Of a stretch of 64,000 nucleotides of DNA, positions 1-64,000 are shown one piece after another. A model generated the notes under the pieces. The model saw only the letters and a list, made by a program, of their open reading frames with translations, did not search any database and was not told the origin of the DNA. The position numbers and the translations under genes were made by a program. This DNA is from Arthrobacter russicus (GTDB lineage Bacteria > Actinomycetota > Actinomycetes > Actinomycetales > Micrococcaceae), in contig NZ_JAVDQF010000001.1 in NCBI RefSeq assembly GCF_031454135.1, positions 1,302,001 to 1,366,000 of the forward strand. Direction: 5' to 3'. How positions within the stretch are numbered: position 1 is the stretch's first letter; the number at the start of each line of letters is the position of its first letter.

Positions 1-1
1 G

Positions 2-76
2 TTCGCGGATGACGACCGCAGCGACGAGGCCCGCAGCCACGCGGCCGAACCGGTGGCGCCCGGACACCAACAGTAA
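2..76 (+). CDS. C-terminal tail of an upstream gene (partial)
   Basis: An open frame runs in from the window edge and stops at TAA (74-76), encoding about 24 residues rich in Asp, Arg, Ala and His and ending in Gly-His-Gln-Gln. The fragment is too short to identify. In related actinobacteria the genes just before maf and the carboxylase alpha chain are often the acyl-CoA carboxylase beta and epsilon subunits, so a carboxylase subunit tail is possible, but nothing in these residues shows it. Confidence 0.35.
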   Translation, partial: FADDDRSDEARSHAAEPVAPGHQQ

Positions 77-169
77 CCGCACAGCCTGGACCCGGAAAAT
101 TTCCTAGGGCATCGCGGCGGCCCTGGGATACGCTGACTTGCGAGGTTTTCCACGTTCAAAGGGGCATCC

Positions 170-601
170 ATGATCATCGTCACCAGCAATGACGTTCCAG
201 GCTACAAAATCGATGCGATTTTCGGCGAAGTGATGGGCTTGACCGTCCGGGCCAGGAACATCGGCGCGAACATCACCGCCGGCTTCCGCTCACTGGGCGG
301 CGGTGAATTGCCGGAAATGACCAAGGCGCTCTACGAAAGCCGCCACGAAGTGATGAACCGGATGGTTGCGGAGGCCCAGCAAAAGGGTGCCAACGCGATC
401 ATCGCGATGCGATTCGACACTTCCGAGATGGGGCAGACCTGGACCGAGGTCTGCGCGTACGGAACCGCCGCCTATGTGATCCCGCTCGCCGAAGGCGAGC
501 CCGGGGCAACCGGCCAATCCGCCTATCTGGCCGCGAACCCGCAGACACCGCAACAGCCGCAGGCTCCGGCCATGCCGCAGAACGTGCAACAAGCCTGGTG
601 A
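170..601 (+). CDS. YbjQ/UPF0145 family protein
   Basis: 143 residues. The first ~108 match the YbjQ (UPF0145, DUF74) family, small homomeric proteins of unclear function, sometimes called heavy-metal binding: an N-terminal segment ending in the conserved GEVMGLTVRARNIG, a central ALYESRHEVMNRM helix and a GANAIIAMRFDTSE strand. Residues ~109-143 are an extra Ala/Gln/Pro-rich tail (QTPQQPQAP) that most family members lack. The ATG at 170 has the ribosome site AAAGGGG 6 bases upstream. The stop overlaps the GTG of maf (GTGA), so the two are probably translationally coupled. The fold assignment is reliable; the cellular role is unknown. Confidence 0.85.
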   Translation: MIIVTSNDVPGYKIDAIFGEVMGLTVRARNIGANITAGFRSLGGGELPEMTKALYESRHEVMNRMVAEAQQKGANAIIAMRFDTSEMGQTWTEVCAYGTAAYVIPLAEGEPGATGQSAYLAANPQTPQQPQAPAMPQNVQQAW

Positions 602-1233
602 CTGCGCGATTGATCCTCGGCTCGGCCTCCCCGGCACGCACCGCGCTGCTCGGCCAGGCCGGGATCCAGCACACGGTCATGGTCTCCGCGGTGGACGAAG
701 ACGCGGCGACTGCGGCAGCCGGAGAGCCCAGCCCGCAGGAGACCGCCCTGCTCCTGGCCCGGGCCAAAGCCGAAGCCGTGTCCGCGCTGCCGGAGGCCGC
801 CGGGGCCCTGGTCCTGGGCTGTGATTCGGTGTTCGAATTCGACGGCGTCGCGTACGGCAAACCGCATCTCGCCGCGGTGGCGAAGCAGCGGATCACCGAG
901 CTGAGCGGCCGTTCCGGGGTGCTGCACACCGGGCACTGGCTGGTGGACAACCGCAGCGGCGTCGACGGTGCCGGCGTGGGTGCGCTGGCCTCGGCCACGG
1001 TGCATTTCGCCCCGATGTCCGAAGCCGAAATCGATGCTTATGTCGCCACCGGCGAACCGTTGGAGGTGGCCGGCTCGTTCACCATCGACAGTTTGGGCGG
1101 CGCGTTCGTCACCGGAGTCGACGGCGATCCGCACGCCGTCGTCGGCTTGTCGGTTTCGACGCTGCGCGAGCTGCTGGCGCAGCACGGGATGAGCATCACG
1201 GAGTTCTGGCCGCAGCCCGCAACCGTCGACTAA
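598..1233 (+). CDS. maf: Maf-family nucleotide pyrophosphatase
   Basis: 211 residues. Maf proteins hydrolyse nucleoside triphosphates, especially modified or non-canonical ones, to monophosphate and pyrophosphate in the cytoplasm. Visible family motifs are GSASPART near the N terminus (the SxSPxR signature), GCDSVFEFDG around residues 75-84 with the expected acidic residue, and the C-terminal block GSFTIDSLGGAFV...DPHAVVGLS that closes the active site. The length is normal. The GTG start overlaps the preceding stop by four bases. The position before the acyl-CoA carboxylase alpha gene is common in Actinobacteria. Substrate preference cannot be read from the sequence. Confidence 0.93.
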   Translation: MTARLILGSASPARTALLGQAGIQHTVMVSAVDEDAATAAAGEPSPQETALLLARAKAEAVSALPEAAGALVLGCDSVFEFDGVAYGKPHLAAVAKQRITELSGRSGVLHTGHWLVDNRSGVDGAGVGALASATVHFAPMSEAEIDAYVATGEPLEVAGSFTIDSLGGAFVTGVDGDPHAVVGLSVSTLRELLAQHGMSITEFWPQPATVD

Positions 1234-1351
1234 ACAGGGCAGCGGTTTCTCCGTAGAAGCTCCAGAGGGCGTCCGCTTTTTGATCCGGTCCCGGTTGGTC
1301 GATGGCTTCGAACCGGCAGCGCACTCCGATTGATCTGGCGGATTTCCGGGC

Positions 1352-1372
1352 TTTTGTAGACTCTCTACAAAA
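1352..1372. promoter_or_regulatory. 9-bp inverted repeat, candidate operator of the carboxylase gene
   Basis: TTTTGTAGA (1352-1360) and TCTACAAAA (1364-1372) form a perfect inverted repeat with a 3-base spacer in the 228-base gap before the carboxylase gene. Its AT-rich TTGT...ACAA ends resemble sites bound by GntR-type dimers. A TAGGCT -10-like hexamer lies at 1432-1437, so the repeat is about 70 bases upstream of a plausible transcription start. It could also be a weak hairpin, but it has no terminator-like GC stem. The regulator is unknown. Confidence 0.45.
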
Positions 1373-1461
1373 AACCCGGGAATAACCCGCAGAATGGGCA
1401 TGGTCCATGCGCGAGACCCTCCCAAAACCGATAGGCTCCAGGGTGAGAAGAAGGAGTCTTT

Positions 1462-3225
1462 GTGCCCACTATCACCAAGGTCTTGATCGCCAACCGCGGC
1501 GAAATCGCCGTCCGCGTCATCCGTGCCGCCCGGGACGAAGGCATCGCCTCGGTCGCGGTCTATGCCGAGCCTGACCGCGATGCCCTGCACGTCCGACTGG
1601 CCGATGAGGCGTGGGCCCTGGGTGGGCAGAGCGCCGCCGAATCGTATCTGGTGATGGACAAAATCCTCGACGCCGCACAGCGCTCCGGTGCCGATGCCGT
1701 GCACCCGGGTTACGGCTTCTTGTCGGAGAACGCCGAGTTCGCGCAACGGGTGATCGACGCCGGCCTGACCTGGATCGGCCCGTCGCCTGCCGCGATTTCG
1801 AAGTTGGGCGATAAAGTCCAGGCCCGGCACATCGCGGAAAAGGTCGGCGCGCCCTTGGTGCCGGGCACCAAGGACCCGGTGCAGAACACCCAGGAAGTCC
1901 TCGACTTCGCGGACGAATTCGGTCTCCCCTTGGCGATCAAGGCCGCCTACGGCGGCGGCGGACGCGGCATCAAAGTGGTCCGGGACCGGGCGGACATCGC
2001 GGAATCCTACGAATCCGCCGTGCGCGAGGCAGTAGCCGCCTTCGGCCGCGGCGAATGCTTCGTGGAACGCTTCCTGGACTCGCCCCGGCACGTGGAAACC
2101 CAGTGCCTGGCCGATGCGCATGGAAATGTCGTGGTGGTCTCCACCCGGGATTGCTCGTTGCAACGTCGGAACCAAAAGCTCGTCGAGGAGGCACCGGCGC
2201 CTTTCCTGAGCGAAGACCAGAACGCGCGCCTGTACGCCGCGTCCAAGGCCATCTTGAAAGAAGCCGAATACCAAGGCGCCGGAACCTGCGAGTTCCTGGT
2301 CGGCCAGGACGGGGTGATTTCGTTCCTCGAGGTGAACACCCGGCTGCAAGTGGAACACCCGGTCTCCGAAGAAGTCACCGGCCTGGACCTGGTCCGCGAA
2401 CAGTTCCGGCTGGCGCGCGGCGAGGAGTTGGGTTACGGCGATCCGCAAGTACGCGGCCATTCGCTCGAGTTCCGGATCAACGGAGAGGATCCGGGACGGA
2501 ATTTCATGCCCGCCCCGGGCACCGTGGAGACCCTGAAACTGCCCACCGGTCCGGGCGTCCGGGTGGATTCCGGGATCGAAGCCGGCGAGGTGATCGGCGG
2601 CAATTTCGACTCGATGCTGGCCAAGTTGATCATCACCGGAGCGACCCGGCAACAGGCGCTCGAACGTTCGCGCCGCGCCCTGGCCGAGATGGAGATCCTC
2701 GGCATGCCCACGGTGCTGCCGTTCCACCGCGCGGTGGTCAGCGATCCGGCTTTCACGAGCGAACCGTTCAGTGTGCACACCCGCTGGATCGAGACCGACT
2801 TCGTGAACGACCTGCCCGCCTTCGTGCCGGGTGCGCCAGCCGACACGGACGATGACGGCGAGCGGCAACGCGTCACGGTCGAGGTGGGCGGCAAACGGCT
2901 CGAGGTGGTCCTGCCTGCCACGCTGGCCGCGGCCGGACGCGCCTCGGCGGCCAAGGCCAAGCCCAAAAAATCGGGCCGGGCCCGGGGCGCGACCGCCAGC
3001 AATGCTGACGGCGATGCCCTGACTTCGCCGATGCAGGGCACCATCGTCAAGGTCGCGGTGGCCGATGGCGATGCGGTCGCCGAAGGCGATTTGATCGTGG
3101 TGCTCGAGGCGATGAAGATGGAACAGCCGCTCACCGCGCACCGGGCCGGCACGGTTCACGGCCTCTCCGCCTCAGCTGGCGACACGGTCTCCGCCGGATC
3201 GGTCATCGCCACCATCGAAGACTGA
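1462..3225 (+). CDS. accA3: Acyl-CoA carboxylase alpha chain (biotin carboxylase + biotin carrier)
   Basis: 587 residues. It carboxylates its own biotin with ATP and bicarbonate; a separate beta subunit transfers the carboxyl group to acetyl- or propionyl-CoA for fatty-acid and related lipid synthesis. The order is biotin carboxylase N-domain ([25 protein letters not shown]), ATP-grasp (glycine loop [30 protein letters not shown]), C-domain, an Ala/Lys linker around 480-515 and a C-terminal biotinyl domain with EAMKMEQP. The biotinylated lysine is residue 552 (codon 3115-3117). The GTG at 1462 has the strong ribosome site AAGGAG. The two-domain architecture is the actinobacterial AccA/BccA type. 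The beta subunit is not in this window. Confidence 0.96.
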
Positions 3226-3278
3226 CCCGACGCACCGGAAGCACTCCACCGACCCCGCGCCTTTTCCGGGGAAGTCGG

Positions 3279-4676
3279 CTAGCTGGACTGCGCCACCAGG
3301 TCGGCGTCCTTGGTCTCCTTGGACAGGTAGAGCGCAATCAGGGTCAGCACCGCCATCGAACTCAGATACACGCCGACCAGCCAGGTACTCCCCTGCGCTG
3401 CTTGCCACAGGGCCACCGCGATGAACGGGGCGACGGCGGCACCCAGAATGCTGGCGAGGTTGTAGCTCACCGCAGAACCGGTATAGCGCACATTGGTCGG
3501 GAAGAGTTCCGGTAGGAACGCGCCCATCGGGCCGAAGGTCAGCCCCATCAGGGTGAACCCGATGATCAGCCAGGCCATCGCACCGACGAAGCCGCCTGCC
3601 ACCAAGGGCACGAAACAGAGCCCGAACAGGAAGATCAACCCGGTGACCACCAGAAGCGACTTGCGGCGCCCGTACTTTTCCGCCATCGGCCCGGCGACCA
3701 AGGTGAAGATGCCGAAGAACACCACGCCGATGATCAACATCAGCAGGAAGTCGTTGCGGCTGTAGCCCAGACCCGGCACGAAGGCTTCAATCGCGGTTTG
3801 GCTCATCGGTTTGCCGGCCTTCTCTGCCGCCGCCTTGGCCGCATCCAGGCTGGCGGCGGTGGTGCCGAAGGTCAGGGTGAAGGTCGTCATCAGGTAGAAC
3901 AGCACATAGGTCGCCAGCATGATGAAGGTGCCGAGGATGACCTGCCACCAGCTGGTCCGGAAAACCCGGCCGATCGGAAGCTTGGAGACTTCGCCTTGGT
4001 CGACGACTTTTTGGAAGGCCGGCGTCTCCACCAATTTGAGCCGGACGTAGAGGCCGATCACCACCATCACCGCGCTGGCCAGGAACGGAATCCGCCAGCC
4101 CCAAGCCGCGAAAGCGTCCGCCGGCAACGTGACGTTGAGCACCAGGAACAACAGATTCGCCAGGATGAAACCGATCGGCGCGCCGAGCTGCGGGAAAGTG
4201 CCGTAGATCGCACGCTTGTTCCGCGGCGCGTTTTCCGTGGCCAGCAAGGCCGCACCGCTCCACTCGCCGCCCAGCGCCAAGCCCTGGGCGAAGCGGAATA
4301 CCACGAGCAGGGCCGGGGCCCAGAATTCCCAGCCCGGCACCTGCGCGGTCGGCAGACAGCCGATCAGGAACGTCGCCACGCCCATGGTGAGCAGTGACGC
4401 GACCAAGGTCCCCTTGCGTCCGAACCGGTCGCCGAAGTGGCCGAACAGGATCGAGCCCAGTGGCCGGGCCACGAAGGCCACGCCGAACACCGCGAAGGAA
4501 CTGAGCAGTTGCGTGACGTCGTCGGCATTGGGGAAGAACAGCTTGGGGAACACCAGAACTGCAGCGGTCGCGTAGACGTAAAAGTCGTAAAACTCGATCG
4601 AGGTTCCGATCAGACTTGCTACGATCACACGCCCTCGTGTGTTCGCCTGGGGTATTTCGGTTTTTGCTGTCGACAT
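3279..4676 (-). CDS. MFS transporter, metabolite:H+ symporter (MHS) family
   Basis: 465 residues with about 12 hydrophobic segments. It begins with the MHS hallmark GTSIEFYDFYVYATAAVLVF, followed by the loop motif FGHFGDRFGRKGTL between helices 2 and 3 and RFAQGLALGGEWSGAALLATE in helix 4. The family includes ProP, ShiA and KgtP and imports organic acids or osmolytes with protons; the substrate cannot be predicted here. A GTG at 4706 would add ten residues, but the ATG at 4676 has GGAAAG nine bases upstream and gives the usual N terminus. It is a lone gene, convergent with the carboxylase gene. Confidence 0.88.
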   Translation of the reverse strand: MSTAKTEIPQANTRGRVIVASLIGTSIEFYDFYVYATAAVLVFPKLFFPNADDVTQLLSSFAVFGVAFVARPLGSILFGHFGDRFGRKGTLVASLLTMGVATFLIGCLPTAQVPGWEFWAPALLVVFRFAQGLALGGEWSGAALLATENAPRNKRAIYGTFPQLGAPIGFILANLLFLVLNVTLPADAFAAWGWRIPFLASAVMVVIGLYVRLKLVETPAFQKVVDQGEVSKLPIGRVFRTSWWQVILGTFIMLATYVLFYLMTTFTLTFGTTAASLDAAKAAAEKAGKPMSQTAIEAFVPGLGYSRNDFLLMLIIGVVFFGIFTLVAGPMAEKYGRRKSLLVVTGLIFLFGLCFVPLVAGGFVGAMAWLIIGFTLMGLTFGPMGAFLPELFPTNVRYTGSAVSYNLASILGAAVAPFIAVALWQAAQGSTWLVGVYLSSMAVLTLIALYLSKETKDADLVAQSS

Positions 4677-4843
4677 GGCTGCGAGCTTTCCACTAAAGAC
4701 AGCCACGCGCTTATCGGACTCCCCCCGGAATCCATGCTGCGAGGCTGCCGCGTCCTCAATGATCTAGTCATCGTAGACCCGTGGGCACCGGAAACTTCCA
4801 ACCCTCGGACGGCATGTCCATTATTTGGACGGCGCGGGCGGCG

Positions 4844-5995
4844 CTAGACCGCTACTTTGTCAGCCAGCAGCGAGGCGATGAACTCCAGGCTGAATCGGAC
4901 GCCGTCCTGCTCTGCCATCTCCCGGGCGATCTCCCGCGAGCGTTCGCGGATCGCCGGCTGCTGCGCCGCAGCCAAAGCGGCGCGCAACTCGGCGGCAGTC
5001 ACCTCGAATCCGTCGACCTTGGCCGCGACTCCGGCAGCGACCAGGGAGTCCGCATTCTGGAACTGGTCCACGGCTTGCGGCGCCGCGATCATCGGCACGC
5101 CCAAAGCGAGCCCCTCCCGCGAACCGCCCATCCCGGCGTGGGTGAGGAAAACGTCGGCCCGCTTCAGGATCGCCACTTGCGGCAGCCAATGATGCACTTC
5201 GACGTTCGCCGGTATCTCGCCCAGCTCCTCGACCGTGGTGAGCGGCCCGATCTGCAGCACCACATGCCATCCGGCCAGCCCGCCGAAAGCCTCCATGCAC
5301 GCCCGGTAGAACGGAGCGTTCTGGGTCACAATGGAGCCGAGGGAAATCAGCATGAGTTTCTTGCCGGCCGGCGCGGCCCAGGCCAGCTCGCTCTGCGACG
5401 TGCTGATCGCAACGCCCGCAAAGTGGTAGACGCAGCGATCCAGTTTTTCCGGTTGCGGCTGCAAAGCCTCCGGAATGAACAACAGCGATTTCTTGGGCCG
5501 GGAATCGAAGCTGAACCGCTCGCTCCAGGCTTCGAGGCCGTATTCGCCCAACATCCGCCGTTGCGCCGCGCGCAACTCCGCGACCCGGGGATCGGCGAGG
5601 TCGACGCCGCCCATCTGCTGGAGCAGTTCTTGTTCGGCACCGTCCCAGAACGCGAACGCGGCTTCCAGGGCTATCGCCGGGATCCCCAGCTTTTCGGCGG
5701 AGAACCCGGCAACCGGTGCTCCCGTGTCATGGAGCACCAGGTCCGGCCGGTCGGTTTCCGGCCCGTTCCGTTTGCTGGCCCCGCCCAACCGCGGAAAAAC
5801 ACTGTCGTATTCGAGGAAGTCCGCCCCGGTGCTTTGCACGGCGTCCCGGAACGCGTCGCCCATCAGATAGCTGACCCGGTAGCCCGCACCCACCAAGCCC
5901 CGAATCACTTCCAGATGGGGGGGGTAGACATGGCCGGCTGCCGGCACCGAAGCCATCAGAATGTGCGGGGTGGATGCGCTGGCAGATTCAGTCAT
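4844..5995 (-). CDS. MGT-type GT1 glycosyltransferase (macrolide glycosyltransferase-like)
   Basis: 383 residues with the two-Rossmann GT-B layout of family GT1. The N-terminal acceptor half starts with ILMASVPAAGHVYP. The C-terminal donor half has HAGMGGSREGLALGVPMIA then PQAVDQFQNA, the signature for binding a UDP-sugar. This is the MGT subfamily, whose known members glucosylate macrolides and other small hydrophobic molecules, sometimes conferring resistance or self-protection. No polyketide or other biosynthetic genes are nearby, so a detoxifying role is more likely than biosynthesis, but this is inference. It is a single gene with its own ~150-base upstream gap. The start is the first ATG of the frame; its ribosome site is weak. 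Confidence 0.82.
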   Translation of the reverse strand: MTESASASTPHILMASVPAAGHVYPPHLEVIRGLVGAGYRVSYLMGDAFRDAVQSTGADFLEYDSVFPRLGGASKRNGPETDRPDLVLHDTGAPVAGFSAEKLGIPAIALEAAFAFWDGAEQELLQQMGGVDLADPRVAELRAAQRRMLGEYGLEAWSERFSFDSRPKKSLLFIPEALQPQPEKLDRCVYHFAGVAISTSQSELAWAAPAGKKLMLISLGSIVTQNAPFYRACMEAFGGLAGWHVVLQIGPLTTVEELGEIPANVEVHHWLPQVAILKRADVFLTHAGMGGSREGLALGVPMIAAPQAVDQFQNADSLVAAGVAAKVDGFEVTAAELRAALAAAQQPAIRERSREIAREMAEQDGVRFSLEFIASLLADKVAV

Positions 5996-6114
5996 CGGTG
6001 GCTGCTCTTCGGTGGACTCCTGGGATTCGGTTTCTGGAATCTACCAACGACGACCGGCTCCGGAAGGCGATCTGCCATTTGGCTGCCCGGACCCTGCACC
6101 AAGGACTACCCGAA

Positions 6115-6129
6115 GGGGCAACCTGCCCC
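6115..6129 (-). terminator. Possible hairpin downstream of the crotonase gene
   Basis: GGGGCA (6115-6120) and TGCCCC (6124-6129) form a perfect 6-bp stem with a 3-base loop, 17 bases past the crotonase stop in its direction of transcription. There is no T-run after the stem, so a weak or factor-assisted terminator is the most that can be said. Confidence 0.35.
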
Positions 6130-6146
6130 GGAGAACCGAACCCTGT

Positions 6147-6803
6147 TCAGAAGGTGCGCAGCGAAGCCGCCGCGGATTCGAACAGCCTGGACTTGATCGT
6201 GCCCAGGGTGTCCTGGTCTTTGCCCAGCAGCGAAGCCGCCAGTTCTTGCCCTGCGGCTGCCAGCTCGGTTTCGGAAACCGCCCGGTCCACGATTCCCCAA
6301 TGCACCGCATCGGCACCGGAGATCCGCTGTCCGGTGACCATCGAGGCCACTGCCGCCTGCGGGGTCAGTTTCGCCTGGATCAGGGCTGTCATCCCGGGGG
6401 TGAAGGGGATCTTGATGTCGACTTCCGGGAAGCAGAAGTAGCCGCGGTCCACCCGCATGATCCGAAAGTCGTGGGCCAAAGCCAGCATGGCACCGGCGCC
6501 GAAGGCATGTCCGTTGACCAAGGCGACGGTCGGCACCGGCAAGGTGAGAAAGCGGGCCAACAACACCTGGACCCGGGCCGCATAGTCGTTGAACTGGTCC
6601 AGATGCTGCTGCACCCATTCCAGATCCAGGCCGTTCGAGAAGAACTTACCGGCACCGCTGGTCACCAGAACCGAGGAGTCGCTGCTGACGACTTCTTCGA
6701 GCGCGGCCTCGACGGCGGTGAGCCAGGCCTCGCTGAAACGGTTCTCATCGGTTCCCAAGGCCAGGAAAGCGATTCCGTCGCGGTGTGCCAAGATTTCCTG
6801 CAT
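6147..6803 (-). CDS. Enoyl-CoA hydratase/isomerase family protein
   Basis: 218 residues, shorter than the usual ~260 of crotonases. It shows both oxyanion-hole regions: SGAGKFFSNGLDLEWV and ALVNGHAFGAGAMLALAHD, followed by FPEVDIKIPFTPGM. The FPEVD...PF block resembles delta3,delta2-enoyl-CoA isomerases, so an isomerase acting on unsaturated fatty acyl-CoA is my best guess; a hydratase is not excluded. The ATG at 6803 has AGGA about nine bases upstream. It follows the flavoprotein gene by 29 bases on the same strand and is probably cotranscribed with it. Confidence 0.83.
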   Translation of the reverse strand: MQEILAHRDGIAFLALGTDENRFSEAWLTAVEAALEEVVSSDSSVLVTSGAGKFFSNGLDLEWVQQHLDQFNDYAARVQVLLARFLTLPVPTVALVNGHAFGAGAMLALAHDFRIMRVDRGYFCFPEVDIKIPFTPGMTALIQAKLTPQAAVASMVTGQRISGADAVHWGIVDRAVSETELAAAGQELAASLLGKDQDTLGTIKSRLFESAAASLRTF

Positions 6804-6832
6804 CAATGAAGTCCTTTCGGTGTCTGCCGGTT

Positions 6833-8248
6833 TTACATGTGCACGTGCAGCCGCCGCGCGGCTTCGGAGATCGAGCCGGACAACGACGGGTAAACCGTGA
6901 AGGTGTTGGCCAAATCGTCCACGTGCAATTTCTGCGTCACCGCGATGGCGATCGGGAAAATCAGTTCCGAGGCATTTGCGCCGACCACCACGCCGCCGAT
7001 CACGGTGCCGGACCCCTTGCGGGCGATGATCTTGATGAACCCGTCTTTCGCATTGCGCATTTTCGCCCGGGCGTTGGTCTGCAGCGGCAGTTTGACCACA
7101 TCGCCCTGGTACCTGCCGGACTCCAGATCCGCTTCCGAGATGCCCACCGAAGCGATTTCCGGCGAGGTGAAAATATTCGACGCCACCTGGGTCAGCTTGA
7201 GCGGGCGCAATCCGTCACCGAGCAGGTGCGCCATTGCGATCCTTCCCTGCATTGCGGCCACCGAGGCCAAAGCCAGCACCCCGGTGCAATCGCCGGCCGC
7301 GTAAATATGCGGTGCCGAGGTCCGGGAAACCCCGTCGACCTTGATGTGGCCCGACTCGGTGAGCGCCACCCCGGCGGCCTCCAGGCCGATGCCCTCGGTA
7401 TTCGGAATCGAGCCGACGCAGACCAAGCAGTGCGTTCCGCTGATTTGGCGGCCGTCGGAAAGCGTGACCAGCACCCCGTCTTCGGTGCGTTCCACCGACT
7501 CGGCCCGGGATTGGGAAAGCACCGTCATGCCGCGGCGCTCGAAGACGTCCTCCAGCACTTCGGCGGCATCCGAGTCCTCACCGGGCAGCACCTGGTCGCG
7601 CGACGAAATCAAGGTCACCCGTGAGCCCAGGCCGTTGTAGGCCGAGGCGAATTCGGCCCCGGTGACCCCGGAACCCACCACGATCAGTTCGCGCGGGAGT
7701 TCGGTCAATCCGTAGATCTGCGCCCAGTTCAGGATCCGTTCGCCGTCCGGCTTCGCCGTCGGCAGCTCGCGCGGATGCGCGCCGACCGCGAGCAGGATCG
7801 CGTCCGCGGTGATCTGCTCGACGCCGTCTTCCGTGGTCACCTCGATCGTATGGTGGTCCAGCATGGTGCCTTGGCCGATGATGATCCGGACCCCTGCGTG
7901 CTCCAGGCCCGCTTTGATGTCCGCCGACTGTTCCCGGGCCAAGCCGAGCAGCCGGTCGTTGACCTGCTTCAGGTCCGCGCGCATCAACGGTACGCAGTCC
8001 CCGCCGTCGACGTCGAAGCGCACGCCGAGGTCGGTCGCGCCTTCGAAGCGGTTCATCACGTCTGCGGTCGCGATCAAGGTTTTCGACGGGACCACATCGG
8101 TCAGGACGGCGGAGCCGCCCAAACCATTGCGTTCGACGATCGTCACCTGGGCGCCCAGCGCCGCGGCCACCATCGCAGCTTCGTATCCGCCCGGGCCACC
8201 GCCAAGAATCGCCAGGGACGGAACATTCATATCGCTAGGTGTCGTCAC
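6833..8248 (-). CDS. NAD(P)H-quinone reductase, lipoamide-dehydrogenase-like flavoprotein without redox cysteines
   Basis: 471 residues. FAD-binding GGGPGGYEAA near the N terminus, NAD(P)-binding VVGSGVTGAEFASAY in the middle, AGDCTG and a C-terminal dimerisation domain identify the pyridine nucleotide-disulphide reductase fold. Where lipoamide dehydrogenase has two active-site cysteines this protein has GLGGSAVLTDVVPSKTL, with neither cysteine. That is the pattern of mycobacterial LpdA (Rv3303c), which reduces quinones rather than disulphides. The GTG at 8248 gives an N terminus (TTPSDMNVPSLAIL) like those I recall from relatives; the ATG at 8230 is the alternative. The purine nucleoside phosphorylase gene is divergent, as in mycobacteria where both genes lie close together. 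Confidence 0.9.
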   Translation of the reverse strand: MTTPSDMNVPSLAILGGGPGGYEAAMVAAALGAQVTIVERNGLGGSAVLTDVVPSKTLIATADVMNRFEGATDLGVRFDVDGGDCVPLMRADLKQVNDRLLGLAREQSADIKAGLEHAGVRIIIGQGTMLDHHTIEVTTEDGVEQITADAILLAVGAHPRELPTAKPDGERILNWAQIYGLTELPRELIVVGSGVTGAEFASAYNGLGSRVTLISSRDQVLPGEDSDAAEVLEDVFERRGMTVLSQSRAESVERTEDGVLVTLSDGRQISGTHCLVCVGSIPNTEGIGLEAAGVALTESGHIKVDGVSRTSAPHIYAAGDCTGVLALASVAAMQGRIAMAHLLGDGLRPLKLTQVASNIFTSPEIASVGISEADLESGRYQGDVVKLPLQTNARAKMRNAKDGFIKIIARKGSGTVIGGVVVGANASELIFPIAIAVTQKLHVDDLANTFTVYPSLSGSISEAARRLHVHM

Positions 8249-8359
8249 AGTCCCCCATTCTCGCCTATCCGGTTGCCGCGACCAAGTGAGCCGAACCAAA
8301 GTCGGCGCCACCGGCCGGCCCGGATGTGCCCAGCGGCCGGGAACAGGTAAGTTTGCACC

Positions 8360-9184
8360 GTGAGCAATCTCAATCCAGACCTCGAACAGACCGATCCTTT
8401 CGCCCTCGCAGCGGCCGCCGCCGCCCAGATCGCGGAACAGACCGGCGTCGCGCAGCACGACGTGGCCCTGGTTCTCGGATCCGGCTGGGGCGAAGCCGCC
8501 GAATTGATCGGCGAGACCACCGCGACGCTGCAGGCGGGCGACATCGCCGGCTTCTCCGCTCCCGCAGTGGCCGGCCACGTGGGCACCATCCGCTCGGTGC
8601 TCACCGCCCAGGGCAAACGGGCTTTGGTGCTCGGCGCCAGGACGCATTACTACGAAGGCAAAGGCGTGCGCGCCGTGGTGCACGGCGTGCGGACCGCGGC
8701 TGCCGCCGGCGCCAAGACCCTGGTGCTCACCAACGGCTGCGGCGGGGTCAATCCCGATTGGCAGCCCGGCACCCCGGTCCTGATCAGCGACCACCTCAAC
8801 CTCACCGCGGCCTCCCCTTTGGAAGGCGCCACCTTCGTCGATCTGACCGATCTGTACTCAGCCCGGTTGCGCGGCATCGCCAAGGCCGTCGATCCGAGCC
8901 TGGCGGAGGGCGTTTACGCCCAGTTCACCGGCCCGCACTACGAAACCCCGGCGGAAGTCCAGTACGCCAAACGGATCGGCGCCGATCTGATCGGCATGTC
9001 CACCGCGCTGGAGGCGATTGCCGCCCGGCATGCCGGCATGGAGGTCTTCGGCATCTCGCTGGTGACCAACCTGGCAGCCGGAATCTCCCCGGTGCCTTTG
9101 AGCCATGCCGAAGTGATCGAAGCCGGCCAGGCCGCGGGCCCGCGGATTTCCAAGCTGCTCGCCGAGATCATCGGCAAGCTCTGA
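8360..9184 (+). CDS. punA: Purine nucleoside phosphorylase (trimeric type)
   Basis: 274 residues. It phosphorolyses purine (deoxy)nucleosides to free base and (deoxy)ribose-1-phosphate in the cytoplasm. Motifs are the phosphate-binding LVLGSGWGEAA, THYYEGKGVRAVVHGVR, NGCGGVN, TGPHYETPAEV and SLVTNLAAGIS, in the order of the low-molecular-weight trimeric class. The start is a GTG with no Shine-Dalgarno; TAAGTT (8348-8353) sits six bases upstream, so the mRNA is probably leaderless. The next two genes, a phosphosugar mutase and DeoC, could carry ribose-1-phosphate on into central metabolism. Confidence 0.95.
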   Translation: MSNLNPDLEQTDPFALAAAAAAQIAEQTGVAQHDVALVLGSGWGEAAELIGETTATLQAGDIAGFSAPAVAGHVGTIRSVLTAQGKRALVLGARTHYYEGKGVRAVVHGVRTAAAAGAKTLVLTNGCGGVNPDWQPGTPVLISDHLNLTAASPLEGATFVDLTDLYSARLRGIAKAVDPSLAEGVYAQFTGPHYETPAEVQYAKRIGADLIGMSTALEAIAARHAGMEVFGISLVTNLAAGISPVPLSHAEVIEAGQAAGPRISKLLAEIIGKL

Positions 9185-9262
9185 GCCATCGGAACCGGCC
9201 GGCAGCGAACCAAGCGAACATCCAGCCCCCGCAGCACCTTGACCGAACGGTAGGTTGAACCC

Positions 9263-11020
9263 ATGAGCCCGATCAGCCCAGAGTTGCTCGCCCGTGCCCG
9301 CGATTGGGCGGCCAGCGACCCGGATCCAGCCACCGCGGCAGAACTCGACGCGTTGCTCGAAGCGGCAGTGCTCGAGGACGCCGACGCTGATGCCGCCGTG
9401 ATCGCCCAGGCCCGGCAGGAACTGGCCGACGCCTTCAGTGGCACCTTGCAATTCGGCACCGCAGGATTGCGTGCCGCCCTGGGACCTGGCCCCAATCGGA
9501 TGAACCGGGTCGTGGTTCGCCGGGCTGCCGCCGGTTTCGCCGCATTCTTGCTGGACACCGCTGCAGCGGCGTCGGAACCGTACCGGCCGCGCACCGTCGT
9601 CGGCTTCGATGCACGGCACAATTCCGATGTCTTCGCCCGGGAAACCGCCGCGATCCTCACCGCGGCCGGAATCGAAACCTTTCTGATGCCCGCGGCGCTG
9701 CCCACTCCGTTGCTGGCTTTCGCGGTACGCGCGCTCGGTTGCGAAGGCGGGGTCATGGTGACCGCCAGCCACAACCCGCCGCAGGACAACGGCTACAAGG
9801 TGTACCTGGGCGGCCGTGCGGTGGACGACGCAGGCCGGGGCGCCCAGATCGTCGCGCCCTTCGACACGCTGATCGCCGAACGGATCGCGGCGGTCGGACC
9901 GCTCGAGTCGATTCCGCTGGCCGAATCCGGCTGGGCCGCGGTGGCCCCGGAAATCATCGCGGCCTACCGGCAGGGCCTGGTCGAGCTGCTGCAGCCGGCC
10001 CAGTTCCCCGCCCGCGACCTGAACATCGTGTTAACCCCGATGCACGGAGTGGGTGGCGAAACCGCGGTCCAGGTCCTGCAGGCCGGCGGCTTCGCCGAGG
10101 TGCTGCTGGTCGCCGCCCAAGCAACCCCGGATCCGAGCTTCCCGACGGTGTCCTTCCCCAACCCGGAGGAACCGGGGGCGCTCGACCTGGCCTTGCAGAC
10201 CGCATCGGAAGTCGACGCCGACCTGGTGATCGCGAACGACCCCGACGCCGATCGCGCGGCGGTTGCTGCGCTCGATCCGCTCACCGGGCAATGGCGGATG
10301 CTCCGCGGCGACGAAGTGGGCGCACTGCTCGGCGCGCACCTGGTGGCCCGGGCCGGCACGGAGTCCGGTGAAGCACCGCGCGGGGTCTTCGCGAACTCGA
10401 TCGTCTCCTCCCGGTTGCTGGCGAAAATCGCCGCCGCCAACGGCTTCGCGCACGTGGAAACGCTCACCGGGTTCAAATGGATTTCCCGGGTGCCCGGCTT
10501 GGACTACGGCTACGAGGAGGCTCTGGGCTATTGCGTAGCGCCCGGCCTGGTCCGGGACAAAGACGGGATTTCCGCGGCTTTGCTGATCGCCGAGCTGGCC
10601 GCGCAGGCCAAAGCCGAGGGCCGGACGCTGTTCGACGTGCTGGACGATCTGGCCGCCCGCTTCGGCTTGCACGTTTCGGACCAGCTCAGCGTGCGGGTCG
10701 CGGACTTGGGCCTGCTGGGCGCGATGATGAACCGGTTGCGGGAGCACGGGCCGGACAGCTTCGGCGGCTCTCCGGTGGAGACCGCAGTTGACCTCGCGAT
10801 CGGCTCGGATCAGCTGCCGCCCACCGACGGCTTGCTCTACCTGACCAAGGACAACACCCGGGTGATCATCCGGCCCAGCGGCACCGAGCCGAAGCTGAAG
10901 TGCTACCTCGAGGTGATCGTGCCGGTGGACTCGGCAGCTGATCTCGCCGAAGCCAGGCAGCAGGCCCGGACCGCCTTGGACGCGGTGCTGGAAGACGTCC
11001 GGGAAGCCCTGGGCCTCTGA
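9263..11020 (+). CDS. Phosphosugar mutase (phosphomannomutase/phosphoglucomutase superfamily, PmmB-like)
   Basis: 585 residues, the long form of the alpha-D-phosphohexomutase family. The catalytic phosphoserine is Ser169 in TASHNPPQDNGYKVY; the metal loop is NDPDADRAA; the sugar-binding loop is GFKWISR...YEEALGY; and the phosphate-binding loop RPSGTEPKLKCY is near the C terminus. It interconverts 1- and 6-phosphates of hexoses, but lying between purine nucleoside phosphorylase and DeoC it may convert (deoxy)ribose-1-phosphate to the 5-phosphate. That role is inferred from context only. ATG 9263 follows TAGGTT (9251-9256) by six bases with no ribosome site, so it is probably leaderless. Confidence 0.92.
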   Translation: MSPISPELLARARDWAASDPDPATAAELDALLEAAVLEDADADAAVIAQARQELADAFSGTLQFGTAGLRAALGPGPNRMNRVVVRRAAAGFAAFLLDTAAAASEPYRPRTVVGFDARHNSDVFARETAAILTAAGIETFLMPAALPTPLLAFAVRALGCEGGVMVTASHNPPQDNGYKVYLGGRAVDDAGRGAQIVAPFDTLIAERIAAVGPLESIPLAESGWAAVAPEIIAAYRQGLVELLQPAQFPARDLNIVLTPMHGVGGETAVQVLQAGGFAEVLLVAAQATPDPSFPTVSFPNPEEPGALDLALQTASEVDADLVIANDPDADRAAVAALDPLTGQWRMLRGDEVGALLGAHLVARAGTESGEAPRGVFANSIVSSRLLAKIAAANGFAHVETLTGFKWISRVPGLDYGYEEALGYCVAPGLVRDKDGISAALLIAELAAQAKAEGRTLFDVLDDLAARFGLHVSDQLSVRVADLGLLGAMMNRLREHGPDSFGGSPVETAVDLAIGSDQLPPTDGLLYLTKDNTRVIIRPSGTEPKLKCYLEVIVPVDSAADLAEARQQARTALDAVLEDVREALGL

Positions 11021-11083
11021 GCCGGCGGCCGCGCCCGGCCCGATCGCGGATCCGCGGCGGCAAACATCTGGAAGAATGAACCC

Positions 11084-11758
11084 ATGACCGAGAACATTGC
11101 CAGCTTCATCGACCACACCCTGCTCAAGCCGGAAGCTTCGGAGGCCGATGTGCTCCGGGTCTGCGCCGAAGCCGTGCAATACGGTTTCAAGTCGGTGTGC
11201 GTCAACCCGGTCTGGGTCAAAACCGTGCACCGGGCGCTGCGCGAATCCGCAGTCCTGACCTGCTCGGTCGTCGGCTTCCCGCTCGGCGCCACGCCCACCG
11301 ACGTCAAAGTCTTCGAAGCCCGCGGCGCGACCCTGGACGGCGCGGACGAAGTCGACATGGTGCTCAACATCGCCAATGCCCGGGCCGGCGACCACGGCGC
11401 GCTCGTGGACGACATTGCCGCGGTGGCCGAGGCTGTGCATGCCGGCGGTGCGATCCTGAAGGTGATCATCGAGACCTCGCTGCTCGACGACGAGCAGAAG
11501 GTACTGGCCTGCCGGGCCGCAGTCGAGGCCGGTGCCGACTTCGTGAAAACCTCCACCGGCTTCAACGGCGGCGGCGCGACTGCGGCCGACGTCGAGCTGA
11601 TGCGGGCCACCGTCGGACCATCGGTGGGGGTCAAAGCCTCGGGTGGCGTCCGCAGCCGGGAAGACGCCGAGAGCATGATCGCGGCCGGCGCGAACCGGAT
11701 CGGGGCAAGTTCCGGCATCGCGATCGTCGGCGGCGGCACCGGTGCCAGTTCGTACTGA
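11084..11758 (+). CDS. deoC: Deoxyribose-phosphate aldolase
   Basis: 224 residues. A class I aldolase that splits 2-deoxyribose-5-phosphate into glyceraldehyde-3-phosphate and acetaldehyde. IDHTLLKPEA opens the barrel, DEVDMVLNI carries the proton-relay aspartate, the Schiff-base lysine is Lys155 in VKTSTGF, and a second lysine lies in VGVKASGGVR; the phosphate site is GASSG. The length is typical. It completes the nucleoside salvage group with the two upstream genes. ATG 11084 is preceded by AAGAAT and the six bases GAACCC, the same spacer as before the mutase, and lacks a Shine-Dalgarno. Confidence 0.95.
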   Translation: MTENIASFIDHTLLKPEASEADVLRVCAEAVQYGFKSVCVNPVWVKTVHRALRESAVLTCSVVGFPLGATPTDVKVFEARGATLDGADEVDMVLNIANARAGDHGALVDDIAAVAEAVHAGGAILKVIIETSLLDDEQKVLACRAAVEAGADFVKTSTGFNGGGATAADVELMRATVGPSVGVKASGGVRSREDAESMIAAGANRIGASSGIAIVGGGTGASSY

Positions 11759-11822
11759 TCCGTCCTGCGGCGATGCCGATTTGGCTTTAGAATTGTTCCG
11801 ACCCCGAACCCAGGAGGAAACC

Positions 11823-12077
11823 ATGTCCGGTAACGAACCCGAGCGCGAAAACAGTTTGACCCAATCGGTGATCCTTTTCATCGTCTTCTTCGCCATTTTC
11901 CTCGGTGGCGTTTTCGCCTTCTCCTTCGGCAGCCTGCACAATGTCTGGCCGTTCGCGATCGGTATCGCCTTGTTCTTCCTCTCAGTCTGGATTCCGCAGA
12001 CCTTCATGGGCCGCTCGGACACCGGAAGCGATGCTGAAGTCGCCACGGAGCACCGCAAGCCGGTACGCGGCCACTGA
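11823..12077 (+). CDS. Small membrane protein, unknown function
   Basis: 84 residues with two closely spaced hydrophobic segments (about residues 14-34 and 38-57) and charged ends; the tail is hydrophilic (SDTGSDAEVATEHRK). I do not recognise a named family, though short two-helix proteins of this kind are frequent in Arthrobacter-like genomes. The ATG at 11823 has an excellent ribosome site (AGGAGG), which argues that it is real, and TTTAGAAT about 35 bases upstream could be its -10. The mycothione reductase gene follows after 61 bases. Confidence 0.75.
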   Translation: MSGNEPERENSLTQSVILFIVFFAIFLGGVFAFSFGSLHNVWPFAIGIALFFLSVWIPQTFMGRSDTGSDAEVATEHRKPVRGH

Positions 12078-12138
12078 TCTCCCGATCCCGGGCCGGGCCA
12101 CGGAATCCGGGAAACCTTCGAGCCGGCGAGGCAGCACC

Positions 12139-13581
12139 ATGCATTTCGATCTCATCGTGATCGGCTCCGGGTCCGGCAACAGCATTTTGACGCCGGACTG
12201 GCAGGGCAAAAAAGTCGCCATCGTCGAAGCCGGGGTCTTCGGCGGCACCTGTCTGAATATGGGCTGCATCCCGACCAAGATGTACGTCTACCCGTCGCTG
12301 CTGGCCTGGCAGGCCGGCGTCGAAGGGCCTCCGCTGGGCGTGCGCACCCGGTTCGACGGTGTGCAATGGGCCCAGCTCCGGGACCGCATCTTCGGTCGGA
12401 TCGACCCGATCTCCGCCGGTGGACGCGATTACCGCGCCAATGCTGAACACGTCACCCTGATCGAGGAGCGGGTCCGGTTCACCGGCCCCAAAACCCTGGT
12501 CACGGACCGCGGTTCGGTGCTCACCGCGGAGCAGATCGTGATCGCCGCAGGCTCCGCAGCGCAACTTCCGCAGGTCCCCGGAATCGAGCTGCCACAAGTG
12601 CACACCTCGGACACCGTGATGCGGATCGATGACCTGCCGGAGCGGGTGCTGGTGGTCGGCGGCGGAGTGGTGGCCGCCGAGTTCGCCTCGCTGTTCGCCG
12701 GATTCGGCGCCGCGGTCACCCAGCTGGTCCGCGGAAATGCCTTGTTGCGGGCCAAAGACCGGATCGTCTCGGAGAAGTTCACCGAAGCCGCCCGGCAGCA
12801 GTGGCGGCTGGAGACCGGACAGGAATTGCACTCGATCGCGGCAAGCAACGGGCCGGACGGAGCCGGCCGGGCGGTCCGTGTGCGGACCGCCCGGCAAACC
12901 GGCGGTCCCGGGCTCGAGGAGGACTTCGATCTGGTGCTGGTCGCGATCGGACGCAAGGCCGCAACTGCGGGCTTGGACGTCGCTGCAGCCGGATTCGATA
13001 CCGGTCCGAGCGGGATTCTGCTGGTCGACGAATTCCAGCGCGTGCTCAGTGCCGGGCAACCGGTCCCCGGCGTGTGGGCGCTGGGCGATATCGCCAACGA
13101 TTACCAGCTCAAACACGTGGCCAACCACGAGGCCCGGATCGTCGCGCACAATGCGGCGCATCCGGACGACCTGCGTGCCGCCAACCACCGGGCAGTGCCC
13201 GAGGCGGTGTTTTCTTATCCGCAGATCGCGACGGTCGGCATGACCGGCACCGAGGCCGCCGCCCATGCGGCCGAGAGCGGAGTCGAGGTCGTCGAATACG
13301 TCCAGGACTTCGGCGGCACCGCCTACGGTTGGGCGATGGAAGACCGCACCTCGGTGGCCAAGGTGATCGCCGAACGCGGCTCCCGGCGCTTGCTCGGGGC
13401 GCATATCGTGGGCCCCGAGGCTTCGATGCTGATCCAGCCCCTGGTCCAGGCCCTGGCGTTCGGCACCGATCTGCGCGAGTTCAGCCGCGGCCAGTACTGG
13501 ATCCATCCGGCGCTGACCGAAGTGGTCGAAAACGCGGTCCTCGGACTGGATTTGGCGAGCCGCTCCGACGATCCGCTCTAA
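12139..13581 (+). CDS. mtr: Mycothione reductase
   Basis: 480 residues. It reduces mycothiol disulphide with NADPH, maintaining the thiol buffer unique to Actinobacteria. FAD-binding IVIGSGSGNS lies at the N terminus, the redox-active pair is Cys38/Cys43 in GGTCLNMGCIPTK, NADPH-binding VVGGGVVAAEFASLF follows, and the C-terminal catalytic His-Glu is His456/Glu461 in HPALTEVVE. GSGSGNS with an Asn, rather than the usual GxGxxG, is typical of the mycothione branch. The ATG at 12139 has only a weak GAGG upstream. A 13-bp perfect inverted repeat lies inside the coding region at 12866-12895, in an Arg-rich loop. Confidence 0.93.
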   Translation: MHFDLIVIGSGSGNSILTPDWQGKKVAIVEAGVFGGTCLNMGCIPTKMYVYPSLLAWQAGVEGPPLGVRTRFDGVQWAQLRDRIFGRIDPISAGGRDYRANAEHVTLIEERVRFTGPKTLVTDRGSVLTAEQIVIAAGSAAQLPQVPGIELPQVHTSDTVMRIDDLPERVLVVGGGVVAAEFASLFAGFGAAVTQLVRGNALLRAKDRIVSEKFTEAARQQWRLETGQELHSIAASNGPDGAGRAVRVRTARQTGGPGLEEDFDLVLVAIGRKAATAGLDVAAAGFDTGPSGILLVDEFQRVLSAGQPVPGVWALGDIANDYQLKHVANHEARIVAHNAAHPDDLRAANHRAVPEAVFSYPQIATVGMTGTEAAAHAAESGVEVVEYVQDFGGTAYGWAMEDRTSVAKVIAERGSRRLLGAHIVGPEASMLIQPLVQALAFGTDLREFSRGQYWIHPALTEVVENAVLGLDLASRSDDPL

Positions 13582-13596
13582 CCGCGCCAACCCCAC

Positions 13597-13672
13597 CCAG
13601 GCCCGTCCAATTGCCCGGTTCGGTGGGCACAGACATCTGTGCCCACCGATGCTCCGGATTGGACGGGCCTGG
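13597..13672. repeat. 76-base nested palindrome (possible terminator or repeat element)
   Basis: Outer arms of 15 bases (13597-13611 and 13658-13672, CCAGGCCCGTCCAAT and its complement) pair perfectly, as do inner arms of 13 bases (13621-13633 and 13636-13648, CGGTGGGCACAGA and its complement). It starts 16 bases after the mycothione reductase stop. It may terminate that transcript, but the length, symmetry and lack of a T-run are unlike an ordinary terminator. Its left 28 bases resemble a sequence at 31357-31384 (23 of 28 identical). Confidence 0.7.
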
Positions 13673-13839
13673 TGCGGCCGTGCATTTGCGGGCTGCGAAT
13701 TGGTCCGCGACGGCGCCGCACCGATACGGCTTGAAGGCCGGCGGCAATACCGGGATACTCTCTCCAAGAGTCTTGCGCCAATGCGTCGGCCAGGGGAACC
13801 GGGCCGCTGCGGGCACTCGCAACTACAAGGAGGTAGTCG

Positions 13840-15201
13840 GTGCATTCATCCGTCCAGAAACCGGGCTCGGCGTCCGGGCAGCAGAAGAATCGCGGGCTCC
13901 GGCAAGTCGTCGCCGCCTCGATGGCCGGCACGGTGGTCGAATGGTACGAATTCTTCCTCTACGCCACGGCTGCGACCCTGGTCTTCGGAAAGGTCTTCTT
14001 CCCGGATACCGGGAATGAGCTGGACGGGATCATCAAAGCCTTCCTGACCTACGCCGTCGGCTTCGTGGCCAGACCGATCGGCGGCATCGTGTTCGGCCAT
14101 TTCGGCGACAAGTACGGCCGCAAGCACTTGCTGCAGCTCGCGATCATCCTGGTCGGGGCGACCACCTTTTTGATGGGCTGCCTGCCCAGCTTCGCCCAGG
14201 CCGGATACCTGGCACCGATTCTGCTGGTGGTCCTGCGCTTCCTCCAGGGGTTCGCCGTGGGCGGCGAATGGGGCGGCGCGGTGCTTCTGGTCGCGGAGCA
14301 CTCCCCGGACAAGGAACGGGGATTCTGGTCCAGCTGGCCGCAAGCCGCAGTCCCGGCAGGGAATCTGCTGGCCACCGTGGTACTGCTGGTGCTCTCCTGG
14401 GCGCTCTCCCCCGAGGCGTTCCTGTCCTGGGGCTGGCGAATCGGCTTCTGGCTCTCCGTGGTGATCGTAGTGATCGGCTACTACATCCGGTCCCGGATCA
14501 CCGATGCGCCGATTTTCCAAGAGGCCAAGCGGGAGCTGGAACAGAACAAGAGCGCCGGCTATGGGGTCGTCGAGGTCTTCCGCCGATACCCCCGGGGCGT
14601 GTTCACCGCCATGGGGCTGCGGGTGGGCGAAAACATCCTTTATTACATGGTGGTCACCTTCTCGATCACCTATTTGAAGACGCAGCTGAAAATGGACACC
14701 TCGGTGATCCTGGTGCTATTGCTGGGCGCGCACCTGCTGCAGTTCGTGGTCGTGCCGATCGTCGGGCGGTTGACCGACCGCGTGGGCCGGCGGCCGCTCT
14801 ACGCGCTCGGCGCCGTGCTGATGATCGTTTGGGCTTTCGCGAGCTTCCCGTTGTTCGACACGAAGAACAACGGGATCATCCTGCTCACCGTCTGCCTCGG
14901 TCTGCTGGTGCACTCGTTGATGTACGCCGGGCAGCCGGCGATCATGGCGGAGATGTTCCCCACCCGGATGCGCTATTCGGGGGTGTCCCTGGGCTATCAG
15001 GTGACCTCGATCGTGGCCGGCTCGCTCGCCCCCGTGATTGCGGCCTCGCTCCTGGACCGGTTCGGCTCCTGGGTCCCGGTTGCGATCTACATGACGGTGG
15101 CTGCGGCGATCACTTTGGTGGCCGTCTACTTCTTGCGGGAGACCCGGGGCAGCTCGCTGCAGGAGCTGGACGAATTGGACCGGCAGCGGCATCCGGCCTG
15201 A
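13840..15201 (+). CDS. MFS transporter, metabolite:H+ symporter (MHS) family
   Basis: 453 residues, about 12 membrane segments. It has the MHS start motif GTVVEWYEFFLYATAATLVF, the inter-helix loop FGHFGDKYGRKHLL, the helix-4 motif RFLQGFAVGGEWGGAVLLVAE and, halfway along, the repeated loop VGRLTDRVGRRPLY. It is a proton-coupled importer of an organic acid or zwitterion. The GTG at 13840 has AAGGAGG seven bases upstream. It is a paralogue of the transporter at 3279-4676. The next gene is 3-hydroxyisobutyrate dehydrogenase, 97 bases on, so a branched-chain organic acid is a possible substrate; this is weak inference. Confidence 0.88.
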   Translation: MHSSVQKPGSASGQQKNRGLRQVVAASMAGTVVEWYEFFLYATAATLVFGKVFFPDTGNELDGIIKAFLTYAVGFVARPIGGIVFGHFGDKYGRKHLLQLAIILVGATTFLMGCLPSFAQAGYLAPILLVVLRFLQGFAVGGEWGGAVLLVAEHSPDKERGFWSSWPQAAVPAGNLLATVVLLVLSWALSPEAFLSWGWRIGFWLSVVIVVIGYYIRSRITDAPIFQEAKRELEQNKSAGYGVVEVFRRYPRGVFTAMGLRVGENILYYMVVTFSITYLKTQLKMDTSVILVLLLGAHLLQFVVVPIVGRLTDRVGRRPLYALGAVLMIVWAFASFPLFDTKNNGIILLTVCLGLLVHSLMYAGQPAIMAEMFPTRMRYSGVSLGYQVTSIVAGSLAPVIAASLLDRFGSWVPVAIYMTVAAAITLVAVYFLRETRGSSLQELDELDRQRHPA

Positions 15202-15298
15202 CCGTCCCCGGCCAGGTCCGCCCCGTTTCCGGCGCGTTGCTGCGCCCCGGCGGAAGCCCTTAGAGTGAGGGCATCAACGACGATCGAGGGAGCTTCTG

Positions 15299-16201
15299 AT
15301 GGCGGTATATGCGTGGATCGGGCTGGGCAACATGGGCGGGCCGATGACCCGGAACCTGGTCGAGGCGGGGCATTCGGTCCGCGGCGTGGATCTCGACCCG
15401 GGTGCCCGTGCCGCTGCCGCAGCGGGCGGCGTCCAGATTGCCGGGTCGGTGGCCCAGGCCGTCGAAGGCGCCGATGCGGTGTTCACCATGTTGCCCAAGG
15501 GCGAGCACGTCCGGGCGGTTTTCGCCGAGGTACTGGCCGCGGCAGATCCTTCAGCCCTGCTGCTGGACAGCTCCACGGTGGACATCGAGACGTCGAAACA
15601 CTGCCATGAATCGGCGGCCGCGGCCGGATTCCGATTCGTCGACGCCCCGGTCTCCGGTGGGATCAGCGGTGCGGCGGCGGCCAGCCTGTGTTTCATGCTC
15701 GGCGGCGAGGCCGATGCGGTCCAGGCCGCGGCCGGATTCGTGGAACCGATGTCCGGGAAGACCATTGCAGCCGGTGGGCCGACCGCCGGCATCGCGGCGA
15801 AAATCTGCAACAACATGATGTTGTTCATCGACTTGATGGCGGCCTCCGAGGGTTCGCAGCTGGCCGAGCACCTCGGCTTGGACCCGCAGGTCTTCTGGGA
15901 GATCGCCTCAGTTTCCTCCGGACGGTCTTGGGCCCAGCAGACCTGGTATCCGGTACCGGACGTCGTGCCGAGTTCGGCGGCGAACCACAACTTCGAGGCC
16001 ACCTTCCGCGTGGATTTGGCCCGCAAGGACATCGGCCTGGCCCTCGAGGCGGGTGAGCGCACCGGAGTGAAGCTGCCCGCGGCCGAATTGGCCCGGGGGC
16101 ATTTCGATGCGCTGATCGCCGAAGGCCTCGCGGACAAAGACTGCTCGCTCATGGTCAAACAGGTATCCCCCGACGGCACGGTGCGCGGCTACACGCCCTG
16201 A
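15299..16201 (+). CDS. mmsB: 3-hydroxyisobutyrate dehydrogenase
   Basis: 300 residues of the beta-hydroxyacid dehydrogenase family. It oxidises 3-hydroxyisobutyrate to methylmalonate semialdehyde in valine breakdown. The N-terminal dinucleotide motif is GLGNMGGPMTRNL, the substrate-binding motif DAPVSGGISGA, and the catalytic lysine is Lys168 in GIAAKICNNMMLF. WYPVPDVVPSSAANHNF and FRVDLARKDIGLA in the helical domain are typical of MmsB. ATG 15299 has GAGGGAG seven bases upstream and TAGAGT at about 15261 as a candidate -10. No other valine-degradation genes are in the window. Confidence 0.9.
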   Translation: MAVYAWIGLGNMGGPMTRNLVEAGHSVRGVDLDPGARAAAAAGGVQIAGSVAQAVEGADAVFTMLPKGEHVRAVFAEVLAAADPSALLLDSSTVDIETSKHCHESAAAAGFRFVDAPVSGGISGAAAASLCFMLGGEADAVQAAAGFVEPMSGKTIAAGGPTAGIAAKICNNMMLFIDLMAASEGSQLAEHLGLDPQVFWEIASVSSGRSWAQQTWYPVPDVVPSSAANHNFEATFRVDLARKDIGLALEAGERTGVKLPAAELARGHFDALIAEGLADKDCSLMVKQVSPDGTVRGYTP

Positions 16202-16216
16202 GCATGCGTTGCCCCG

Positions 16217-16299
16217 GAAGCACCGTCCGCGGATCGTGTTTTCCGGACCGCTGAGCGGCCCATTCCACAGGGAAACCTTCAATCCGCGGACTCTGCTTC
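16217..16299. terminator. Long imperfect inverted repeat between convergent genes
   Basis: GTCCGCGGAT (16225-16234) pairs perfectly with ATCCGCGGAC (16282-16291); beyond two mismatches GAAGCA (16217-16222) pairs with TGCTTC (16294-16299). A small CCGCT/AGCGG hairpin lies inside the loop. It fills the gap between the converging dehydrogenase and mfd genes, where a bidirectional terminator is expected. There is no clear T-run on either strand. Confidence 0.5.
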
Positions 16300-16308
16300 T
16301 GCCCGGGA

Positions 16309-19300
16309 CTAAGTCTCCGGCGCGAAAATCGCGCTGAGCACCTGCTGCGCCCATTCCAGGATCTGCGCATCCACCAGATCCCGGCCGCCGATCCGGGCGG
16401 TTTTGGGTTTGGGCACCAGGATCTGGCTGAGCGCCGGTTTGACCAGGGATCCCGGATACATCCGTTGCAGCCGCAGTTGCCGGGACTCCGGCAACTCCGC
16501 GGGCGCGAATTTGACGAAGTTGCCCTGCACCGCCACATCGGTCAGGCCGAGCTCCCGGGCGGCCACCCGGAACCGGGCCACCGCGACCAAGTTCTGCACG
16601 GCGGCAGGCGGTTCGCCGTAACGGTCCACCAACTCTTCGAGCACTTCGTCGATCGCCTCCGGGCTGGCCGCGGCCGCGAGCTTCCGGTAGGCCTCCAGAC
16701 GGAGCCGCTCGCCAGGCACATAATCATGCGGCAAATGCGCATTCACCGGCAGCTCGATCTTCATTTCGGCCGCCTTCTCCTCGGCTTCGCCGCGGAAATT
16801 CGCCACCGCCTCGCCCACCAGTCGGATGTACAGGTCGAAGCCGACTCCGGCGATGTGCCCGGATTGTTCGCCGCCGAGCAGGTTCCCCGCGCCGCGGATT
16901 TCCAGGTCTTTCAGAGCCAGCTGCATCCCGGCGCCGAGTTCGTTGTGCGCGGCCACTGCCTTGAGCCGCTCCAGCGCCACTTCGCCCAACGGTTTCTCCG
17001 CGGGGTACAGGAAGTAGGCGTAGGCGCGTTCCCGGCCACGGCCGACCCGGCCGCGCAACTGGTGCAGCTGGGACAGACCGTATTTGTCCGCGCCGTCCAC
17101 GATCAAGGTGTTCGCATTCGAAATGTCCAGCCCGGTCTCGATGATCGTGGTGCAGACCAGGACGTCGAAACGCTTCTCCCAGAAGTCCACGATGATCTGC
17201 TCCAACCTGGATTCGCTCATCTGGCCGTGCGCCACCGCGATCCGGGCCTCCGGAACCAGCTGCTGCACGTGCGCGGCGATCCGTTCGATCGACGAGACCC
17301 GGTTGTGCACGAAGAACACCTGGCCCTCGCGCATCAGCTCGCGGCGGATCGCCGCCGACGCCTGCTTGTCGGTGTACGGGCCCACGTAGGTCAGCACCGG
17401 ATGCCGTTCCTCGGGCGGCGTCGCCAGGGTCGACGTCTCCCGGATCCCGGTCAGCGACATTTCCAAGGTCCGCGGAATCGGCGTGGCGCTCATCGCCAGC
17501 ACGTCGACATTGGTGCGCATCTTCTTGAGCTGTTCTTTGTGTTCCACGCCGAATCGCTGCTCTTCGTCGACGATCACCAAGCCCAGGTCTTTGAAGGCGA
17601 ACTCCTTGGACAGCAGCCGGTGCGTGCCGATCACCACGTCGACCGAGCCGTTCGCCACGCCCTCCGCGGTCTCTTTGGCTTCCTTCCCGCTCTGGAACCG
17701 GGACAGCGGTTTGACCCGCACCGGGAACCCGGAAAAACGTTCGCTGAAGGTCTCGTAGTGCTGCTGCGCGAGCAAGGTGGTCGGTACCAGCACGGCGACC
17801 TGTTTCCCGTCTTGCACGGCTTTGAAGGCGGCGCGCACCGCGATTTCGGTCTTCCCGTAACCGACATCGCCGGAGACCAGGCGGTCCATCGGGATTTCGC
17901 GCTCCATGTCGGCTTTGACCTCGTTGATCGTGGTCAGCTGGTCCGGGGTTTCCACATACGGGAAGGCTTCCTCGAGCTCGCGTTGCCACGGCGTGTCCGC
18001 GCTGAAGGAGAATCCGCGCGAGGCCATCCGGGCCGAATACAGCCGGATCAGTTCACCGGCGATCTCCTTGACCGCTTTGCGCGCTTTGTTCTTGGTGGAG
18101 GCCCAATCGGAACCGCCCATCTTGGACAAGGCCGGTGCATCGCCGCCCACATAGGCGGTGATCTGGTCGAGCTGATCCGTGGGCACGAAGAGCCGGTCCC
18201 CGGGTGCACCGCGTTTCGCCGGTGCGTATTCGAGCACCAGGTATTCCCGGCTGCCATCGGTCCCGATCACCTTGCGCTGGATCAGTTCGATGAACCGGCC
18301 GATGCCGTGCTGCTCGTGCACCACGAAATCGCCGGCCCGCAGCTGCAACGGGTCCACCGCATTCCGGCGCTTGGACGGCATCTTCCGCATGTCTTTGGTC
18401 CCGGCTGCGGAGGACCTGCCGAGCAGATCCGCTTCGGTCAGCAGTCCGAGCTTGAGCCCGTCCAGGACGAACCCGTGCCCGACGGCGGCCGTGGTCACCT
18501 CGATGATCCCGGCTTGCGGCTCCGCATCGAGGGAGTCGATCCGGGCGGCCGGGATATCCGCGTCGTGGAACAGCTCGGCCAAGCGCTGCGCCGGTCCCGG
18601 ACCGTCAGTGGCCACCACTACCCGCCATTGGCCCTGGCCATCGGCGCCGCGCACCCGGGAGCCGATGAACTCCAGCATCTCCGCGACATTGCCCTGGTAG
18701 CCCCGGGGCGCCCGGGCGGGGATGCTGAGCACGTCGAGTTCCGGTGCCGTTTCGTCGTCCAGGCCCAGTGCGGAGACCGCCCACCAGCTGACCCCGGCGC
18801 GCAGCGCCGCGCTGCGGGTTTCGCCCAATGAGGCGAAGCTGGCCGAGGCCAGGCTCGCCGAGACGTCCAGCGGCGCCGCACCGCCGTCGGACGCGGTCGA
18901 CCATGCGGCCTCCAGGAACTCTTCGTTGGTCGCCTCCAAATCGTGGGCCCGGCCCCGCACCCGTTCCGGCTCGAGCACGACGGCGATCGAGCCCGGCGGG
19001 AATTCCGCGACCACCGGCACCATCGAATCCACCAGCACCGGGGTCAGCGATTCCATGCCCTCCACCGCGATGCCGCCGGCGATCTTCTCCAGCATCGCCG
19101 CGGCAGCCGGAAACGAATCCTTGAGCTTGGCGGCTTTCGACTGCACCTCCGGGGTGATCAGCAGTTCCCGGCACGGCGGCGCGTGCAACTCCTTCGGGTG
19201 TTCGATGGTTCCGCTGATGCTGGTCAAGGTGCGCTGGTCGGCCACCGAGAACCAACGCATCGACTCGACTTCGTCGCCGAAGAATTCGATCCGGACCGGG

Positions 19301-19926
19301 TGCGCGTCGGTGGGCGGGAAAACGTCGATGATGCCGCCGCGGACTGCGAACTCACCGCGGTGGGTCACCATGTCCACCCGAGCGTAAGCGGCATCCGCCA
19401 ACCGGCGGACCACCTCGTCGAACCGGATCAGCTGGCCCACGGCCAATTCCACCGGGGCCAAATCGGCCAGACCCGCCACGATCGGCTGCACCACCGCCCG
19501 GACCGGCGCCACCACGACGCGCAGCGCGCCCGGACCGGACTGCACGCCGTGTTTCAGCCGCCGCAGCACCGAAAGCCTGCGGCCCACGGTATCCGATCGC
19601 GGGGAGAGCCGTTCATGCGGCAAGGTCTCCCAACTGGGGAAGTCGGCGACCGCGTCATCGGGCAGGTAGGCGCGCAAGGCGGCCACCAGATCTTCGCTTT
19701 CCCGGCTGGTCGCGGTGACTGCGAGCACGACGCCGGGGCCGCCGTCCAGCGCCGGCGCCTGGGCCAGCCCTTCGGCGATTTCAGCCAGCAGCGGAGCACG
19801 GAGCCCGTTGGGGGCCCCGATTTGCAAGTCTTCGCTGCGCTGGGCGTGCGCTTGGGCAGCCTGGGCGCGGACCCGGACAATGCTCGGCTCTTGGCTGATT
19901 GCCGCTCGCAAACCGTTCAGACCCAT
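16309..19926 (-). CDS. mfd: Transcription-repair coupling factor Mfd
   Basis: 1205 residues. Mfd displaces RNA polymerase stalled at DNA damage and recruits UvrA. The N-terminal third is UvrB-like (FPSWETLPHERLSP, GGIIDVFPP). An RNA-polymerase-interacting domain follows around residues 510-580 (GDFVVHEQHGIGRF). Then comes the RecG-like motor with Walker A GDVGYGKTEIAVRAAF, the DEEQ box VDEEQRFGVEHKE and the TRG-type GRVGRGRERAYAYFLY, and last the C-terminal TRCF domain. ATG 19926 has GGAGG six bases upstream. It is divergent from the DUF2505 gene and shares a ~130-base promoter region with it. Confidence 0.97.
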   Translation of the reverse strand: MGLNGLRAAISQEPSIVRVRAQAAQAHAQRSEDLQIGAPNGLRAPLLAEIAEGLAQAPALDGGPGVVLAVTATSRESEDLVAALRAYLPDDAVADFPSWETLPHERLSPRSDTVGRRLSVLRRLKHGVQSGPGALRVVVAPVRAVVQPIVAGLADLAPVELAVGQLIRFDEVVRRLADAAYARVDMVTHRGEFAVRGGIIDVFPPTDAHPVRIEFFGDEVESMRWFSVADQRTLTSISGTIEHPKELHAPPCRELLITPEVQSKAAKLKDSFPAAAAMLEKIAGGIAVEGMESLTPVLVDSMVPVVAEFPPGSIAVVLEPERVRGRAHDLEATNEEFLEAAWSTASDGGAAPLDVSASLASASFASLGETRSAALRAGVSWWAVSALGLDDETAPELDVLSIPARAPRGYQGNVAEMLEFIGSRVRGADGQGQWRVVVATDGPGPAQRLAELFHDADIPAARIDSLDAEPQAGIIEVTTAAVGHGFVLDGLKLGLLTEADLLGRSSAAGTKDMRKMPSKRRNAVDPLQLRAGDFVVHEQHGIGRFIELIQRKVIGTDGSREYLVLEYAPAKRGAPGDRLFVPTDQLDQITAYVGGDAPALSKMGGSDWASTKNKARKAVKEIAGELIRLYSARMASRGFSFSADTPWQRELEEAFPYVETPDQLTTINEVKADMEREIPMDRLVSGDVGYGKTEIAVRAAFKAVQDGKQVAVLVPTTLLAQQHYETFSERFSGFPVRVKPLSRFQSGKEAKETAEGVANGSVDVVIGTHRLLSKEFAFKDLGLVIVDEEQRFGVEHKEQLKKMRTNVDVLAMSATPIPRTLEMSLTGIRETSTLATPPEERHPVLTYVGPYTDKQASAAIRRELMREGQVFFVHNRVSSIERIAAHVQQLVPEARIAVAHGQMSESRLEQIIVDFWEKRFDVLVCTTIIETGLDISNANTLIVDGADKYGLSQLHQLRGRVGRGRERAYAYFLYPAEKPLGEVALERLKAVAAHNELGAGMQLALKDLEIRGAGNLLGGEQSGHIAGVGFDLYIRLVGEAVANFRGEAEEKAAEMKIELPVNAHLPHDYVPGERLRLEAYRKLAAAASPEAIDEVLEELVDRYGEPPAAVQNLVAVARFRVAARELGLTDVAVQGNFVKFAPAELPESRQLRLQRMYPGSLVKPALSQILVPKPKTARIGGRDLVDAQILEWAQQVLSAIFAPET

Positions 19927-20055
19927 CGAACCCTCCAAAGACAGCACAAATGCCCGAAGTTCCAAGAACTCCGGGGGTGATGATTCCCATCCTATCCCCC
20001 GTCGGCGGTGCGGCACGTAAGATGGTTCGGAAGAAGATCCCTATCGAGGAGAACC

Positions 20056-20550
20056 ATGGCTCTGACCTCCACTGCTTCCCTGCCCGCTCCCGTCGACCGC
20101 GTCGTCGCGCTGTTCTGCAGCGAAGATTTCGTCCGTCAGGTCAGCGAAGCGGCCGGCGGGACCCTGGTCTCCTACCAGCTCACCGGAGAACTGTCCGGTG
20201 CGTTCGAGACCCAGGCCGCCCGCTCGGTGCCCAGCGACCGGCTGCCGGATTTCGCCCGGAAGTTCGTCGGCGCCACGCTCACCATGAATCAGCAGGAAAG
20301 CTGGTCCGCCCCGGCAGCCGACGGCTCCCGCACGGTCTCCATCACCGCCCGGATTTCCGGGGCTCCGGTGGAGGCTAGCATCGTGCAGACGCTGACTGCG
20401 GACGGTGCGCAGACCACGATCGAAATGCAAGGCACGGTCAGTTCCAACATCCCGTTCTTCGGCGAGAAGATCGCCAGCGCAGCGGAACCGGCCATCGGCA
20501 AAGCGCTGAACCTGCAGGTCAGCGAAGCCCGGAAGGTGCTGGACGCATGA
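20056..20550 (+). CDS. DUF2505 family protein
   Basis: 164 residues. This matches the actinobacterial DUF2505 family as I know it: a START/SRPBCC-like small domain beginning with a conserved strand-helix (LPAPVDRVVALFCSEDFVRQ), a middle hydrophobic groove region and a C-terminal long helix (FFGEKIASAAEPAIGKALNLQVSEARKV). The function is unknown; such folds often bind lipids. ATG 20056 has GAGGAG six bases upstream, and TAAGAT near 20020 is a candidate -10. Its stop overlaps the next start by four bases (ATGA). Confidence 0.85.
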   Translation: MALTSTASLPAPVDRVVALFCSEDFVRQVSEAAGGTLVSYQLTGELSGAFETQAARSVPSDRLPDFARKFVGATLTMNQQESWSAPAADGSRTVSITARISGAPVEASIVQTLTADGAQTTIEMQGTVSSNIPFFGEKIASAAEPAIGKALNLQVSEARKVLDA

Positions 20551-20768
20551 GCCTGCCCACCGCACTGAGCTGGGTGCTGATTCTGGCCGGCCTCTGGTCG
20601 CTCATCGTCTGGCCGCCGTTCCTGCGCCGGGTGCTGAAAGACCCCCGGGCCCGGGATGAGTCCGGCAAACCGACGAAGTTCCTCACGGTGCACATCATGC
20701 TGGTGAGCATTTCGATGATCCTCGGCATCGCCACCTTGGTGATCGGCATTCGCAGCCTGTTCGGCTGA
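20547..20768 (+). CDS. SCO4848-type small membrane protein
   Basis: 73 residues with two membrane segments (about 6-24 and 48-70) joined by a basic loop (FLRRVLKDPRARDESGKPTKF). It corresponds to the family known from Streptomyces as SCO4848, of unknown function and often found beside DUF2505 genes. The ATGA overlap with the preceding gene implies translational coupling and a shared job or regulation. The motif WPPFLRRVLKDPRA is the most distinctive part. Confidence 0.8.
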   Translation: MSLPTALSWVLILAGLWSLIVWPPFLRRVLKDPRARDESGKPTKFLTVHIMLVSISMILGIATLVIGIRSLFG

Positions 20769-20924
20769 ACCGGCCCAGCCAGCCGGGCGCGGAACCGGCG
20801 CGGCGCACGGACCGGTGGAAACCGGGTAAAATGGATTCCGGTGTGCCGGGAAGTCTGGTCGGCATGGCTGCGATGGCAGCCATTGTTCTGATCGCTTCTG
20901 CCGTGTCTTCTGTGAGGGTCTTCC

Positions 20925-22235
20925 ATGATCGCATCCCGTTCTGTCCGCCGCATCTTCCGACGGGGCTCCTACCGGGAGCATCTGCGTGTCACGGAAATCC
21001 TGCGCAAGGAAACCGTCGGCGGCGCTTTGCTGCTTGTCGCGACGATGGTTGCATTGATCTGGGCGAACTCTCCCGCCGCTGAAGGCTATTTCGCGCTCCG
21101 GGATGCAAAAGTCGGCTTCGACCTCTTCGGCCTGAACCTGACCTTGAGTTTGGGCAAATGGGCCTCGGACGGGCTGCTCGCGATCTTCTTCTTCGTCGCC
21201 GGCTTGGAACTCAAACGCGAATTCGTTGCCGGCGATCTGCGCCGTTTCGATCGTGCCGTCGTGCCGATCGCCGCGGCGATCGGCGGGGTGGCGGTTCCGG
21301 CGCTGATCTACGTGATCGTCAACTTCAACGGCGGCGCCGAAGTACTCAACGGCTGGGCGATCCCGACCGCCACCGACATCGCCTTCGCCCTGGCCGTGCT
21401 CGCGGTGCTCAGCACACACCTGCCCGCAGCGCTGCGCACCTTCCTGCTGACCTTGGCCGTGGTCGACGATCTGATTGCGATCACGATCATCGCGGTCTTC
21501 TACCCGCACAACCTCCAACCGCAATACCTGGCGATGGCATTGATCCCGCTGGCTCTGTTCACCTGGTTGGTGCAGAAGCGGATCCGCAGCTGGTACTTGC
21601 TGGTGCCGCTGGCGATCATCACCTGGGTGCTGGTGCACGAATCAGGAGTGCACGCCACGGTGGCCGGGGTGCTGCTGGCCTTCGCGGTTCCGGTGCTGCG
21701 CAAGGACCGGACGCCGGAAAACGGCCCTGGCCTGGCCGAGCATTTTGAACACCAGATCCGCCCGGTTTCAGCCGGCATAGCAGTGCCGATCTTCGCCTTC
21801 TTCTCCGCCGGCGTCGCGATTGGCGGCTGGGCCGGTTTCACCGCTTCGCTGACCGACTCGGTCTCGATCGGCATCGTCACGGCGCTGATTCTGGGCAAGG
21901 CGATCGGCATCTTCGGAGCAACCTTCCTGGTGACAAAATTCACCAGAGCCTCGCTGGACGACGGCCTGTCCTGGATCGACGTGCTCGGGCTGGCGATCCT
22001 GGCCGGCATCGGCTTCACGGTTTCGCTGTTGATCAGCGAGCTCGCCTTCGGTGCGGATTCGCCGCACAATGACCACGCCAAGGTGGCGATCCTGACCGGT
22101 TCGCTGTTGGCCGCACTGATTGCCACGGTGATCCTCCGGCTGCGCAACAAGCACTACCGGAAGCTCGAAGAGCTGGAGTCGGTCGACGCCGACGGCGACG
22201 GGATCCCGGACGTGTTCAACGAAAAGGACGACTGA
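20925..22235 (+). CDS. nhaA: Na+/H+ antiporter NhaA
   Basis: 436 residues, about 12 membrane segments. It exchanges internal Na+ or Li+ for external protons. The family is clear from [33 protein letters not shown] and the paired transport aspartates in [12 protein letters not shown], then [12 protein letters not shown] near the end. The C terminus is unusual: after a charged segment it ends [16 protein letters not shown], which has the spacing of a calcium-binding DxDxDG loop. ATG 20925 has GAGGG six bases upstream; TAAAAT near 20828 may be the -10, giving a leader of about 85 bases. It is convergent with the signal-peptidase operon. Confidence 0.95.
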
Positions 22236-22260
22236 GTCCGGTTGCCCGAGCCGACGGCGT

Positions 22261-23361
22261 TCAGTTGGCGTTGCAGCCGACGTGCGCGGCGAGGCCGAGC
22301 AGAATCCCCGGATAGTTGAGGATCGTCCGATTGCCCACGGTCGCGACCGGCGAGGACCAGAGGATGTTGGATCCGGCCGAGTTGACCAGTCCACCGCCGG
22401 AGACCAGCACTGAGAAGATGTTGATCCGGAAGGTGGTCGGTCCGCTCAACAGGCCGAGCAACGCGCCGGCCGGGGTGAACGTGTAAGTGGTGATCCCGGC
22501 GGCGGTGCCCGCATAGCCCATCACGGTATCCGTCGTCCCATCGGCCTTCAACCGGACGATCTGCAGCGCATAGCTGCCCTCCGGCGGGAGGAACGGCGCC
22601 GGGTTCCAAGTGATCGTGGCATTCGGGAAGGCCTCGCTGCAACCGATGCCTCCGGTGATGTCCAGAAGCCTGGCGCTGCGCAACGTGCCGCCAGTGGCCA
22701 CGCTGGAATCGGTGAATGCGGCCAAAGTGGCCTGGCCGGAGCCGCTGAAGCAGAATGCCGCCAGCGGAACCAGCAGGAGCACCAGCGCCCCGGTGGTTGC
22801 CGTCGGCGTTTTCCGCACCGGCCGGAACGCGATGAAAATCAGCCCGCCGGCGATCAGTCCGCCGGCGAAGATCGCCCACGGAGTCTGCAGGAAAGCCACC
22901 GGATAGCCGAGTCCGTTGACCGCGAAGAACACCCGGTCCACCTTTTCGGCTGAATACGGCTGCGGGTCCGGCAACGCATTCGCATCGCCTTTGAGGACCA
23001 ACTGCCCGGTGGCGCCGGGCGGCGCGGAAACCACCTCGACCACCCGGTGCGTGATCCGCTGCCCGCCGGAGTTGAAGACGCTGACCACGTCGCCGGACCG
23101 GACCTCGGCCACCGGCACGGGACGGGTCAGCGCCAGAGCACCGGTGTCGATCGCGGGAGCCATCGAGCCGGAACGGAAGATCACCGGTGTGATGCCGAAC
23201 AGCATCGCCGCCGCAGCCGCAAGCAGGCACAGCAGACCGGCCGCTGCCCCGGCGGTGAGCAGGACCTCCCGGAGCCTCCGGCCCGCAGCCATCCCGGCCC
23301 GGCGCGGCCTGGCCCCGGCCGTGCTGCGGCGGCCCTGGAGGATCGTGGAATCCGGATGCAT
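22261..23361 (-). CDS. SipW/ER-type signal peptidase fused to an alternate-signal exported domain
   Basis: 366 residues. Residues ~30-180 are an S26 signal peptidase of the SipW/ER type: a membrane anchor at 33-58, catalytic Ser66 in RSGSMAP, His105 in QRITHRVV in place of the bacterial lysine, and Asp126/Asp132 in KGDANALPDP, then a second membrane segment at 162-179. After basic RPVRK there is a third hydrophobic stretch (191-205) followed by ATLAAFTDSSVATGGTL, which lines up with the AAW-x-D signal-peptide signature of the three exported proteins in this operon. The remaining ~140 residues look like an exported beta-rich cargo (GPTTFRINIF, NATITWNPAPF). The protein therefore appears to be peptidase plus substrate. 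ATG 23361 lies 14 bases after the preceding gene. Confidence 0.82.
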   Translation of the reverse strand: MHPDSTILQGRRSTAGARPRRAGMAAGRRLREVLLTAGAAAGLLCLLAAAAAMLFGITPVIFRSGSMAPAIDTGALALTRPVPVAEVRSGDVVSVFNSGGQRITHRVVEVVSAPPGATGQLVLKGDANALPDPQPYSAEKVDRVFFAVNGLGYPVAFLQTPWAIFAGGLIAGGLIFIAFRPVRKTPTATTGALVLLLVPLAAFCFSGSGQATLAAFTDSSVATGGTLRSARLLDITGGIGCSEAFPNATITWNPAPFLPPEGSYALQIVRLKADGTTDTVMGYAGTAAGITTYTFTPAGALLGLLSGPTTFRINIFSVLVSGGGLVNSAGSNILWSSPVATVGNRTILNYPGILLGLAAHVGCNAN

Positions 23362-23375
23362 TGCAGGCGTTCCGG

Positions 23376-23975
23376 TCAATTCTGCACTGCGCTGAAGTTG
23401 AAGACGATCACACCGGTCTGGTTCTGCAGCGTGCTCGGCGCTGCGGCGTCCAGCCAGCCACGGACGCAGAGTTGCTCCGTACCGGCGGCGGCCAGCGAAC
23501 GGACCGCAGTCGCGGCTCCGCCGATCTTCCCGCTGTAGATCTGCCCGGCGGTCGTGGTGGCGGTGCAGGTCGGACTGACGTAGATTCCGATGTTCAGCCC
23601 GGCCGGGTCTTCGACCAGGGTCCCGGTCCCGGTCACCGCGATCTGGTAACCGAAGTTGAGCGTGCCGTTGTTCCGGACCAGCAGCGGTTTGAATACCCCG
23701 ACGCCGCCGGGAGCGATTCCGGTGCCGTTGAAATCGCTGAACGAGTAAGCGGTGTTCGTGCCCACGGCGCCATCGCTGCTGGCTGATCCCTGGCGCAGCG
23801 AGAGATCCACGGATCCCGCCACGAAAGTCCCGGATGTCACCGCGCTGGTGTCCTGCCAGGCGGCCAATGTCCCGACCACGCCCAGACCCAGCACCATGCC
23901 CAAAGCGAGCAGTGCCCGCACCCTGGCGGACAGACCGCGGTACCAGGGTGTTGTCGGCGAGACGTGCTTGCTCAT
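23376..23975 (-). CDS. Exported protein with SipW-type alternate signal peptide (199 residues)
   Basis: Arg-rich N terminus, hydrophobic core LLALGMVLGLGVVGTLAAW and then WQDTSAVTSGTFVAGSVDL, matching the signal-peptide class cleaved by SipW-like peptidases (TasA/camelysin type). The mature part (~155 residues) is Gly/Thr/Ser-rich with predicted beta strands and two cysteines (SPTCTATTTAG, GTEQLCVRGWLD) that could form a disulphide. The start overlaps the LPxTG gene (ATGA) and the fusion peptidase follows after 14 bases, so it is likely a substrate of one of the two peptidases. It may be a matrix or fibre subunit; the role is inferred. Confidence 0.8.
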   Translation of the reverse strand: MSKHVSPTTPWYRGLSARVRALLALGMVLGLGVVGTLAAWQDTSAVTSGTFVAGSVDLSLRQGSASSDGAVGTNTAYSFSDFNGTGIAPGGVGVFKPLLVRNNGTLNFGYQIAVTGTGTLVEDPAGLNIGIYVSPTCTATTTAGQIYSGKIGGAATAVRSLAAAGTEQLCVRGWLDAAAPSTLQNQTGVIVFNFSAVQN

Positions 23976-24772
23976 TCGGTCCTCTCAAGGGGTTGGTTCC
24001 GTCGGCCCAGAAGCTGCATCCCGCTGCCTGCAGCAACCAGGATCGCGGCCAGTACCAGGATCGGCAGGCCGACCGCGGGCAAGCCGGTGGTCGGCAGTTG
24101 CGGCCCTTCCGCGCCCGGCAGGCCGCGGGAATCGACGCCGCCGGCCGCGGCGTTCGACCCAGCTGCCGCGTTCGCGCTCGCGTCCGATGCAGCTGCCGCG
24201 TTCGCGCTCGCGTTAGATGCAGCTGCCGCGTTCGCATTCGCGTTCGCGTTGGCATCGGCATTCGCGTTGGCCTCGGCGTTCGCGTTGGGGTCGGCAGCGC
24301 TCTGCCGCAAACTCAGCTCGAACCCGGCCGGGAAACTCTGCAGCTCGGCCTGGTTCCCGGCACCGGCAGTCAGTGCGATCTTCAAGGTGAAATGATTGCT
24401 CTGCCCTGCCGGAAGCGGGAACAGAACCGTACCGGCGCTGCCCAGCAAACGGTCGCCGTCGGCGGTCGAAGCGCGCAACTGCACCGTGCCGTCGGCGATC
24501 AAGCCCTGCCAACTCGGCGCAGTCACCTTGGCACTGAGTTCTGCCGCGGACTGCCCGCCGTTGCGGACCCAGAGCTCGGCGCTATGGCTCTCCCCGGGGA
24601 CCAGCTTTTGGCTCAGATCGAAAACCGACGCCGGAAGATTCTGCCCCCAGTGGACCCCGTCGGCGCTCAACTCGAGTTCCCCGGCGGCCTGTGCCGCCGG
24701 GACGAATCCGCCGATCAAGCTGCCGAACACGAGGGAAAGCACGGCCAACGGCCGCAATACCCGGCGGATCAT
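23972..24772 (-). CDS. LPxTG-anchored surface protein with Asn/Ala-rich stalk
   Basis: 266 residues. A classical signal peptide (residues 1-32, ending PAAQA-AG) differs from the alternate signals of its neighbours. A ~125-residue beta-rich domain (ELELSADGVHWGQNL, SAELWVRNGG) follows, then a ~50-residue low-complexity stalk of Asn-Ala and Ser-Asn-Ala units, the sortase motif LPTTG at 226-230, a hydrophobic helix and a basic tail GRRNQ. It should be joined to the cell wall by a sortase, none of which is in this window. ATG 24772 overlaps the upstream peptidase stop and the end overlaps the next start, so it lies firmly inside the operon. It may anchor the SipW-type proteins to the wall. Confidence 0.82.
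   Translation of the reverse strand: MIRRVLRPLAVLSLVFGSLIGGFVPAAQAAGELELSADGVHWGQNLPASVFDLSQKLVPGESHSAELWVRNGGQSAAELSAKVTAPSWQGLIADGTVQLRASTADGDRLLGSAGTVLFPLPAGQSNHFTLKIALTAGAGNQAELQSFPAGFELSLRQSAADPNANAEANANADANANANANAAAASNASANAAAASDASANAAAGSNAAAGGVDSRGLPGAEGPQLPTTGLPAVGLPILVLAAILVAAGSGMQLLGRRNQPLERTE
24160..24249. repeat. 30-base tandem repeat encoding the Asn/Ala stalk
   Basis: About three copies of a 30-base unit (24160-24189, 24190-24219 and a diverging third, 24220-24249) sharing CAGCTGCCGCGTTCGC. Each codes for a ten-residue Ala/Ser/Asn unit. The adjoining 24250-24295 continues as shorter Asn-Ala dipeptide repeats. Copy number could vary by slippage, changing stalk length. Confidence 0.75.
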
Positions 24773-25401
24773 CGCAGCACCTCGTGCCGTCGGCGCCAGT
24801 CGCGCCAAGCACCGAACAGCATTGCCGCCGCATAGCCCAATAACGCAGTGACCGCCAGGACCAGGAGCACCATGTGCAATTGCCCGTTGATCACCATGTT
24901 CAGGTAGCCCAGCAACGGCACGGTGTACCAGAGCACCCCGCGCAATTGCACCGGCCGCACCGGCTCGGCGTCCGGAGCATTGTTGGCATCGCCCTGGGTG
25001 ACGAACCGCTGGCTCCCGTCAGTGCCGATCGAAAGCCCGACGACCCGGTGGGTCACCACCTCGGATTGCCCGGAAACCAGTTGGTAAGTCACTACCGAAC
25101 CGATCGCCACTTGATCCGCGGCAACCGGCTTGACCACCACCAGGTCGCCGGGCTGGATGCCCGGCGACATCGAACCGGTGAGCACGGTGTAACTCTCCGC
25201 CCCGGCCACCCGGGGCACCACGATGAGCACCGCGAGCACGGCCAGGACCAGGAACAAGAACAGCCAGGAAGCAATCTGGCCGATCCACCAGAATATCCCG
25301 GCCCCGGCGGTCCGCCGATGCCGGCCGGTACCCGGTCCCGCAGCGCCAGCCGGCTCCGGCCGGCCCCGCAGCGCCCGGCGACGCAGTTCGACCGCGGTCA
25401 T
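24769..25401 (-). CDS. SipW/ER-type signal peptidase I
   Basis: 210 residues. A basic N-terminal tail is followed by a membrane anchor (about 44-66), catalytic Ser77 in VLTGSMSPGI, His118 in SEVVTHRVVG replacing the usual bacterial lysine, the GDANNAPD box (Asp138, Asp144) and a C-terminal membrane helix (about 178-198). The Ser-His arrangement is that of SipW, archaeal and eukaryotic signal peptidases. It should cleave the alternate signal peptides of the flanking genes. It overlaps both neighbours by four bases (ATGA), showing coupled translation. Confidence 0.9.
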   Translation of the reverse strand: MTAVELRRRALRGRPEPAGAAGPGTGRHRRTAGAGIFWWIGQIASWLFLFLVLAVLAVLIVVPRVAGAESYTVLTGSMSPGIQPGDLVVVKPVAADQVAIGSVVTYQLVSGQSEVVTHRVVGLSIGTDGSQRFVTQGDANNAPDAEPVRPVQLRGVLWYTVPLLGYLNMVINGQLHMVLLVLAVTALLGYAAAMLFGAWRDWRRRHEVLR

Positions 25402-25973
25402 CGGACTTGGTCCGCTCGGAAGCCGAAGGACAACTGGAACCCGGAGCCACCGGAGGCCTGCGGCGCATTGCTGCCCAAGCTCCCTTGCAGGCAGAGCACC
25501 AACGAGGCTCCGGCAGCCAGCCGCGGTTGGCTGCTGAACCGGGCGCTGCTCTGTTGCGGCCCCTGATAGAGCTGCTGTCCCACCGGACTCGCCGCTCCCG
25601 CCGGGCAGCTGGTGACCGAGTCGACTTGCGCGACCGTCACCGTGAACGAACCCAGCAGCAATGATCCCTGTCCGGTAGGGGTCGCGGAAATGCCGCTCAT
25701 ATCCAAACTGAACGGCGTGCTGCCCCCGTTCTTCACCACCACCGGGGCTTGCCGCCCGGTACCCGGGGCGAGCGCCGTCGAACCGAAGGCGTCGAGTTGG
25801 AAATTCTTGACCTGGCTGGTCTGGTCCCCGTTGAGCAAGACCAATGAACCGATGCTCACGGTGCCCGGGTTGATCGTGCCTTGGTCACGCCAAAGAGCGG
25901 CCGTTCCGGCGGTCCCTGCGATCAGGAACCCCGAAACAGCCGCTACCGAGGCGAAAATCCAACGCTTGCGCAT
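25398..25973 (-). CDS. Exported protein with SipW-type alternate signal peptide (191 residues)
   Basis: The N terminus MRKRW is followed by a hydrophobic core and GTAALWRDQGTINPGTVSIG, the alternate signal signature (A-L-W-x-D then Gly-rich). The mature region is Ser/Gln/Gly-rich with strands such as QAPVVVKNGGSTPFSLDM and two cysteines (TSCPAG and LVLCLQG). It resembles its 188- and 199-residue neighbours in layout rather than in detailed sequence. ATG 25973 lies 20 bases after the first operon gene and the end overlaps the peptidase gene. A secreted, possibly fibre-forming protein is inferred from the family only. Confidence 0.8.
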   Translation of the reverse strand: MRKRWIFASVAAVSGFLIAGTAGTAALWRDQGTINPGTVSIGSLVLLNGDQTSQVKNFQLDAFGSTALAPGTGRQAPVVVKNGGSTPFSLDMSGISATPTGQGSLLLGSFTVTVAQVDSVTSCPAGAASPVGQQLYQGPQQSSARFSSQPRLAAGASLVLCLQGSLGSNAPQASGGSGFQLSFGFRADQVR

Positions 25974-25993
25974 AGCCCGACGGCTCCGGAGGA

Positions 25994-26560
25994 CTAGCGG
26001 GTCTGGACAAGCGTGAGGACCAGGCCACTGAGATTGGCATTCTGGTTCTCGATGGTTTCGTCGTCTGTCCCGGAAGCTCCGGTCCCTTTCGCGAAGGCGA
26101 CCGTGACGCCCACCCCGAAGCTGTAACTGCCCGGTGCCGCGAAACTGAGCACTCCTCCGGTGTTGGTCAGGCCTGCGGGAATGTTCTCCGGCACGATGGT
26201 CACGGTGACGTAGGGCTGCCAGGCAGCCGGAATTGCGGCATTCACCGACGTCGGATCGATCGTCAGCGAACCCTTGAGGTTCTTTCCATCCGCGGTGATC
26301 GTGACGTTCTGGGTGAACTTCACGGTATCCCCGGGGACGAGCTTGAAAGTGCTCATGTCGATGGTCGGGGCCCCGGTGACGTCAGCCGAGACGTCTTTCC
26401 AGGTGCCAGCGGCACCAAGTGCGAGTTTGAGCTGGCCGGTGGCTACCTGGCCGGCGTCTATGGTCTTGTTGTCCTGCCACAGGGCCCAGGTGGTTCCACC
26501 CCCCAGCAGGAGCAAACCCGCAATGCCGGCGGCAATACCGGCTTTTGCGATTTTGTTCAT
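25994..26560 (-). CDS. Exported protein with SipW-type alternate signal peptide (188 residues), first operon gene
   Basis: MNKIAKAG opens a hydrophobic core (GIAGLLLLGGG) followed by TTWALWQDNKTIDAGQVATG, the TasA/camelysin-like signal signature. The mature domain is beta-rich (TIDMSTFKLVPGDTVKFTQN, GKNLKGSLTIDPTSV, PGSYSFGVGVTVAF) with no cysteine, closest in style to TasA-type fibre subunits and to the alternate signal-mediated exported family of rhodococci. ATG 26560 has GAGGAT seven bases upstream. It heads the six-gene operon, whose promoter must lie in 26561-26669. Fibre formation is inferred, not shown. Confidence 0.83.
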   Translation of the reverse strand: MNKIAKAGIAAGIAGLLLLGGGTTWALWQDNKTIDAGQVATGQLKLALGAAGTWKDVSADVTGAPTIDMSTFKLVPGDTVKFTQNVTITADGKNLKGSLTIDPTSVNAAIPAAWQPYVTVTIVPENIPAGLTNTGGVLSFAAPGSYSFGVGVTVAFAKGTGASGTDDETIENQNANLSGLVLTLVQTR

Positions 26561-26644
26561 TTTCGGATCCTCACTGTATCTGCTTCCCCCCGAAAGCATC
26601 ACTTAGAAGATACGCCTGCTTAGTGTTTTCGCACCATCCTACGA

Positions 26645-26665
26645 CCGGCTACTTCGGCTAGCCGG
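26645..26665 (-). terminator. Hairpin after sufU
   Basis: CCGGCTA (26645-26651) and TAGCCGG (26659-26665) form a perfect 7-bp stem with a 7-base loop, four bases beyond the sufU stop. It could end the suf transcript before the signal-peptidase operon. No T-run follows. Confidence 0.45.
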
Positions 26666-26669
26666 GTGA

Positions 26670-27122
26670 CTACAATGCTTTGGTCAAAGCGTCCTCCGCG
26701 GCGACCCAGCCCAGCATCGCGCATTTCACCCGGGCGGCATACCGGGAAACTCCGGAGAATGCCGCCGCATCGCCGAAAATCTCTTCATCCGCCTCGATCT
26801 GCCCCCGGGAGCGCAGCATCTCGCGGAACTGGCCGATCAGCTCTTGGGCCGCTGCCCGTTCCATCCCGCTGAGCAGACCGCTCAGCACCGACGCGGAAGC
26901 CATTGAAATCGCGCAGCCGGCACCGTCCCAGTGCACCCCGATGATGCGCTCTGCCGCCAGGTCCACCCGCACCGTGATCTCGTCGCCGCAGACCGGGTTG
27001 AGCTGGTGCGATTCGGCACTGTGCGCGCCCTCCGGCACCGGGTGCGCGGCCAGCCCGGAACCGTGCCGGGCCTTGGCATGCTCCAGGATGATGTCTTGGT
27101 ACAGCGAATCCAGCGCGCTCAT
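26670..27122 (-). CDS. sufU: Iron-sulphur cluster assembly protein SufU
   Basis: 150 residues. SufU is a zinc protein that accepts persulphide sulphur from SufS for Fe-S cluster building. It opens LYQDIILEHAKARHGSG; the zinc ligands are visible as the Cys of NPVCGDEITV, the Cys of WDGAGCAISMASAS and the Cys of RYAARVKCAMLGW, with the SufU-specific insertion before the last. Its ATG shares one base with the sufS stop (TGATG), so translation is coupled. The rest of the suf operon (sufBCD) is not here. Confidence 0.95.
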   Translation of the reverse strand: MSALDSLYQDIILEHAKARHGSGLAAHPVPEGAHSAESHQLNPVCGDEITVRVDLAAERIIGVHWDGAGCAISMASASVLSGLLSGMERAAAQELIGQFREMLRSRGQIEADEEIFGDAAAFSGVSRYAARVKCAMLGWVAAEDALTKAL

Positions 27123-28438
27123 CAGCGGACCCCGGAAACGCCGAAGTATCCGCGCACTTCGGAAACCGCTTGCAGGAAACGATCGACCTCGGCTTCGGTG
27201 TTGTAGAGGTAAGTGCTGGCCCGGGTGCTCGCGGTCAGCCCCAGCCGCCGGTGCAGCGGCTGCGCACAATGGTGGCCCACCCGGACCGCGATCCCGCGAT
27301 CGTCCAGGAATTGGCCGACGTCGTGCGCGTGCACGCCGGCGACGTCGAACGCCGCCAGGCCCAAGCGCTCGACCCCCGCCTCCGGGCCGAGCACCCGGAT
27401 GCCGGGCAGCGCGCTCAACCCGCGCACCAGCCGCTGGCCGAGTTTGGCTTCCCAACCGGCGATCTTCGCCATTCCGGTCTCGGAAAGGTAATTCGCCGCC
27501 ACCGCCAGCGCGATCGCCTGCGAAATTCGTTGCGTTCCGGCTTCGAAACGTTGCGGGGCCGGCAAGTAGCCGGCCTGTTCCATGGACACCGAGGTGATCA
27601 TGGAACCGCCGGTCAGGAACGGCGGCATCGCATCGAGCAGTTCGGAACGGCCGTAAAGCACGCCGATTCCAGTCGGCGCGAGCATCTTGTGGCCGGAGAA
27701 CACCGCGAAGTCCACGCCCAAGGCCTTGACGTCCACCGGCAGGTGCGGCACCGATTGGCAGGCGTCCAGCACGGTCAGCGCGCCTACCCGGCGGGCCAAC
27801 GCGACCAACTGCGCCACCGGGTTCACGGTGCCGAGCACATTCGAGGCATGGCTGAACGCGAAGACTTTGGTCCGCTCGTTGAGCAAGGCCGCTGCGCGAT
27901 CCATGTCCAATGCCCCGGCATCGGTGATCGGCACGTATTTGAGCACTGCACCGGTACGCCGGGCCAGTTCCTGCCAGGGGATCAAATTCGCGTGGTGCTC
28001 CATCTCGGTCACCAGCAATTCGTCGCCGGGCCGGAGCGCGAAAGCCTGCGCTTCCGGGGCGACCGTGCCGACGCTGGCGTTCGAGAACGAATACGCCAGC
28101 AGGTTCAAGGCCTCAGTCGCGTTGGAGGTCCAGACCACTTCGGCCTCACCGGCGCCGATGAATGCGGCCAGCTGGCCCCGGGCTGCTTCAAACGCGTCGG
28201 TTGCCTCGACCGCCAACCAATGCGCCCCGCGATGCACCGCGGCATTGCGTTGCTCGTAGAATTCCTGTTCTGATTCGAGCACGCTGAGCGGCTTCTGCGA
28301 CGTCGCCCCCGAGTCCAAATAGGCCAAAGGGTGGCCGTTGACGGCTTGGTCCAGAATCGGGAAGTCGTTGCGGATATGCAGCACTTCTTTCGCAGTCAAC
28401 GAAATCTCGGGTTGCGATGATGGCGTTGATACAGTCAC
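27122..28438 (-). CDS. sufS: Cysteine desulphurase SufS
   Basis: 438 residues. A PLP enzyme that takes sulphur from cysteine and hands it to SufU. Motifs are RNDFPILDQAVNGHPLAYLD at the N terminus, EMEHHANLIPWQELARRTG, the PLP lysine in FSGHKMLAPTGIGVLYG and the catalytic cysteine in VGHHCAQPLHRRLG. The GTG at 28438 has AAGGAG four bases upstream, slightly close; an upstream extension of the frame lacks conserved sequence. It is divergent from UDP-glucose dehydrogenase across 164 bases. Confidence 0.95.
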   Translation of the reverse strand: MTVSTPSSQPEISLTAKEVLHIRNDFPILDQAVNGHPLAYLDSGATSQKPLSVLESEQEFYEQRNAAVHRGAHWLAVEATDAFEAARGQLAAFIGAGEAEVVWTSNATEALNLLAYSFSNASVGTVAPEAQAFALRPGDELLVTEMEHHANLIPWQELARRTGAVLKYVPITDAGALDMDRAAALLNERTKVFAFSHASNVLGTVNPVAQLVALARRVGALTVLDACQSVPHLPVDVKALGVDFAVFSGHKMLAPTGIGVLYGRSELLDAMPPFLTGGSMITSVSMEQAGYLPAPQRFEAGTQRISQAIALAVAANYLSETGMAKIAGWEAKLGQRLVRGLSALPGIRVLGPEAGVERLGLAAFDVAGVHAHDVGQFLDDRGIAVRVGHHCAQPLHRRLGLTASTRASTYLYNTEAEVDRFLQAVSEVRGYFGVSGVR

Positions 28439-28602
28439 GATGCTCCTTGCTGGGGCCCTTGGTCGGTGGGCCGGAAGACGAACCCGACAATTCTCCCACG
28501 GTTCACCCGAGATTGGGTTGTGAGAAAGGCCTCGCTCATCCGTCGCGCCCACGCTAGGCACAGGCTGCGCACCCGCGGTCACGGTAGCTCGAGGAGGATC
28601 TT

Positions 28603-29937
28603 GTGCGGATATCGGTCATCGGATGCGGTTATCTCGGCGCAGTCCATGCGAGCTGCTTGGCCAAAATGGGCCACGAGGTGATCGGCATCGACGTCGATGA
28701 GCGCAAAATAGCCGAACTCTCCGCCGGAATCGCACCCTTTTTCGAACCGGGCTTGCCCGAATTGCTGAGCGAGGCGATAGCCAGCGGAAGACTGCGTTTC
28801 AGTACCGATATGGCGGATGCGCAGGGCTGCACGGTGCACTTCGTGTGTGTCGGAACTCCGCAGCGGAAGGGCGAGTATGCCGCCGATCTGAGCTATGTCA
28901 ATGCAGCCTTCGCCGGACTTGCCGAGTTCTTGGCCTCCGGCGACATCGCGGTCTGCAAATCGACGGTGCCGGTGGGCACCGCAGCCAGGATCTCCGCTGA
29001 ACTTGCCGTCTCCGCACCGGGGGCCGCACTCGCCTGGAATCCGGAATTCCTGCGCGAAGGCCATGCCGTGCAGGACACGATTGCCCCGGATCGGTTGGTC
29101 TACGGCGTGCCCGCCGGGGAAGCCGGGCAACGCGCCGCAGCGCAACTCGACGAAGTCTACCGTGCTCCCTTGGCCGCCGGAACTCCGCGGATGATCATGG
29201 ACTACGCCACCGCGGAGCTCGTCAAAGCAGCCGCGAATTCCTTTCTGGCCACCAAGATCTCCTTCATCAATGCGATGGCCGAGGTCTGCGAAGCCGCCGG
29301 GGCCGATGTCACGGTGTTGGCAGATGCGATCGGCATGGATGAACGGATCGGCCGGAAGTTCCTCAACGCCGGGCTCGGTTTCGGCGGTGGCTGCTTGCCC
29401 AAAGACATCCGGGCCTTCATGGCCCGGGCCGGCGAGTTGGGGGCGGATCAGGCGTTGACCTTCCTCAAAGAGGTGGACTCGATCAATATGCGCCGCCGAA
29501 CCAAAGTCGTGGAACTGGTGAAGTCGGCCTGCGCAGCCTTGGATCCGCAGTCTTCCGGATCGTTGATCGGGAAACGGGTCACGGTGCTCGGCGCGGCCTT
29601 CAAACCGTACAGCGACGATGTACGGGATTCCCCGGCGCTCAACGTCGCGGCGCAGCTGCAATTACAGGGTGCCACCGTTACCGTGACCGATCCGGAGGCT
29701 TTGGAAAATGCTGCGGAGCGATTCCCCACGCTGACCTTCGAACCCGATCTCGACGAAGCCCTAGCCCGCGCCCACGTCGTCGTACTGCTCACCGAGTGGC
29801 CACAATACCGGGCCTTAGACCCGGTCTCCTTGGGCGAAAAAGTGAACGCGAAATATCTGGTCGACGGGCGCAACATTCTGGACGCTGCTGCCTGGCGGGC
29901 GGCCGGCTGGACCTACCGGGGCATGGGGCGGCCGTGA
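28603..29937 (+). CDS. ugd: UDP-glucose 6-dehydrogenase
   Basis: 444 residues. It oxidises UDP-glucose twice with NAD to UDP-glucuronate, a precursor of cell-surface polysaccharides. It has NAD-binding ISVIGCGYLGAVHASCLAKM, the substrate block ELVKAAANSFLATKISFIN, the catalytic thiol Cys264 in GFGGGCLPKDIRAF, and the C-terminal domain (VTVLGAAFKPYSDDVRDSPA). The length is normal. The GTG at 28603 has AGGAGG six bases upstream. It stands alone and ends nine bases from the convergent pth gene. No polysaccharide cluster is next to it. Confidence 0.95.
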   Translation: MRISVIGCGYLGAVHASCLAKMGHEVIGIDVDERKIAELSAGIAPFFEPGLPELLSEAIASGRLRFSTDMADAQGCTVHFVCVGTPQRKGEYAADLSYVNAAFAGLAEFLASGDIAVCKSTVPVGTAARISAELAVSAPGAALAWNPEFLREGHAVQDTIAPDRLVYGVPAGEAGQRAAAQLDEVYRAPLAAGTPRMIMDYATAELVKAAANSFLATKISFINAMAEVCEAAGADVTVLADAIGMDERIGRKFLNAGLGFGGGCLPKDIRAFMARAGELGADQALTFLKEVDSINMRRRTKVVELVKSACAALDPQSSGSLIGKRVTVLGAAFKPYSDDVRDSPALNVAAQLQLQGATVTVTDPEALENAAERFPTLTFEPDLDEALARAHVVVLLTEWPQYRALDPVSLGEKVNAKYLVDGRNILDAAAWRAAGWTYRGMGRP

Positions 29938-29946
29938 CGTTCGAAA

Positions 29947-30531
29947 CTACCTGACCGGGTGGAATTTCTGCTGCGCGGCAAGCAGGCCTTGCCCGACCAG
30001 CAACTCGACGGCGTCCGCCGCGTCCTGGATCAGGAACGGGAGTTCCTTCTTTTCCGCGGCAGAAAAACCTTTGAGCACGTGGCTTGCCGCGTCGCCGTGC
30101 CCACCCGGCGGTCGGCCGACGCCGACGCGCACCCGGTAATAGTCTTTGCTGCCCAAGGCCTTGCTGATGTCCCGCAAGCCGTTGTGCCCGCCTTCGCCGC
30201 CGCCGATTTTCAGCTTGAGGGTGTTGAACGGGATGTCGATTTCGTCCTGCACCGCGATCACGTGGTCCGCGGCCAGGTCATAGAATTTCGCCAAGGCCGA
30301 GGTCGGCCCGCCGCTGAGGTTCATAAAGGTCTGCGGTTTGGCGAGCACCAGCTTCGGCCCGCCCAGCCCGAGCCGGCCCTCGGCGATGTGCGCCCGTGAC
30401 TTGTGGCTTTTGAAGCTCGCGCCGATCCGGGCAGCCAATTCCTCGACGACCATGAACCCGATATTGTGCCGGGTATGACTGTAGTCGGGCCCGGGATTGC
30501 CGAGCCCGACTACCAGCCAGGTGTTGCCCAT
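29947..30531 (-). CDS. pth: Peptidyl-tRNA hydrolase
   Basis: 194 residues. It releases tRNA from prematurely dropped peptidyl-tRNA. The N-terminal VVGLGNPGPDYSHTRHNIGF includes catalytic His22 and its companion Asn. LAKPQTFMNLSGG, VQDEIDIPFNTLKLKIGGG with the conserved Asp, and GGEGGHNGLRDI follow in order. It is downstream of the ribosomal L25 gene (11 bases), the usual arrangement in Actinobacteria, and probably shares its transcript. Confidence 0.96.
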   Translation of the reverse strand: MGNTWLVVGLGNPGPDYSHTRHNIGFMVVEELAARIGASFKSHKSRAHIAEGRLGLGGPKLVLAKPQTFMNLSGGPTSALAKFYDLAADHVIAVQDEIDIPFNTLKLKIGGGEGGHNGLRDISKALGSKDYYRVRVGVGRPPGGHGDAASHVLKGFSAAEKKELPFLIQDAADAVELLVGQGLLAAQQKFHPVR

Positions 30532-30542
30532 AATGCCGAAGA

Positions 30543-31157
30543 CTACTCGGCGGCTTCCGTGGTGGAATCGCTCGAGTCGACCGAAGCCGATTCGACCTCT
30601 GCCTCTTCGCCGAGATCCTGCTCTTCCGGCTCGGAGACGTTGGCGATCAGGGTCTCGGCATCGGCCAGCAAGGTTACGCCCTTGGGCAACACGATGTCCG
30701 AGGCGTAAACGTGCTCGCCCGGTGCGCGGCCTTCGATGCTGACCTCGAGGCTGGACGGCAAGTGGGTCGCTTCGGCTTCGACGTTGATGGTATTGGCATC
30801 CTGGTTGACGACGGCGCCCGGAGCGACTTCACCGGTCAGCACGACCGGAATGTCCACGGTGACTTTTTCGCCGCGGCGAACCGTCAACAGGTCGATGTGC
30901 TCGATGATCTGCAGCACCGGATCGCGCTGGATGTCCTTGACCAGGGCCAAGTGCTCCTCGCCGTTGATGTCCAGGGTCAGCAGGGCGTTGGCGCCGCGGG
31001 CTGCGCGAACGGTTTCGCGCTCCGGCAGGGCGATGTGGATCGGCTCTGCGCCGTGGCCGTAGATCACCGCGGGGATCTGGTTGGCCCGGCGGGCGCGGCG
31101 CGCCGCGCCTTTGCCGAATTCGGTGCGCAGCTGGGCTGCGAGTTTGGTTTCGCTCAT
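30543..31157 (-). CDS. rplY: 50S ribosomal protein L25 (Ctc/TL5 type)
   Basis: 204 residues, the long general-stress form: an N-terminal L25 domain (TEFGKGAARRARRANQIPAV, KDIQRDPVLQIIEHIDL) that binds 5S rRNA and a C-terminal TL5 domain, ending in an acidic Glu/Ser-rich tail (EEQDLGEEAEVESAS). The ATG at 31157 has AAGGAG upstream. The 226-base region before it holds a TAGACT -10-like hexamer near 31310 on this strand and a perfect 7-bp hairpin (31265-31283) that would lie in the leader. Confidence 0.95.
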   Translation of the reverse strand: MSETKLAAQLRTEFGKGAARRARRANQIPAVIYGHGAEPIHIALPERETVRAARGANALLTLDINGEEHLALVKDIQRDPVLQIIEHIDLLTVRRGEKVTVDIPVVLTGEVAPGAVVNQDANTINVEAEATHLPSSLEVSIEGRAPGEHVYASDIVLPKGVTLLADAETLIANVSEPEEQDLGEEAEVESASVDSSDSTTEAAE

Positions 31158-31327
31158 GATGAGTGGCTCCTTCTGGTGTGGGATGCAAGGACGACTGGGG
31201 CCTTTTCTCCACGGCCGGACCGGTTCGACGGCACCACCAGAGGATTTCAGACCATGTCGATCACGGAAGAGCTGCACTCTTCCCTCGCCAAGGTACTGAC
31301 CAAGTCTACCAGCCCGGGCAGGCGCCA

Positions 31328-31384
31328 ACCGACCGCCGCCTCCGCAGCACCCGTGACCAGGCCCGTCCGATGCGGCGGTTCGGT
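31328..31384 (-). terminator. Bulged hairpin at the end of prs
   Basis: ACCGACCGCCGC (31328-31339) pairs with GCGGCGGTTCGGT (31372-31384) apart from one bulged base, giving a 12-bp stem that starts at the prs stop codon. The 32-base loop is large and there is no T-run. The stem is clear, but its role as a terminator is uncertain. Confidence 0.35.
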
Positions 31385-32364
31385 CAGGCTTGGCCGTCGA
31401 ACAGCGAAGTCACCGAACCGTCTTCGAACACTTCGCGGATCGCCCGGGCGATCAACGGGGCGATCGAGAGCACGGTCAAGGTTTCGAACCGCTTCGATTC
31501 CGGGATCGGCAAAGTATTGGTGACCACGACTTCGTTGGCCCCGCAATTGGCCAACCGCTCGGCCGCCGGATCGGAGAACACCGCGTGCGTCGCGGCGATG
31601 ATCACATCGCGCGCGCCGGCGTCCTTGAGCACCTGGACCGCGCCGGCGATGGTCCCGCCGGTGTCGATCATGTCGTCGATCAGGACACAGGTACGGCCTT
31701 CGATCTGACCGACCACCTGCTTTGACACGGCCTGGTTGGGCACGGTCAGATCCCGGCTCTTGTGCACGAAGGCCAAGGGCGCTCCGCCCAGGCGGTCCGC
31801 CCACTGCTCCGCGACCCGGACCCGTCCGGTGTCCGGGGAAACCACGGTGATCTCATCCACATTGACCTTGGTCCGGATGTAGTCGGCCAGCAGCGGAATC
31901 GCCATCAAGTGATCCACCGGGCCGTCGAAGAAGCCCTGGATCTGCGCGGTGTGCAAGTCCACGCTCATCAAGCGGTCGGCACCGGCGGTCTTGTACAAGT
32001 CGGCCACCAGACGGGCCGAAATCGGTTCCCGGCCACGGCCCTTCTTGTCCTGCCGGGCATAGGGGTAGAACGGGGACACCACGGTGATCCGTTTGGCCGA
32101 AGCGCGCTTGAGCGAGTCGACCAGGATCAGCTGTTCCATCAGCCAGTTGTTCAGCGGTGCCGGGTGCGCCTGCAAGACGAAAACGTCGGTGCCGCGCACG
32201 CTTTGCGCCGAACGGACGTAGATCTCGCCATTGGCGAAGTCGTAGGCGTCGATCGGCAGGAGCTCGGTGTCCAACTCCGCGGCGATCTCCTGTGCCAGCT
32301 CCGGGTGCGCCCGCCCGGAGGCCAGCAACAACTTCTTCTCACCGTGCGAGGTTATTGCGCTCAT
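31384..32364 (-). CDS. prs: Ribose-phosphate pyrophosphokinase (PRPP synthase)
   Basis: 326 residues. It makes PRPP from ribose-5-phosphate and ATP for nucleotide, His and Trp synthesis. Family features are GEIYVRSAQSVRGTDVFVLQ, the flexible catalytic loop PYARQDKKGRGREPISARLV, SVDLHTAQIQGFFDGPVDHL and the PRPP-binding VLIDDMIDTGGTI. Its ATG overlaps the glmU stop (ATGA), the typical glmU-prs pairing of Actinobacteria. ribosomal L25 follows after 226 bases and likely has its own promoter. Confidence 0.97.
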   Translation of the reverse strand: MSAITSHGEKKLLLASGRAHPELAQEIAAELDTELLPIDAYDFANGEIYVRSAQSVRGTDVFVLQAHPAPLNNWLMEQLILVDSLKRASAKRITVVSPFYPYARQDKKGRGREPISARLVADLYKTAGADRLMSVDLHTAQIQGFFDGPVDHLMAIPLLADYIRTKVNVDEITVVSPDTGRVRVAEQWADRLGGAPLAFVHKSRDLTVPNQAVSKQVVGQIEGRTCVLIDDMIDTGGTIAGAVQVLKDAGARDVIIAATHAVFSDPAAERLANCGANEVVVTNTLPIPESKRFETLTVLSIAPLIARAIREVFEDGSVTSLFDGQA

Positions 32365-33860
32365 GACTGTTTGCCTTCTTCTGCTGGGGCTTCGATCGAC
32401 TGTTCGTTGAGGTCTTGGTCAAGCGCGGATTGCGCCAAGCCGGCGGAAACCGAGCCCGGGCGATGGCCCAGGACCCAGCCTTCGGCATTCCGTTGGGCGG
32501 CGATGGTCAACGCCAGGGCTCCCGGCGGCACGAATTTCCGGATCACTGCCCCGGCTCCGGAATACGCTCCGTCGCCGACTTCCACGGGCGCCACGAAAAC
32601 CGTATTGGATCCGGTCCGGACACCGGAGCCGATGATCGTGCGGTGCTTCTTTTCGCCGTCGTAGTTGGCCGTGATGTTGCCGCAGCCGATGTTGGTGTCG
32701 GTCCCGATCTCGGCATCCCCGGCGTAGCCCAGATGGGAGAGTTTGGAACGGGCACCGATCCGGACGTTTTTGGTCTCGTAGAAGGCGCCGATCTTGCCGT
32801 CTTCGCCCAACACCGTGCCCGGGCGGAGATAGCTGAACGGGCCTACCGACGCCCGCGCCGAAATGATCGCGCCGGAACCGTGCGTGCGGACGACTTTCGC
32901 GGCCTCGCCGATCTGCACGTCGGTGAGCGTGCAATCCGGACCGACGACGGCGTCGCGCTCCACGGTGGTACTGCCGTGCAGCTGGCTGCCCGGCAGCAAG
33001 GTGACGTCTTCGGCCAACCGGACTTGGACATCGATCCAAGTGCTCGAAGGGTCCACGATGCTGACCCCGGCCCGCATCCAGCCTTCCAGGATCCGCCGGT
33101 TGAGCTCGGCGCCGAGCGCGGCAAGTTGGACCCGGTCGTTCGCGCCTTCCACTGCCCACCGGTCATCGGTGACCACTGCGGCCACCCGGCCACCCGCCTG
33201 GCGGGCCAGGCCGAGCACATCGGTCAGATACATCTCGCCCTGGACGTTCTCCGCCGTGACCTGGTCCAGCGCGCTGGCCAACGCCGCGGCGTCGAAAGCG
33301 TAGATTCCGGAATTGATCTCGCGGATCTGCCGTTCTTCGGCGGATGCGTCCCGGAATTCCCGGATGCCCAGCACTGAGCCGTCCGCATCGCGCAGGATCC
33401 GGCCATAGCTGCCGGCGTCGTCCAGAACCGTGGTCAGCACGGTCACCGCATTGCCGTCCCGTTCGTGCACGGACACCAGATCCTGCAGCGATTCCGCACT
33501 GAGCAGAGGCACATCGCCATAGGTGACCAGAACGGTTCCGGTGATTTCGCCGAGCGCCTCGAGCGCGGCCTGCACGGCACGGCCGGTCCCCGGGATTTCG
33601 TCCTGGTCGACGATCACCGCAGCCGGATCGAGCTCCGCAATTTTCGCTGCGACCAGCTCTCGTTCGTGCCGGACCACGGCGGCCAGCCGGCCGGCCGACG
33701 GGTGCCGGTCCAAAACCCCCCGGGCCGCGGCGAGCGCATGCCCGATCATTGGCAGACCGCCGATTTCATGCAGAATTTTGGGGATCCGGGACTTCATTCG
33801 GGTCCCGGCTCCGGCTGCGAGCACGATCACGGTCAGAGCAGCAGATGATTCGGACGGCAC
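32361..33860 (-). CDS. glmU: Bifunctional GlmU (glucosamine-1-phosphate acetyltransferase / UDP-GlcNAc pyrophosphorylase)
   Basis: 499 residues. It makes UDP-N-acetylglucosamine, the peptidoglycan precursor. The N-terminal nucleotidyltransferase has VIVLAAGAGTRMKSRIPKIL, and the C-terminal left-handed beta helix has LRPGTVLGEDGKIGAFYETK, HLGYAGDAEIGTDTNIGCG and NYDGEKKHRT with the catalytic histidine region. I chose GTG 33860: TAGGTT (33873-33868) lies seven bases upstream, the leaderless pattern seen at other genes here. A TTG at 33869 with AGGAG eight bases upstream is a serious alternative and would add three residues. Confidence 0.93.
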   Translation of the reverse strand: MPSESSAALTVIVLAAGAGTRMKSRIPKILHEIGGLPMIGHALAAARGVLDRHPSAGRLAAVVRHERELVAAKIAELDPAAVIVDQDEIPGTGRAVQAALEALGEITGTVLVTYGDVPLLSAESLQDLVSVHERDGNAVTVLTTVLDDAGSYGRILRDADGSVLGIREFRDASAEERQIREINSGIYAFDAAALASALDQVTAENVQGEMYLTDVLGLARQAGGRVAAVVTDDRWAVEGANDRVQLAALGAELNRRILEGWMRAGVSIVDPSSTWIDVQVRLAEDVTLLPGSQLHGSTTVERDAVVGPDCTLTDVQIGEAAKVVRTHGSGAIISARASVGPFSYLRPGTVLGEDGKIGAFYETKNVRIGARSKLSHLGYAGDAEIGTDTNIGCGNITANYDGEKKHRTIIGSGVRTGSNTVFVAPVEVGDGAYSGAGAVIRKFVPPGALALTIAAQRNAEGWVLGHRPGSVSAGLAQSALDQDLNEQSIEAPAEEGKQS

Positions 33861-33904
33861 GGAATTCAACCTAGGCACTCCTGTTGTTCTTTGCTGCGTG
33901 TTCC

Positions 33905-33934
33905 GGCCCACTCGGTGGCGATCACCGAGCGGCC
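33905..33934 (-). terminator. Hairpin between tRNA-Gln and glmU
   Basis: CTCGGTG (33911-33917) and CACCGAG (33923-33929) form a perfect 7-bp stem with a 5-base loop, extended by GGCC on both sides (33905-33908, 33931-33934). It lies about 40 bases past the tRNA, in its direction of transcription, and upstream of the glmU -10. A tRNA terminator is plausible though no T-run follows. Confidence 0.45.
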
Positions 33935-33975
33935 ATCGGTAACGGGGCAAGCATACCCGCCCGTAAACGTCGCCG

Positions 33976-34047
33976 TTCCGCCCATAGGACTCGAACCTAT
34001 ACTCCACAGCTCCAAAGGCTGGGGTGCTGCCATTACACCAGAGCGGA
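33976..34047 (-). tRNA. tRNA-Gln (anticodon UUG)
   Basis: 72 bases including the discriminator A at 33976. The acceptor stem pairs TCCGCTC with GGGCGGA (one G-U pair); the D arm contains GGTGTAATGGCAGCACC. The anticodon loop is CTTTGGA, reading TTG at positions 34-36 for the glutamine codon CAA. The T arm has GGTTCGAGTCC. CCA is not encoded. It lies beside glmU, as in many Actinobacteria. Confidence 0.95.
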
Positions 34048-34220
34048 CTGTGCACGAAGGCACGAACAACTAGTTTGCCATGACTGCGGCATCCGGCGCG
34101 AGTCGGGTTCCCGGAAGCCGGTTTTCCCCGGGGCGGAATCGAAAACCGGGACGGATCGCCGTCGGCCGGCCGGAGCCGGCCGGAGTTGGGCGATCGGAAG
34201 AATCTTGACATGATAGGCAA

Positions 34221-34889
34221 ATGGGTTTATCGCTGGACGTCGACGAAAGCGACGGGGCCGGAGAGACCGGCGAAATCGCCGTCCGGTCCCGGATGAGTCG
34301 AGCCCAGCGCCGGAGCCAGCTCACCGACGTCGGCCGTTCGCTGTTCGCGATTCGCGGACTGGACGGCACCACGATCGAAGAGATCGCGGTCGCCGCAGGA
34401 GTCTCCAAACCGGTGATCTACGAACACTTCGGTTCCAAGGAAGGCCTCTACCGCGAGGTCGTGGAGCAGGAATCCAAGATCCTGCTGCAGACCATCACCG
34501 GATCGCTCAGCGAAGAAGCTGCGCCCCGCATCCTGGTGGAGCGCGCAGCGCTGGCGCTGTTGAGCTACATCGAAGACCGCACCGACGGTTTCCGGATCCT
34601 GATCCGCGACGGGCCCGCCCAGGCGGAGGGCGCGTTCTCCACCTTGTTCTCGCTGATCGTGGCCCGGGTGGAGCACATCTTCACCGACGAATTCGCCCGC
34701 CGTGGGTTCTCTCCGGACGACGGTGCAATGTACGCCCAAATGCTGGTCGGTATGGTGGCAATGACCGGTCAGTGGTGGCTCGACGTGCGCAAACCGTCCA
34801 AAGAAGCCGTCGCCGCGCATGTGGTGAACCTCGCTTGGCACGGTTTGACCGGGTTGCGCACCGCACCGGAGCTGCACGACCACCACTGA
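34221..34889 (+). CDS. TetR-family transcriptional regulator
   Basis: 222 residues. Residues ~25-75 are a TetR DNA-binding domain: RRSQLTDVGRSLFAIRGLDG, TTIEEIAVAAGVSKPVIYEHF with the helix-turn-helix, then GSKEGLYREVV. The C-terminal all-helical ligand domain (FRILIRDGPAQAEGAFSTLF, WLDVRKPSKEAVAAHVVNLA) has no recognisable ligand. The ATG at 34221 lies six bases after CATGAT (34209-34214) with no ribosome site, consistent with a leaderless mRNA; ATG 34293 (starting MSRAQRR) is the alternative. The target is unknown; neighbours give no hint. Confidence 0.88.
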   Translation: MGLSLDVDESDGAGETGEIAVRSRMSRAQRRSQLTDVGRSLFAIRGLDGTTIEEIAVAAGVSKPVIYEHFGSKEGLYREVVEQESKILLQTITGSLSEEAAPRILVERAALALLSYIEDRTDGFRILIRDGPAQAEGAFSTLFSLIVARVEHIFTDEFARRGFSPDDGAMYAQMLVGMVAMTGQWWLDVRKPSKEAVAAHVVNLAWHGLTGLRTAPELHDHH

Positions 34890-34917
34890 TCCCGGCGCCA
34901 CGCAGCCCCGCCCGGGC

Positions 34918-36204
34918 CTAGCTGCCGAGGAATTCGAAAATCCGGCCGAAGGCCATCGCTCCCATGTACCAGGTGAGCAACGTGGTCGCCGTGCCGGAAA
35001 CGAGCAGCCAGTACGGAACCTGGTAGCCGTGCAGCAGGTCTTTGCGGAACCAGGCGATGTACATGAACACGCTGAAGCCGACCGGCAGGATCAGTCCGTT
35101 GAACCCGCCGGCGAAGAGCAGCAGCGCTACCGGGGTGGTGCCCAGGAGCAAGTAGGCCAGCAGTCCGGCCAGGATGAAGCCGACCGTGACATACCGGCGG
35201 ACCGGGCCCTCGATCCGCCGGTTGAACACCGAGGTGAAGGACACCGAGGTGAAAGCGGCGCCGATCACACTGGAAATCCCTGCCGCCCAGAGCACCAGCC
35301 CGAAGGCCCGCAAGCCGAGCTCGCCCAAGACGGCTTGGAAAGCGCTGGCTGCCGGGTTGCCGGCCAGATCGAGCAGCACACCGCTCGCGGTGACGCCCAG
35401 AAAAGCCAAGAACAGCACGTAGCGCATGACCCCGGTGACCGCGATGCCCAGGAACGCCGACCGGGTCACCTCCTTCACGTTCGCCAAGCCCGAGACTCCG
35501 GCGTCGAGGAGCTTATGCGCCCCGGCATACGTGATGTAGCCACCAACCGTGCCGCCGACGATGGTGGTGATCACCGGGAAGTCGATGACGTCCGGCAGCA
35601 CCGTCTGGCGCAGCGCATCACCGAGCGGCGGGTTCGCCAGGAACGCCACGACGGCGGTCAGCAGGATCATCACCGTGCCCAGCGCGATCATCACCCGGTC
35701 CATCGCGATTCCGGCCCGCTTCACCAAAAAAATGGCAATCGCGAGCGCTGCGCTGATCGCACCGCCGAGCTTCGGATCCAAGCCCATGAGCGCATTCAGC
35801 CCGAGGCCGGCTCCGGCGATGTTACCGATGTTGAAGACGAAGCCGCCGAAGACCACCAGCGCCGCGAGCAGATAGCCGCTGAATGGGATCGCGGCGTTCG
35901 CGAGTTCCGCAGCCCGCTTCCCGCTCACCGTGATGATCCGCCAGATATTGGCCTGGACCACGAAATCGATCACGATCGATGCCAGCACGCCGAAAGCGAA
36001 GGCGGCGCCGAGCGTCGCGGTGAAGGTCGCGGTCTGGGTGATGAATCCCGGGCCGATCGCGGACGTCGCCATCAGGAAGATCGCGCCGAGCAAGGATCCG
36101 CGCCTGGCGCGCACGAATCCTGCCGCGCGCTGCGCCGTGCTCACTGCCTCCGGAGCCGTCCCGCCAGGCGGAGTCTGCTCATTGTCCGGTCCCCAATTGC
36201 TCAT
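34918..36204 (-). CDS. YcsG-like NRAMP-family transporter
   Basis: 428 residues, about 11 membrane segments. GAIFLMATSAIGPGFITQT near the start, followed by ATLGAAFAFGVLASIVIDF and ANIWRIITVSGKR then FNIGNIAGAGLGLN, closely resembles Bacillus YcsG as I remember it. These are NRAMP relatives that have GPGF in place of the metal-binding DPGN motif of helix 1. In Bacillus, ycsG sits in the 5-oxoproline (pxpABC) locus, but no pxp genes are present here. Transport of a divalent ion or an organic solute are both possible. ATG 36204 has GAGG and AAAGG upstream. A GntR regulator is divergent across 138 bases. Confidence 0.82.
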   Translation of the reverse strand: MSNWGPDNEQTPPGGTAPEAVSTAQRAAGFVRARRGSLLGAIFLMATSAIGPGFITQTATFTATLGAAFAFGVLASIVIDFVVQANIWRIITVSGKRAAELANAAIPFSGYLLAALVVFGGFVFNIGNIAGAGLGLNALMGLDPKLGGAISAALAIAIFLVKRAGIAMDRVMIALGTVMILLTAVVAFLANPPLGDALRQTVLPDVIDFPVITTIVGGTVGGYITYAGAHKLLDAGVSGLANVKEVTRSAFLGIAVTGVMRYVLFLAFLGVTASGVLLDLAGNPAASAFQAVLGELGLRAFGLVLWAAGISSVIGAAFTSVSFTSVFNRRIEGPVRRYVTVGFILAGLLAYLLLGTTPVALLLFAGGFNGLILPVGFSVFMYIAWFRKDLLHGYQVPYWLLVSGTATTLLTWYMGAMAFGRIFEFLGS

Positions 36205-36269
36205 GGCCTCGGTGCCTTTCGACGCATCGTTGCGGATTGGTATGGGTGCTTTCAAGTATCCGAAGCATA

Positions 36270-36305
36270 CTCAAATTGTTGAGGAATAAAAATATATTGT
36301 TCAAT
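36270..36305. promoter_or_regulatory. AT-rich promoter/operator between ycsG-like and gntR genes
   Basis: In this GC-rich genome the stretch is strikingly AT-rich. CTCAA-ATTG-TTGAG (36270-36283) is a 5-bp inverted repeat, and ATTGTTCAAT (36296-36305) is a second small palindrome; TATATT lies between. Two related ATTGTT motifs 20 bases apart suggest paired sites for the divergent GntR protein. Autoregulation is inferred from the divergent layout. Confidence 0.5.
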
Positions 36306-36342
36306 GATTTCTTAAGTTCGGCCAACGGATACACTCAAGGCC

Positions 36343-37035
36343 ATGAGCAAAAACCGCAGCGGCGCCAGCGGCCGGAGTGCCGCCGCGAGCGCTTCGGCTC
36401 CGGTATCCCGGGTCGTCGAAGTGACCCAGGGGCTCCGTGAACTGATCATCGACGGGACGCTGCTGCCCGGCGCGCCGCTGCGCGAAGCCGAGCTCGCCGA
36501 GCAGTTCGGGGTGTCCCGGAACACCCTGCGCGAGGTGTTCCGCAGCCTCGGCCAGGAGGGCGTGCTGACCCAGATCCCCAATAGCGGGGCCCGGGTCGCG
36601 ATCCCCTCGATCACGTCGATCATCGACATCTTCCGGGTGCGCCGGATCATCGAAGGCCAGGCGCTGCTCCAGTCGTTTCCGAAACACCCGGCGATCGCCG
36701 GCATGGGACGCGCCGTCGAGCAAGCCGAGCGGGCCCGGGCGAAACAGGACTGGCGGGGCGTCGGTACGGCCAATGTGGCCTTCCATTCGGCGATCATCGC
36801 GCTCACCGACAGCGCCCGGCTCGCCCGGATCTTCGACTCGCTGTCTGCGGAGCTCCGCCTCGCCTTCGGACTGGTCGACGACCCCGAGTATCTGCACGCT
36901 CCGTTCTTGGACCGGAATCGGGAAATCCTGGAGCTGGTCGAAGCCGGCGACGCCCCGGCAGCGGCGCTCGCCTTGGACGGCTACCTGATGCGCGCCGAGC
37001 GCCTGCTGTTGGCCGCCTACGAGCGGCTCGGCTGA
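36343..37035 (+). CDS. GntR-family regulator, FCD (FadR) subfamily
   Basis: 230 residues. A winged helix-turn-helix spans residues ~22-90 (PLREAELAEQFGVSRNTLRE, then VFRSLGQEGVLTQIPNSGAR), followed by an all-helical FCD ligand domain (IFRVRRIIEGQALLQ, NVAFHSAIIALTDSARL, FLDRNREILELVEAGD) that in relatives binds a metal and an organic acid. It probably controls the divergent transporter and itself. ATG 36343 follows TACACT (36330-36335) by seven bases with no ribosome site, so it is probably leaderless. Confidence 0.9.
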   Translation: MSKNRSGASGRSAAASASAPVSRVVEVTQGLRELIIDGTLLPGAPLREAELAEQFGVSRNTLREVFRSLGQEGVLTQIPNSGARVAIPSITSIIDIFRVRRIIEGQALLQSFPKHPAIAGMGRAVEQAERARAKQDWRGVGTANVAFHSAIIALTDSARLARIFDSLSAELRLAFGLVDDPEYLHAPFLDRNREILELVEAGDAPAAALALDGYLMRAERLLLAAYERLG

Positions 37036-37049
37036 TCCCCGACCGGGGA
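37036..37049. terminator. Small hairpin between convergent genes
   Basis: TCCCC (37036-37040) pairs with GGGGA (37045-37049) around a 4-base loop, directly after the gntR stop and before the convergent ABC-F stop. Weak, with no T-run; included because a terminator is expected here. Confidence 0.3.
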
Positions 37050-37081
37050 ATCGGCCCCAGCCGCCAAACCCCTCTCCGGGA

Positions 37082-38890
<1,809 letters not shown>

Positions 38891-38921
38891 AGGATTCCTT
38901 AAAAACGTGCCGGTGCCGACG

Positions 38922-39905
38922 TCAACGCGTCAGATCAGAAACAATTTTCGCACCATGGACCGGCGAATGCACGGCGAGCGAGTTCTGCCCGGCTTCGGCG
39001 AGCCGGTCCGCGAGCTCGATCGCGTGTTCCTCATCCCGGGCCAGCATCGCCACGGTCGGCCCGGAACCGGAGACCAGACTCGCCAGCGCACCGTATTCGG
39101 CGCCCTGGTCGATCACGTCCGCCAATTGCGGTGCCAGTTTGAGCGCCGCCGGTTGCAGATCGTTGCGCAGCACCGCGGCTAGCGCCTCGGCATCGCCGCT
39201 GCGCAGGGCCTGCAAGATCCTGGGATCGACGCCGTCGGGTTCCTCGGGCGTTTTGCCCCGTGCCGCCCGCAACCGGTCCAAAGCGGAAAACACCGTGGGG
39301 GTGGAAAGCCCGAAGTCGGCAAGCACCAAAGCCCAGTGCAGGGGTCCGGGGGCAAGCGCGGGGGTGAGTTCATCGCCGATCCCGAGCCCGACGGCGGCGC
39401 CGCCCAACAAGGCGAACGGGACGTCGGCGCCGAGCTCCGCAGCGAGGTGCGCCAGCTCTTCGCGGGAGAGTCCAGAACCCCAGAGCGCATCGCAGGCGAG
39501 CAGAGTGGCTGCGGCATCGGCCGAACCACCGCCCATACCGCCGGCCACCGGTACCCGCTTGGTGATTTCCAAGTGCAATCCGGTGGGTTTCTCCGTGACG
39601 TCGGCCATCAGCCGGGCAGCCCGGACGGCCAGATTCCGCTCATCCAGCGGCATCGATTCAGCGAACGGCACGCTCGGTGCATCGGTGGCGCGCAGGCTCA
39701 CCGTGATCCCGTCGCCGTCCACGCTGGTGGCCGAGACCTCTTCGTACAGCGAGACGGCAAGGTAGGCGCTGGCCACCGAATGGTAGCCGTCCTCGCGCAG
39801 CGGGCCGACCGAAAAAGAGACGTTGAGTTTGCCGGGCGCTTTCGCCCGGACCGTCCGGCTGCGACTCGGAGGGCCGCCTTCGGAGGTGGCGCGGGATGGC
39901 GTCAT
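38922..39905 (-). CDS. ispE: 4-diphosphocytidyl-2-C-methyl-D-erythritol kinase
   Basis: 327 residues. A GHMP kinase of the non-mevalonate isoprenoid pathway. RAKAPGKLNVSFSVGPLRED is the substrate-binding N terminus, VPVAGGMGGGSADAAATLL the ATP-binding loop, and LASLVSGSGPTVAMLA the third GHMP motif. It follows rsmA by 72 bases, the conserved rpf-rsmA-ispE order of Actinobacteria. ATG 39905 follows TAGGTT (39917-39912) by six bases with no ribosome site, so it has a leaderless promoter of its own. Confidence 0.95.
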   Translation of the reverse strand: MTPSRATSEGGPPSRSRTVRAKAPGKLNVSFSVGPLREDGYHSVASAYLAVSLYEEVSATSVDGDGITVSLRATDAPSVPFAESMPLDERNLAVRAARLMADVTEKPTGLHLEITKRVPVAGGMGGGSADAAATLLACDALWGSGLSREELAHLAAELGADVPFALLGGAAVGLGIGDELTPALAPGPLHWALVLADFGLSTPTVFSALDRLRAARGKTPEEPDGVDPRILQALRSGDAEALAAVLRNDLQPAALKLAPQLADVIDQGAEYGALASLVSGSGPTVAMLARDEEHAIELADRLAEAGQNSLAVHSPVHGAKIVSDLTR

Positions 39906-39977
39906 AGCCCTAACCTATGGCACCGGCAGCCGTGCTTCCAACTGTTCGCCGCGCAAATCCGACCGGTAGACCCCGGC

Positions 39978-40871
39978 TCAGGCCAGCAAGCCGGTTTTGG
40001 CCTGAGCGATCCGGCTGAACGCGCCGACGTCGAGCACTTCGCCGCGGGCGCTGGGATCCACCCCGGCGGCAAGCAGGATCCGCTCCGCCTCGGCTCCGCT
40101 GCCGGCCCAGCCGGCCAAGGCCGCGCGCACGGTTTTCCGACGTTGCGCGAAAGCGGCATCGATCACCGCGAAGACTTCCTGGCGGCTGGCCGTGGTCTGC
40201 GGCGGTTCCCGGCGGATGAACTCCACCAGGCCGGAGGAGATTTTCGGCGCCGGCCAAAAGACGTTCATGCCGATCACCCCGGCCTTGCGGAGTCCGGCGT
40301 ACCAGGCCGCCTTGACCGAAGGGACCCCGTAGGTCTTGCTGCCCGGAGGCGCTGCCAGACGATCGGCCACCTCGTCCTGGACCATGACCAGTCCGTGTTC
40401 GAGCGTGGGGAAATGTTCGAGCAGGTGCAGCACCACCGGCACCGCGACGTTGTAGGGCAGGTTCGCCACCAGTGCAGTCGGCTGCCGCGGCAGTTCGGTG
40501 ACTTTGAGCGCATCCGCAGTGACCACCGTGAAAGCCCCGGCTTTTTCCGGACGGAATTCCCCGATGGTCTCAGGCAGCCGGGCGGCCAGCTTCGGATCGA
40601 TTTCGATCGCCACCACGTGCCGGGCGGCGTCGAGCAGGCCCAGCGTCAACGAGCCGAGTCCCGGCCCGACTTCGAGCACAGTCTCCGCCGGATCGATCTT
40701 GGCCGCGGCCACGATCCGGCGGATCGTGTTCCCGTCGATCACGAAGTTCTGACCCAGGGTCTTGGTCGGACGGACATCCAGCTCTGCGGCCAAGCGCCGG
40801 ATGTCCGCAGCTCCGAGCAGGGCACGGTCGGCAGTGTGGTCGGACGGCTTCGGTTCGGGCGGCAGATTCAC
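39978..40871 (-). CDS. rsmA: 16S rRNA dimethyladenosine transferase RsmA (KsgA)
   Basis: 297 residues. It dimethylates two adjacent adenosines near the 3' end of 16S rRNA during 30S assembly. Motifs are [19 protein letters not shown], the SAM-binding [25 protein letters not shown], the catalytic [16 protein letters not shown] and [12 protein letters not shown]. The start is a GTG six bases after TAGACT (40883-40878), no ribosome site, so probably leaderless. It is separated from the upstream rpf gene by a strong terminator. Confidence 0.95.
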
Positions 40872-40936
40872 TGGAGCAGTCTATCGTCCGCACTCCGGAA
40901 CACAGCTGGCCAGCACCGGCCACAAGCCGGACGGAC

Positions 40937-40970
40937 AAAAGTGGCCGGGTGGAAAATCCACCCGGCCACT
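40937..40970 (-). terminator. Rho-independent terminator of the rpf gene
   Basis: AGTGGCCGGGTGGA (40940-40953) and its exact complement (40957-40970) form a 14-bp stem with a 3-base loop, 36 bases beyond the rpf stop. Read on the minus strand it is followed by a short T-run (TTTT from 40940 to 40937). This is the clearest intrinsic terminator in the window. Confidence 0.88.
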
Positions 40971-41006
40971 CGGCAAGAACCTCGATCAGCTCAACGGTTC
41001 GCTAGT

Positions 41007-42152
<1,146 letters not shown>

Positions 42153-42234
42153 TCATAACTACTCAAGCATCCGGGCACGGGGACATTAGCGCAGAATCAC
42201 GGCAGCCCGGGATATCGCGGGTGGCCGCGCGCTT

Positions 42235-42317
42235 CTGCGCTGCGTAAGAACCTGAAATTCAATGCCCGCAGCATCGACGGCGAACCCGTTCGGACGCGTT
42301 CCGGTGACGCAGCGCAG
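42235..42317 (-). promoter_or_regulatory. Predicted structured 5' leader of rpfB
   Basis: CTGCGCTGCGT (42235-42245) and ACGCAGCGCAG (42307-42317) are perfect 11-base complements 61 bases apart, enclosing a small CGAAC/GTTCG hairpin. Both lie inside the ~258-base leader expected from the predicted start site near 42407. The rest of 42150-42494 shows no convincing gene; a 61-residue TTG-started frame at 42186-42371 looks like chance. It lacks the hallmarks of the c-di-AMP (ydaO) riboswitch known upstream of other actinobacterial rpf genes. Confidence 0.4.
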
Positions 42318-42413
42318 CTGCCCGGCTCTTGCTCGAAGGGGCTCTCGAACGACCACGGCATTCAGGAGCAACGATGTCCGTAAGGCCTTCCCCGACCCCG
42401 GCTATCGATATCT

Positions 42414-42442
42414 ACTGTAACCGAACCGTGACCTAACGCCAA
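42414..42442 (-). promoter_or_regulatory. Predicted rpfB promoter
   Basis: On the minus strand, TTGGCG (42442-42437) and TACAGT (42419-42414) are separated by 17 bases, a good sigma-70-type spacing. The start site would be near 42407, about 258 bases before the rpfB ATG. Called by eye from the consensus only. Confidence 0.55.
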
Positions 42443-42459
42443 GAATTATCACAAAATGG

Positions 42460-42475
42460 TGTGACCCGGGTCACG
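42460..42475. promoter_or_regulatory. CRP/GlxR-type binding site upstream of rpfB
   Basis: TGTGACCCGGGTCACG matches the CRP consensus TGTGA-N6-TCACA at all positions but the last; the core GTGACCCGGGTCAC is a perfect palindrome. Its centre is about 60 bases upstream of the predicted start site, the usual position for class I activation. Mycobacterial CRP and corynebacterial GlxR are known to control rpf genes. Confidence 0.65.
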
Positions 42476-42494
42476 TCCTGCTGCCTCTCCGGAC

Positions 42495-43439
42495 TCACCA
42501 AGGCCCGTAGACGCGCTCTGTGTTCTGCCGCAGCAAAGCGCCGAATTCCGCCAGGTCGGCTGATCTGATCGCCGCCATGGAACGCACCGTGTACGGCACC
42601 AGATAGCTGGCGTTGGGCTGTCCGCGGAATGGATGCGGGGTCAGGAACGGGGCATCGGTTTCCACCATGATGAGCTCCGGATCGGCGATCGCGAGCGCGT
42701 CACGGAGCGGCTCGGCATTCTTGAAGGTCACGGTTCCGGCAAAGGACATGTGCCAGCCGCGGTCGTTGCAGATCCGGGCAAGCCCGGCGTCGCCGGAAAA
42801 GCAATGCAGCACGACTTTCTCGGGCGCTCCCTCTTCGGCCAGGATCCGGACCACGTCCTGGTGCGCGTCCCGATCATGGATTTGCAGCGCCAAGCCGAGC
42901 CTTTTGGCCAGGTCGATATGCCGCCGGAACGAATAGTGCTGATCCGACCGCCCGGCCTCGCCGGTCCGGAAATAGTCGAGGCCGGTTTCGCCGACCGCCC
43001 GGATCCGCGGATGCCGGGCCAGGTCTTCGATCTCGGCCAAAGCCGCCTCCAAGGCGGCATCCGCCGCGAGCCGGGGAGCATCGTTGGGGTGGATCGCCAC
43101 CGCACCCAGCAGCCGGGCGTCTGCCTCCACCGCGGCCACGGTGAATTTCGACGATGCCACATCGCAGCCCACCTGCACGGCGCCCTGGACGCCCACCGCG
43201 GCGGCGGCATCGAGCGCTTCCCGGACCGAGACCTCGACCAGCCCATCCCGGAAATCCAAATGCGTGTGATTGTCGATCACCGGTTCCGGGAGCGGTTCCG
43301 GGGCCGGCGGGTAGTCGAGTTTCCGGCGTTTTCCACCTTCGTCCACGGCGGCGCGCTGCGCCGCAGGAGGCGCGTCGCCGGCCACGGCAGCCGGCTGCTC
43401 GGCCGGGCGGTAGGCTTCCGGAATCTCAAACGAACCCAT
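42495..43439 (-). CDS. tatD: TatD-family metal-dependent hydrolase
   Basis: 314 residues. A metal-dependent nuclease of the amidohydrolase fold. Metal ligands appear in order: VIDNHTHLD (two His), AVGETGLDYFR (Glu), LQIHDRDAHQDV (His), VVLHCFSG (His) and MVETDAPFLTPHPFRG (Asp). The first ~50 residues are a Pro/Ala-rich extension not needed for the fold. It precedes rpfB as in mycobacteria. ATG 43439 follows TAGAGT (43451-43446) by six bases without a ribosome site, so it is probably leaderless. Confidence 0.93.
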   Translation of the reverse strand: MGSFEIPEAYRPAEQPAAVAGDAPPAAQRAAVDEGGKRRKLDYPPAPEPLPEPVIDNHTHLDFRDGLVEVSVREALDAAAAVGVQGAVQVGCDVASSKFTVAAVEADARLLGAVAIHPNDAPRLAADAALEAALAEIEDLARHPRIRAVGETGLDYFRTGEAGRSDQHYSFRRHIDLAKRLGLALQIHDRDAHQDVVRILAEEGAPEKVVLHCFSGDAGLARICNDRGWHMSFAGTVTFKNAEPLRDALAIADPELIMVETDAPFLTPHPFRGQPNASYLVPYTVRSMAAIRSADLAEFGALLRQNTERVYGPW

Positions 43440-43550
43440 GGCACAACTCTAAATCAGTCCCGGGCCAGAGATCTCCAGCAGCATCCCACCGGATTGGCTG
43501 GGGATATTGACAGCAAACCGCCTGACAGACCTAGTAGCCTAGGTGACACA

Positions 43551-44603
43551 ATGGCGCGCCCGAAGCGAACTCGGGCCGGAGTGGGGAGCAGCAGATTGAG
43601 TCAACCGCAAATCCAGACCGACCAGGCCCGCTCCGGAAACGCGCTCGAACCGGCCGTCTTCAAACAACTCAGCGACAACATCCTGGCCGCGATCGACACG
43701 GTGATAGACGGCAAGGCCGAGGCCGCCAAATTGGCGCTCACCGTGCTTCTGGCCGAGGGCCACCTGCTGCTCGAGGACGTTCCCGGCGTCGGCAAGACGA
43801 TGCTGGCCAAGACCCTCGCCCGGACCATCGATTGCTCGGTGAGCCGGATCCAATTCACCCCGGACCTGCTGCCCTCGGACATCACCGGGGTGTCCATCTT
43901 CAACCAGACCAGCAACACGTTCGAATTCCGCCCCGGCGCAGTGTTCGCGAACATCGTGATCGGCGACGAAATCAACCGGGCCTCGGCCAAAACCCAGTCC
44001 GCCCTGCTCGAATGCATGGAGGAGCACCAGGTCACGGTCGATGGGGATTCCTACCGGCTGGCCGAACCGTTCATGGTCGTGGCCACGCAGAACCCGATCG
44101 AAATGGAAGGCACGTACCCGCTGCCCGAAGCGCAGCGGGACCGCTTCATGGCCCGGATCTCGATGGGCTATCCGGATCCGGCCGCCGAGCTGGAAATGCT
44201 GGAGTCGCACCAGTCCTCCTCGCCTTTGGACACGGTGCGCCCGGTGGCCAGCGACGCCGAGATCGCGGCCATGATCGCGACCGTGCACGCGGTCTACGTC
44301 TCCGCTCCGGTCAAGGAATACATCGTGGCACTGGGCCGCGCCACCCGGCAAGATGCGCAGATCCGCCTGGGCGCCAGCCCGCGGGCGCTTTTGCAGCTGC
44401 TCCGGGCGGCGAAGGCCACCGCGGCCCTCGCCCAGCGCGATTTCGTCCTGCCCGACGACGTCGTCTCGATCGCCGAAGCCGTGCTGACGCACCGGATCAT
44501 CCTGGACCGCAAGGCCACCAGTTCGGGGCAGACCCCGGCCAGGGTGATCGCGGCGATTCTGGGCCGGCTGCCCGTGCCCCAGCCGGCCCCCAGGGCCGGC
44601 TGA
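43551..44603 (+). CDS. MoxR-family AAA+ ATPase
   Basis: 350 residues from ATG 43551. MoxR ATPases act as chaperones for insertion or activation of partner proteins. Walker A is LLLEDVPGVGKTMLAKTLAR, Walker B FANIVIGDEINRASAKTQSA, sensor-1 VVATQNPIEMEGTYPLPEAQ, and the lid domain ends GASPRALLQLLRAAKA. It heads a three-gene operon with the DUF58 and transglutaminase genes. A TTG at 43596 with GGGGAG seven bases upstream is an alternative start giving 335 residues; TTGACA at 43507-43512 fits a -35. Confidence 0.93.
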   Translation: MARPKRTRAGVGSSRLSQPQIQTDQARSGNALEPAVFKQLSDNILAAIDTVIDGKAEAAKLALTVLLAEGHLLLEDVPGVGKTMLAKTLARTIDCSVSRIQFTPDLLPSDITGVSIFNQTSNTFEFRPGAVFANIVIGDEINRASAKTQSALLECMEEHQVTVDGDSYRLAEPFMVVATQNPIEMEGTYPLPEAQRDRFMARISMGYPDPAAELEMLESHQSSSPLDTVRPVASDAEIAAMIATVHAVYVSAPVKEYIVALGRATRQDAQIRLGASPRALLQLLRAAKATAALAQRDFVLPDDVVSIAEAVLTHRIILDRKATSSGQTPARVIAAILGRLPVPQPAPRAG

Positions 44604-44634
44604 ACCGGCCGGCAGGCAGAAGGGGGAAGCACGG

Positions 44635-46002
44635 ATGGAGTGGTCCAAAGCACGGATTCTGACGCCACGCGGCTGGGGTTTGGCCGGCGCCGGGCTGTTC
44701 TGCGTGCTCTTGGCGCAGATCATGGGCCGGAAGGACTTGTTGGTCCTGGGGCTCTTTTTGCTCCTGCTGCCGGTTTTGGCAGCCATCGGCGTCCGGCTGC
44801 TCGCACCGGGCTTCATCGTCTACCGGGAATTCACCCCCGCCGTGGTCGAGGCGGAATCCAGCACTACCGTGGACCTCGCGGTCGGCGGTCCGCTGCGGAC
44901 CGCTGGCCGCGTCCGGATGAGCGAAACCCTGCCCCCGCGGTTCGGGCGGTCCCCGGAATTCATCTACCCCGGCAAAGTCCAGAACGACGGCAAAGCCGGA
45001 CTTCGCAGCAGCCGGTACCAGTACCACCTCCGCTCCGCGAGCCGCGGGCAGTTTCCGATCGGTCCGGTCAACGCCGAACTCAGCGACGCCTTCGGGCTGA
45101 GCACGCATCAGAGATCGCTTCCGGGATCGGACCTGCTCACCGTCACGCCCCGGGCGCTCGAGCTGCCGGTCACCACCGTCTCCGGTGCCCGGAGCTCGGA
45201 CGGCGTGATCGCCACCGGGCAACGGGCCAACCCGAGCGACGACGACGTGATGACCCGGGAATACCGGCACGGCGATCCGATGCGCCGAGTGCATTGGCCG
45301 GCCACCGCACGGCAAGGGCAATTGATGGTGCGCCAAGAGGAATCGGTGACCACTCCGGAAGCCACTTTGCTGCTGGATTTGCGCGCCGGAGCCTTCGCCG
45401 ATGGCGGTTCCCCGGCCCGGAACCCGGGCGGCGAACATCCCGAACTGCGCAGTTCCGCGGCCTTCGAATGGTCCGTGGTGGCCGCCATGTCGATCAGCGC
45501 CCATCTGGTCGAACGCAGCTTCGAGTTGCGCCTGCTCGATGTGTTCGGCAAGCCGGGGCTTGCCAGCTCGCGCTCCGCCCCGGAAGCCATGACCGAGGAG
45601 TACGCCGGGGCCGCCGGGCTGCACAGCATCGCCGAATCGCTCGCCGCCATCGAACTTCAGGAAGACCAGAACGGCACGGCCTTCAATGACGATCTGCTCG
45701 AACGCTTGTCCAGCGGCCGGCAGCGGGGTCCGGTGATCGCGATCCTCGGCCAATTGAGCACTGCCGAAGCGCGGGCACTGGCAGTTGCCGCCCAAGGCTC
45801 ACCGGCAGCATGCGCCATCGTTTCCAGCCACCACCCGGAGCAGGCTGCGCAAACCCTGGAGTTGCTCCGCCAGGGCGGTTGGCGGGCGATCGCGGCGAAC
45901 GAGGGAACCTCGCTGCGCAGAGTCTGGAGCTACTTCGACGCCGGTCCCTTGGAAACCGCGCCCGCCGAGCAGCAGCCGTCCGGCTCCGGGGTGCCGCGAT
46001 GA
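44635..46002 (+). CDS. DUF58 domain-containing membrane protein
   Basis: 455 residues. Two N-terminal membrane helices (about 13-50) are followed by an extended beta-rich region and the DUF58 signature REYRHGDPMRRVHWPATARQ, then a von Willebrand A-like fold. DUF58 proteins are regular partners of MoxR ATPases; the molecular job is unknown. ATG 44635 has GGGGGAA upstream and lies 31 bases after moxR; its end overlaps the transglutaminase start (ATGA). Confidence 0.92.
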   Translation: MEWSKARILTPRGWGLAGAGLFCVLLAQIMGRKDLLVLGLFLLLLPVLAAIGVRLLAPGFIVYREFTPAVVEAESSTTVDLAVGGPLRTAGRVRMSETLPPRFGRSPEFIYPGKVQNDGKAGLRSSRYQYHLRSASRGQFPIGPVNAELSDAFGLSTHQRSLPGSDLLTVTPRALELPVTTVSGARSSDGVIATGQRANPSDDDVMTREYRHGDPMRRVHWPATARQGQLMVRQEESVTTPEATLLLDLRAGAFADGGSPARNPGGEHPELRSSAAFEWSVVAAMSISAHLVERSFELRLLDVFGKPGLASSRSAPEAMTEEYAGAAGLHSIAESLAAIELQEDQNGTAFNDDLLERLSSGRQRGPVIAILGQLSTAEARALAVAAQGSPAACAIVSSHHPEQAAQTLELLRQGGWRAIAANEGTSLRRVWSYFDAGPLETAPAEQQPSGSGVPR

Positions 46003-48386
46003 CCGCGGTGCTGGAGCAGAAATTGGCCGATCCCCGGCGCAGCGGCCGCGTTCCAAAGCCGAAGCAGCGCCCCGGCGCGGCACCCTGGGCGCTGGGCGCA
46101 GCGATTTTCCTCGCGGTCTGCGGCACCGCGACCGGGCTCGCCGGGGTGCTGCGCGGCGGAACCTGGTTCCTCTACATCGTCTTCACCGTGGGTACGGTGC
46201 TGGCCGCGATGGCCGTGGCCCGGAGCCTGCGCACGCCCAGCGGCTGGGTGCCGGTGATCGGTTCGGCGGTCCTGGTCCTGCAATTGACCTTCGTCTTCCT
46301 GTCCGACACCGCCTTGCTGGCCGTAATCCCCACCCCGGCTTCGCTCGATGTGCTCTCCGAATTGTTGCGCCAGGCCTCGGACACCGTGGTGCGCGACGTC
46401 GCCCCGGTCGAGGCCGGGCCCGGCGTGCTGTTCGTGGTGTGCCTGGGCCTGGGGCTGGTGGCGCTGCTGATCGACGCTTTGGCCATCGGACTCATGATGC
46501 CGGCGATCAGCGGGCTCGGCCTGCTGGTGATCGCGCTGATTCCGGCCGTGCTCAAAGCAGAGAGCCTGGGTGTCACCGGCTTCGTGCTCGGCGCCATCGG
46601 CTACTTGATGCTGCTGGCGCTTTCGCACTGGCAGAACGGCGGCAGACCCCGCAGATCAGTCCGTGCACTCTGGCGGGTCGGCGGCATCGGCGCCGGCGCC
46701 CTGGTGCTCGCTCTGTTCCTGGGCATGGTGATTCCGGGCTTCAGCACCGGCACTTTTCCGCAGGGTTCCCGGCTCGGCAACTTCGGACAGGTTGCCGGGC
46801 TGAGCCCGTTCCTCTCACTCGGCAGGGATCTGCGGGAACCCACCGGCGCCGGCCGGATCAATTACGCGACGACGGCGGCCAGCCCGCCGTATCTGCGCAC
46901 CCTGACCATCGAGAACTTCGACGGCGAAAGCTGGCAGCCCAGCGACCGGAGCTCAGAGGCCAGGCTCGGCACCGACTTCATCCAGAATGACTTCGCGCCG
47001 ACGCAGACTAGCTCGCAGAGTGTCACGACCCGGATCAGTCCGGTCCAGTTCTCCAGCGAATGGCTGCCGGTCCCTTACCCGCCGAGCGAGGTCAACGGCC
47101 TGGTCGGCCGGTGGACCTGGGATCCGAAAACCTTGGCGTTGAAAGCTTTGGACAACGGTTCCTTGGGCCAGACCTATACCGTCACCAGCCAGAGTCCGCT
47201 GCTCACCCCGGAAATCCTGGAAACCGCCATCACCCCGCCGCGGCCCAGCCTGGACCCGGTCTTCATGTCGCTGCCGGCCAATGTGCCGTCGATCATCCGG
47301 GAAACCGCGCTCGAGGTCACCGGCCGGTCACCTACCTACTACGACAAGGCAATGGCCTTGCAGCAATACCTCCGCGGCGCCGAGTTCAGCTACTCGCTCC
47401 AGGCTCCGGTGTCCGGCGGGTACGACGGCAGCAGCATGGGCGCGCTGGCCAAGTTCCTGGAGGTCAAAAGCGGCTACTGCGTGCATTTTTCCGCGGCAAT
47501 GGCGGTGATGGCGCGCGAAGCCGGGATTCCCAGCCGGATCGGCGTCGGGTTCGCCCCGGGCACCGCGACCGAGCAGACGGTCGAATTGAACGGCCAACAG
47601 GTCACCGAGTACATGGTGGACGGCCGCGCCGCCCATGCCTGGCCGGAGCTGTACTTCGAGGGCTTGGGCTGGGTTCCCTTCGAGCCCACTCCGTCCCGCG
47701 GCCAGGTGCCGAGTTACGCCCAAACGCCGAGCAGCCCGGCCGACCCGCAGAACCCGGAGGTCCTGCCGCAACCCACGCCGAGCGCTCCGGCGGTGCCGAG
47801 CCCGCCCGCGGTACCACCGGCTGCCGGTGGCCAGAACACCCCGGGAACCGGATTCAACGCATGGTTGCTGCTGTTCCCACTGCTTGGCCTGGCGGTTCTG
47901 GCCGGCCTGGCGCTGCCGGCGCTGAGCCGCGGCTCGCTGCGCCACCGCCGGCTTGCCGGGGACCCGACTCCGGCAAACGCCTGGGCGGAATTCCAGGACA
48001 CTGCGGCCGATTACGGCCTGCCCGCTTCGGCCAGCGAAACCCCGCGGCGTTTCGTGGACAGGTTGGCCGGTTCGGGCCGGCTGGGCAGCCCCGGGCCGGA
48101 TCTCTCCGGATTGTTGGCGGCTTACGAGCGCACCAGCTACGGACAGCCCGGACCGGCGGCCCGGTTGGCCCCGGGCAGTCCCGAAACGGCGCAGGCCGCC
48201 GCGGCCGTCGGGGCGTTGCGCAAGCACTCCCCGACGAAGCAGCGGTTGCGGGCCACCCTGTTTCCGACCTCGACGCTGCAGCGTTGGCTCCGGGCCGCTG
48301 CAGTTCCGCTGCACCGCTCCCGGGCCGGACTCCGTCGGCTCGGCCAACGGATCGCCCGCCGGCGGAGCGGGAACCCGGACCGGTGA
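45999..48386 (+). CDS. TgpA-like membrane transglutaminase
   Basis: 795 residues. Six or seven N-terminal membrane helices (to about 250) precede an extracellular transglutaminase-like domain with catalytic Cys494 in VKSGYCVHFSAAMAVMAREA and His546 in RAAHAWPELYFEGLGWVPFE. A Pro/Ser-rich linker (PAVPSPPAVPPA), another membrane helix and a DUF4129-like cytoplasmic tail with YERTSYG follow. The order matches the TgpA family, which pairs with DUF58 and MoxR proteins. It may modify or cleave envelope proteins or peptides; the substrate is not known. It overlaps the DUF58 gene by four bases. Confidence 0.92.
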   Translation: MTAVLEQKLADPRRSGRVPKPKQRPGAAPWALGAAIFLAVCGTATGLAGVLRGGTWFLYIVFTVGTVLAAMAVARSLRTPSGWVPVIGSAVLVLQLTFVFLSDTALLAVIPTPASLDVLSELLRQASDTVVRDVAPVEAGPGVLFVVCLGLGLVALLIDALAIGLMMPAISGLGLLVIALIPAVLKAESLGVTGFVLGAIGYLMLLALSHWQNGGRPRRSVRALWRVGGIGAGALVLALFLGMVIPGFSTGTFPQGSRLGNFGQVAGLSPFLSLGRDLREPTGAGRINYATTAASPPYLRTLTIENFDGESWQPSDRSSEARLGTDFIQNDFAPTQTSSQSVTTRISPVQFSSEWLPVPYPPSEVNGLVGRWTWDPKTLALKALDNGSLGQTYTVTSQSPLLTPEILETAITPPRPSLDPVFMSLPANVPSIIRETALEVTGRSPTYYDKAMALQQYLRGAEFSYSLQAPVSGGYDGSSMGALAKFLEVKSGYCVHFSAAMAVMAREAGIPSRIGVGFAPGTATEQTVELNGQQVTEYMVDGRAAHAWPELYFEGLGWVPFEPTPSRGQVPSYAQTPSSPADPQNPEVLPQPTPSAPAVPSPPAVPPAAGGQNTPGTGFNAWLLLFPLLGLAVLAGLALPALSRGSLRHRRLAGDPTPANAWAEFQDTAADYGLPASASETPRRFVDRLAGSGRLGSPGPDLSGLLAAYERTSYGQPGPAARLAPGSPETAQAAAAVGALRKHSPTKQRLRATLFPTSTLQRWLRAAAVPLHRSRAGLRRLGQRIARRRSGNPDR

Positions 48387-48402
48387 CCGGCCGGCCCGGC
48401 GC

Positions 48403-49878
48403 TCAGGCGGGGTCGGCGATCCCGATGTACTGGGTGTACAGGTATTCTTCGATGCCCTCGAGCCCGCCTTCCCGGCCCAGGCCGGACTGCTTCACTCCGC
48501 CGAAAGGCGCAGCCGCGTTCGAGACCACACCGGCGTTCAGCCCGAGCATCCCGGTCTCCAGCTGCTCGCCCATCCGCAACCCCCGGTTGAGGTTCTGCGT
48601 GAACACGTAAGCGACCAGACCATATTCGGTGTTGTTGGCCAAGCGCACGGCTTCGGCTTCGTCCCGGAAGGTGACGATGGGCGCGACCGGCCCGAAAATC
48701 TCCTCGTTCAGAATGCGCGCATCGGCGGCCACCCCGCTGAGCACGGTGGGCTGGTAGAAGTATCCGGCACCTGAATCCGGCGCACCGCCGGTCAGCACCA
48801 CGGCACCGCCGGCGAGCGCGTCGCTGACCAGTTCATGGACTTTGTCCCGGCTCTTCTGATCGATCAGCGGACCCACATTGCTGTCCGCCTCGATGCCCGG
48901 ACCGGTGGTCAGCTCGGCCACCTTGGCGGCGAACTTGCGGCTGAACTCTTCGGCCACCGACTCGTGCACGATGAACCGGTTGGCCGCAGTGCAGGCCTCA
49001 CCCATGTTGCGCAGTTTGGCGATCATCGCGCCGGCCACCGCAGCGTCCAGGTCGGCGTCCTCGAAGACCACGAAAGGAGCGTTCCCGCCGAGCTCCATCG
49101 ACGTCCGCAGCACGTTCTCGGACGCGTCCGCCAGCAGCCGCCGGCCGACCTCGGTGGACCCGGTGAAGGAGAGTTTGCGGAGCCTGGAATCCTTGATCAG
49201 GCCTCCGGTGGTCTGCCCCGCAGTAGTCGTGGCGATGACATTGAGCACACCCGCGGGCAGCCCGGACTCCTGCATCACCTTGGCGAAAAGCTGCGAGGTC
49301 AAGGGGGTCAGGTTGGCCGGTTTGAGCACCATCGTGCAGCCGGCAGCCACGGCCGGGGCGATCTTCCGGGTAGCCATCGCCAAAGGGAAGTTCCAGGGCG
49401 TGATCAGCAGGCACGGGCCCACCGCCTTCTTGGTCACGAGCAAACGGGATTTGCCGTCCGGCGCCACCGAGTACCGGCCGAAGGCGCGGACTGCTTCTTC
49501 CGAGAACCAGCGCAGGAATTCCGAGCCGTAGGCCACTTCGCCGCGGGCCTCGGCCAGCGGTTTGCCCATTTCGAGCGTCATCAGCAAAGCGAAATCATCG
49601 GCCCGCGCGGTGACCGTTTCGAAGGCGCGGCGCAGGATTTCACCGCGCTCCCGGGGCGCCGTCGCAGCCCAGGCAGCTTGCGCGGCGACCGCTGCATCGA
49701 GTGCCGCGGCGGCGTCTTCGGCCCCGGCGTCCGCGATGCTCAGCAGCACTTCGCCGGTGGCCGGATTCTCCACCGGGAAGGTTTTGCCGCTCGCTGCGGG
49801 ACGCCACTCGCCGTCGATGAGCAGGCCGGTCGGTACCTCGGCCAGGAGTTGCGCGATCCGTTCAGCGGAAATTGCCAT
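48403..49878 (-). CDS. gabD: NAD(P)-dependent succinate-semialdehyde dehydrogenase
   Basis: 491 residues of the aldehyde dehydrogenase superfamily. Features are PWNFPLAMATRKIAPAVAAG, the cofactor loop FTGSTEVGRRLLA, catalytic Glu in SMELGGNAPFVVFEDADLD, catalytic Cys in NMGEACTAANRFIVHE and EEIFGPVAPIVTF. The GEACTAANR context is that of GabD-type enzymes acting on succinate semialdehyde from GABA or related routes, though related substrates are possible. ATG 49878 has AAGGA upstream. It is a lone gene convergent with the transglutaminase gene; no gabT is nearby. Confidence 0.88.
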   Translation of the reverse strand: MAISAERIAQLLAEVPTGLLIDGEWRPAASGKTFPVENPATGEVLLSIADAGAEDAAAALDAAVAAQAAWAATAPRERGEILRRAFETVTARADDFALLMTLEMGKPLAEARGEVAYGSEFLRWFSEEAVRAFGRYSVAPDGKSRLLVTKKAVGPCLLITPWNFPLAMATRKIAPAVAAGCTMVLKPANLTPLTSQLFAKVMQESGLPAGVLNVIATTTAGQTTGGLIKDSRLRKLSFTGSTEVGRRLLADASENVLRTSMELGGNAPFVVFEDADLDAAVAGAMIAKLRNMGEACTAANRFIVHESVAEEFSRKFAAKVAELTTGPGIEADSNVGPLIDQKSRDKVHELVSDALAGGAVVLTGGAPDSGAGYFYQPTVLSGVAADARILNEEIFGPVAPIVTFRDEAEAVRLANNTEYGLVAYVFTQNLNRGLRMGEQLETGMLGLNAGVVSNAAAPFGGVKQSGLGREGGLEGIEEYLYTQYIGIADPA

Positions 49879-50022
49879 GGGACATCCTTGTCTGTTTCGA
49901 CGATCAACCGAAGGGGTTGCTGGTTCAGCTTTCAGGCTATGGCGCGGCCGGAGCACTGTCTATGCATCAAATGCAGCAGCTCCGAGCCAAATAATGTGCA
50001 AACGCACAACCGACTCCCCCGC

Positions 50023-50895
50023 TTACTCGGTGGCTTTTCCGGTCCTGGCCGCCACAACGGCTTCGTAAAGGTCGCGCTTGCCCACCGCAGAGCTTTCCGC
50101 CACCGCCGCTACTGCGTCTTTGAGCCGCATCCCCTGCCCGGCCAACTGCTGGACTGCGGCCACCTGGTCTGCCGCCGAACGGACGATCCCGCTGCTGCCG
50201 GCCACCACGACCGCGATCTCGCCCCGCACCTCGGAGGCTTCTGCCCAGTCACGGAGCTCGGCGAGCCCGCCACGGAGCACTTCCTCATAGGTCTTGGTCA
50301 GCTCGCGGGCGATCGCTGCCCTGCGGTCCGCGCCGAAGACCTCGGCGAGCGCCGCGAGCATCACGGCCAACCGGTGCGGTGCCTCGAAAAACACCAGCGT
50401 GCGCGGATCCGAGCTCAATTCGCGCAGCCTCGTGGCACGTTCACCAGCCTTGCGGGGCAGGAATCCTTCGAAGGCGAACCGGTCGGTGGGCAATCCGGAC
50501 AGCGCCAAGGCGGTCAACACCGCGGAAGGCCCCGGGGCCGCGGTGACCCGCACTCCGGCGGCGATGGCGGCTTCGACCAACCGGTACCCCGGGTCCGAAA
50601 CCGCGGGCATCCCGGCGTCGGAAACCATCAGGAGGTTGGCGCCGGCTCGGACCGAGGCGATCAACTCGGCGGTCCGCGACGCTTCATTGTGCTCGTGGTA
50701 GCTCAGAATCCGACCGGGTACGTGCACCCCCAAGGATCCGGCCAGTTTGAGCAGCCGCCGGGTGTCCTCGGCGGCAATCAGATCAGCGCTGCCCAGCCAT
50801 TCGAGCAATCTGGCCGAGGCATCGCCGGGATTGCCGATCGGCGTGGCCGCCACGATGATCTGGCCGGCCGAGTCGGCCTCGCGTGAGGAATGCAT
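50023..50895 (-). CDS. rsmI: 16S rRNA 2'-O-methyltransferase RsmI
   Basis: 290 residues. It methylates the 2'-O of C1402 in 16S rRNA. It has the tetrapyrrole-methylase fold: IIVAATPIGNPGDASARLLE, IAAEDTRRLLKLAGS, LSYHEHNE, LMVSDAGMPAVSDPGYRLVE and VTAAPGPSAVLTALALSGLP, with a C-terminal extension. ATG 50895 lies six bases after TAGGCT (50907-50902), with no ribosome site. It is divergent from the O-mannosyltransferase, the same pairing as Rv1003/Rv1002c in Mycobacterium tuberculosis. Confidence 0.95.
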   Translation of the reverse strand: MHSSREADSAGQIIVAATPIGNPGDASARLLEWLGSADLIAAEDTRRLLKLAGSLGVHVPGRILSYHEHNEASRTAELIASVRAGANLLMVSDAGMPAVSDPGYRLVEAAIAAGVRVTAAPGPSAVLTALALSGLPTDRFAFEGFLPRKAGERATRLRELSSDPRTLVFFEAPHRLAVMLAALAEVFGADRRAAIARELTKTYEEVLRGGLAELRDWAEASEVRGEIAVVVAGSSGIVRSAADQVAAVQQLAGQGMRLKDAVAAVAESSAVGKRDLYEAVVAARTGKATE

Positions 50896-50985
50896 GGCTC
50901 AAGCCTACGTGTCCGGCCCGTTCCCGCCGCTGCCGGCCGGCCCGAACAACGCAACCGGAAGCCTGGCCCACCCCGGGCAATCGCG

Positions 50986-51013
50986 CATGCTACCGGTGCG
51001 CCCCGGTAGCATG
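50986..51013. promoter_or_regulatory. 11-bp palindrome over the O-mannosyltransferase -10
   Basis: CATGCTACCGG (50986-50996) and its exact complement (51003-51013) flank a 6-base centre. The right arm contains TAGCAT (51007-51012), the presumed -10, six bases before the GTG at 51019. A dimeric repressor bound here would block this leaderless promoter. As the sequence lies upstream of the expected transcript start it should act as DNA, not RNA. Confidence 0.5.
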
Positions 51014-51018
51014 GCCTG

Positions 51019-52680
51019 GTGAGCCAGAAACTCGACGAGCGCGTGCCGCCGCCCCGGCTCGATCCGGGCGGCCAGGCATCCTGGCTGGTCGGCCCGCGGA
51101 GCGCCTTCGGCTTCCGGGCGCTGCAACGCCGGTTGCAGGGCCCTCGCTGGCGGTTCCTGGAGACCCCGCTCTCACTGCGCCTGTGGTACTGGTTGGCGCC
51201 GGTGCTGACCGCGGTGATCGGCGGGGTGTTGCGATTCGTCCGGCTCGACGAACCGCGCAGCCTGGTTTTCGACGAGACCTACTACGTCAAGGACGCTTAT
51301 TCGTTCTTGGTCAGCGGATTCGAACGCTCCTGGGACAAGGATCCCAACGCCAAGTTCAACAGCGGCGATTTTTCCGCGCTCCTGGACAGCCCGGAATTCG
51401 TGGTCCATCCACCGGTCGGCAAATGGTTGATTGCCGCAGGGATGCAGCTGTTCGGACCGGCCAACACCTTCGGCTGGCGGTTCAGCACCGCCGTCGTGGG
51501 CACCTTGTCCGTGCTCATCGTGGCGCTGTTGGCGCAAAAGCTGTTCCGCTCGACCCTGTTGGGCACCGTCGCCGGGCTCCTGATGGCGGTGGACGGGCAC
51601 GCCATCGTGCAGTCCCGGACCGCGTTGTTGGACAACTTCGTGATGTTCTTCGCCTTGCTGGCGTTCGCCGCGCTGGTGTTGGACCGGGACGACGGCCGAC
51701 GCCGGTTGGCCCGCCGGCTGGCCCGGAAACTGGCGGACGAACCGGACAAGCCCCGTTCCCGGCACTTGCTGTACGGGCCGTGGCTCGGCATCCGCTGGTG
51801 GCGGGTGGCCGCGGGCGTCGCCTTGGGCCTGTGCGCCGGTTCGAAGTGGTCGGGGTTGTTCTTCATCGCGGGATTCGGCCTGCTGACGATCTTCTGGGAC
51901 ATGAGTGCCCGGCGCGCCGCCGGCATCCGGTATTGGTTCACCGGGACGTTGTTGAAGGACTCCCCGGTGGCCTTCCTGAGCATCGTCCCGGTGGCCTTGG
52001 CCAGCTATCTGGCCAGCTGGACCGGCTGGTTCCTCTCGAACGACGCCTACAACCGGCAGTGGGCCAGCAGCAATCCGGCGCCGGGCTGGGATTGGCTGCC
52101 CGGGCCGTTGCGTTCGCTCTGGAACTACCACCAGTCGATGTACACCTCCGGCCTGTCCATCACCTCGGACCATCCGTACAAGGCGAACGCCTGGTCCTGG
52201 TTCGTGATGGGCCGGCCCACCTCCTTCTTCGCGGAGTACCCGGACAACCAATGCGGCGCGGCCAAATGCGCCCAGGTGGTCTCATCGATCGGCAATCCGT
52301 TGATTTGGTGGGCCGGATCCGCAGCGCTGGTCTTCCTCCTGGGCTACTGGATCCTGCGCCGGGACTGGCGGGCCGGTGGCATCCTCTGCGGCTGGGCGGT
52401 CGGCTATTTGCCGTGGCTGATGTATCCGGAGCGGACGATCTTCTTCTTCTACGCGATCGCCTACGAACCGTACATGATCCTGGCCCTGGTTTTCTGCCTC
52501 GGCCTGATTCTGGGCAAACCCGATGCCCCACCCTGGCGCCGGCAACAAGGTATGGTGATCGTCGGCTTCTTCGTGGTGTTGGCGATCTTGGTCAGCGCCT
52601 TCTTCCTGCCCCTGTGGACCGCGCAGACCATCAGTTACGACGATTGGCGTTCCCATATGTGGATGCCCAGTTGGATTTGA
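51019..52680 (+). CDS. pmt: Protein O-mannosyltransferase (GT39)
   Basis: 553 residues, about 11 membrane segments. It transfers mannose from polyprenyl-phosphomannose to Ser/Thr of proteins during Sec export. FDETYYVKDAYSFL holds the Asp-Glu pair typical of the first outside loop, with HPPVGKWLIAAGMQLFG following; LLDNFVMFFALLAFAALVLD, GLCAGSKWSGLFFIAGFGLL and the C-terminal PWLMYPERTIFFFYAIAYEP, then YMILA, match the mycobacterial enzyme Rv1002c. It has a GTG start with no ribosome site. An acyl-CoA ligase gene follows after 34 bases. Confidence 0.94.
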   Translation: MSQKLDERVPPPRLDPGGQASWLVGPRSAFGFRALQRRLQGPRWRFLETPLSLRLWYWLAPVLTAVIGGVLRFVRLDEPRSLVFDETYYVKDAYSFLVSGFERSWDKDPNAKFNSGDFSALLDSPEFVVHPPVGKWLIAAGMQLFGPANTFGWRFSTAVVGTLSVLIVALLAQKLFRSTLLGTVAGLLMAVDGHAIVQSRTALLDNFVMFFALLAFAALVLDRDDGRRRLARRLARKLADEPDKPRSRHLLYGPWLGIRWWRVAAGVALGLCAGSKWSGLFFIAGFGLLTIFWDMSARRAAGIRYWFTGTLLKDSPVAFLSIVPVALASYLASWTGWFLSNDAYNRQWASSNPAPGWDWLPGPLRSLWNYHQSMYTSGLSITSDHPYKANAWSWFVMGRPTSFFAEYPDNQCGAAKCAQVVSSIGNPLIWWAGSAALVFLLGYWILRRDWRAGGILCGWAVGYLPWLMYPERTIFFFYAIAYEPYMILALVFCLGLILGKPDAPPWRRQQGMVIVGFFVVLAILVSAFFLPLWTAQTISYDDWRSHMWMPSWI

Positions 52681-52714
52681 CCCGAACCCGAGCATCGAAG
52701 AGGTTGACCTGCGA

Positions 52715-54562
52715 ATGAACGAAGCCAGCACTGAACTCCTGGTGGATCTGCCTGCCGAATCGAACGTGACCGACCTGTTGCTGGAGCGGGTCGCCGCGGA
52801 TCCGGCTGCGGTCCTCTACGAACGCAAGCCTGCCGGCCATCAGCCGGGCGTGCCTTGGCAGCCGGTCCGAGCAGACGAGTTCCTGAGCCAGGTCCGGGCC
52901 TTGGCGAAGGGCTTGATCGCCTCCGGGATCACGCCGGGCGATCGCGTTGCCGTGATGTCCGGCACCCGCTACGAATGGACCGTCCTCGATTTCGCGATCT
53001 GGTTCGCCGGCGCGGTCACCGTACCGATCTACGAAACGTCCTCGGCCCGGCAAGTGGAATGGGTCCTGGTCGATTCCGGCGCCCGGTTGGTGGTCGTCGA
53101 AGACCTCGCGAAACTCGAGTTGGTCCGCGCGGTGCTGGCCGGGTCCGCGTTGCTGGGCCAAGGCCCGGTCTCGCTCTGGTGCATCGACGACGACGGCGAC
53201 TCACCGCACTTGGGCGCCCTGGCCGCCGTCGGGCAGGGCGTGGGCGACGCCGAGCTGGAAGCCCAGCGCAGCGCTTCCGGGCTCGGCTCGGTGGCCTCCA
53301 TGGTCTACACCTCCGGTACCACCGGCTCGCCCAAAGGCTGCCAGATCACGCATGGGAACTTCGCCCTGGTGGCGAAGAACACGGTGCCCTTCCTGCCCGA
53401 GCTGTTGGCCACCGGTGCCGCTACCCGGACCTTGATGTTCCTCCCGCTGGCCCACGTGCTCGCCCGGGCCGTCCAAGTGGTCTGCTTGAGCGCCGGAACC
53501 ACGTTGGGGCACACCAGCAGCGTCAAGGAACTGCTCGGCGATCTGGGCGGATTCCAGCCGTCGTTTTTGCTCTGCGTGCCGCGGATCTACGAAAAAGTAC
53601 TCGAAGGCGCGGAGTTGAAGGCACAGGAGTCCGGCCGGGGCAGGATCTTCGGGTTCGCCGTGGACACCGCGATCCGCTACTCGAAAGCACTCGACCAGCA
53701 CACCCGGGGCCAAGGCAACGGGCCGGGCCTCTTGCTGCGCGGTCAGCAGTGGCTGTTCGACAAATTGGTGTACGCGAAGTTGCGCGAGGCCTTCGGCGGC
53801 AAAGTCCATTACACGGTCTCCGGTGCCAGCGCACTCGGCTTGCGCCAAGCGCACTTTTTCCGGGGTGCCGGGATCATGGTGCTCGAAGGCTACGGCCTGA
53901 CCGAAACCACCGCGCCGTGCACCGCGAACACCCCGGAACACACCAGGGTGGGCACCGTGGGGATCCCGTTGCCGGGCACCACGATCCGGATCGCTCCGGA
54001 CGGCGAAGTCCTGGTCAAAGGAATCGGCGTGTTCGCCGGATACCACGCCAATGAGGCCGCGACCGCGGAAGCTTTTGTGGACGGGTTCTTCCGTACCGGC
54101 GACCTGGGACGGCTCGACGACGACGGTTACCTCACGATCACCGGCCGGAAAAAAGACCTGATCGTCACCGCCGGCGGCAAAAACGTCTACCCGGCGCCGC
54201 TCGAGGAGGCCTTGCGCGAATCCGGCCTGATCTCCCAAGCCGTGGTGATCGGTGAAGGGCGCCCCTTCGTCGCCGCTTTGCTGACCTTGGACGAGGAAGC
54301 CCTGGCCCGCTGGAACACGCAGCACGGCAGTGCGCTGAGCGCGGCACAGGCCGCTGATTCCGCCGAACTCATGGCGGAACTCCAGGGTGCGGTGGACCGC
54401 GCGAACCAGGGCGTTTCGCGAGCCGAGTCGATTCGGAAATTCGCGGTGCTGGCTACCGACTTCGCAGTGGAGTCCGGCGAGCTGACCCCCTCGCTGAAGG
54501 TCAAACGGGCCACCGTGATCAGCGCGAACGACGAACTGATCGACAGCTTGTACGCGGGCTGA
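52715..54562 (+). CDS. Long-chain fatty-acid--CoA ligase (FadD15-like)
   Basis: 615 residues of the AMP-forming acyl-CoA synthetase family. The P-loop-like SMVYTSGTTGSPKGCQITHG, YTVSGASALGLRQAHFFRGA, GYGLTETTAPCTAN, FRTGDLGRLDDDGYLTITGR and KKDLIVTAGGKNVYP are all in place, with the catalytic lysine region LTPSLKVKR near the end. It activates long-chain fatty acids for lipid synthesis or degradation. ATG 52715 has AGAGG ten bases upstream. It is probably cotranscribed with the mannosyltransferase, but a functional link is not evident. Confidence 0.92.
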   Translation: MNEASTELLVDLPAESNVTDLLLERVAADPAAVLYERKPAGHQPGVPWQPVRADEFLSQVRALAKGLIASGITPGDRVAVMSGTRYEWTVLDFAIWFAGAVTVPIYETSSARQVEWVLVDSGARLVVVEDLAKLELVRAVLAGSALLGQGPVSLWCIDDDGDSPHLGALAAVGQGVGDAELEAQRSASGLGSVASMVYTSGTTGSPKGCQITHGNFALVAKNTVPFLPELLATGAATRTLMFLPLAHVLARAVQVVCLSAGTTLGHTSSVKELLGDLGGFQPSFLLCVPRIYEKVLEGAELKAQESGRGRIFGFAVDTAIRYSKALDQHTRGQGNGPGLLLRGQQWLFDKLVYAKLREAFGGKVHYTVSGASALGLRQAHFFRGAGIMVLEGYGLTETTAPCTANTPEHTRVGTVGIPLPGTTIRIAPDGEVLVKGIGVFAGYHANEAATAEAFVDGFFRTGDLGRLDDDGYLTITGRKKDLIVTAGGKNVYPAPLEEALRESGLISQAVVIGEGRPFVAALLTLDEEALARWNTQHGSALSAAQAADSAELMAELQGAVDRANQGVSRAESIRKFAVLATDFAVESGELTPSLKVKRATVISANDELIDSLYAG

Positions 54563-54577
54563 ATGCCGCAGCCGGCC

Positions 54578-55774
54578 TCAGAGTGCCGCGCGGCGCCCCT
54601 GCGGGCGGCGGGCGGCAGCAGCCGAACGCTCCCGACGGCGTTTGGTCGGCCAGCTGAAGGCGAAAGTCAGCGCGGCCGCCAGCAGCACCAGGACTGCGAT
54701 GGTCCCGCCGGCGTCGGTCCAGAATTGCTCCGGGAACAACTTGATCAGCGAATCGGACAACCGGAAGGTCCAGGTCCCGTTGGCGAAGAAAATCTGGTGG
54801 AACCCGGTGAAGAACTGTTCCCAGCCCAGGACCGCGAAAACGCCCAGCCCGATGATGATCAACAGCGTCGCGGCGGATCCGGCGAACAACGCCCGGCGGA
54901 TCCCGCCGACGCTGCGCCGGCCCAGATAGACGATGCCCACGATCATCGCGATCAGCAGCACCAAACCGGCCAGCATCGACATCATGTAGACGCCTTTGAC
55001 ATCGGCCATGTGGCTGACTTCACCGGCTTGGAACAATGGTTGGCCATTGCTGCCGACCAAGTCGCCCAGGAAGCGGGGACCGGTGAAATTGTTCAAATAG
55101 TCGACGGCGTAGGAGCCGTAAGTCAAGCGGTCGTCGCTGCTGAAGCCGAAGCTGTCTGCCGGGAAGCCCGGGCGGTAGTACTCGACCCAGAGGAACACCG
55201 GCGTCGCGATCGCCCGGATCGCCAGCAGCAGCAGCACGAACGGGAAAAACACCGCGACCAGAACCTGCCAGACTCGGGGCAGCACCGGCTTGGCGTCCGC
55301 GGCTTGGGCACGCTCGGCATTGCGCCGCTCGATTTCCGCTTCCGGCGGCCGAATCGCCAGCATGGTGGTCTCGGTGGGGACTTCGGTTTTCAACGCAGCC
55401 GGCAAGGTGCTCGGTGCCCGCATCGGTTCCGCATCGCCGCCGGCTGCCGGAAGTTCCACTTTCAACGGCCGCGCCGGCGCAGCAACCTCCGGCTTGCCGG
55501 CATCCGGTTCCTTGCCGTCCGGTCGCGCTGCGTCCGGTCGCGCTGCGGCCGGTTGGGTTGCGGGCGCTTGGGTTGCGGCCGGTGGCGTCGGAGTCTTGCC
55601 CGCCTCGGCGGACCCGGCAGCCAGCCATTCGAAGGCCGGCGCCTCGTCGGAGCCGGACTGATGATCGGCCAGCGCCTTGGCCAAGTCCGCATCGGCACCG
55701 GAAAACTGCTGGTCGTTCCGGCCGGAAACGTCGTTTCGGCCGTCCTCGGACGGGGGGTTCGCTTTTCCACTCAC
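54578..55774 (-). CDS. DUF1461 (TIGR01906-type) membrane protein
   Basis: 398 residues. A ~150-residue Ala/Pro/Asp-rich cytoplasmic segment, with short repeats such as AARPD, precedes four membrane helices. The conserved DUF1461 region contains SYAVDYLNNFTGPRFLG and FTGFHQIFFANGTWTFRLSD between helices, then KLFPEQFW and the final helix. The function is unknown. The GTG at 55774 lies six bases after TAATCT (55786-55781) with no ribosome site, so it is probably leaderless. The long N-terminal region is less conserved than the core. Confidence 0.85.
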   Translation of the reverse strand: MSGKANPPSEDGRNDVSGRNDQQFSGADADLAKALADHQSGSDEAPAFEWLAAGSAEAGKTPTPPAATQAPATQPAAARPDAARPDGKEPDAGKPEVAAPARPLKVELPAAGGDAEPMRAPSTLPAALKTEVPTETTMLAIRPPEAEIERRNAERAQAADAKPVLPRVWQVLVAVFFPFVLLLLAIRAIATPVFLWVEYYRPGFPADSFGFSSDDRLTYGSYAVDYLNNFTGPRFLGDLVGSNGQPLFQAGEVSHMADVKGVYMMSMLAGLVLLIAMIVGIVYLGRRSVGGIRRALFAGSAATLLIIIGLGVFAVLGWEQFFTGFHQIFFANGTWTFRLSDSLIKLFPEQFWTDAGGTIAVLVLLAAALTFAFSWPTKRRRERSAAAARRPQGRRAAL

Positions 55775-55839
55775 ACTGCGAGATTACCGGCGATCGGCTC
55801 CAGATCCCGGCTGCCACCCCGGAGCACCGGGATATTGGG

Positions 55840-56832
55840 CTACCTGGCCGGCAACACCGCACCGGCATCGGATTCGACCAGGTCGCCGCGCTGGCCGGCC
55901 CGGAATGCCCGGCGTCCCCAGATCAAGGTGTAGGCCCAGTAGCTGCCGAGCACCACTGCACCGATGCCGATCTTCAGCCAGACCGGCAGATCGGAAGGCG
56001 TCACGAAGGCTTCGACCAGACCCGAGACCAGGAGCACCAGGACCAGTCCGAGCGCAACCGTGATGAGCGAACGGCCCTCGCTGGCCAAGGCCGCGAGCCG
56101 GCGTTTGGGCCCCGGTGACACCCAGGCCCAGAAAATCCGCAGACCGGCTGCCCCGGCGATGAACACCGCGGTCAGCTCCATCAGCCCGTGCGGCAGGATA
56201 TAGCTGAAGAAGACGTCTCCGCGGTCATGGCTGAACATCATCCCGCCCATGATGCCCACGTTCTGCGCATTGCTGTAAATCGCAAAGGGCACCCAGATCC
56301 CGGTGACCCCGAAGGCCACGCACTGCGCCGCGATCCAGGCGTTGTTGGTCCAGACCTGTCCGGCGAAGGACGCGGCCGGGTTGTCCGAGTAGTAGGCCAC
56401 GAATCCGCTGTCCGCGATCTGGCGCCACTGTTCGTCATCGCCCATTGCGCGCAGCACTGCCGGATTGCCACCGGCCCAGATGCCGTAAGCCAAAGCGATC
56501 GCCAGAAAGGCCGCGGCCACGACCACGGTGAGCCAGCGCAAGCGGTAGAAGGCCGCCGGAAGGCTACTGGTGAAAAAGCCGGCCAGATCTTCGAGCGGGC
56601 TCGAACGGGCACCGGTGAACTTGGTCCGGGTCTGCGCCAACACCGTGGACAACGAAGCGGAGAGCGCACCTTCGGGAGCCACGGAGCGGATCAACGACAG
56701 GTGCGCGGAGGCCGATTGGTAGAGCCGAAGCAGCTCATCCGCTTCGGCCCCGCTGAGCCGGCGCCGGGCATTGAGCGCCTTGAGCCGTTCCCACTCGTCC
56801 CGGTGCACCGCAGTGAAGGCATCCAAATCCAC
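55840..56832 (-). CDS. SpoIIM-like (DUF95) membrane protein
   Basis: 330 residues. N-terminal helix WERLKALNARRRLSGAEADE, then LLRLYQSASAHLSLIR, is followed by about five membrane segments; FGVTGIWVPFAIYSNAQNVG and SYILPHGLMELTAVFIAGAA are the SpoIIM-family signatures. In sporeformers SpoIIM aids engulfment; in non-sporulating Actinobacteria homologues accompany RDD, MoxR and DUF58 genes and their role is unknown. The GTG at 56832 lies six bases after TAGGCT (56844-56839), so it is probably leaderless. It is divergent from the RDD gene. Confidence 0.9.
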   Translation of the reverse strand: MDLDAFTAVHRDEWERLKALNARRRLSGAEADELLRLYQSASAHLSLIRSVAPEGALSASLSTVLAQTRTKFTGARSSPLEDLAGFFTSSLPAAFYRLRWLTVVVAAAFLAIALAYGIWAGGNPAVLRAMGDDEQWRQIADSGFVAYYSDNPAASFAGQVWTNNAWIAAQCVAFGVTGIWVPFAIYSNAQNVGIMGGMMFSHDRGDVFFSYILPHGLMELTAVFIAGAAGLRIFWAWVSPGPKRRLAALASEGRSLITVALGLVLVLLVSGLVEAFVTPSDLPVWLKIGIGAVVLGSYWAYTLIWGRRAFRAGQRGDLVESDAGAVLPAR

Positions 56833-56912
56833 AACCCCAGCCTACTTCCCGCGTCGGTCCGAGAACACCGCCGGGCTGCGGGAAGGCCGACGCTTCACAT
56901 AGGCTGGTGGCC

Positions 56913-57713
56913 ATGACCTCGATCGTCACGGGTGAAGCAGTCGTCCTGGAACTCAGACCCGCCTCCTTCGCGGCCCGCGGCCTGGGTCTGCTGCTCGATG
57001 TGGTGACTTCGCTGTTGCTCTTCCTGGGCACGGTTCTGCTGATCTTCCAGTTGTTCCGGGACTTGGATCCCGCGGCGGTCAGCGCGTTGTTCCTGGGCTT
57101 GACGATTTTCTACCTGGTGATCCTGCCGGTGGCGGTGGAAACCCTCACCCGGGGCAAGTCTTTGGGGAAGTACGCCATGGGATTGCGGATCGTGCGCGAC
57201 GACGGCGGCTCGATCCGGTTCCGGCAAGCCCTGATCCGCGGGGTGTTGGGCTATCTGGAGATATACCTTTCCTTGGGTTCGGTGGCGTTCCTCGCTTCGA
57301 TGTTCAACGAGCGCTCGAAGCGGCTCGGCGACATGCTCGCCGGCACCTATTCGATGCGCGAGCGGGTACCGGCGACCCCGGTCCTGCGGATCGATGTCCC
57401 GGCCCAGCTGGTGCCCTGGGTCCGCTTGGCGGACATCGCCCGGCTTCCGGACGGTTTGGCCCGCCGGATCTCGCAGTTCAATGACCAGTCCGGGAAAATG
57501 GCTCCGGCGTCCCGGGCCGGACTCGCCCGCGACTTGGCCGACGAGGCTTCGGATTTCGTCGCTCCGCCGCCGCCGGCCGGGACCCTGCCTCAGGACTTCT
57601 TGGCCGCGCTCAGCGCGGAACGGCGGGATCGCGATTTCCGGCGGCTGAGCGCCGAAAAGGCGCGCGCCCAACAACTCGGCGCGCGCCTGAACAAATTGCC
57701 GTTCGGATCCTGA
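56913..57713 (+). CDS. RDD-family membrane protein
   Basis: 266 residues. Two N-terminal membrane helices, the conserved loop VETLTRGKSLGKYAMGLRIV, RQALIRGVLGYLEIYLSLGS, and ERSKRLGDMLAGTYSMRERV (the RDD-family Arg-Leu-Gly-Asp block). A ~110-residue cytoplasmic tail ends in basic, Ala-rich helices. RDD proteins are proposed transporters or accessory proteins. ATG 56913 lies seven bases after TAGGCT (56900-56905) without a ribosome site; a GTG at 56907 is in frame but would precede the predicted transcript start. It shares an ~80-base promoter region with the SpoIIM-like gene. Confidence 0.9.
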   Translation: MTSIVTGEAVVLELRPASFAARGLGLLLDVVTSLLLFLGTVLLIFQLFRDLDPAAVSALFLGLTIFYLVILPVAVETLTRGKSLGKYAMGLRIVRDDGGSIRFRQALIRGVLGYLEIYLSLGSVAFLASMFNERSKRLGDMLAGTYSMRERVPATPVLRIDVPAQLVPWVRLADIARLPDGLARRISQFNDQSGKMAPASRAGLARDLADEASDFVAPPPPAGTLPQDFLAALSAERRDRDFRRLSAEKARAQQLGARLNKLPFGS

Positions 57714-57718
57714 CCGGA

Positions 57719-58990
57719 TCAGCCCCGTGAAGCGTATTGCGCCCAGGGGATGTTCCAATCCCCGAAGCCGTCGTCGGCCTCGGTCGGGCCGCGCTCGGAG
57801 TTGATCACCTGGACCAGGTCTCCGGTGGTCATATTGTCGAAGACCCAATTCGCGTCATCTGGCAGCAAGCCCACGCACCCGTGCGAAACATTGGAATTGC
57901 CGACGTTGCCGTAAGCCGCGGGCAACGCTTGGTGCACGTACTCGCCGCCGGTGGTGATCCGGATCGCGTTGGAAACGTTCAGGGTGCCGTAATAGGCGGG
58001 GTCCCCGGGCTGCAAGCCGATCGAATCCGCTTTGAAGACGGCTTCCTTCTCCTTTTCCATCATGACCAGGAACCCGGCTGCGGAGGGGAACCGGGTATCG
58101 CCCATTGTGACCGGCATGGTCCGGACCAGGACATCGTTCACGTAGAGGTTCGAGACGTGGTTCGCGGCATCGGCCACCAACACCTTTTTGTCCCCGACGT
58201 TCATCGTGATGGTCTTGTTGAAGTTGCCGATCATCCCGTTGCCGAAGTCGACCCCCAGCAGTTTCAGGTCCACCGTCACCACGCTCTTGGCGGTCCAGAA
58301 ATTCTCCGGTCGGTAACGCACGATCTTGTCGCCGAACCAGCGAAAAGCGCCCACCTGTCCGGATGAGCTGGTGATCTTGATCGCGTTTTCCACGGCCGCC
58401 TTGTTCAGCACCGGTTCGCTGAAGGTCAATTCCACCGGTTGGCCGGCTCCGACATTGCCGCCGTCGCGCACGTAGCTGGTGGCATCGGCTTCGTTGGCGG
58501 CCGGCACGGTGCTGAAGGTCTGGGTCTTGGTGCTTTCCCGGTTCGCGCCGTCCAGCACGGTCAAGGTGTAGGTGTAACTGGTGTCGAAGGCCAATGGGCC
58601 GGCTGCAGTCCACGACGTGCCGTCGGCGCTGAGCGAACCGGCGGCCGCTGCGCCGGTCTTGTTGTCCACCAGCGAAACCGCCTTGAGCTTTCCGTTGACG
58701 GCTTTCACCGCAGCCGGAGCCACCGGGTTGACTTGCACTGCGCCGTCGACCGGGCTCACGCCCAGTTCCACCGGTTTGGCCGCGACCGCAGCACTGCTGC
58801 CCGTCCCGCCGTCCGGCACCGCATCGACCTTCGCCTGGGCCCAGGGCACCACCGCGACCGCACCGATGCCTCCGGCCCCGACCACCGCGCAGAGCGCCAC
58901 GATGAGCCCGATCTTCCACGCCTTGCGCCGAGGTTTGCCCGGCTCAGTGGTTGCTGCGTATCCGGCGTCTTCGTGTTGGTAATCCGACAT
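57719..58990 (-). CDS. L,D-transpeptidase (YkuD) with Ig-like domains
   Basis: 423 residues. It forms 3-3 cross-links in peptidoglycan. A cytoplasmic tail and membrane anchor (about 28-50) are followed by two immunoglobulin-like domains (SLSADGTSWTAAGPLAFDTS; VELTFSEPVLNKAAVENAIK) and the YkuD catalytic domain with FPSAAGFLVMMEKEKEA and catalytic Cys372 in SHGCVGLLPDDANW. Having Gly rather than Arg after SHGCV is close to the mycobacterial Ldt pattern. ATG 58990 has GGGAG upstream; an AT-rich stretch near 59060-59080 probably holds the promoter. It is convergent with the RDD gene. Confidence 0.93.
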   Translation of the reverse strand: MSDYQHEDAGYAATTEPGKPRRKAWKIGLIVALCAVVGAGGIGAVAVVPWAQAKVDAVPDGGTGSSAAVAAKPVELGVSPVDGAVQVNPVAPAAVKAVNGKLKAVSLVDNKTGAAAAGSLSADGTSWTAAGPLAFDTSYTYTLTVLDGANRESTKTQTFSTVPAANEADATSYVRDGGNVGAGQPVELTFSEPVLNKAAVENAIKITSSSGQVGAFRWFGDKIVRYRPENFWTAKSVVTVDLKLLGVDFGNGMIGNFNKTITMNVGDKKVLVADAANHVSNLYVNDVLVRTMPVTMGDTRFPSAAGFLVMMEKEKEAVFKADSIGLQPGDPAYYGTLNVSNAIRITTGGEYVHQALPAAYGNVGNSNVSHGCVGLLPDDANWVFDNMTTGDLVQVINSERGPTEADDGFGDWNIPWAQYASRG

Positions 58991-59179
58991 TCCCGCTCCC
59001 AGGACTTTCCCCGCCAATATCCGACCGAATCGCGCCCCGGCTGCAGCGCAGCGGAACACGATAGGAAATTATTTTATCCCCGGGAAAGCGCAACTCGCCG
59101 GAGGCTGCAGTCTCAGTCGCGCAACGAATTTCCGGGGTCCAGCCGTAGCCGGTGCGCCGCACTCCGCCGGAGCCGCGAA

Positions 59180-60646
59180 TCAGTAGCGGTAATGTTCAGC
59201 CTTGTACGGTCCGGCAACATCAACGTCCAAGTACTCGGCCTGGTCCTTGCTCAGTTCGGTCAGTTCCACGTCCAAGGCCGCCAAATGCAATCTGGCCACC
59301 TTCTCGTCCAAGATCTTGGGCAGCACATAGACCTGGTTCTGGTACTCGCCGGTGCCGTGCTTGGTGAACAGTTCGATCTGCGCGATCGTCTGGTTGGCGA
59401 AGGAATTGCTCATCACGAACGAAGGATGGCCGGTTGCATTGCCCAGGTTGAGCAATCGCCCCTCGGAAAGCACGATGATCGAACGCTCGGCGTCGCTGCC
59501 CTGCTCGAAGACCCACTCGTGCACCTGCGGTTTGATCTCGGTCTTCACCACGCCCGGCACCCGGCTCAACCCGGCCATGTCGATCTCATTGTCGAAGTGC
59601 CCGATATTGCCGACAATCGCCTTGTCCCGCATGCCCAGCATATGCTCCGCCATGATGACGTCCTTGTTGCCGGTCGTGGTGATGAACAGATGGCCTTCAC
59701 CGAGCACGGAATCCAGTTTCGCCACCTGGTAACCGTCCATTGCTGCCTGCAGGGCGCAGATCGGATCGATTTCGGTGACGATGACCCGGGCGCCCTGGCC
59801 GCGCAGCGCTTCCGCGGCGCCCTTGCCGACGTCGCCGTAACCGCAGACGACCGCGACCTTGCCGCCGATCAGCACATCGGTCGCCCGGTTGATGCCGTCC
59901 GGCAACGAATGCCGGATCCCGTACTTGTTGTCGAACTTGCTCTTGGTGACCGAATCGTTGACGTTGATCGCCGGGAACAGCAGCTTGCCTTGTTCCGCCA
60001 ATTGGTAAAGCCGGTGCACGCCAGTGGTGGTTTCTTCGGTCACGCCTTGGATCCGTTCGGCGATCCTGGTCCATTTCCGACCGTCCTGGGCCTGTGCGGC
60101 ACGCAGCCGGTCCAGCACGATCACCCATTCCTCGCTGTCCGTCCCGGCGGCCGAAGGCACTCCCCCGGCGGCCTCGTACTCGACGCCCTTGTGCAGCAGC
60201 ATGGTGGCGTCGCCGCCGTCATCCAGGATCAGGTTGGGGCCCAACTCGGGATCCTGCTCGGCGCCCGGCCAGCTGAGGATTTGTTCGGCGGTCCACCAGT
60301 AGTCTTCCAGCGACTCGCCTTTCCAGGCGAACACCGGCACTCCGGCCGGCTGCGCCACACTGCCGGTGCCTACGACGACCGCGGCCGCCGCTTCATCCTG
60401 GGTGGAGAAGATGTTGCAGGACGCCCAGCGCACCTCGGCGCCCAGCGCGACCAGAGTCTCGATCAATACCGCGGTCTGCACGGTCATGTGCAGGGATCCG
60501 GCGATCCGGGCGCCCTTGAGCGGCTGCTCCGCACCGAATTCGGCGCGCAGCGACATCAGCCCGGGCATCTCGTGCTCGGCCAACCTGATTTGGTGGCGGC
60601 CCGCTTCGGCCAGCGAAATATCGGCGATCTTGTAGTCGAAAGACAT
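59180..60646 (-). CDS. ahcY: S-adenosylhomocysteine hydrolase (adenosylhomocysteinase)
   Basis: 488 residues. It splits S-adenosylhomocysteine into adenosine and homocysteine, relieving product inhibition of methyltransferases. [37 protein letters not shown] with the NAD-contact lysine, the NAD-binding [20 protein letters not shown] and the C-terminal [16 protein letters not shown] are all present, including the actinobacterial insertion around residues 150-190. It follows the Trm112-like gene by 14 bases and likely shares its transcript. Confidence 0.97.
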
Positions 60647-60660
60647 GCTTTTCCTCAGGC

Positions 60661-60888
60661 TCAGCGGTGGCTTTCCCGATCGGCCGGAGCCGCCTCGGGA
60701 GCCCCGCGGTCAGTTTGCGCGGATTGCGCCGGCAGGAGGATTGCGATCCCGTCCTGCACCGGGTAATGCAATTGCTGCCCGTCCGGGCCGGCGGCTTCGC
60801 TGATCAGTTCCTGCTCGCCGAGCCGCAGCCGTGAGCCGGTCACCGGACAACGGAGAATATTCAGCAGATCCTTCTGCAGGTAGGACAT
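60661..60888 (-). CDS. Trm112-like small protein
   Basis: 75 residues. [20 protein letters not shown] and [14 protein letters not shown] have the spacing of Trm112/UPF0434 (YcaR) proteins, small zinc-binding partners of methyltransferases in eukaryotes. Only one cysteine remains: CPxC has become CPVT and the later zinc cysteines are missing, so metal binding is doubtful. ATG 60888 has GAGGAG six bases upstream. Linkage to ahcY fits a role around SAM-dependent methylation; that is inference. Confidence 0.82.
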
Positions 60889-60961
60889 CGGGCTCCTCAA
60901 CACGGCACTCTGGCTTCTGCAGGACAGCCTACTGCGCGCGCCTGTGACCAAGCACATCGGC

Positions 60962-61354
60962 TCAGTCGCGGAGGATCCGCAAATGGCCCCGCCGTGCCCC
61001 GGTCGGTTCGGATCCCGGTTCCGCCGGCGGCGGCTCGAGCGGAGCCCGGCTGGCCCGCTGCACGATGGGCCCGGAAGCTGTGGTTTCGGCGGTGTTCGCG
61101 GCTTCCCTGACCGCATCGGCCAGGGCCAGCAGATCATCGGGATTCGGCGGCGGCGGTCCTTCCGGCATCGCCAGGCGCAGCACTTCCCAGCCGCGCGGGA
61201 CGGTCAACCGGCCGGCATGCAGGGTACACAAATCGTAACTGTGCGGCTCGGCATAAGTCGCCAGCGGCCCCAGCACCGCAGTGGAATCGGCGTAGACGTA
61301 CGTCAAAGTCGCGACCGCCGATTCTTGGCAGCCGGATCGTGAACACTGACGCAT
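60962..61354 (-). CDS. DUF3499 family protein
   Basis: 130 residues. MRQCSRSGCQESAVATLTYV and HSYDLCTLHAGRLTVPRGWE carry four conserved cysteines or histidines suggestive of a zinc site, as in the actinobacterial DUF3499 family (Rv3258c). The C-terminal third is Pro/Glu/Arg-rich and variable. The function is unknown. ATG 61354 has GGGAAAG upstream; a GTG at 61363 eight bases after TAGGCT (61377-61372) is another possibility. It is divergent from the degenerate zincin gene, as in mycobacteria. Confidence 0.87.
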   Translation of the reverse strand: MRQCSRSGCQESAVATLTYVYADSTAVLGPLATYAEPHSYDLCTLHAGRLTVPRGWEVLRLAMPEGPPPPNPDDLLALADAVREAANTAETTASGPIVQRASRAPLEPPPAEPGSEPTGARRGHLRILRD

Positions 61355-61453
61355 CTTTCCCACGAACAAGTAGCCTACCGTCCGATCCGCCCCGAAAGCG
61401 CACCCGGAGCGGGAATGTCGCCGAGATGGCACCCGAAGGACTAGCATCGGACT

Positions 61454-61942
61454 ATGCAGCAAGGATGGCGGTTCGAGCTTTCCGAAGGTTCAATGACGTC
61501 GACCCGGGGCCGGAGCTTCGGCCGACGCCGACGGGACCGGCGCGGCCGCGGACTGCGCGGCCGGATCATGGTGCCGCCGCTGCCCGGAGCCCGTACCCGC
61601 GCCGAGCATTTCGACGATTTGGTCGTCGAATCGGCGGACCGGCTGCAGGACATCTGGGGCGGCTCGCTGGACCGGGTGCAATTCGCCGTCGATGAGATCC
61701 CGGGTGCCCTCGAGGAACTGGTGGCCCTGGGCCAGCCTGCCCCGATGGCCTCGTTGCGGCCGGCCGAAGCGAACGGTCCGGCAACCATCACGGTTTACCG
61801 CCGACCGATCGCGCAGATCACCGACAGCGACGAAGAGATGCGCGAGGTGGTCCATGATTCGGTGGTCGAGCAAGTGGCGGTGCTGCTGAATCTCACCCCG
61901 GAATCGGTCGACCCGACCTACGGACGGACCCGCCGGTTCTGA
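61454..61942 (+). CDS. Zincin-like metallopeptidase family protein (DUF1025), degenerate active site
   Basis: 162 residues. A basic Arg/Gly-rich N terminus (about 18-38) precedes a domain with FDDLVVESADRLQDIW, VQFAVDEIPGALEELV and ITVYRRPIAQ, matching the actinobacterial minimal-zincin family. The expected HExxH helix is replaced by REVVHDSVVEQVAVLL: one His remains but the catalytic Glu does not follow it. Proteolytic activity is therefore doubtful. ATG 61454 lies six bases after TAGCAT (61442-61447), with no ribosome site, a clear leaderless arrangement. Confidence 0.85.
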   Translation: MQQGWRFELSEGSMTSTRGRSFGRRRRDRRGRGLRGRIMVPPLPGARTRAEHFDDLVVESADRLQDIWGGSLDRVQFAVDEIPGALEELVALGQPAPMASLRPAEANGPATITVYRRPIAQITDSDEEMREVVHDSVVEQVAVLLNLTPESVDPTYGRTRRF

Positions 61943-61963
61943 ACCACCGGATCTGCCCGTTTT

Positions 61964-63847
61964 TCAGTAACCGAGCGCGATTTTGAGACTCTGCGGTCCG
62001 GGTGCGGTGCGCGGCAACGACAGCACCGACAATCCGACGCCGTCCGGCTGGGTCAGCAGCTGAGCACCGTAAACCGCATCGCCGCTGGCGGAGACCAGGA
62101 ACCCGCTGACCGGACCGCCGGCAAGCTGCTGCGGATCGATGAGCACGGTGGTCCCGCCGGAAACGTCCAGACTCTTCGCCGGTTGGTACGCGCCATCGGT
62201 GCCGATCGGGGTCAGCGATAGTTGGCCCTTCCCACTGGGCGCGCTGAAACTCAACGCACTGGCCGCACCGGCCGGAAGCACCAGCAATTGGCTGTCCGAA
62301 ATCTTCAGCGAGGCGCCCGCCATGGCGAAATCCACCGGATCGCCGGCCTTCGTGGCGCGCACGCTGCGCACCGCTGCAGTCACCGCGCTCGGCGCAGAAA
62401 TCTGCACCGTGTAGCTTCCCGCCGGCAAGCCGGACAAGGGCAGCTCGGTAACCGAACCAGCTTTGGCCGTGAACACCCCGCCATTGGGCAAACTCGCCGG
62501 ACCGCCCTGGCCGAATACCTGCACCTGGACGATCGCGTCCGAGGCACCGGGCACCGCGACCTGGAGCGCGGTCTGCGCATCCGAGTAGCCGGACTGGCCG
62601 GAAATTTCGCCGGCCAGGGCCGGATCCAAGGTCTGGATGCCGGTGATCACCTGCGCTTGGTCCGGCGCCGCCACCGGAGTCAGGAATTCGACGCCGCCGG
62701 GGACCAGGCCACGCAGCGCGGATTGCTGAATCACCGCGGAAATCGCTCCGCCATTCGAGCGGGCCCGCACCGCGAGGTTCTTCTGCCCGGGCGCCAGGCC
62801 GGCCAGAACCACCGAGCGTTCGGTACCCGGCGGGATCAAGATGCCGCGTGCGCCCGCGCTCTGGATCTGACCGCTGCCGCCGTACAAATCCAGGTTCACG
62901 GTCGCCGCAGTCGCCGAAGAGTTGCCCAAGGTCAAGATCGCGGTGCGTCCGACTTCGGTGCTCGCGCCGACCAGCCAGACATCGTTCGACGGGCTCTGGC
63001 AGGAAGCGGCGGCTAGCCCGCGCAGGTCGCCGTCGGTCGCCGAGTAGCTCTGCACCGCTGCGGCGTTGGTATGCTGCCCGGCCACCGGATCGGCGCGCAG
63101 CACCGATGCACCGCCGACCGCCTGGCCGGCCAGCACCCCGGATTTGCCCGGACTCGGCGGCGCACCGGGCGCCGGCGTCGGGACGGAGTCGGGTTGTTGC
63201 GAAATCCGGGCCAACGGTGCGGCCCCCGGATCGGCGCTCAATGGCGCCAAAAAGCTGGTAGGCAGAACTGCCTGCTGGTTCCCGGTGGCGATGCCGGTGA
63301 CCTGGGTCCTCGCGCTCGTCGACGCCGGGGAGAACTGCGGATCGGTCCCCGCGGCTGCGCTCTGCAGCAATTGCGCCGGGCCAGGGCAATTCGCCACGGT
63401 CTGCCCGGCCGGCAGCTTCGCGTTCTGCGGTTCGATCCGGGCGGTGGCCGGCTGGCCCGGGAAAACCGTGCCCGCCGCGACCACGGCTGCGGCCAGCACC
63501 GCGATGCCCAGTCCCGAGGCGATGCCCGCCGCGACGCGCAGCGCCGATCTCGGTGCTGCGGCCCGCTCGGCCCGTCGGCTCGACGCCGGCTTGCCGGCGG
63601 CCGGACGCTTCGGTTTGGCTGGCTTGGCCGTCTTGGCTGGCTTGGCTGACGTCACCGGGGTTTCGGCCGCCGCCGTTGCCTCGGGCTGCTCCGCCGCAAT
63701 TTTCGCTGCCGCCCCGGGTTCGGCCGGCAGTTCTGCAGCGGCCGGCGGCGGTGCCGCAGCGGCGTCGGGCTCCGGGCCGGTAGCCGGGGTTCCCGGCTCG
63801 CCCTCAGGAACCTCGGCCCCGGATTTCGACTGCTCAGGCTCGTTCAT
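61964..63847 (-). CDS. Large secreted/membrane-anchored protein (DUF5719-like)
   Basis: 627 residues. A ~105-residue Ala/Pro/Glu/Lys-rich cytoplasmic segment with AKPAK repeats leads to one membrane helix (about 107-130), then a ~490-residue extracellular region of repeated beta-sandwich strands (VLAGLAPGQKNLAVRARSNG, ELPLSGLPAGSYTVQISAPS). It resembles the actinobacterial DUF5719 proteins that follow a large glycosyltransferase gene; the function is unknown. ATG 63847 has AGGGGG six bases upstream; ATG 63850 is in frame directly before it. It is convergent with the zincin gene and overlaps the tail of the upstream frame by 14 bases. Confidence 0.82.
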   Translation of the reverse strand: MNEPEQSKSGAEVPEGEPGTPATGPEPDAAAAPPPAAAELPAEPGAAAKIAAEQPEATAAAETPVTSAKPAKTAKPAKPKRPAAGKPASSRRAERAAAPRSALRVAAGIASGLGIAVLAAAVVAAGTVFPGQPATARIEPQNAKLPAGQTVANCPGPAQLLQSAAAGTDPQFSPASTSARTQVTGIATGNQQAVLPTSFLAPLSADPGAAPLARISQQPDSVPTPAPGAPPSPGKSGVLAGQAVGGASVLRADPVAGQHTNAAAVQSYSATDGDLRGLAAASCQSPSNDVWLVGASTEVGRTAILTLGNSSATAATVNLDLYGGSGQIQSAGARGILIPPGTERSVVLAGLAPGQKNLAVRARSNGGAISAVIQQSALRGLVPGGVEFLTPVAAPDQAQVITGIQTLDPALAGEISGQSGYSDAQTALQVAVPGASDAIVQVQVFGQGGPASLPNGGVFTAKAGSVTELPLSGLPAGSYTVQISAPSAVTAAVRSVRATKAGDPVDFAMAGASLKISDSQLLVLPAGAASALSFSAPSGKGQLSLTPIGTDGAYQPAKSLDVSGGTTVLIDPQQLAGGPVSGFLVSASGDAVYGAQLLTQPDGVGLSVLSLPRTAPGPQSLKIALGY

Positions 63848-63998
63848 CATGATCCCCCTGGAAGGTGCGCTCGGCACCGGGCTTTGCCGCTACGGCCGCG
63901 TCCGCAATCTGCGATTCAGACGTCTCGGCGTTTCGGATTCCGGCAGTACTGGTCGGCGCAGCCCCGGGCGGGCCGGCAACCGGCAGACCGGCTCCGCT
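63834..63998 (-). CDS. C-terminal tail of an upstream gene (partial)
   Basis: Entering from the right edge, one minus-strand frame stays open for 54 codons and stops at TGA (63836-63834), overlapping the next start by 14 bases. The encoded tail is Ala/Gly/Pro/Thr-rich (GPPGAAPTSTAGIRNAETSE). The other two frames stop earlier. In related genomes a large glycosyltransferase precedes the DUF5719 gene, which would fit, but the residues themselves are uninformative. Confidence 0.4.
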   Translation of the reverse strand, partial: SGAGLPVAGPPGAAPTSTAGIRNAETSESQIADAAVAAKPGAERTFQGDHDERA

Positions 63999-64000
63999 GC

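Follow-up and report, generated by a model that had tools for sequence, protein, structure and literature searches.

Signal peptidases are known as enzymes acting on separate substrates in trans. A gene of Arthrobacter russicus, P0001, raises the question of how a product is to be understood in which a signal peptidase is followed, in the same frame, by what looks like a substrate of its own kind: as an error, as a peptidase with an additional domain, or as a precursor of two proteins. P0001 lies in the window, i.e. the whole stretch of 64,000 nucleotides that was analysed, and the coordinates below refer to it.

Gene layout and operon context

P0001 encodes an intact ER/SipW-type (S26B) signal peptidase which continues in frame into a SipW-type substrate extension. 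The open reading frame starts with an ATG at 23361 and ends with a TGA at 22263-22261 on the minus strand; on the plus strand, stops interrupt the reading over 22261..23361. Its parts are as follows, with a slash marking the predicted scissile bond.

22261..23361, minus strand: fusion gene P0001, SipW/Sec11-type signal peptidase with internal substrate (366 residues; kept in relatives)
23197..23298, minus strand: TM1, residues 22-55 (AlphaFold2 helix 22-55)
22912..23196, minus strand: catalytic domain, residues 56-150, with Ser66, His105, Asp126 and Asp132 (sequence; structural match to SPase I, SipA and SEC11C)
22828..22881, minus strand: TM2, residues 161-178 (AlphaFold2 helix)
22792..22827, minus strand: basic linker, about residues 179-190, expected on the cytoplasmic side (sequence)
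22747..22791, minus strand: TM3, internal signal-peptide-like hydrophobic stretch, residues 191-205 (sequence; AlphaFold2 helix 193-204)
22714..22728, minus strand: predicted cleavage site T212-L213-A214/A215-F216 (conservation, motif counts)
22312..22677, minus strand: fibronectin-III-like domain, residues 229-350 (AlphaFold2 model and structural match)

The peptidase part matches TIGR02228, the archaeal/ER-type signal peptidase I, with 57.8 bits over residues 44-160, above the cut-off of 51.85; in this S26B class the catalytic residues are Ser, Asp and a His which replaces Lys. The SipW equivalog of Bacilli (NF046067) gave 45.7 bits and its cut-off of 190 was not reached. An earlier note on this DNA had described a complete SipW/ER-type peptidase, and the four catalytic residues are indeed found where it had placed them; all four are invariant among 59 aligned fusions. 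The same note had followed the frame through a basic linker, a hydrophobic stretch and a cleavage-like site into about 140 beta-rich residues. This course is borne out by the intact 366-residue frame and by the predicted model, in which the extension structurally matches the fibronectin type III fold. Residues 205-229 have a pLDDT below 50, and their placement relative to the active site is unreadable in the model. The linker varies between 10 and 143 residues across 58 fused relatives.

The operon is read from the minus strand in the order P0006, P0005, P0004, P0003, P0002, P0001, with 4-base overlaps at three junctions and gaps of about 14 and 20 bases at the other two.

23376..23975, minus strand: P0002, separate SipW-type exported protein, VGTLA/AWQDTS (TIGR04088 30.8 bits, above the cut-off of 19)
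23972..24772, minus strand: P0003, exported wall protein with LPTTG and an Asn/Ala-rich stretch (Gram_pos_anchor 16.2 bits, below the cut-off of 20)
24769..25401, minus strand: P0004, unfused SipW-type signal peptidase, pep1 (TIGR02228 88.6 bits)
25398..25973, minus strand: P0005, separate alternate-signal exported protein, AGTAA/LWRDQ (below cut-off with both TIGR04089, 27.4 bits and E 3.1e-6, and TIGR04088, 15.4 bits)
25994..26602, minus strand: P0006, TIGR04089 exported subunit, candidate major filament subunit (165 bits; first ATG at 26560)

P0002 and P0006 thus score above cut-off as TIGR04088/TIGR04089 substrates, and the motifs that had been quoted for the three separate exported proteins of the operon are correct. 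When the P0006-family profile was compared with the PDB sequences, TasA was not among the matches and the best row was a nanobody (E 0.0034); a phmmer search found no match for P0006 and nothing credible for P0002. The surroundings are largely shared by other fusions: of the 52 fused loci for which 4.5 kb or more of upstream sequence was available, 46 have a P0004-like peptidase upstream and 44 a substrate resembling P0006, P0005 or P0002.

Within P0003, a long low-complexity Asn/Ala-rich run (window positions 24140-24305) precedes the LPTTG region. The same genome contains a second SipW-type locus (L062, G000:C1:177000-186000) with two alternate-signal proteins, an unfused peptidase and an LPxTG protein.

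Recurrence of the fusion and origin of the extension

The P0001 fusion recurs in many actinobacterial genera. The same architecture is found in its own genus (G002, G003, G004, G005 and G121), and fused relatives occur in Micrococcaceae, Rhodococcus, Nocardioides and others. In detail, named genomes were scanned with patterns derived from seven fusions, a procedure which favours fusions; 95 relatives were confirmed, and of the best 80 of these 95, 58 carry a long extension and 22 lack it. In the family, the extension profile matches 33 of 295 genomes, counting the window genome and another of the same species; 25 of these matches lie in frames of at least 367 codons, the fused size, and eight in frames of 159-256 codons, the size of a separate protein. 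In a class-wide sample of 394 genomes, 39 contain a P0001 match at E<=1e-12. The matched places number 46, and 28 of them are situated in open frames of 330 codons or more, which are counted here as frames and not as proven extensions.

We therefore reject a frameshift or an assembly merge of two genes, a reading for which no supporting point was found and whose probability is negligible, since the fused frame of at least 367 codons recurs in those 25 family genomes, the architecture is seen in named genomes of many genera and the same kind of extension is present in 58 of the 80 relatives; the frameshift which the earlier note had considered is thereby excluded. In addition, both halves of P0001 show signs of purifying selection, as judged from few differences: in the comparison with the nearest relative, the peptidase has a dN/dS of 0.19 (7 non-synonymous differences) and the extension domain one of 0.23 (9 such differences). 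Compared with G002, the extension is saturated at synonymous sites. When plasmids were searched with P0001, seven records were returned, none of which covers 80% of the query. A fused gene was also found in a record titled Sporosarcina beigongshangi (L122); it is close to that of G029, from the window's family, rather than to a Bacillus relative, and the record may be mislabelled or contaminated.

The extension almost certainly descends from a true SipW-type substrate, as its homology to separate exported proteins suggests. Profiles of the fused and the separate forms align with each other (hhalign 93.7%, E 1.9e-7). The fused extension of G159 shares 65% identity over 145 residues (E 5e-53) with a separate exported protein of G257, a member of the same genus (g10), and 51% over 183 residues, signal included (E 5e-43), with a separate protein of G009 from another genus; the match to G310 is weak (E 1e-5) and G219 gave none at E<=0.01. 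In G009 and G024 the order is an unfused peptidase, a wall-type protein and then, downstream, an exported protein encoded apart and equipped with an alternate signal peptide of its own; in G017 peptidase and wall-type protein form one chain, behind which the exported protein is again encoded separately. Likewise, the split form of Prescottella, with a 4-base overlap, matches the fused form of R. erythropolis (E 5e-16), both being placed in one unresolved trio of the tree. Six split neighbours were set against fused extensions; a match at E<=1e-3 was obtained for three of them and none for the other three.

Homologous separate proteins with an N-terminal alternate signal peptide thus exist, and it is because of this orthology, the TIGR04088 score being below cut-off, that the extension is assigned as a SipW-type signal and substrate. 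The suggestion that the peptidase carries an internal substrate of its own kind is thereby supported; the search among proteins without a peptidase domain, which had been proposed along with it, does return orthologues with an export signal, and the extension is not confined to the peptidase family.

For the peptidase-domain tree, 148 domains were analysed by a quick search over 149 columns; 58 of the 145 inner branches are open and gain cannot be distinguished from loss. The P0004-like group (54 rows) consists of 53 unfused peptidases and one wall-protein fusion. The P0001-like paralogue (89 rows, SH-aLRT 97) comprises 58 alternate-signal fusions, eight wall-type fusions and 23 unfused members, and the remaining five rows of the tree are unfused. 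Fusions are thus mostly found in one peptidase paralogue, usually downstream of a free SipW-type peptidase. The alternate-signal fusions need at least seven state changes, three of which are forced by strong branches, and the wall-type fusions need four, of which three are forced. Because of these state changes, and because Acaricomes has a fusion even of the P0004-type peptidase, with a P0003-type wall protein as its partner, the sequences indicate that peptidase and neighbouring gene were fused or split several times.

In detail, this Acaricomes fusion (L050, from G003, at 3054-4541 of L050 on the reverse strand; the Acaricomes phytoseiuli record is in L084) joins in frame a P0004-type peptidase and a wall protein of a kind which in the window is encoded by a separate, overlapping gene. 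In a second class, the partner of the P0001-type peptidase is a wall-type protein whose signal looks conventional; this class comprises L053, L054, L055, L169, L170, L173, L190, L192, L193, L194 and L195; all but L053 show an LPxTG-like end pattern.

Of the 23 unfused rows of the paralogue clade 20 were inspected by eye, L131, L142 and L144 being left out. In 17 of the 20 the next gene on the same strand encodes an exported protein of the alternate-signal or wall type and begins where the peptidase gene ends, at its stop region or within it. The remaining three comprise a contig edge (L103), a locus without such a gene (L126) and one that looks frame-broken (L196, in G222). In the last, the peptidase frame stops before TM2, which lies in another frame together with a wall-type protein; this may be a broken fusion or a sequence error.

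The predicted cleavage site

The predicted scissile bond lies between A214 (22720-22722) and A215 (22717-22719), the site reading T-L-A/A-F-T-D. When 59 fusions are aligned, full conservation is confined to the catalytic core, a few N-terminal positions and A214, the predicted P1; within the extension A214 alone is invariant, C241 and C363 reaching 90%. A TIGR04088 search gave 16.5 bits (E 0.0072) for the whole protein and 17.8 bits (E 0.0027) for the isolated extension, and the cut-off of 19 was not reached; this model matches seven of the 59 fused proteins at E<=0.1. Of the expectation that the region would be recognised as an alternate signal, the resemblance of the motif has thus held up, and the profile score has stayed just short.

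The T-x-A-x-[FWY] motif occurs in the fusions well above background. Counted strictly, in one 27-residue window behind the most hydrophobic stretch, it is present in 37 of 58 fused relatives (38 of 58 over the whole extension), compared with one of the 115 windows at TM1 or TM2 of these proteins and five of 263 windows behind other hydrophobic stretches, the latter from downstream open frames which were unchecked as genes. In two of the misses (L075 and L098) the window had landed on a different hydrophobic stretch. A looser motif was present in all 58 fusions and was dropped for counting as too permissive. Additionally, a position matrix was trained on 40 hand-picked windows of separate substrates, the alignment of which favoured an aromatic P2'. 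Applied to 74 distinct fusions, it chose sites with a P3 Thr in 59 cases, a P1 Ala in 69, an aromatic P2' (Phe, Trp or Tyr) in 59 and a P4' Asp in 48. Its score exceeded that of shuffled sequences at p<=0.05 in 45 of the 74, and in 13 the chosen site was implausible. Two points speak against the site as the constrained part of the extension: the low yield of the TIGR04088 model and a group of Rhodococcus fusions (L069, L070, L073, L079, L081, L082 and L086) which keeps T-L-A/A and has Gly at P2', where Phe or Trp is found elsewhere; these Rhodococcus proteins also have long Thr/Pro stalks and a further C-terminal part.

Taken from these sequence features, cleavage of P0001 is likely, and the bond A214/A215 is probably the one that is cut. 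The site of TasA, with an aromatic P2' and Trp at P2, is reported to resist LepB (PMC10269814).

Possible fates of the fused chain

In the reading which we moderately favour, P0001 would be a two-in-one secretory precursor which is cut at A214/A215 and which would release, or first display, a surface protein for a TasA-like filament. Through TM1 and TM2 the catalytic domain would come to lie outside and the chain would pass back into the cytoplasm, where the basic linker together with TM3 would act as an internal Sec signal presenting T-L-A/A-F at the outer membrane surface. An S26B active site, either its own, in cis or from a neighbouring copy, or that of P0004, would then cut after A214. 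The cut would free a fibronectin-III protein with a loose N-terminal strand, the peptidase staying in the membrane, and peptidase and minor subunit would be made one to one because a single precursor is cut into both.

The surface protein might belong to the operon's own TasA-like filament or matrix module, as a TapA-like initiator or base piece. This filament role is a tentative assignment that falls somewhat short of even. That the site is cut in cis is conceivable and a little less probable. The same reserve applies to the fuller suggestion of a self-processing peptidase, whose S26B site would cut its own internal signal in cis, giving one enzyme per filament-initiating subunit at export, and which would have arisen more than once in Actinomycetota by fusion of neighbouring genes.

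Rather unlikely, and yet the best of the alternatives, is that TM3 is a permanent anchor and the bond stays uncut, the fibronectin-III domain forming a docking or nucleation platform beside the peptidase for newly processed subunits, much like a TapA seed fixed to the enzyme. The presence of the fused form in many genera and the Thr/Pro stalks of the Rhodococcus fusions would suit such a tether, as would the finding that the top structural match of the peptidase part is SipA of Streptococcus pyogenes, titled a signal-peptidase homologue essential for pilus polymerisation. In addition, TapA is reported as membrane-associated and located at the filament start (PMC10151520). However, a pure anchor needs neither an invariant P1 Ala nor a near-constant P3 Thr, and the orthologues are separate proteins with N-terminal signals.

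It is improbable that the extension is an ordinary accessory domain of the peptidase family, e.g. for substrate recruitment, the motif being a remnant of the fusion event. In one section of the paralogue clade almost every row has the extension (56 of 62), and its domains vary between FnIII and LamG; this reading would accommodate both findings. The separate orthologues, however, have full signal peptides, the motif is retained while linker and domains vary, and the same enzymes are elsewhere fused to wall-type proteins. Even less probable is that internal translation starts yield a separate C-terminal precursor, so that peptidase and substrate are partly made apart. Split versions do begin in or at the peptidase gene's stop region, and 28 of 58 linkers contain a GTG or TTG codon, which leaves room for a minor role; only 10 of 58 contain ATG, for which reason internal ATG starts were rejected as a general explanation, and the frame stays open although split versions manage with overlaps of 4-8 bases (six junctions).

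Returning to the cleaved precursor, one of the closest known systems is SipW-TasA-TapA of B. subtilis (tapA-sipW-tasA), in which, as in the P0001 operon, a SipW-type peptidase is encoded beside its substrates. There, peptidase and TapA are separate genes, whereas P0001 joins peptidase and FnIII-like substrate in one chain, and the P0001 operon has a second, free peptidase, unlike that of B. subtilis. TapA is reported to have a complete Ig domain, and its flexible N terminus to donate a strand to TasA (PMC10151520, PMC9674648). The TIGR04088/TIGR04089 substrates resemble P0001 in signal layout and site letters; unlike theirs, its signal is internal, behind a peptidase, and scores below cut-off.

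The catalytic subunits of the ER signal peptidase, SEC11A and SEC11C, work within a complex, and we know of no substrate domain fused to them. SipA of the S. pyogenes pili (4n31), which is not known to be joined to a subunit, is devoid of the catalytic residues that P0001 retains. A search of the open-access literature, with subscription papers mostly outside its scope, found no description of a peptidase-substrate fusion.

A fused substrate whose presumed cleavage Ala is as fixed as the catalytic residues would offer a natural test system for cis cleavage by a membrane peptidase. Self-cutting is testable here because relatives encode the same two parts as separate neighbouring genes, and the substrate can be assigned without guesswork because split and fused orthologues occur within one genus. 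P0001 also draws attention to a filament or matrix module on the surface of Actinomycetota, for which the open-access search found no experimental account.

The fused domain itself is not of one kind. In a Nocardioides MAG (L099, frame 6010-7434) the extension looks like a laminin-G/ConA-like lectin domain rather than FnIII; Laminin_G_3 matches one of the 59 members (E 1.1e-20), which was assigned to this locus by sequence reading.
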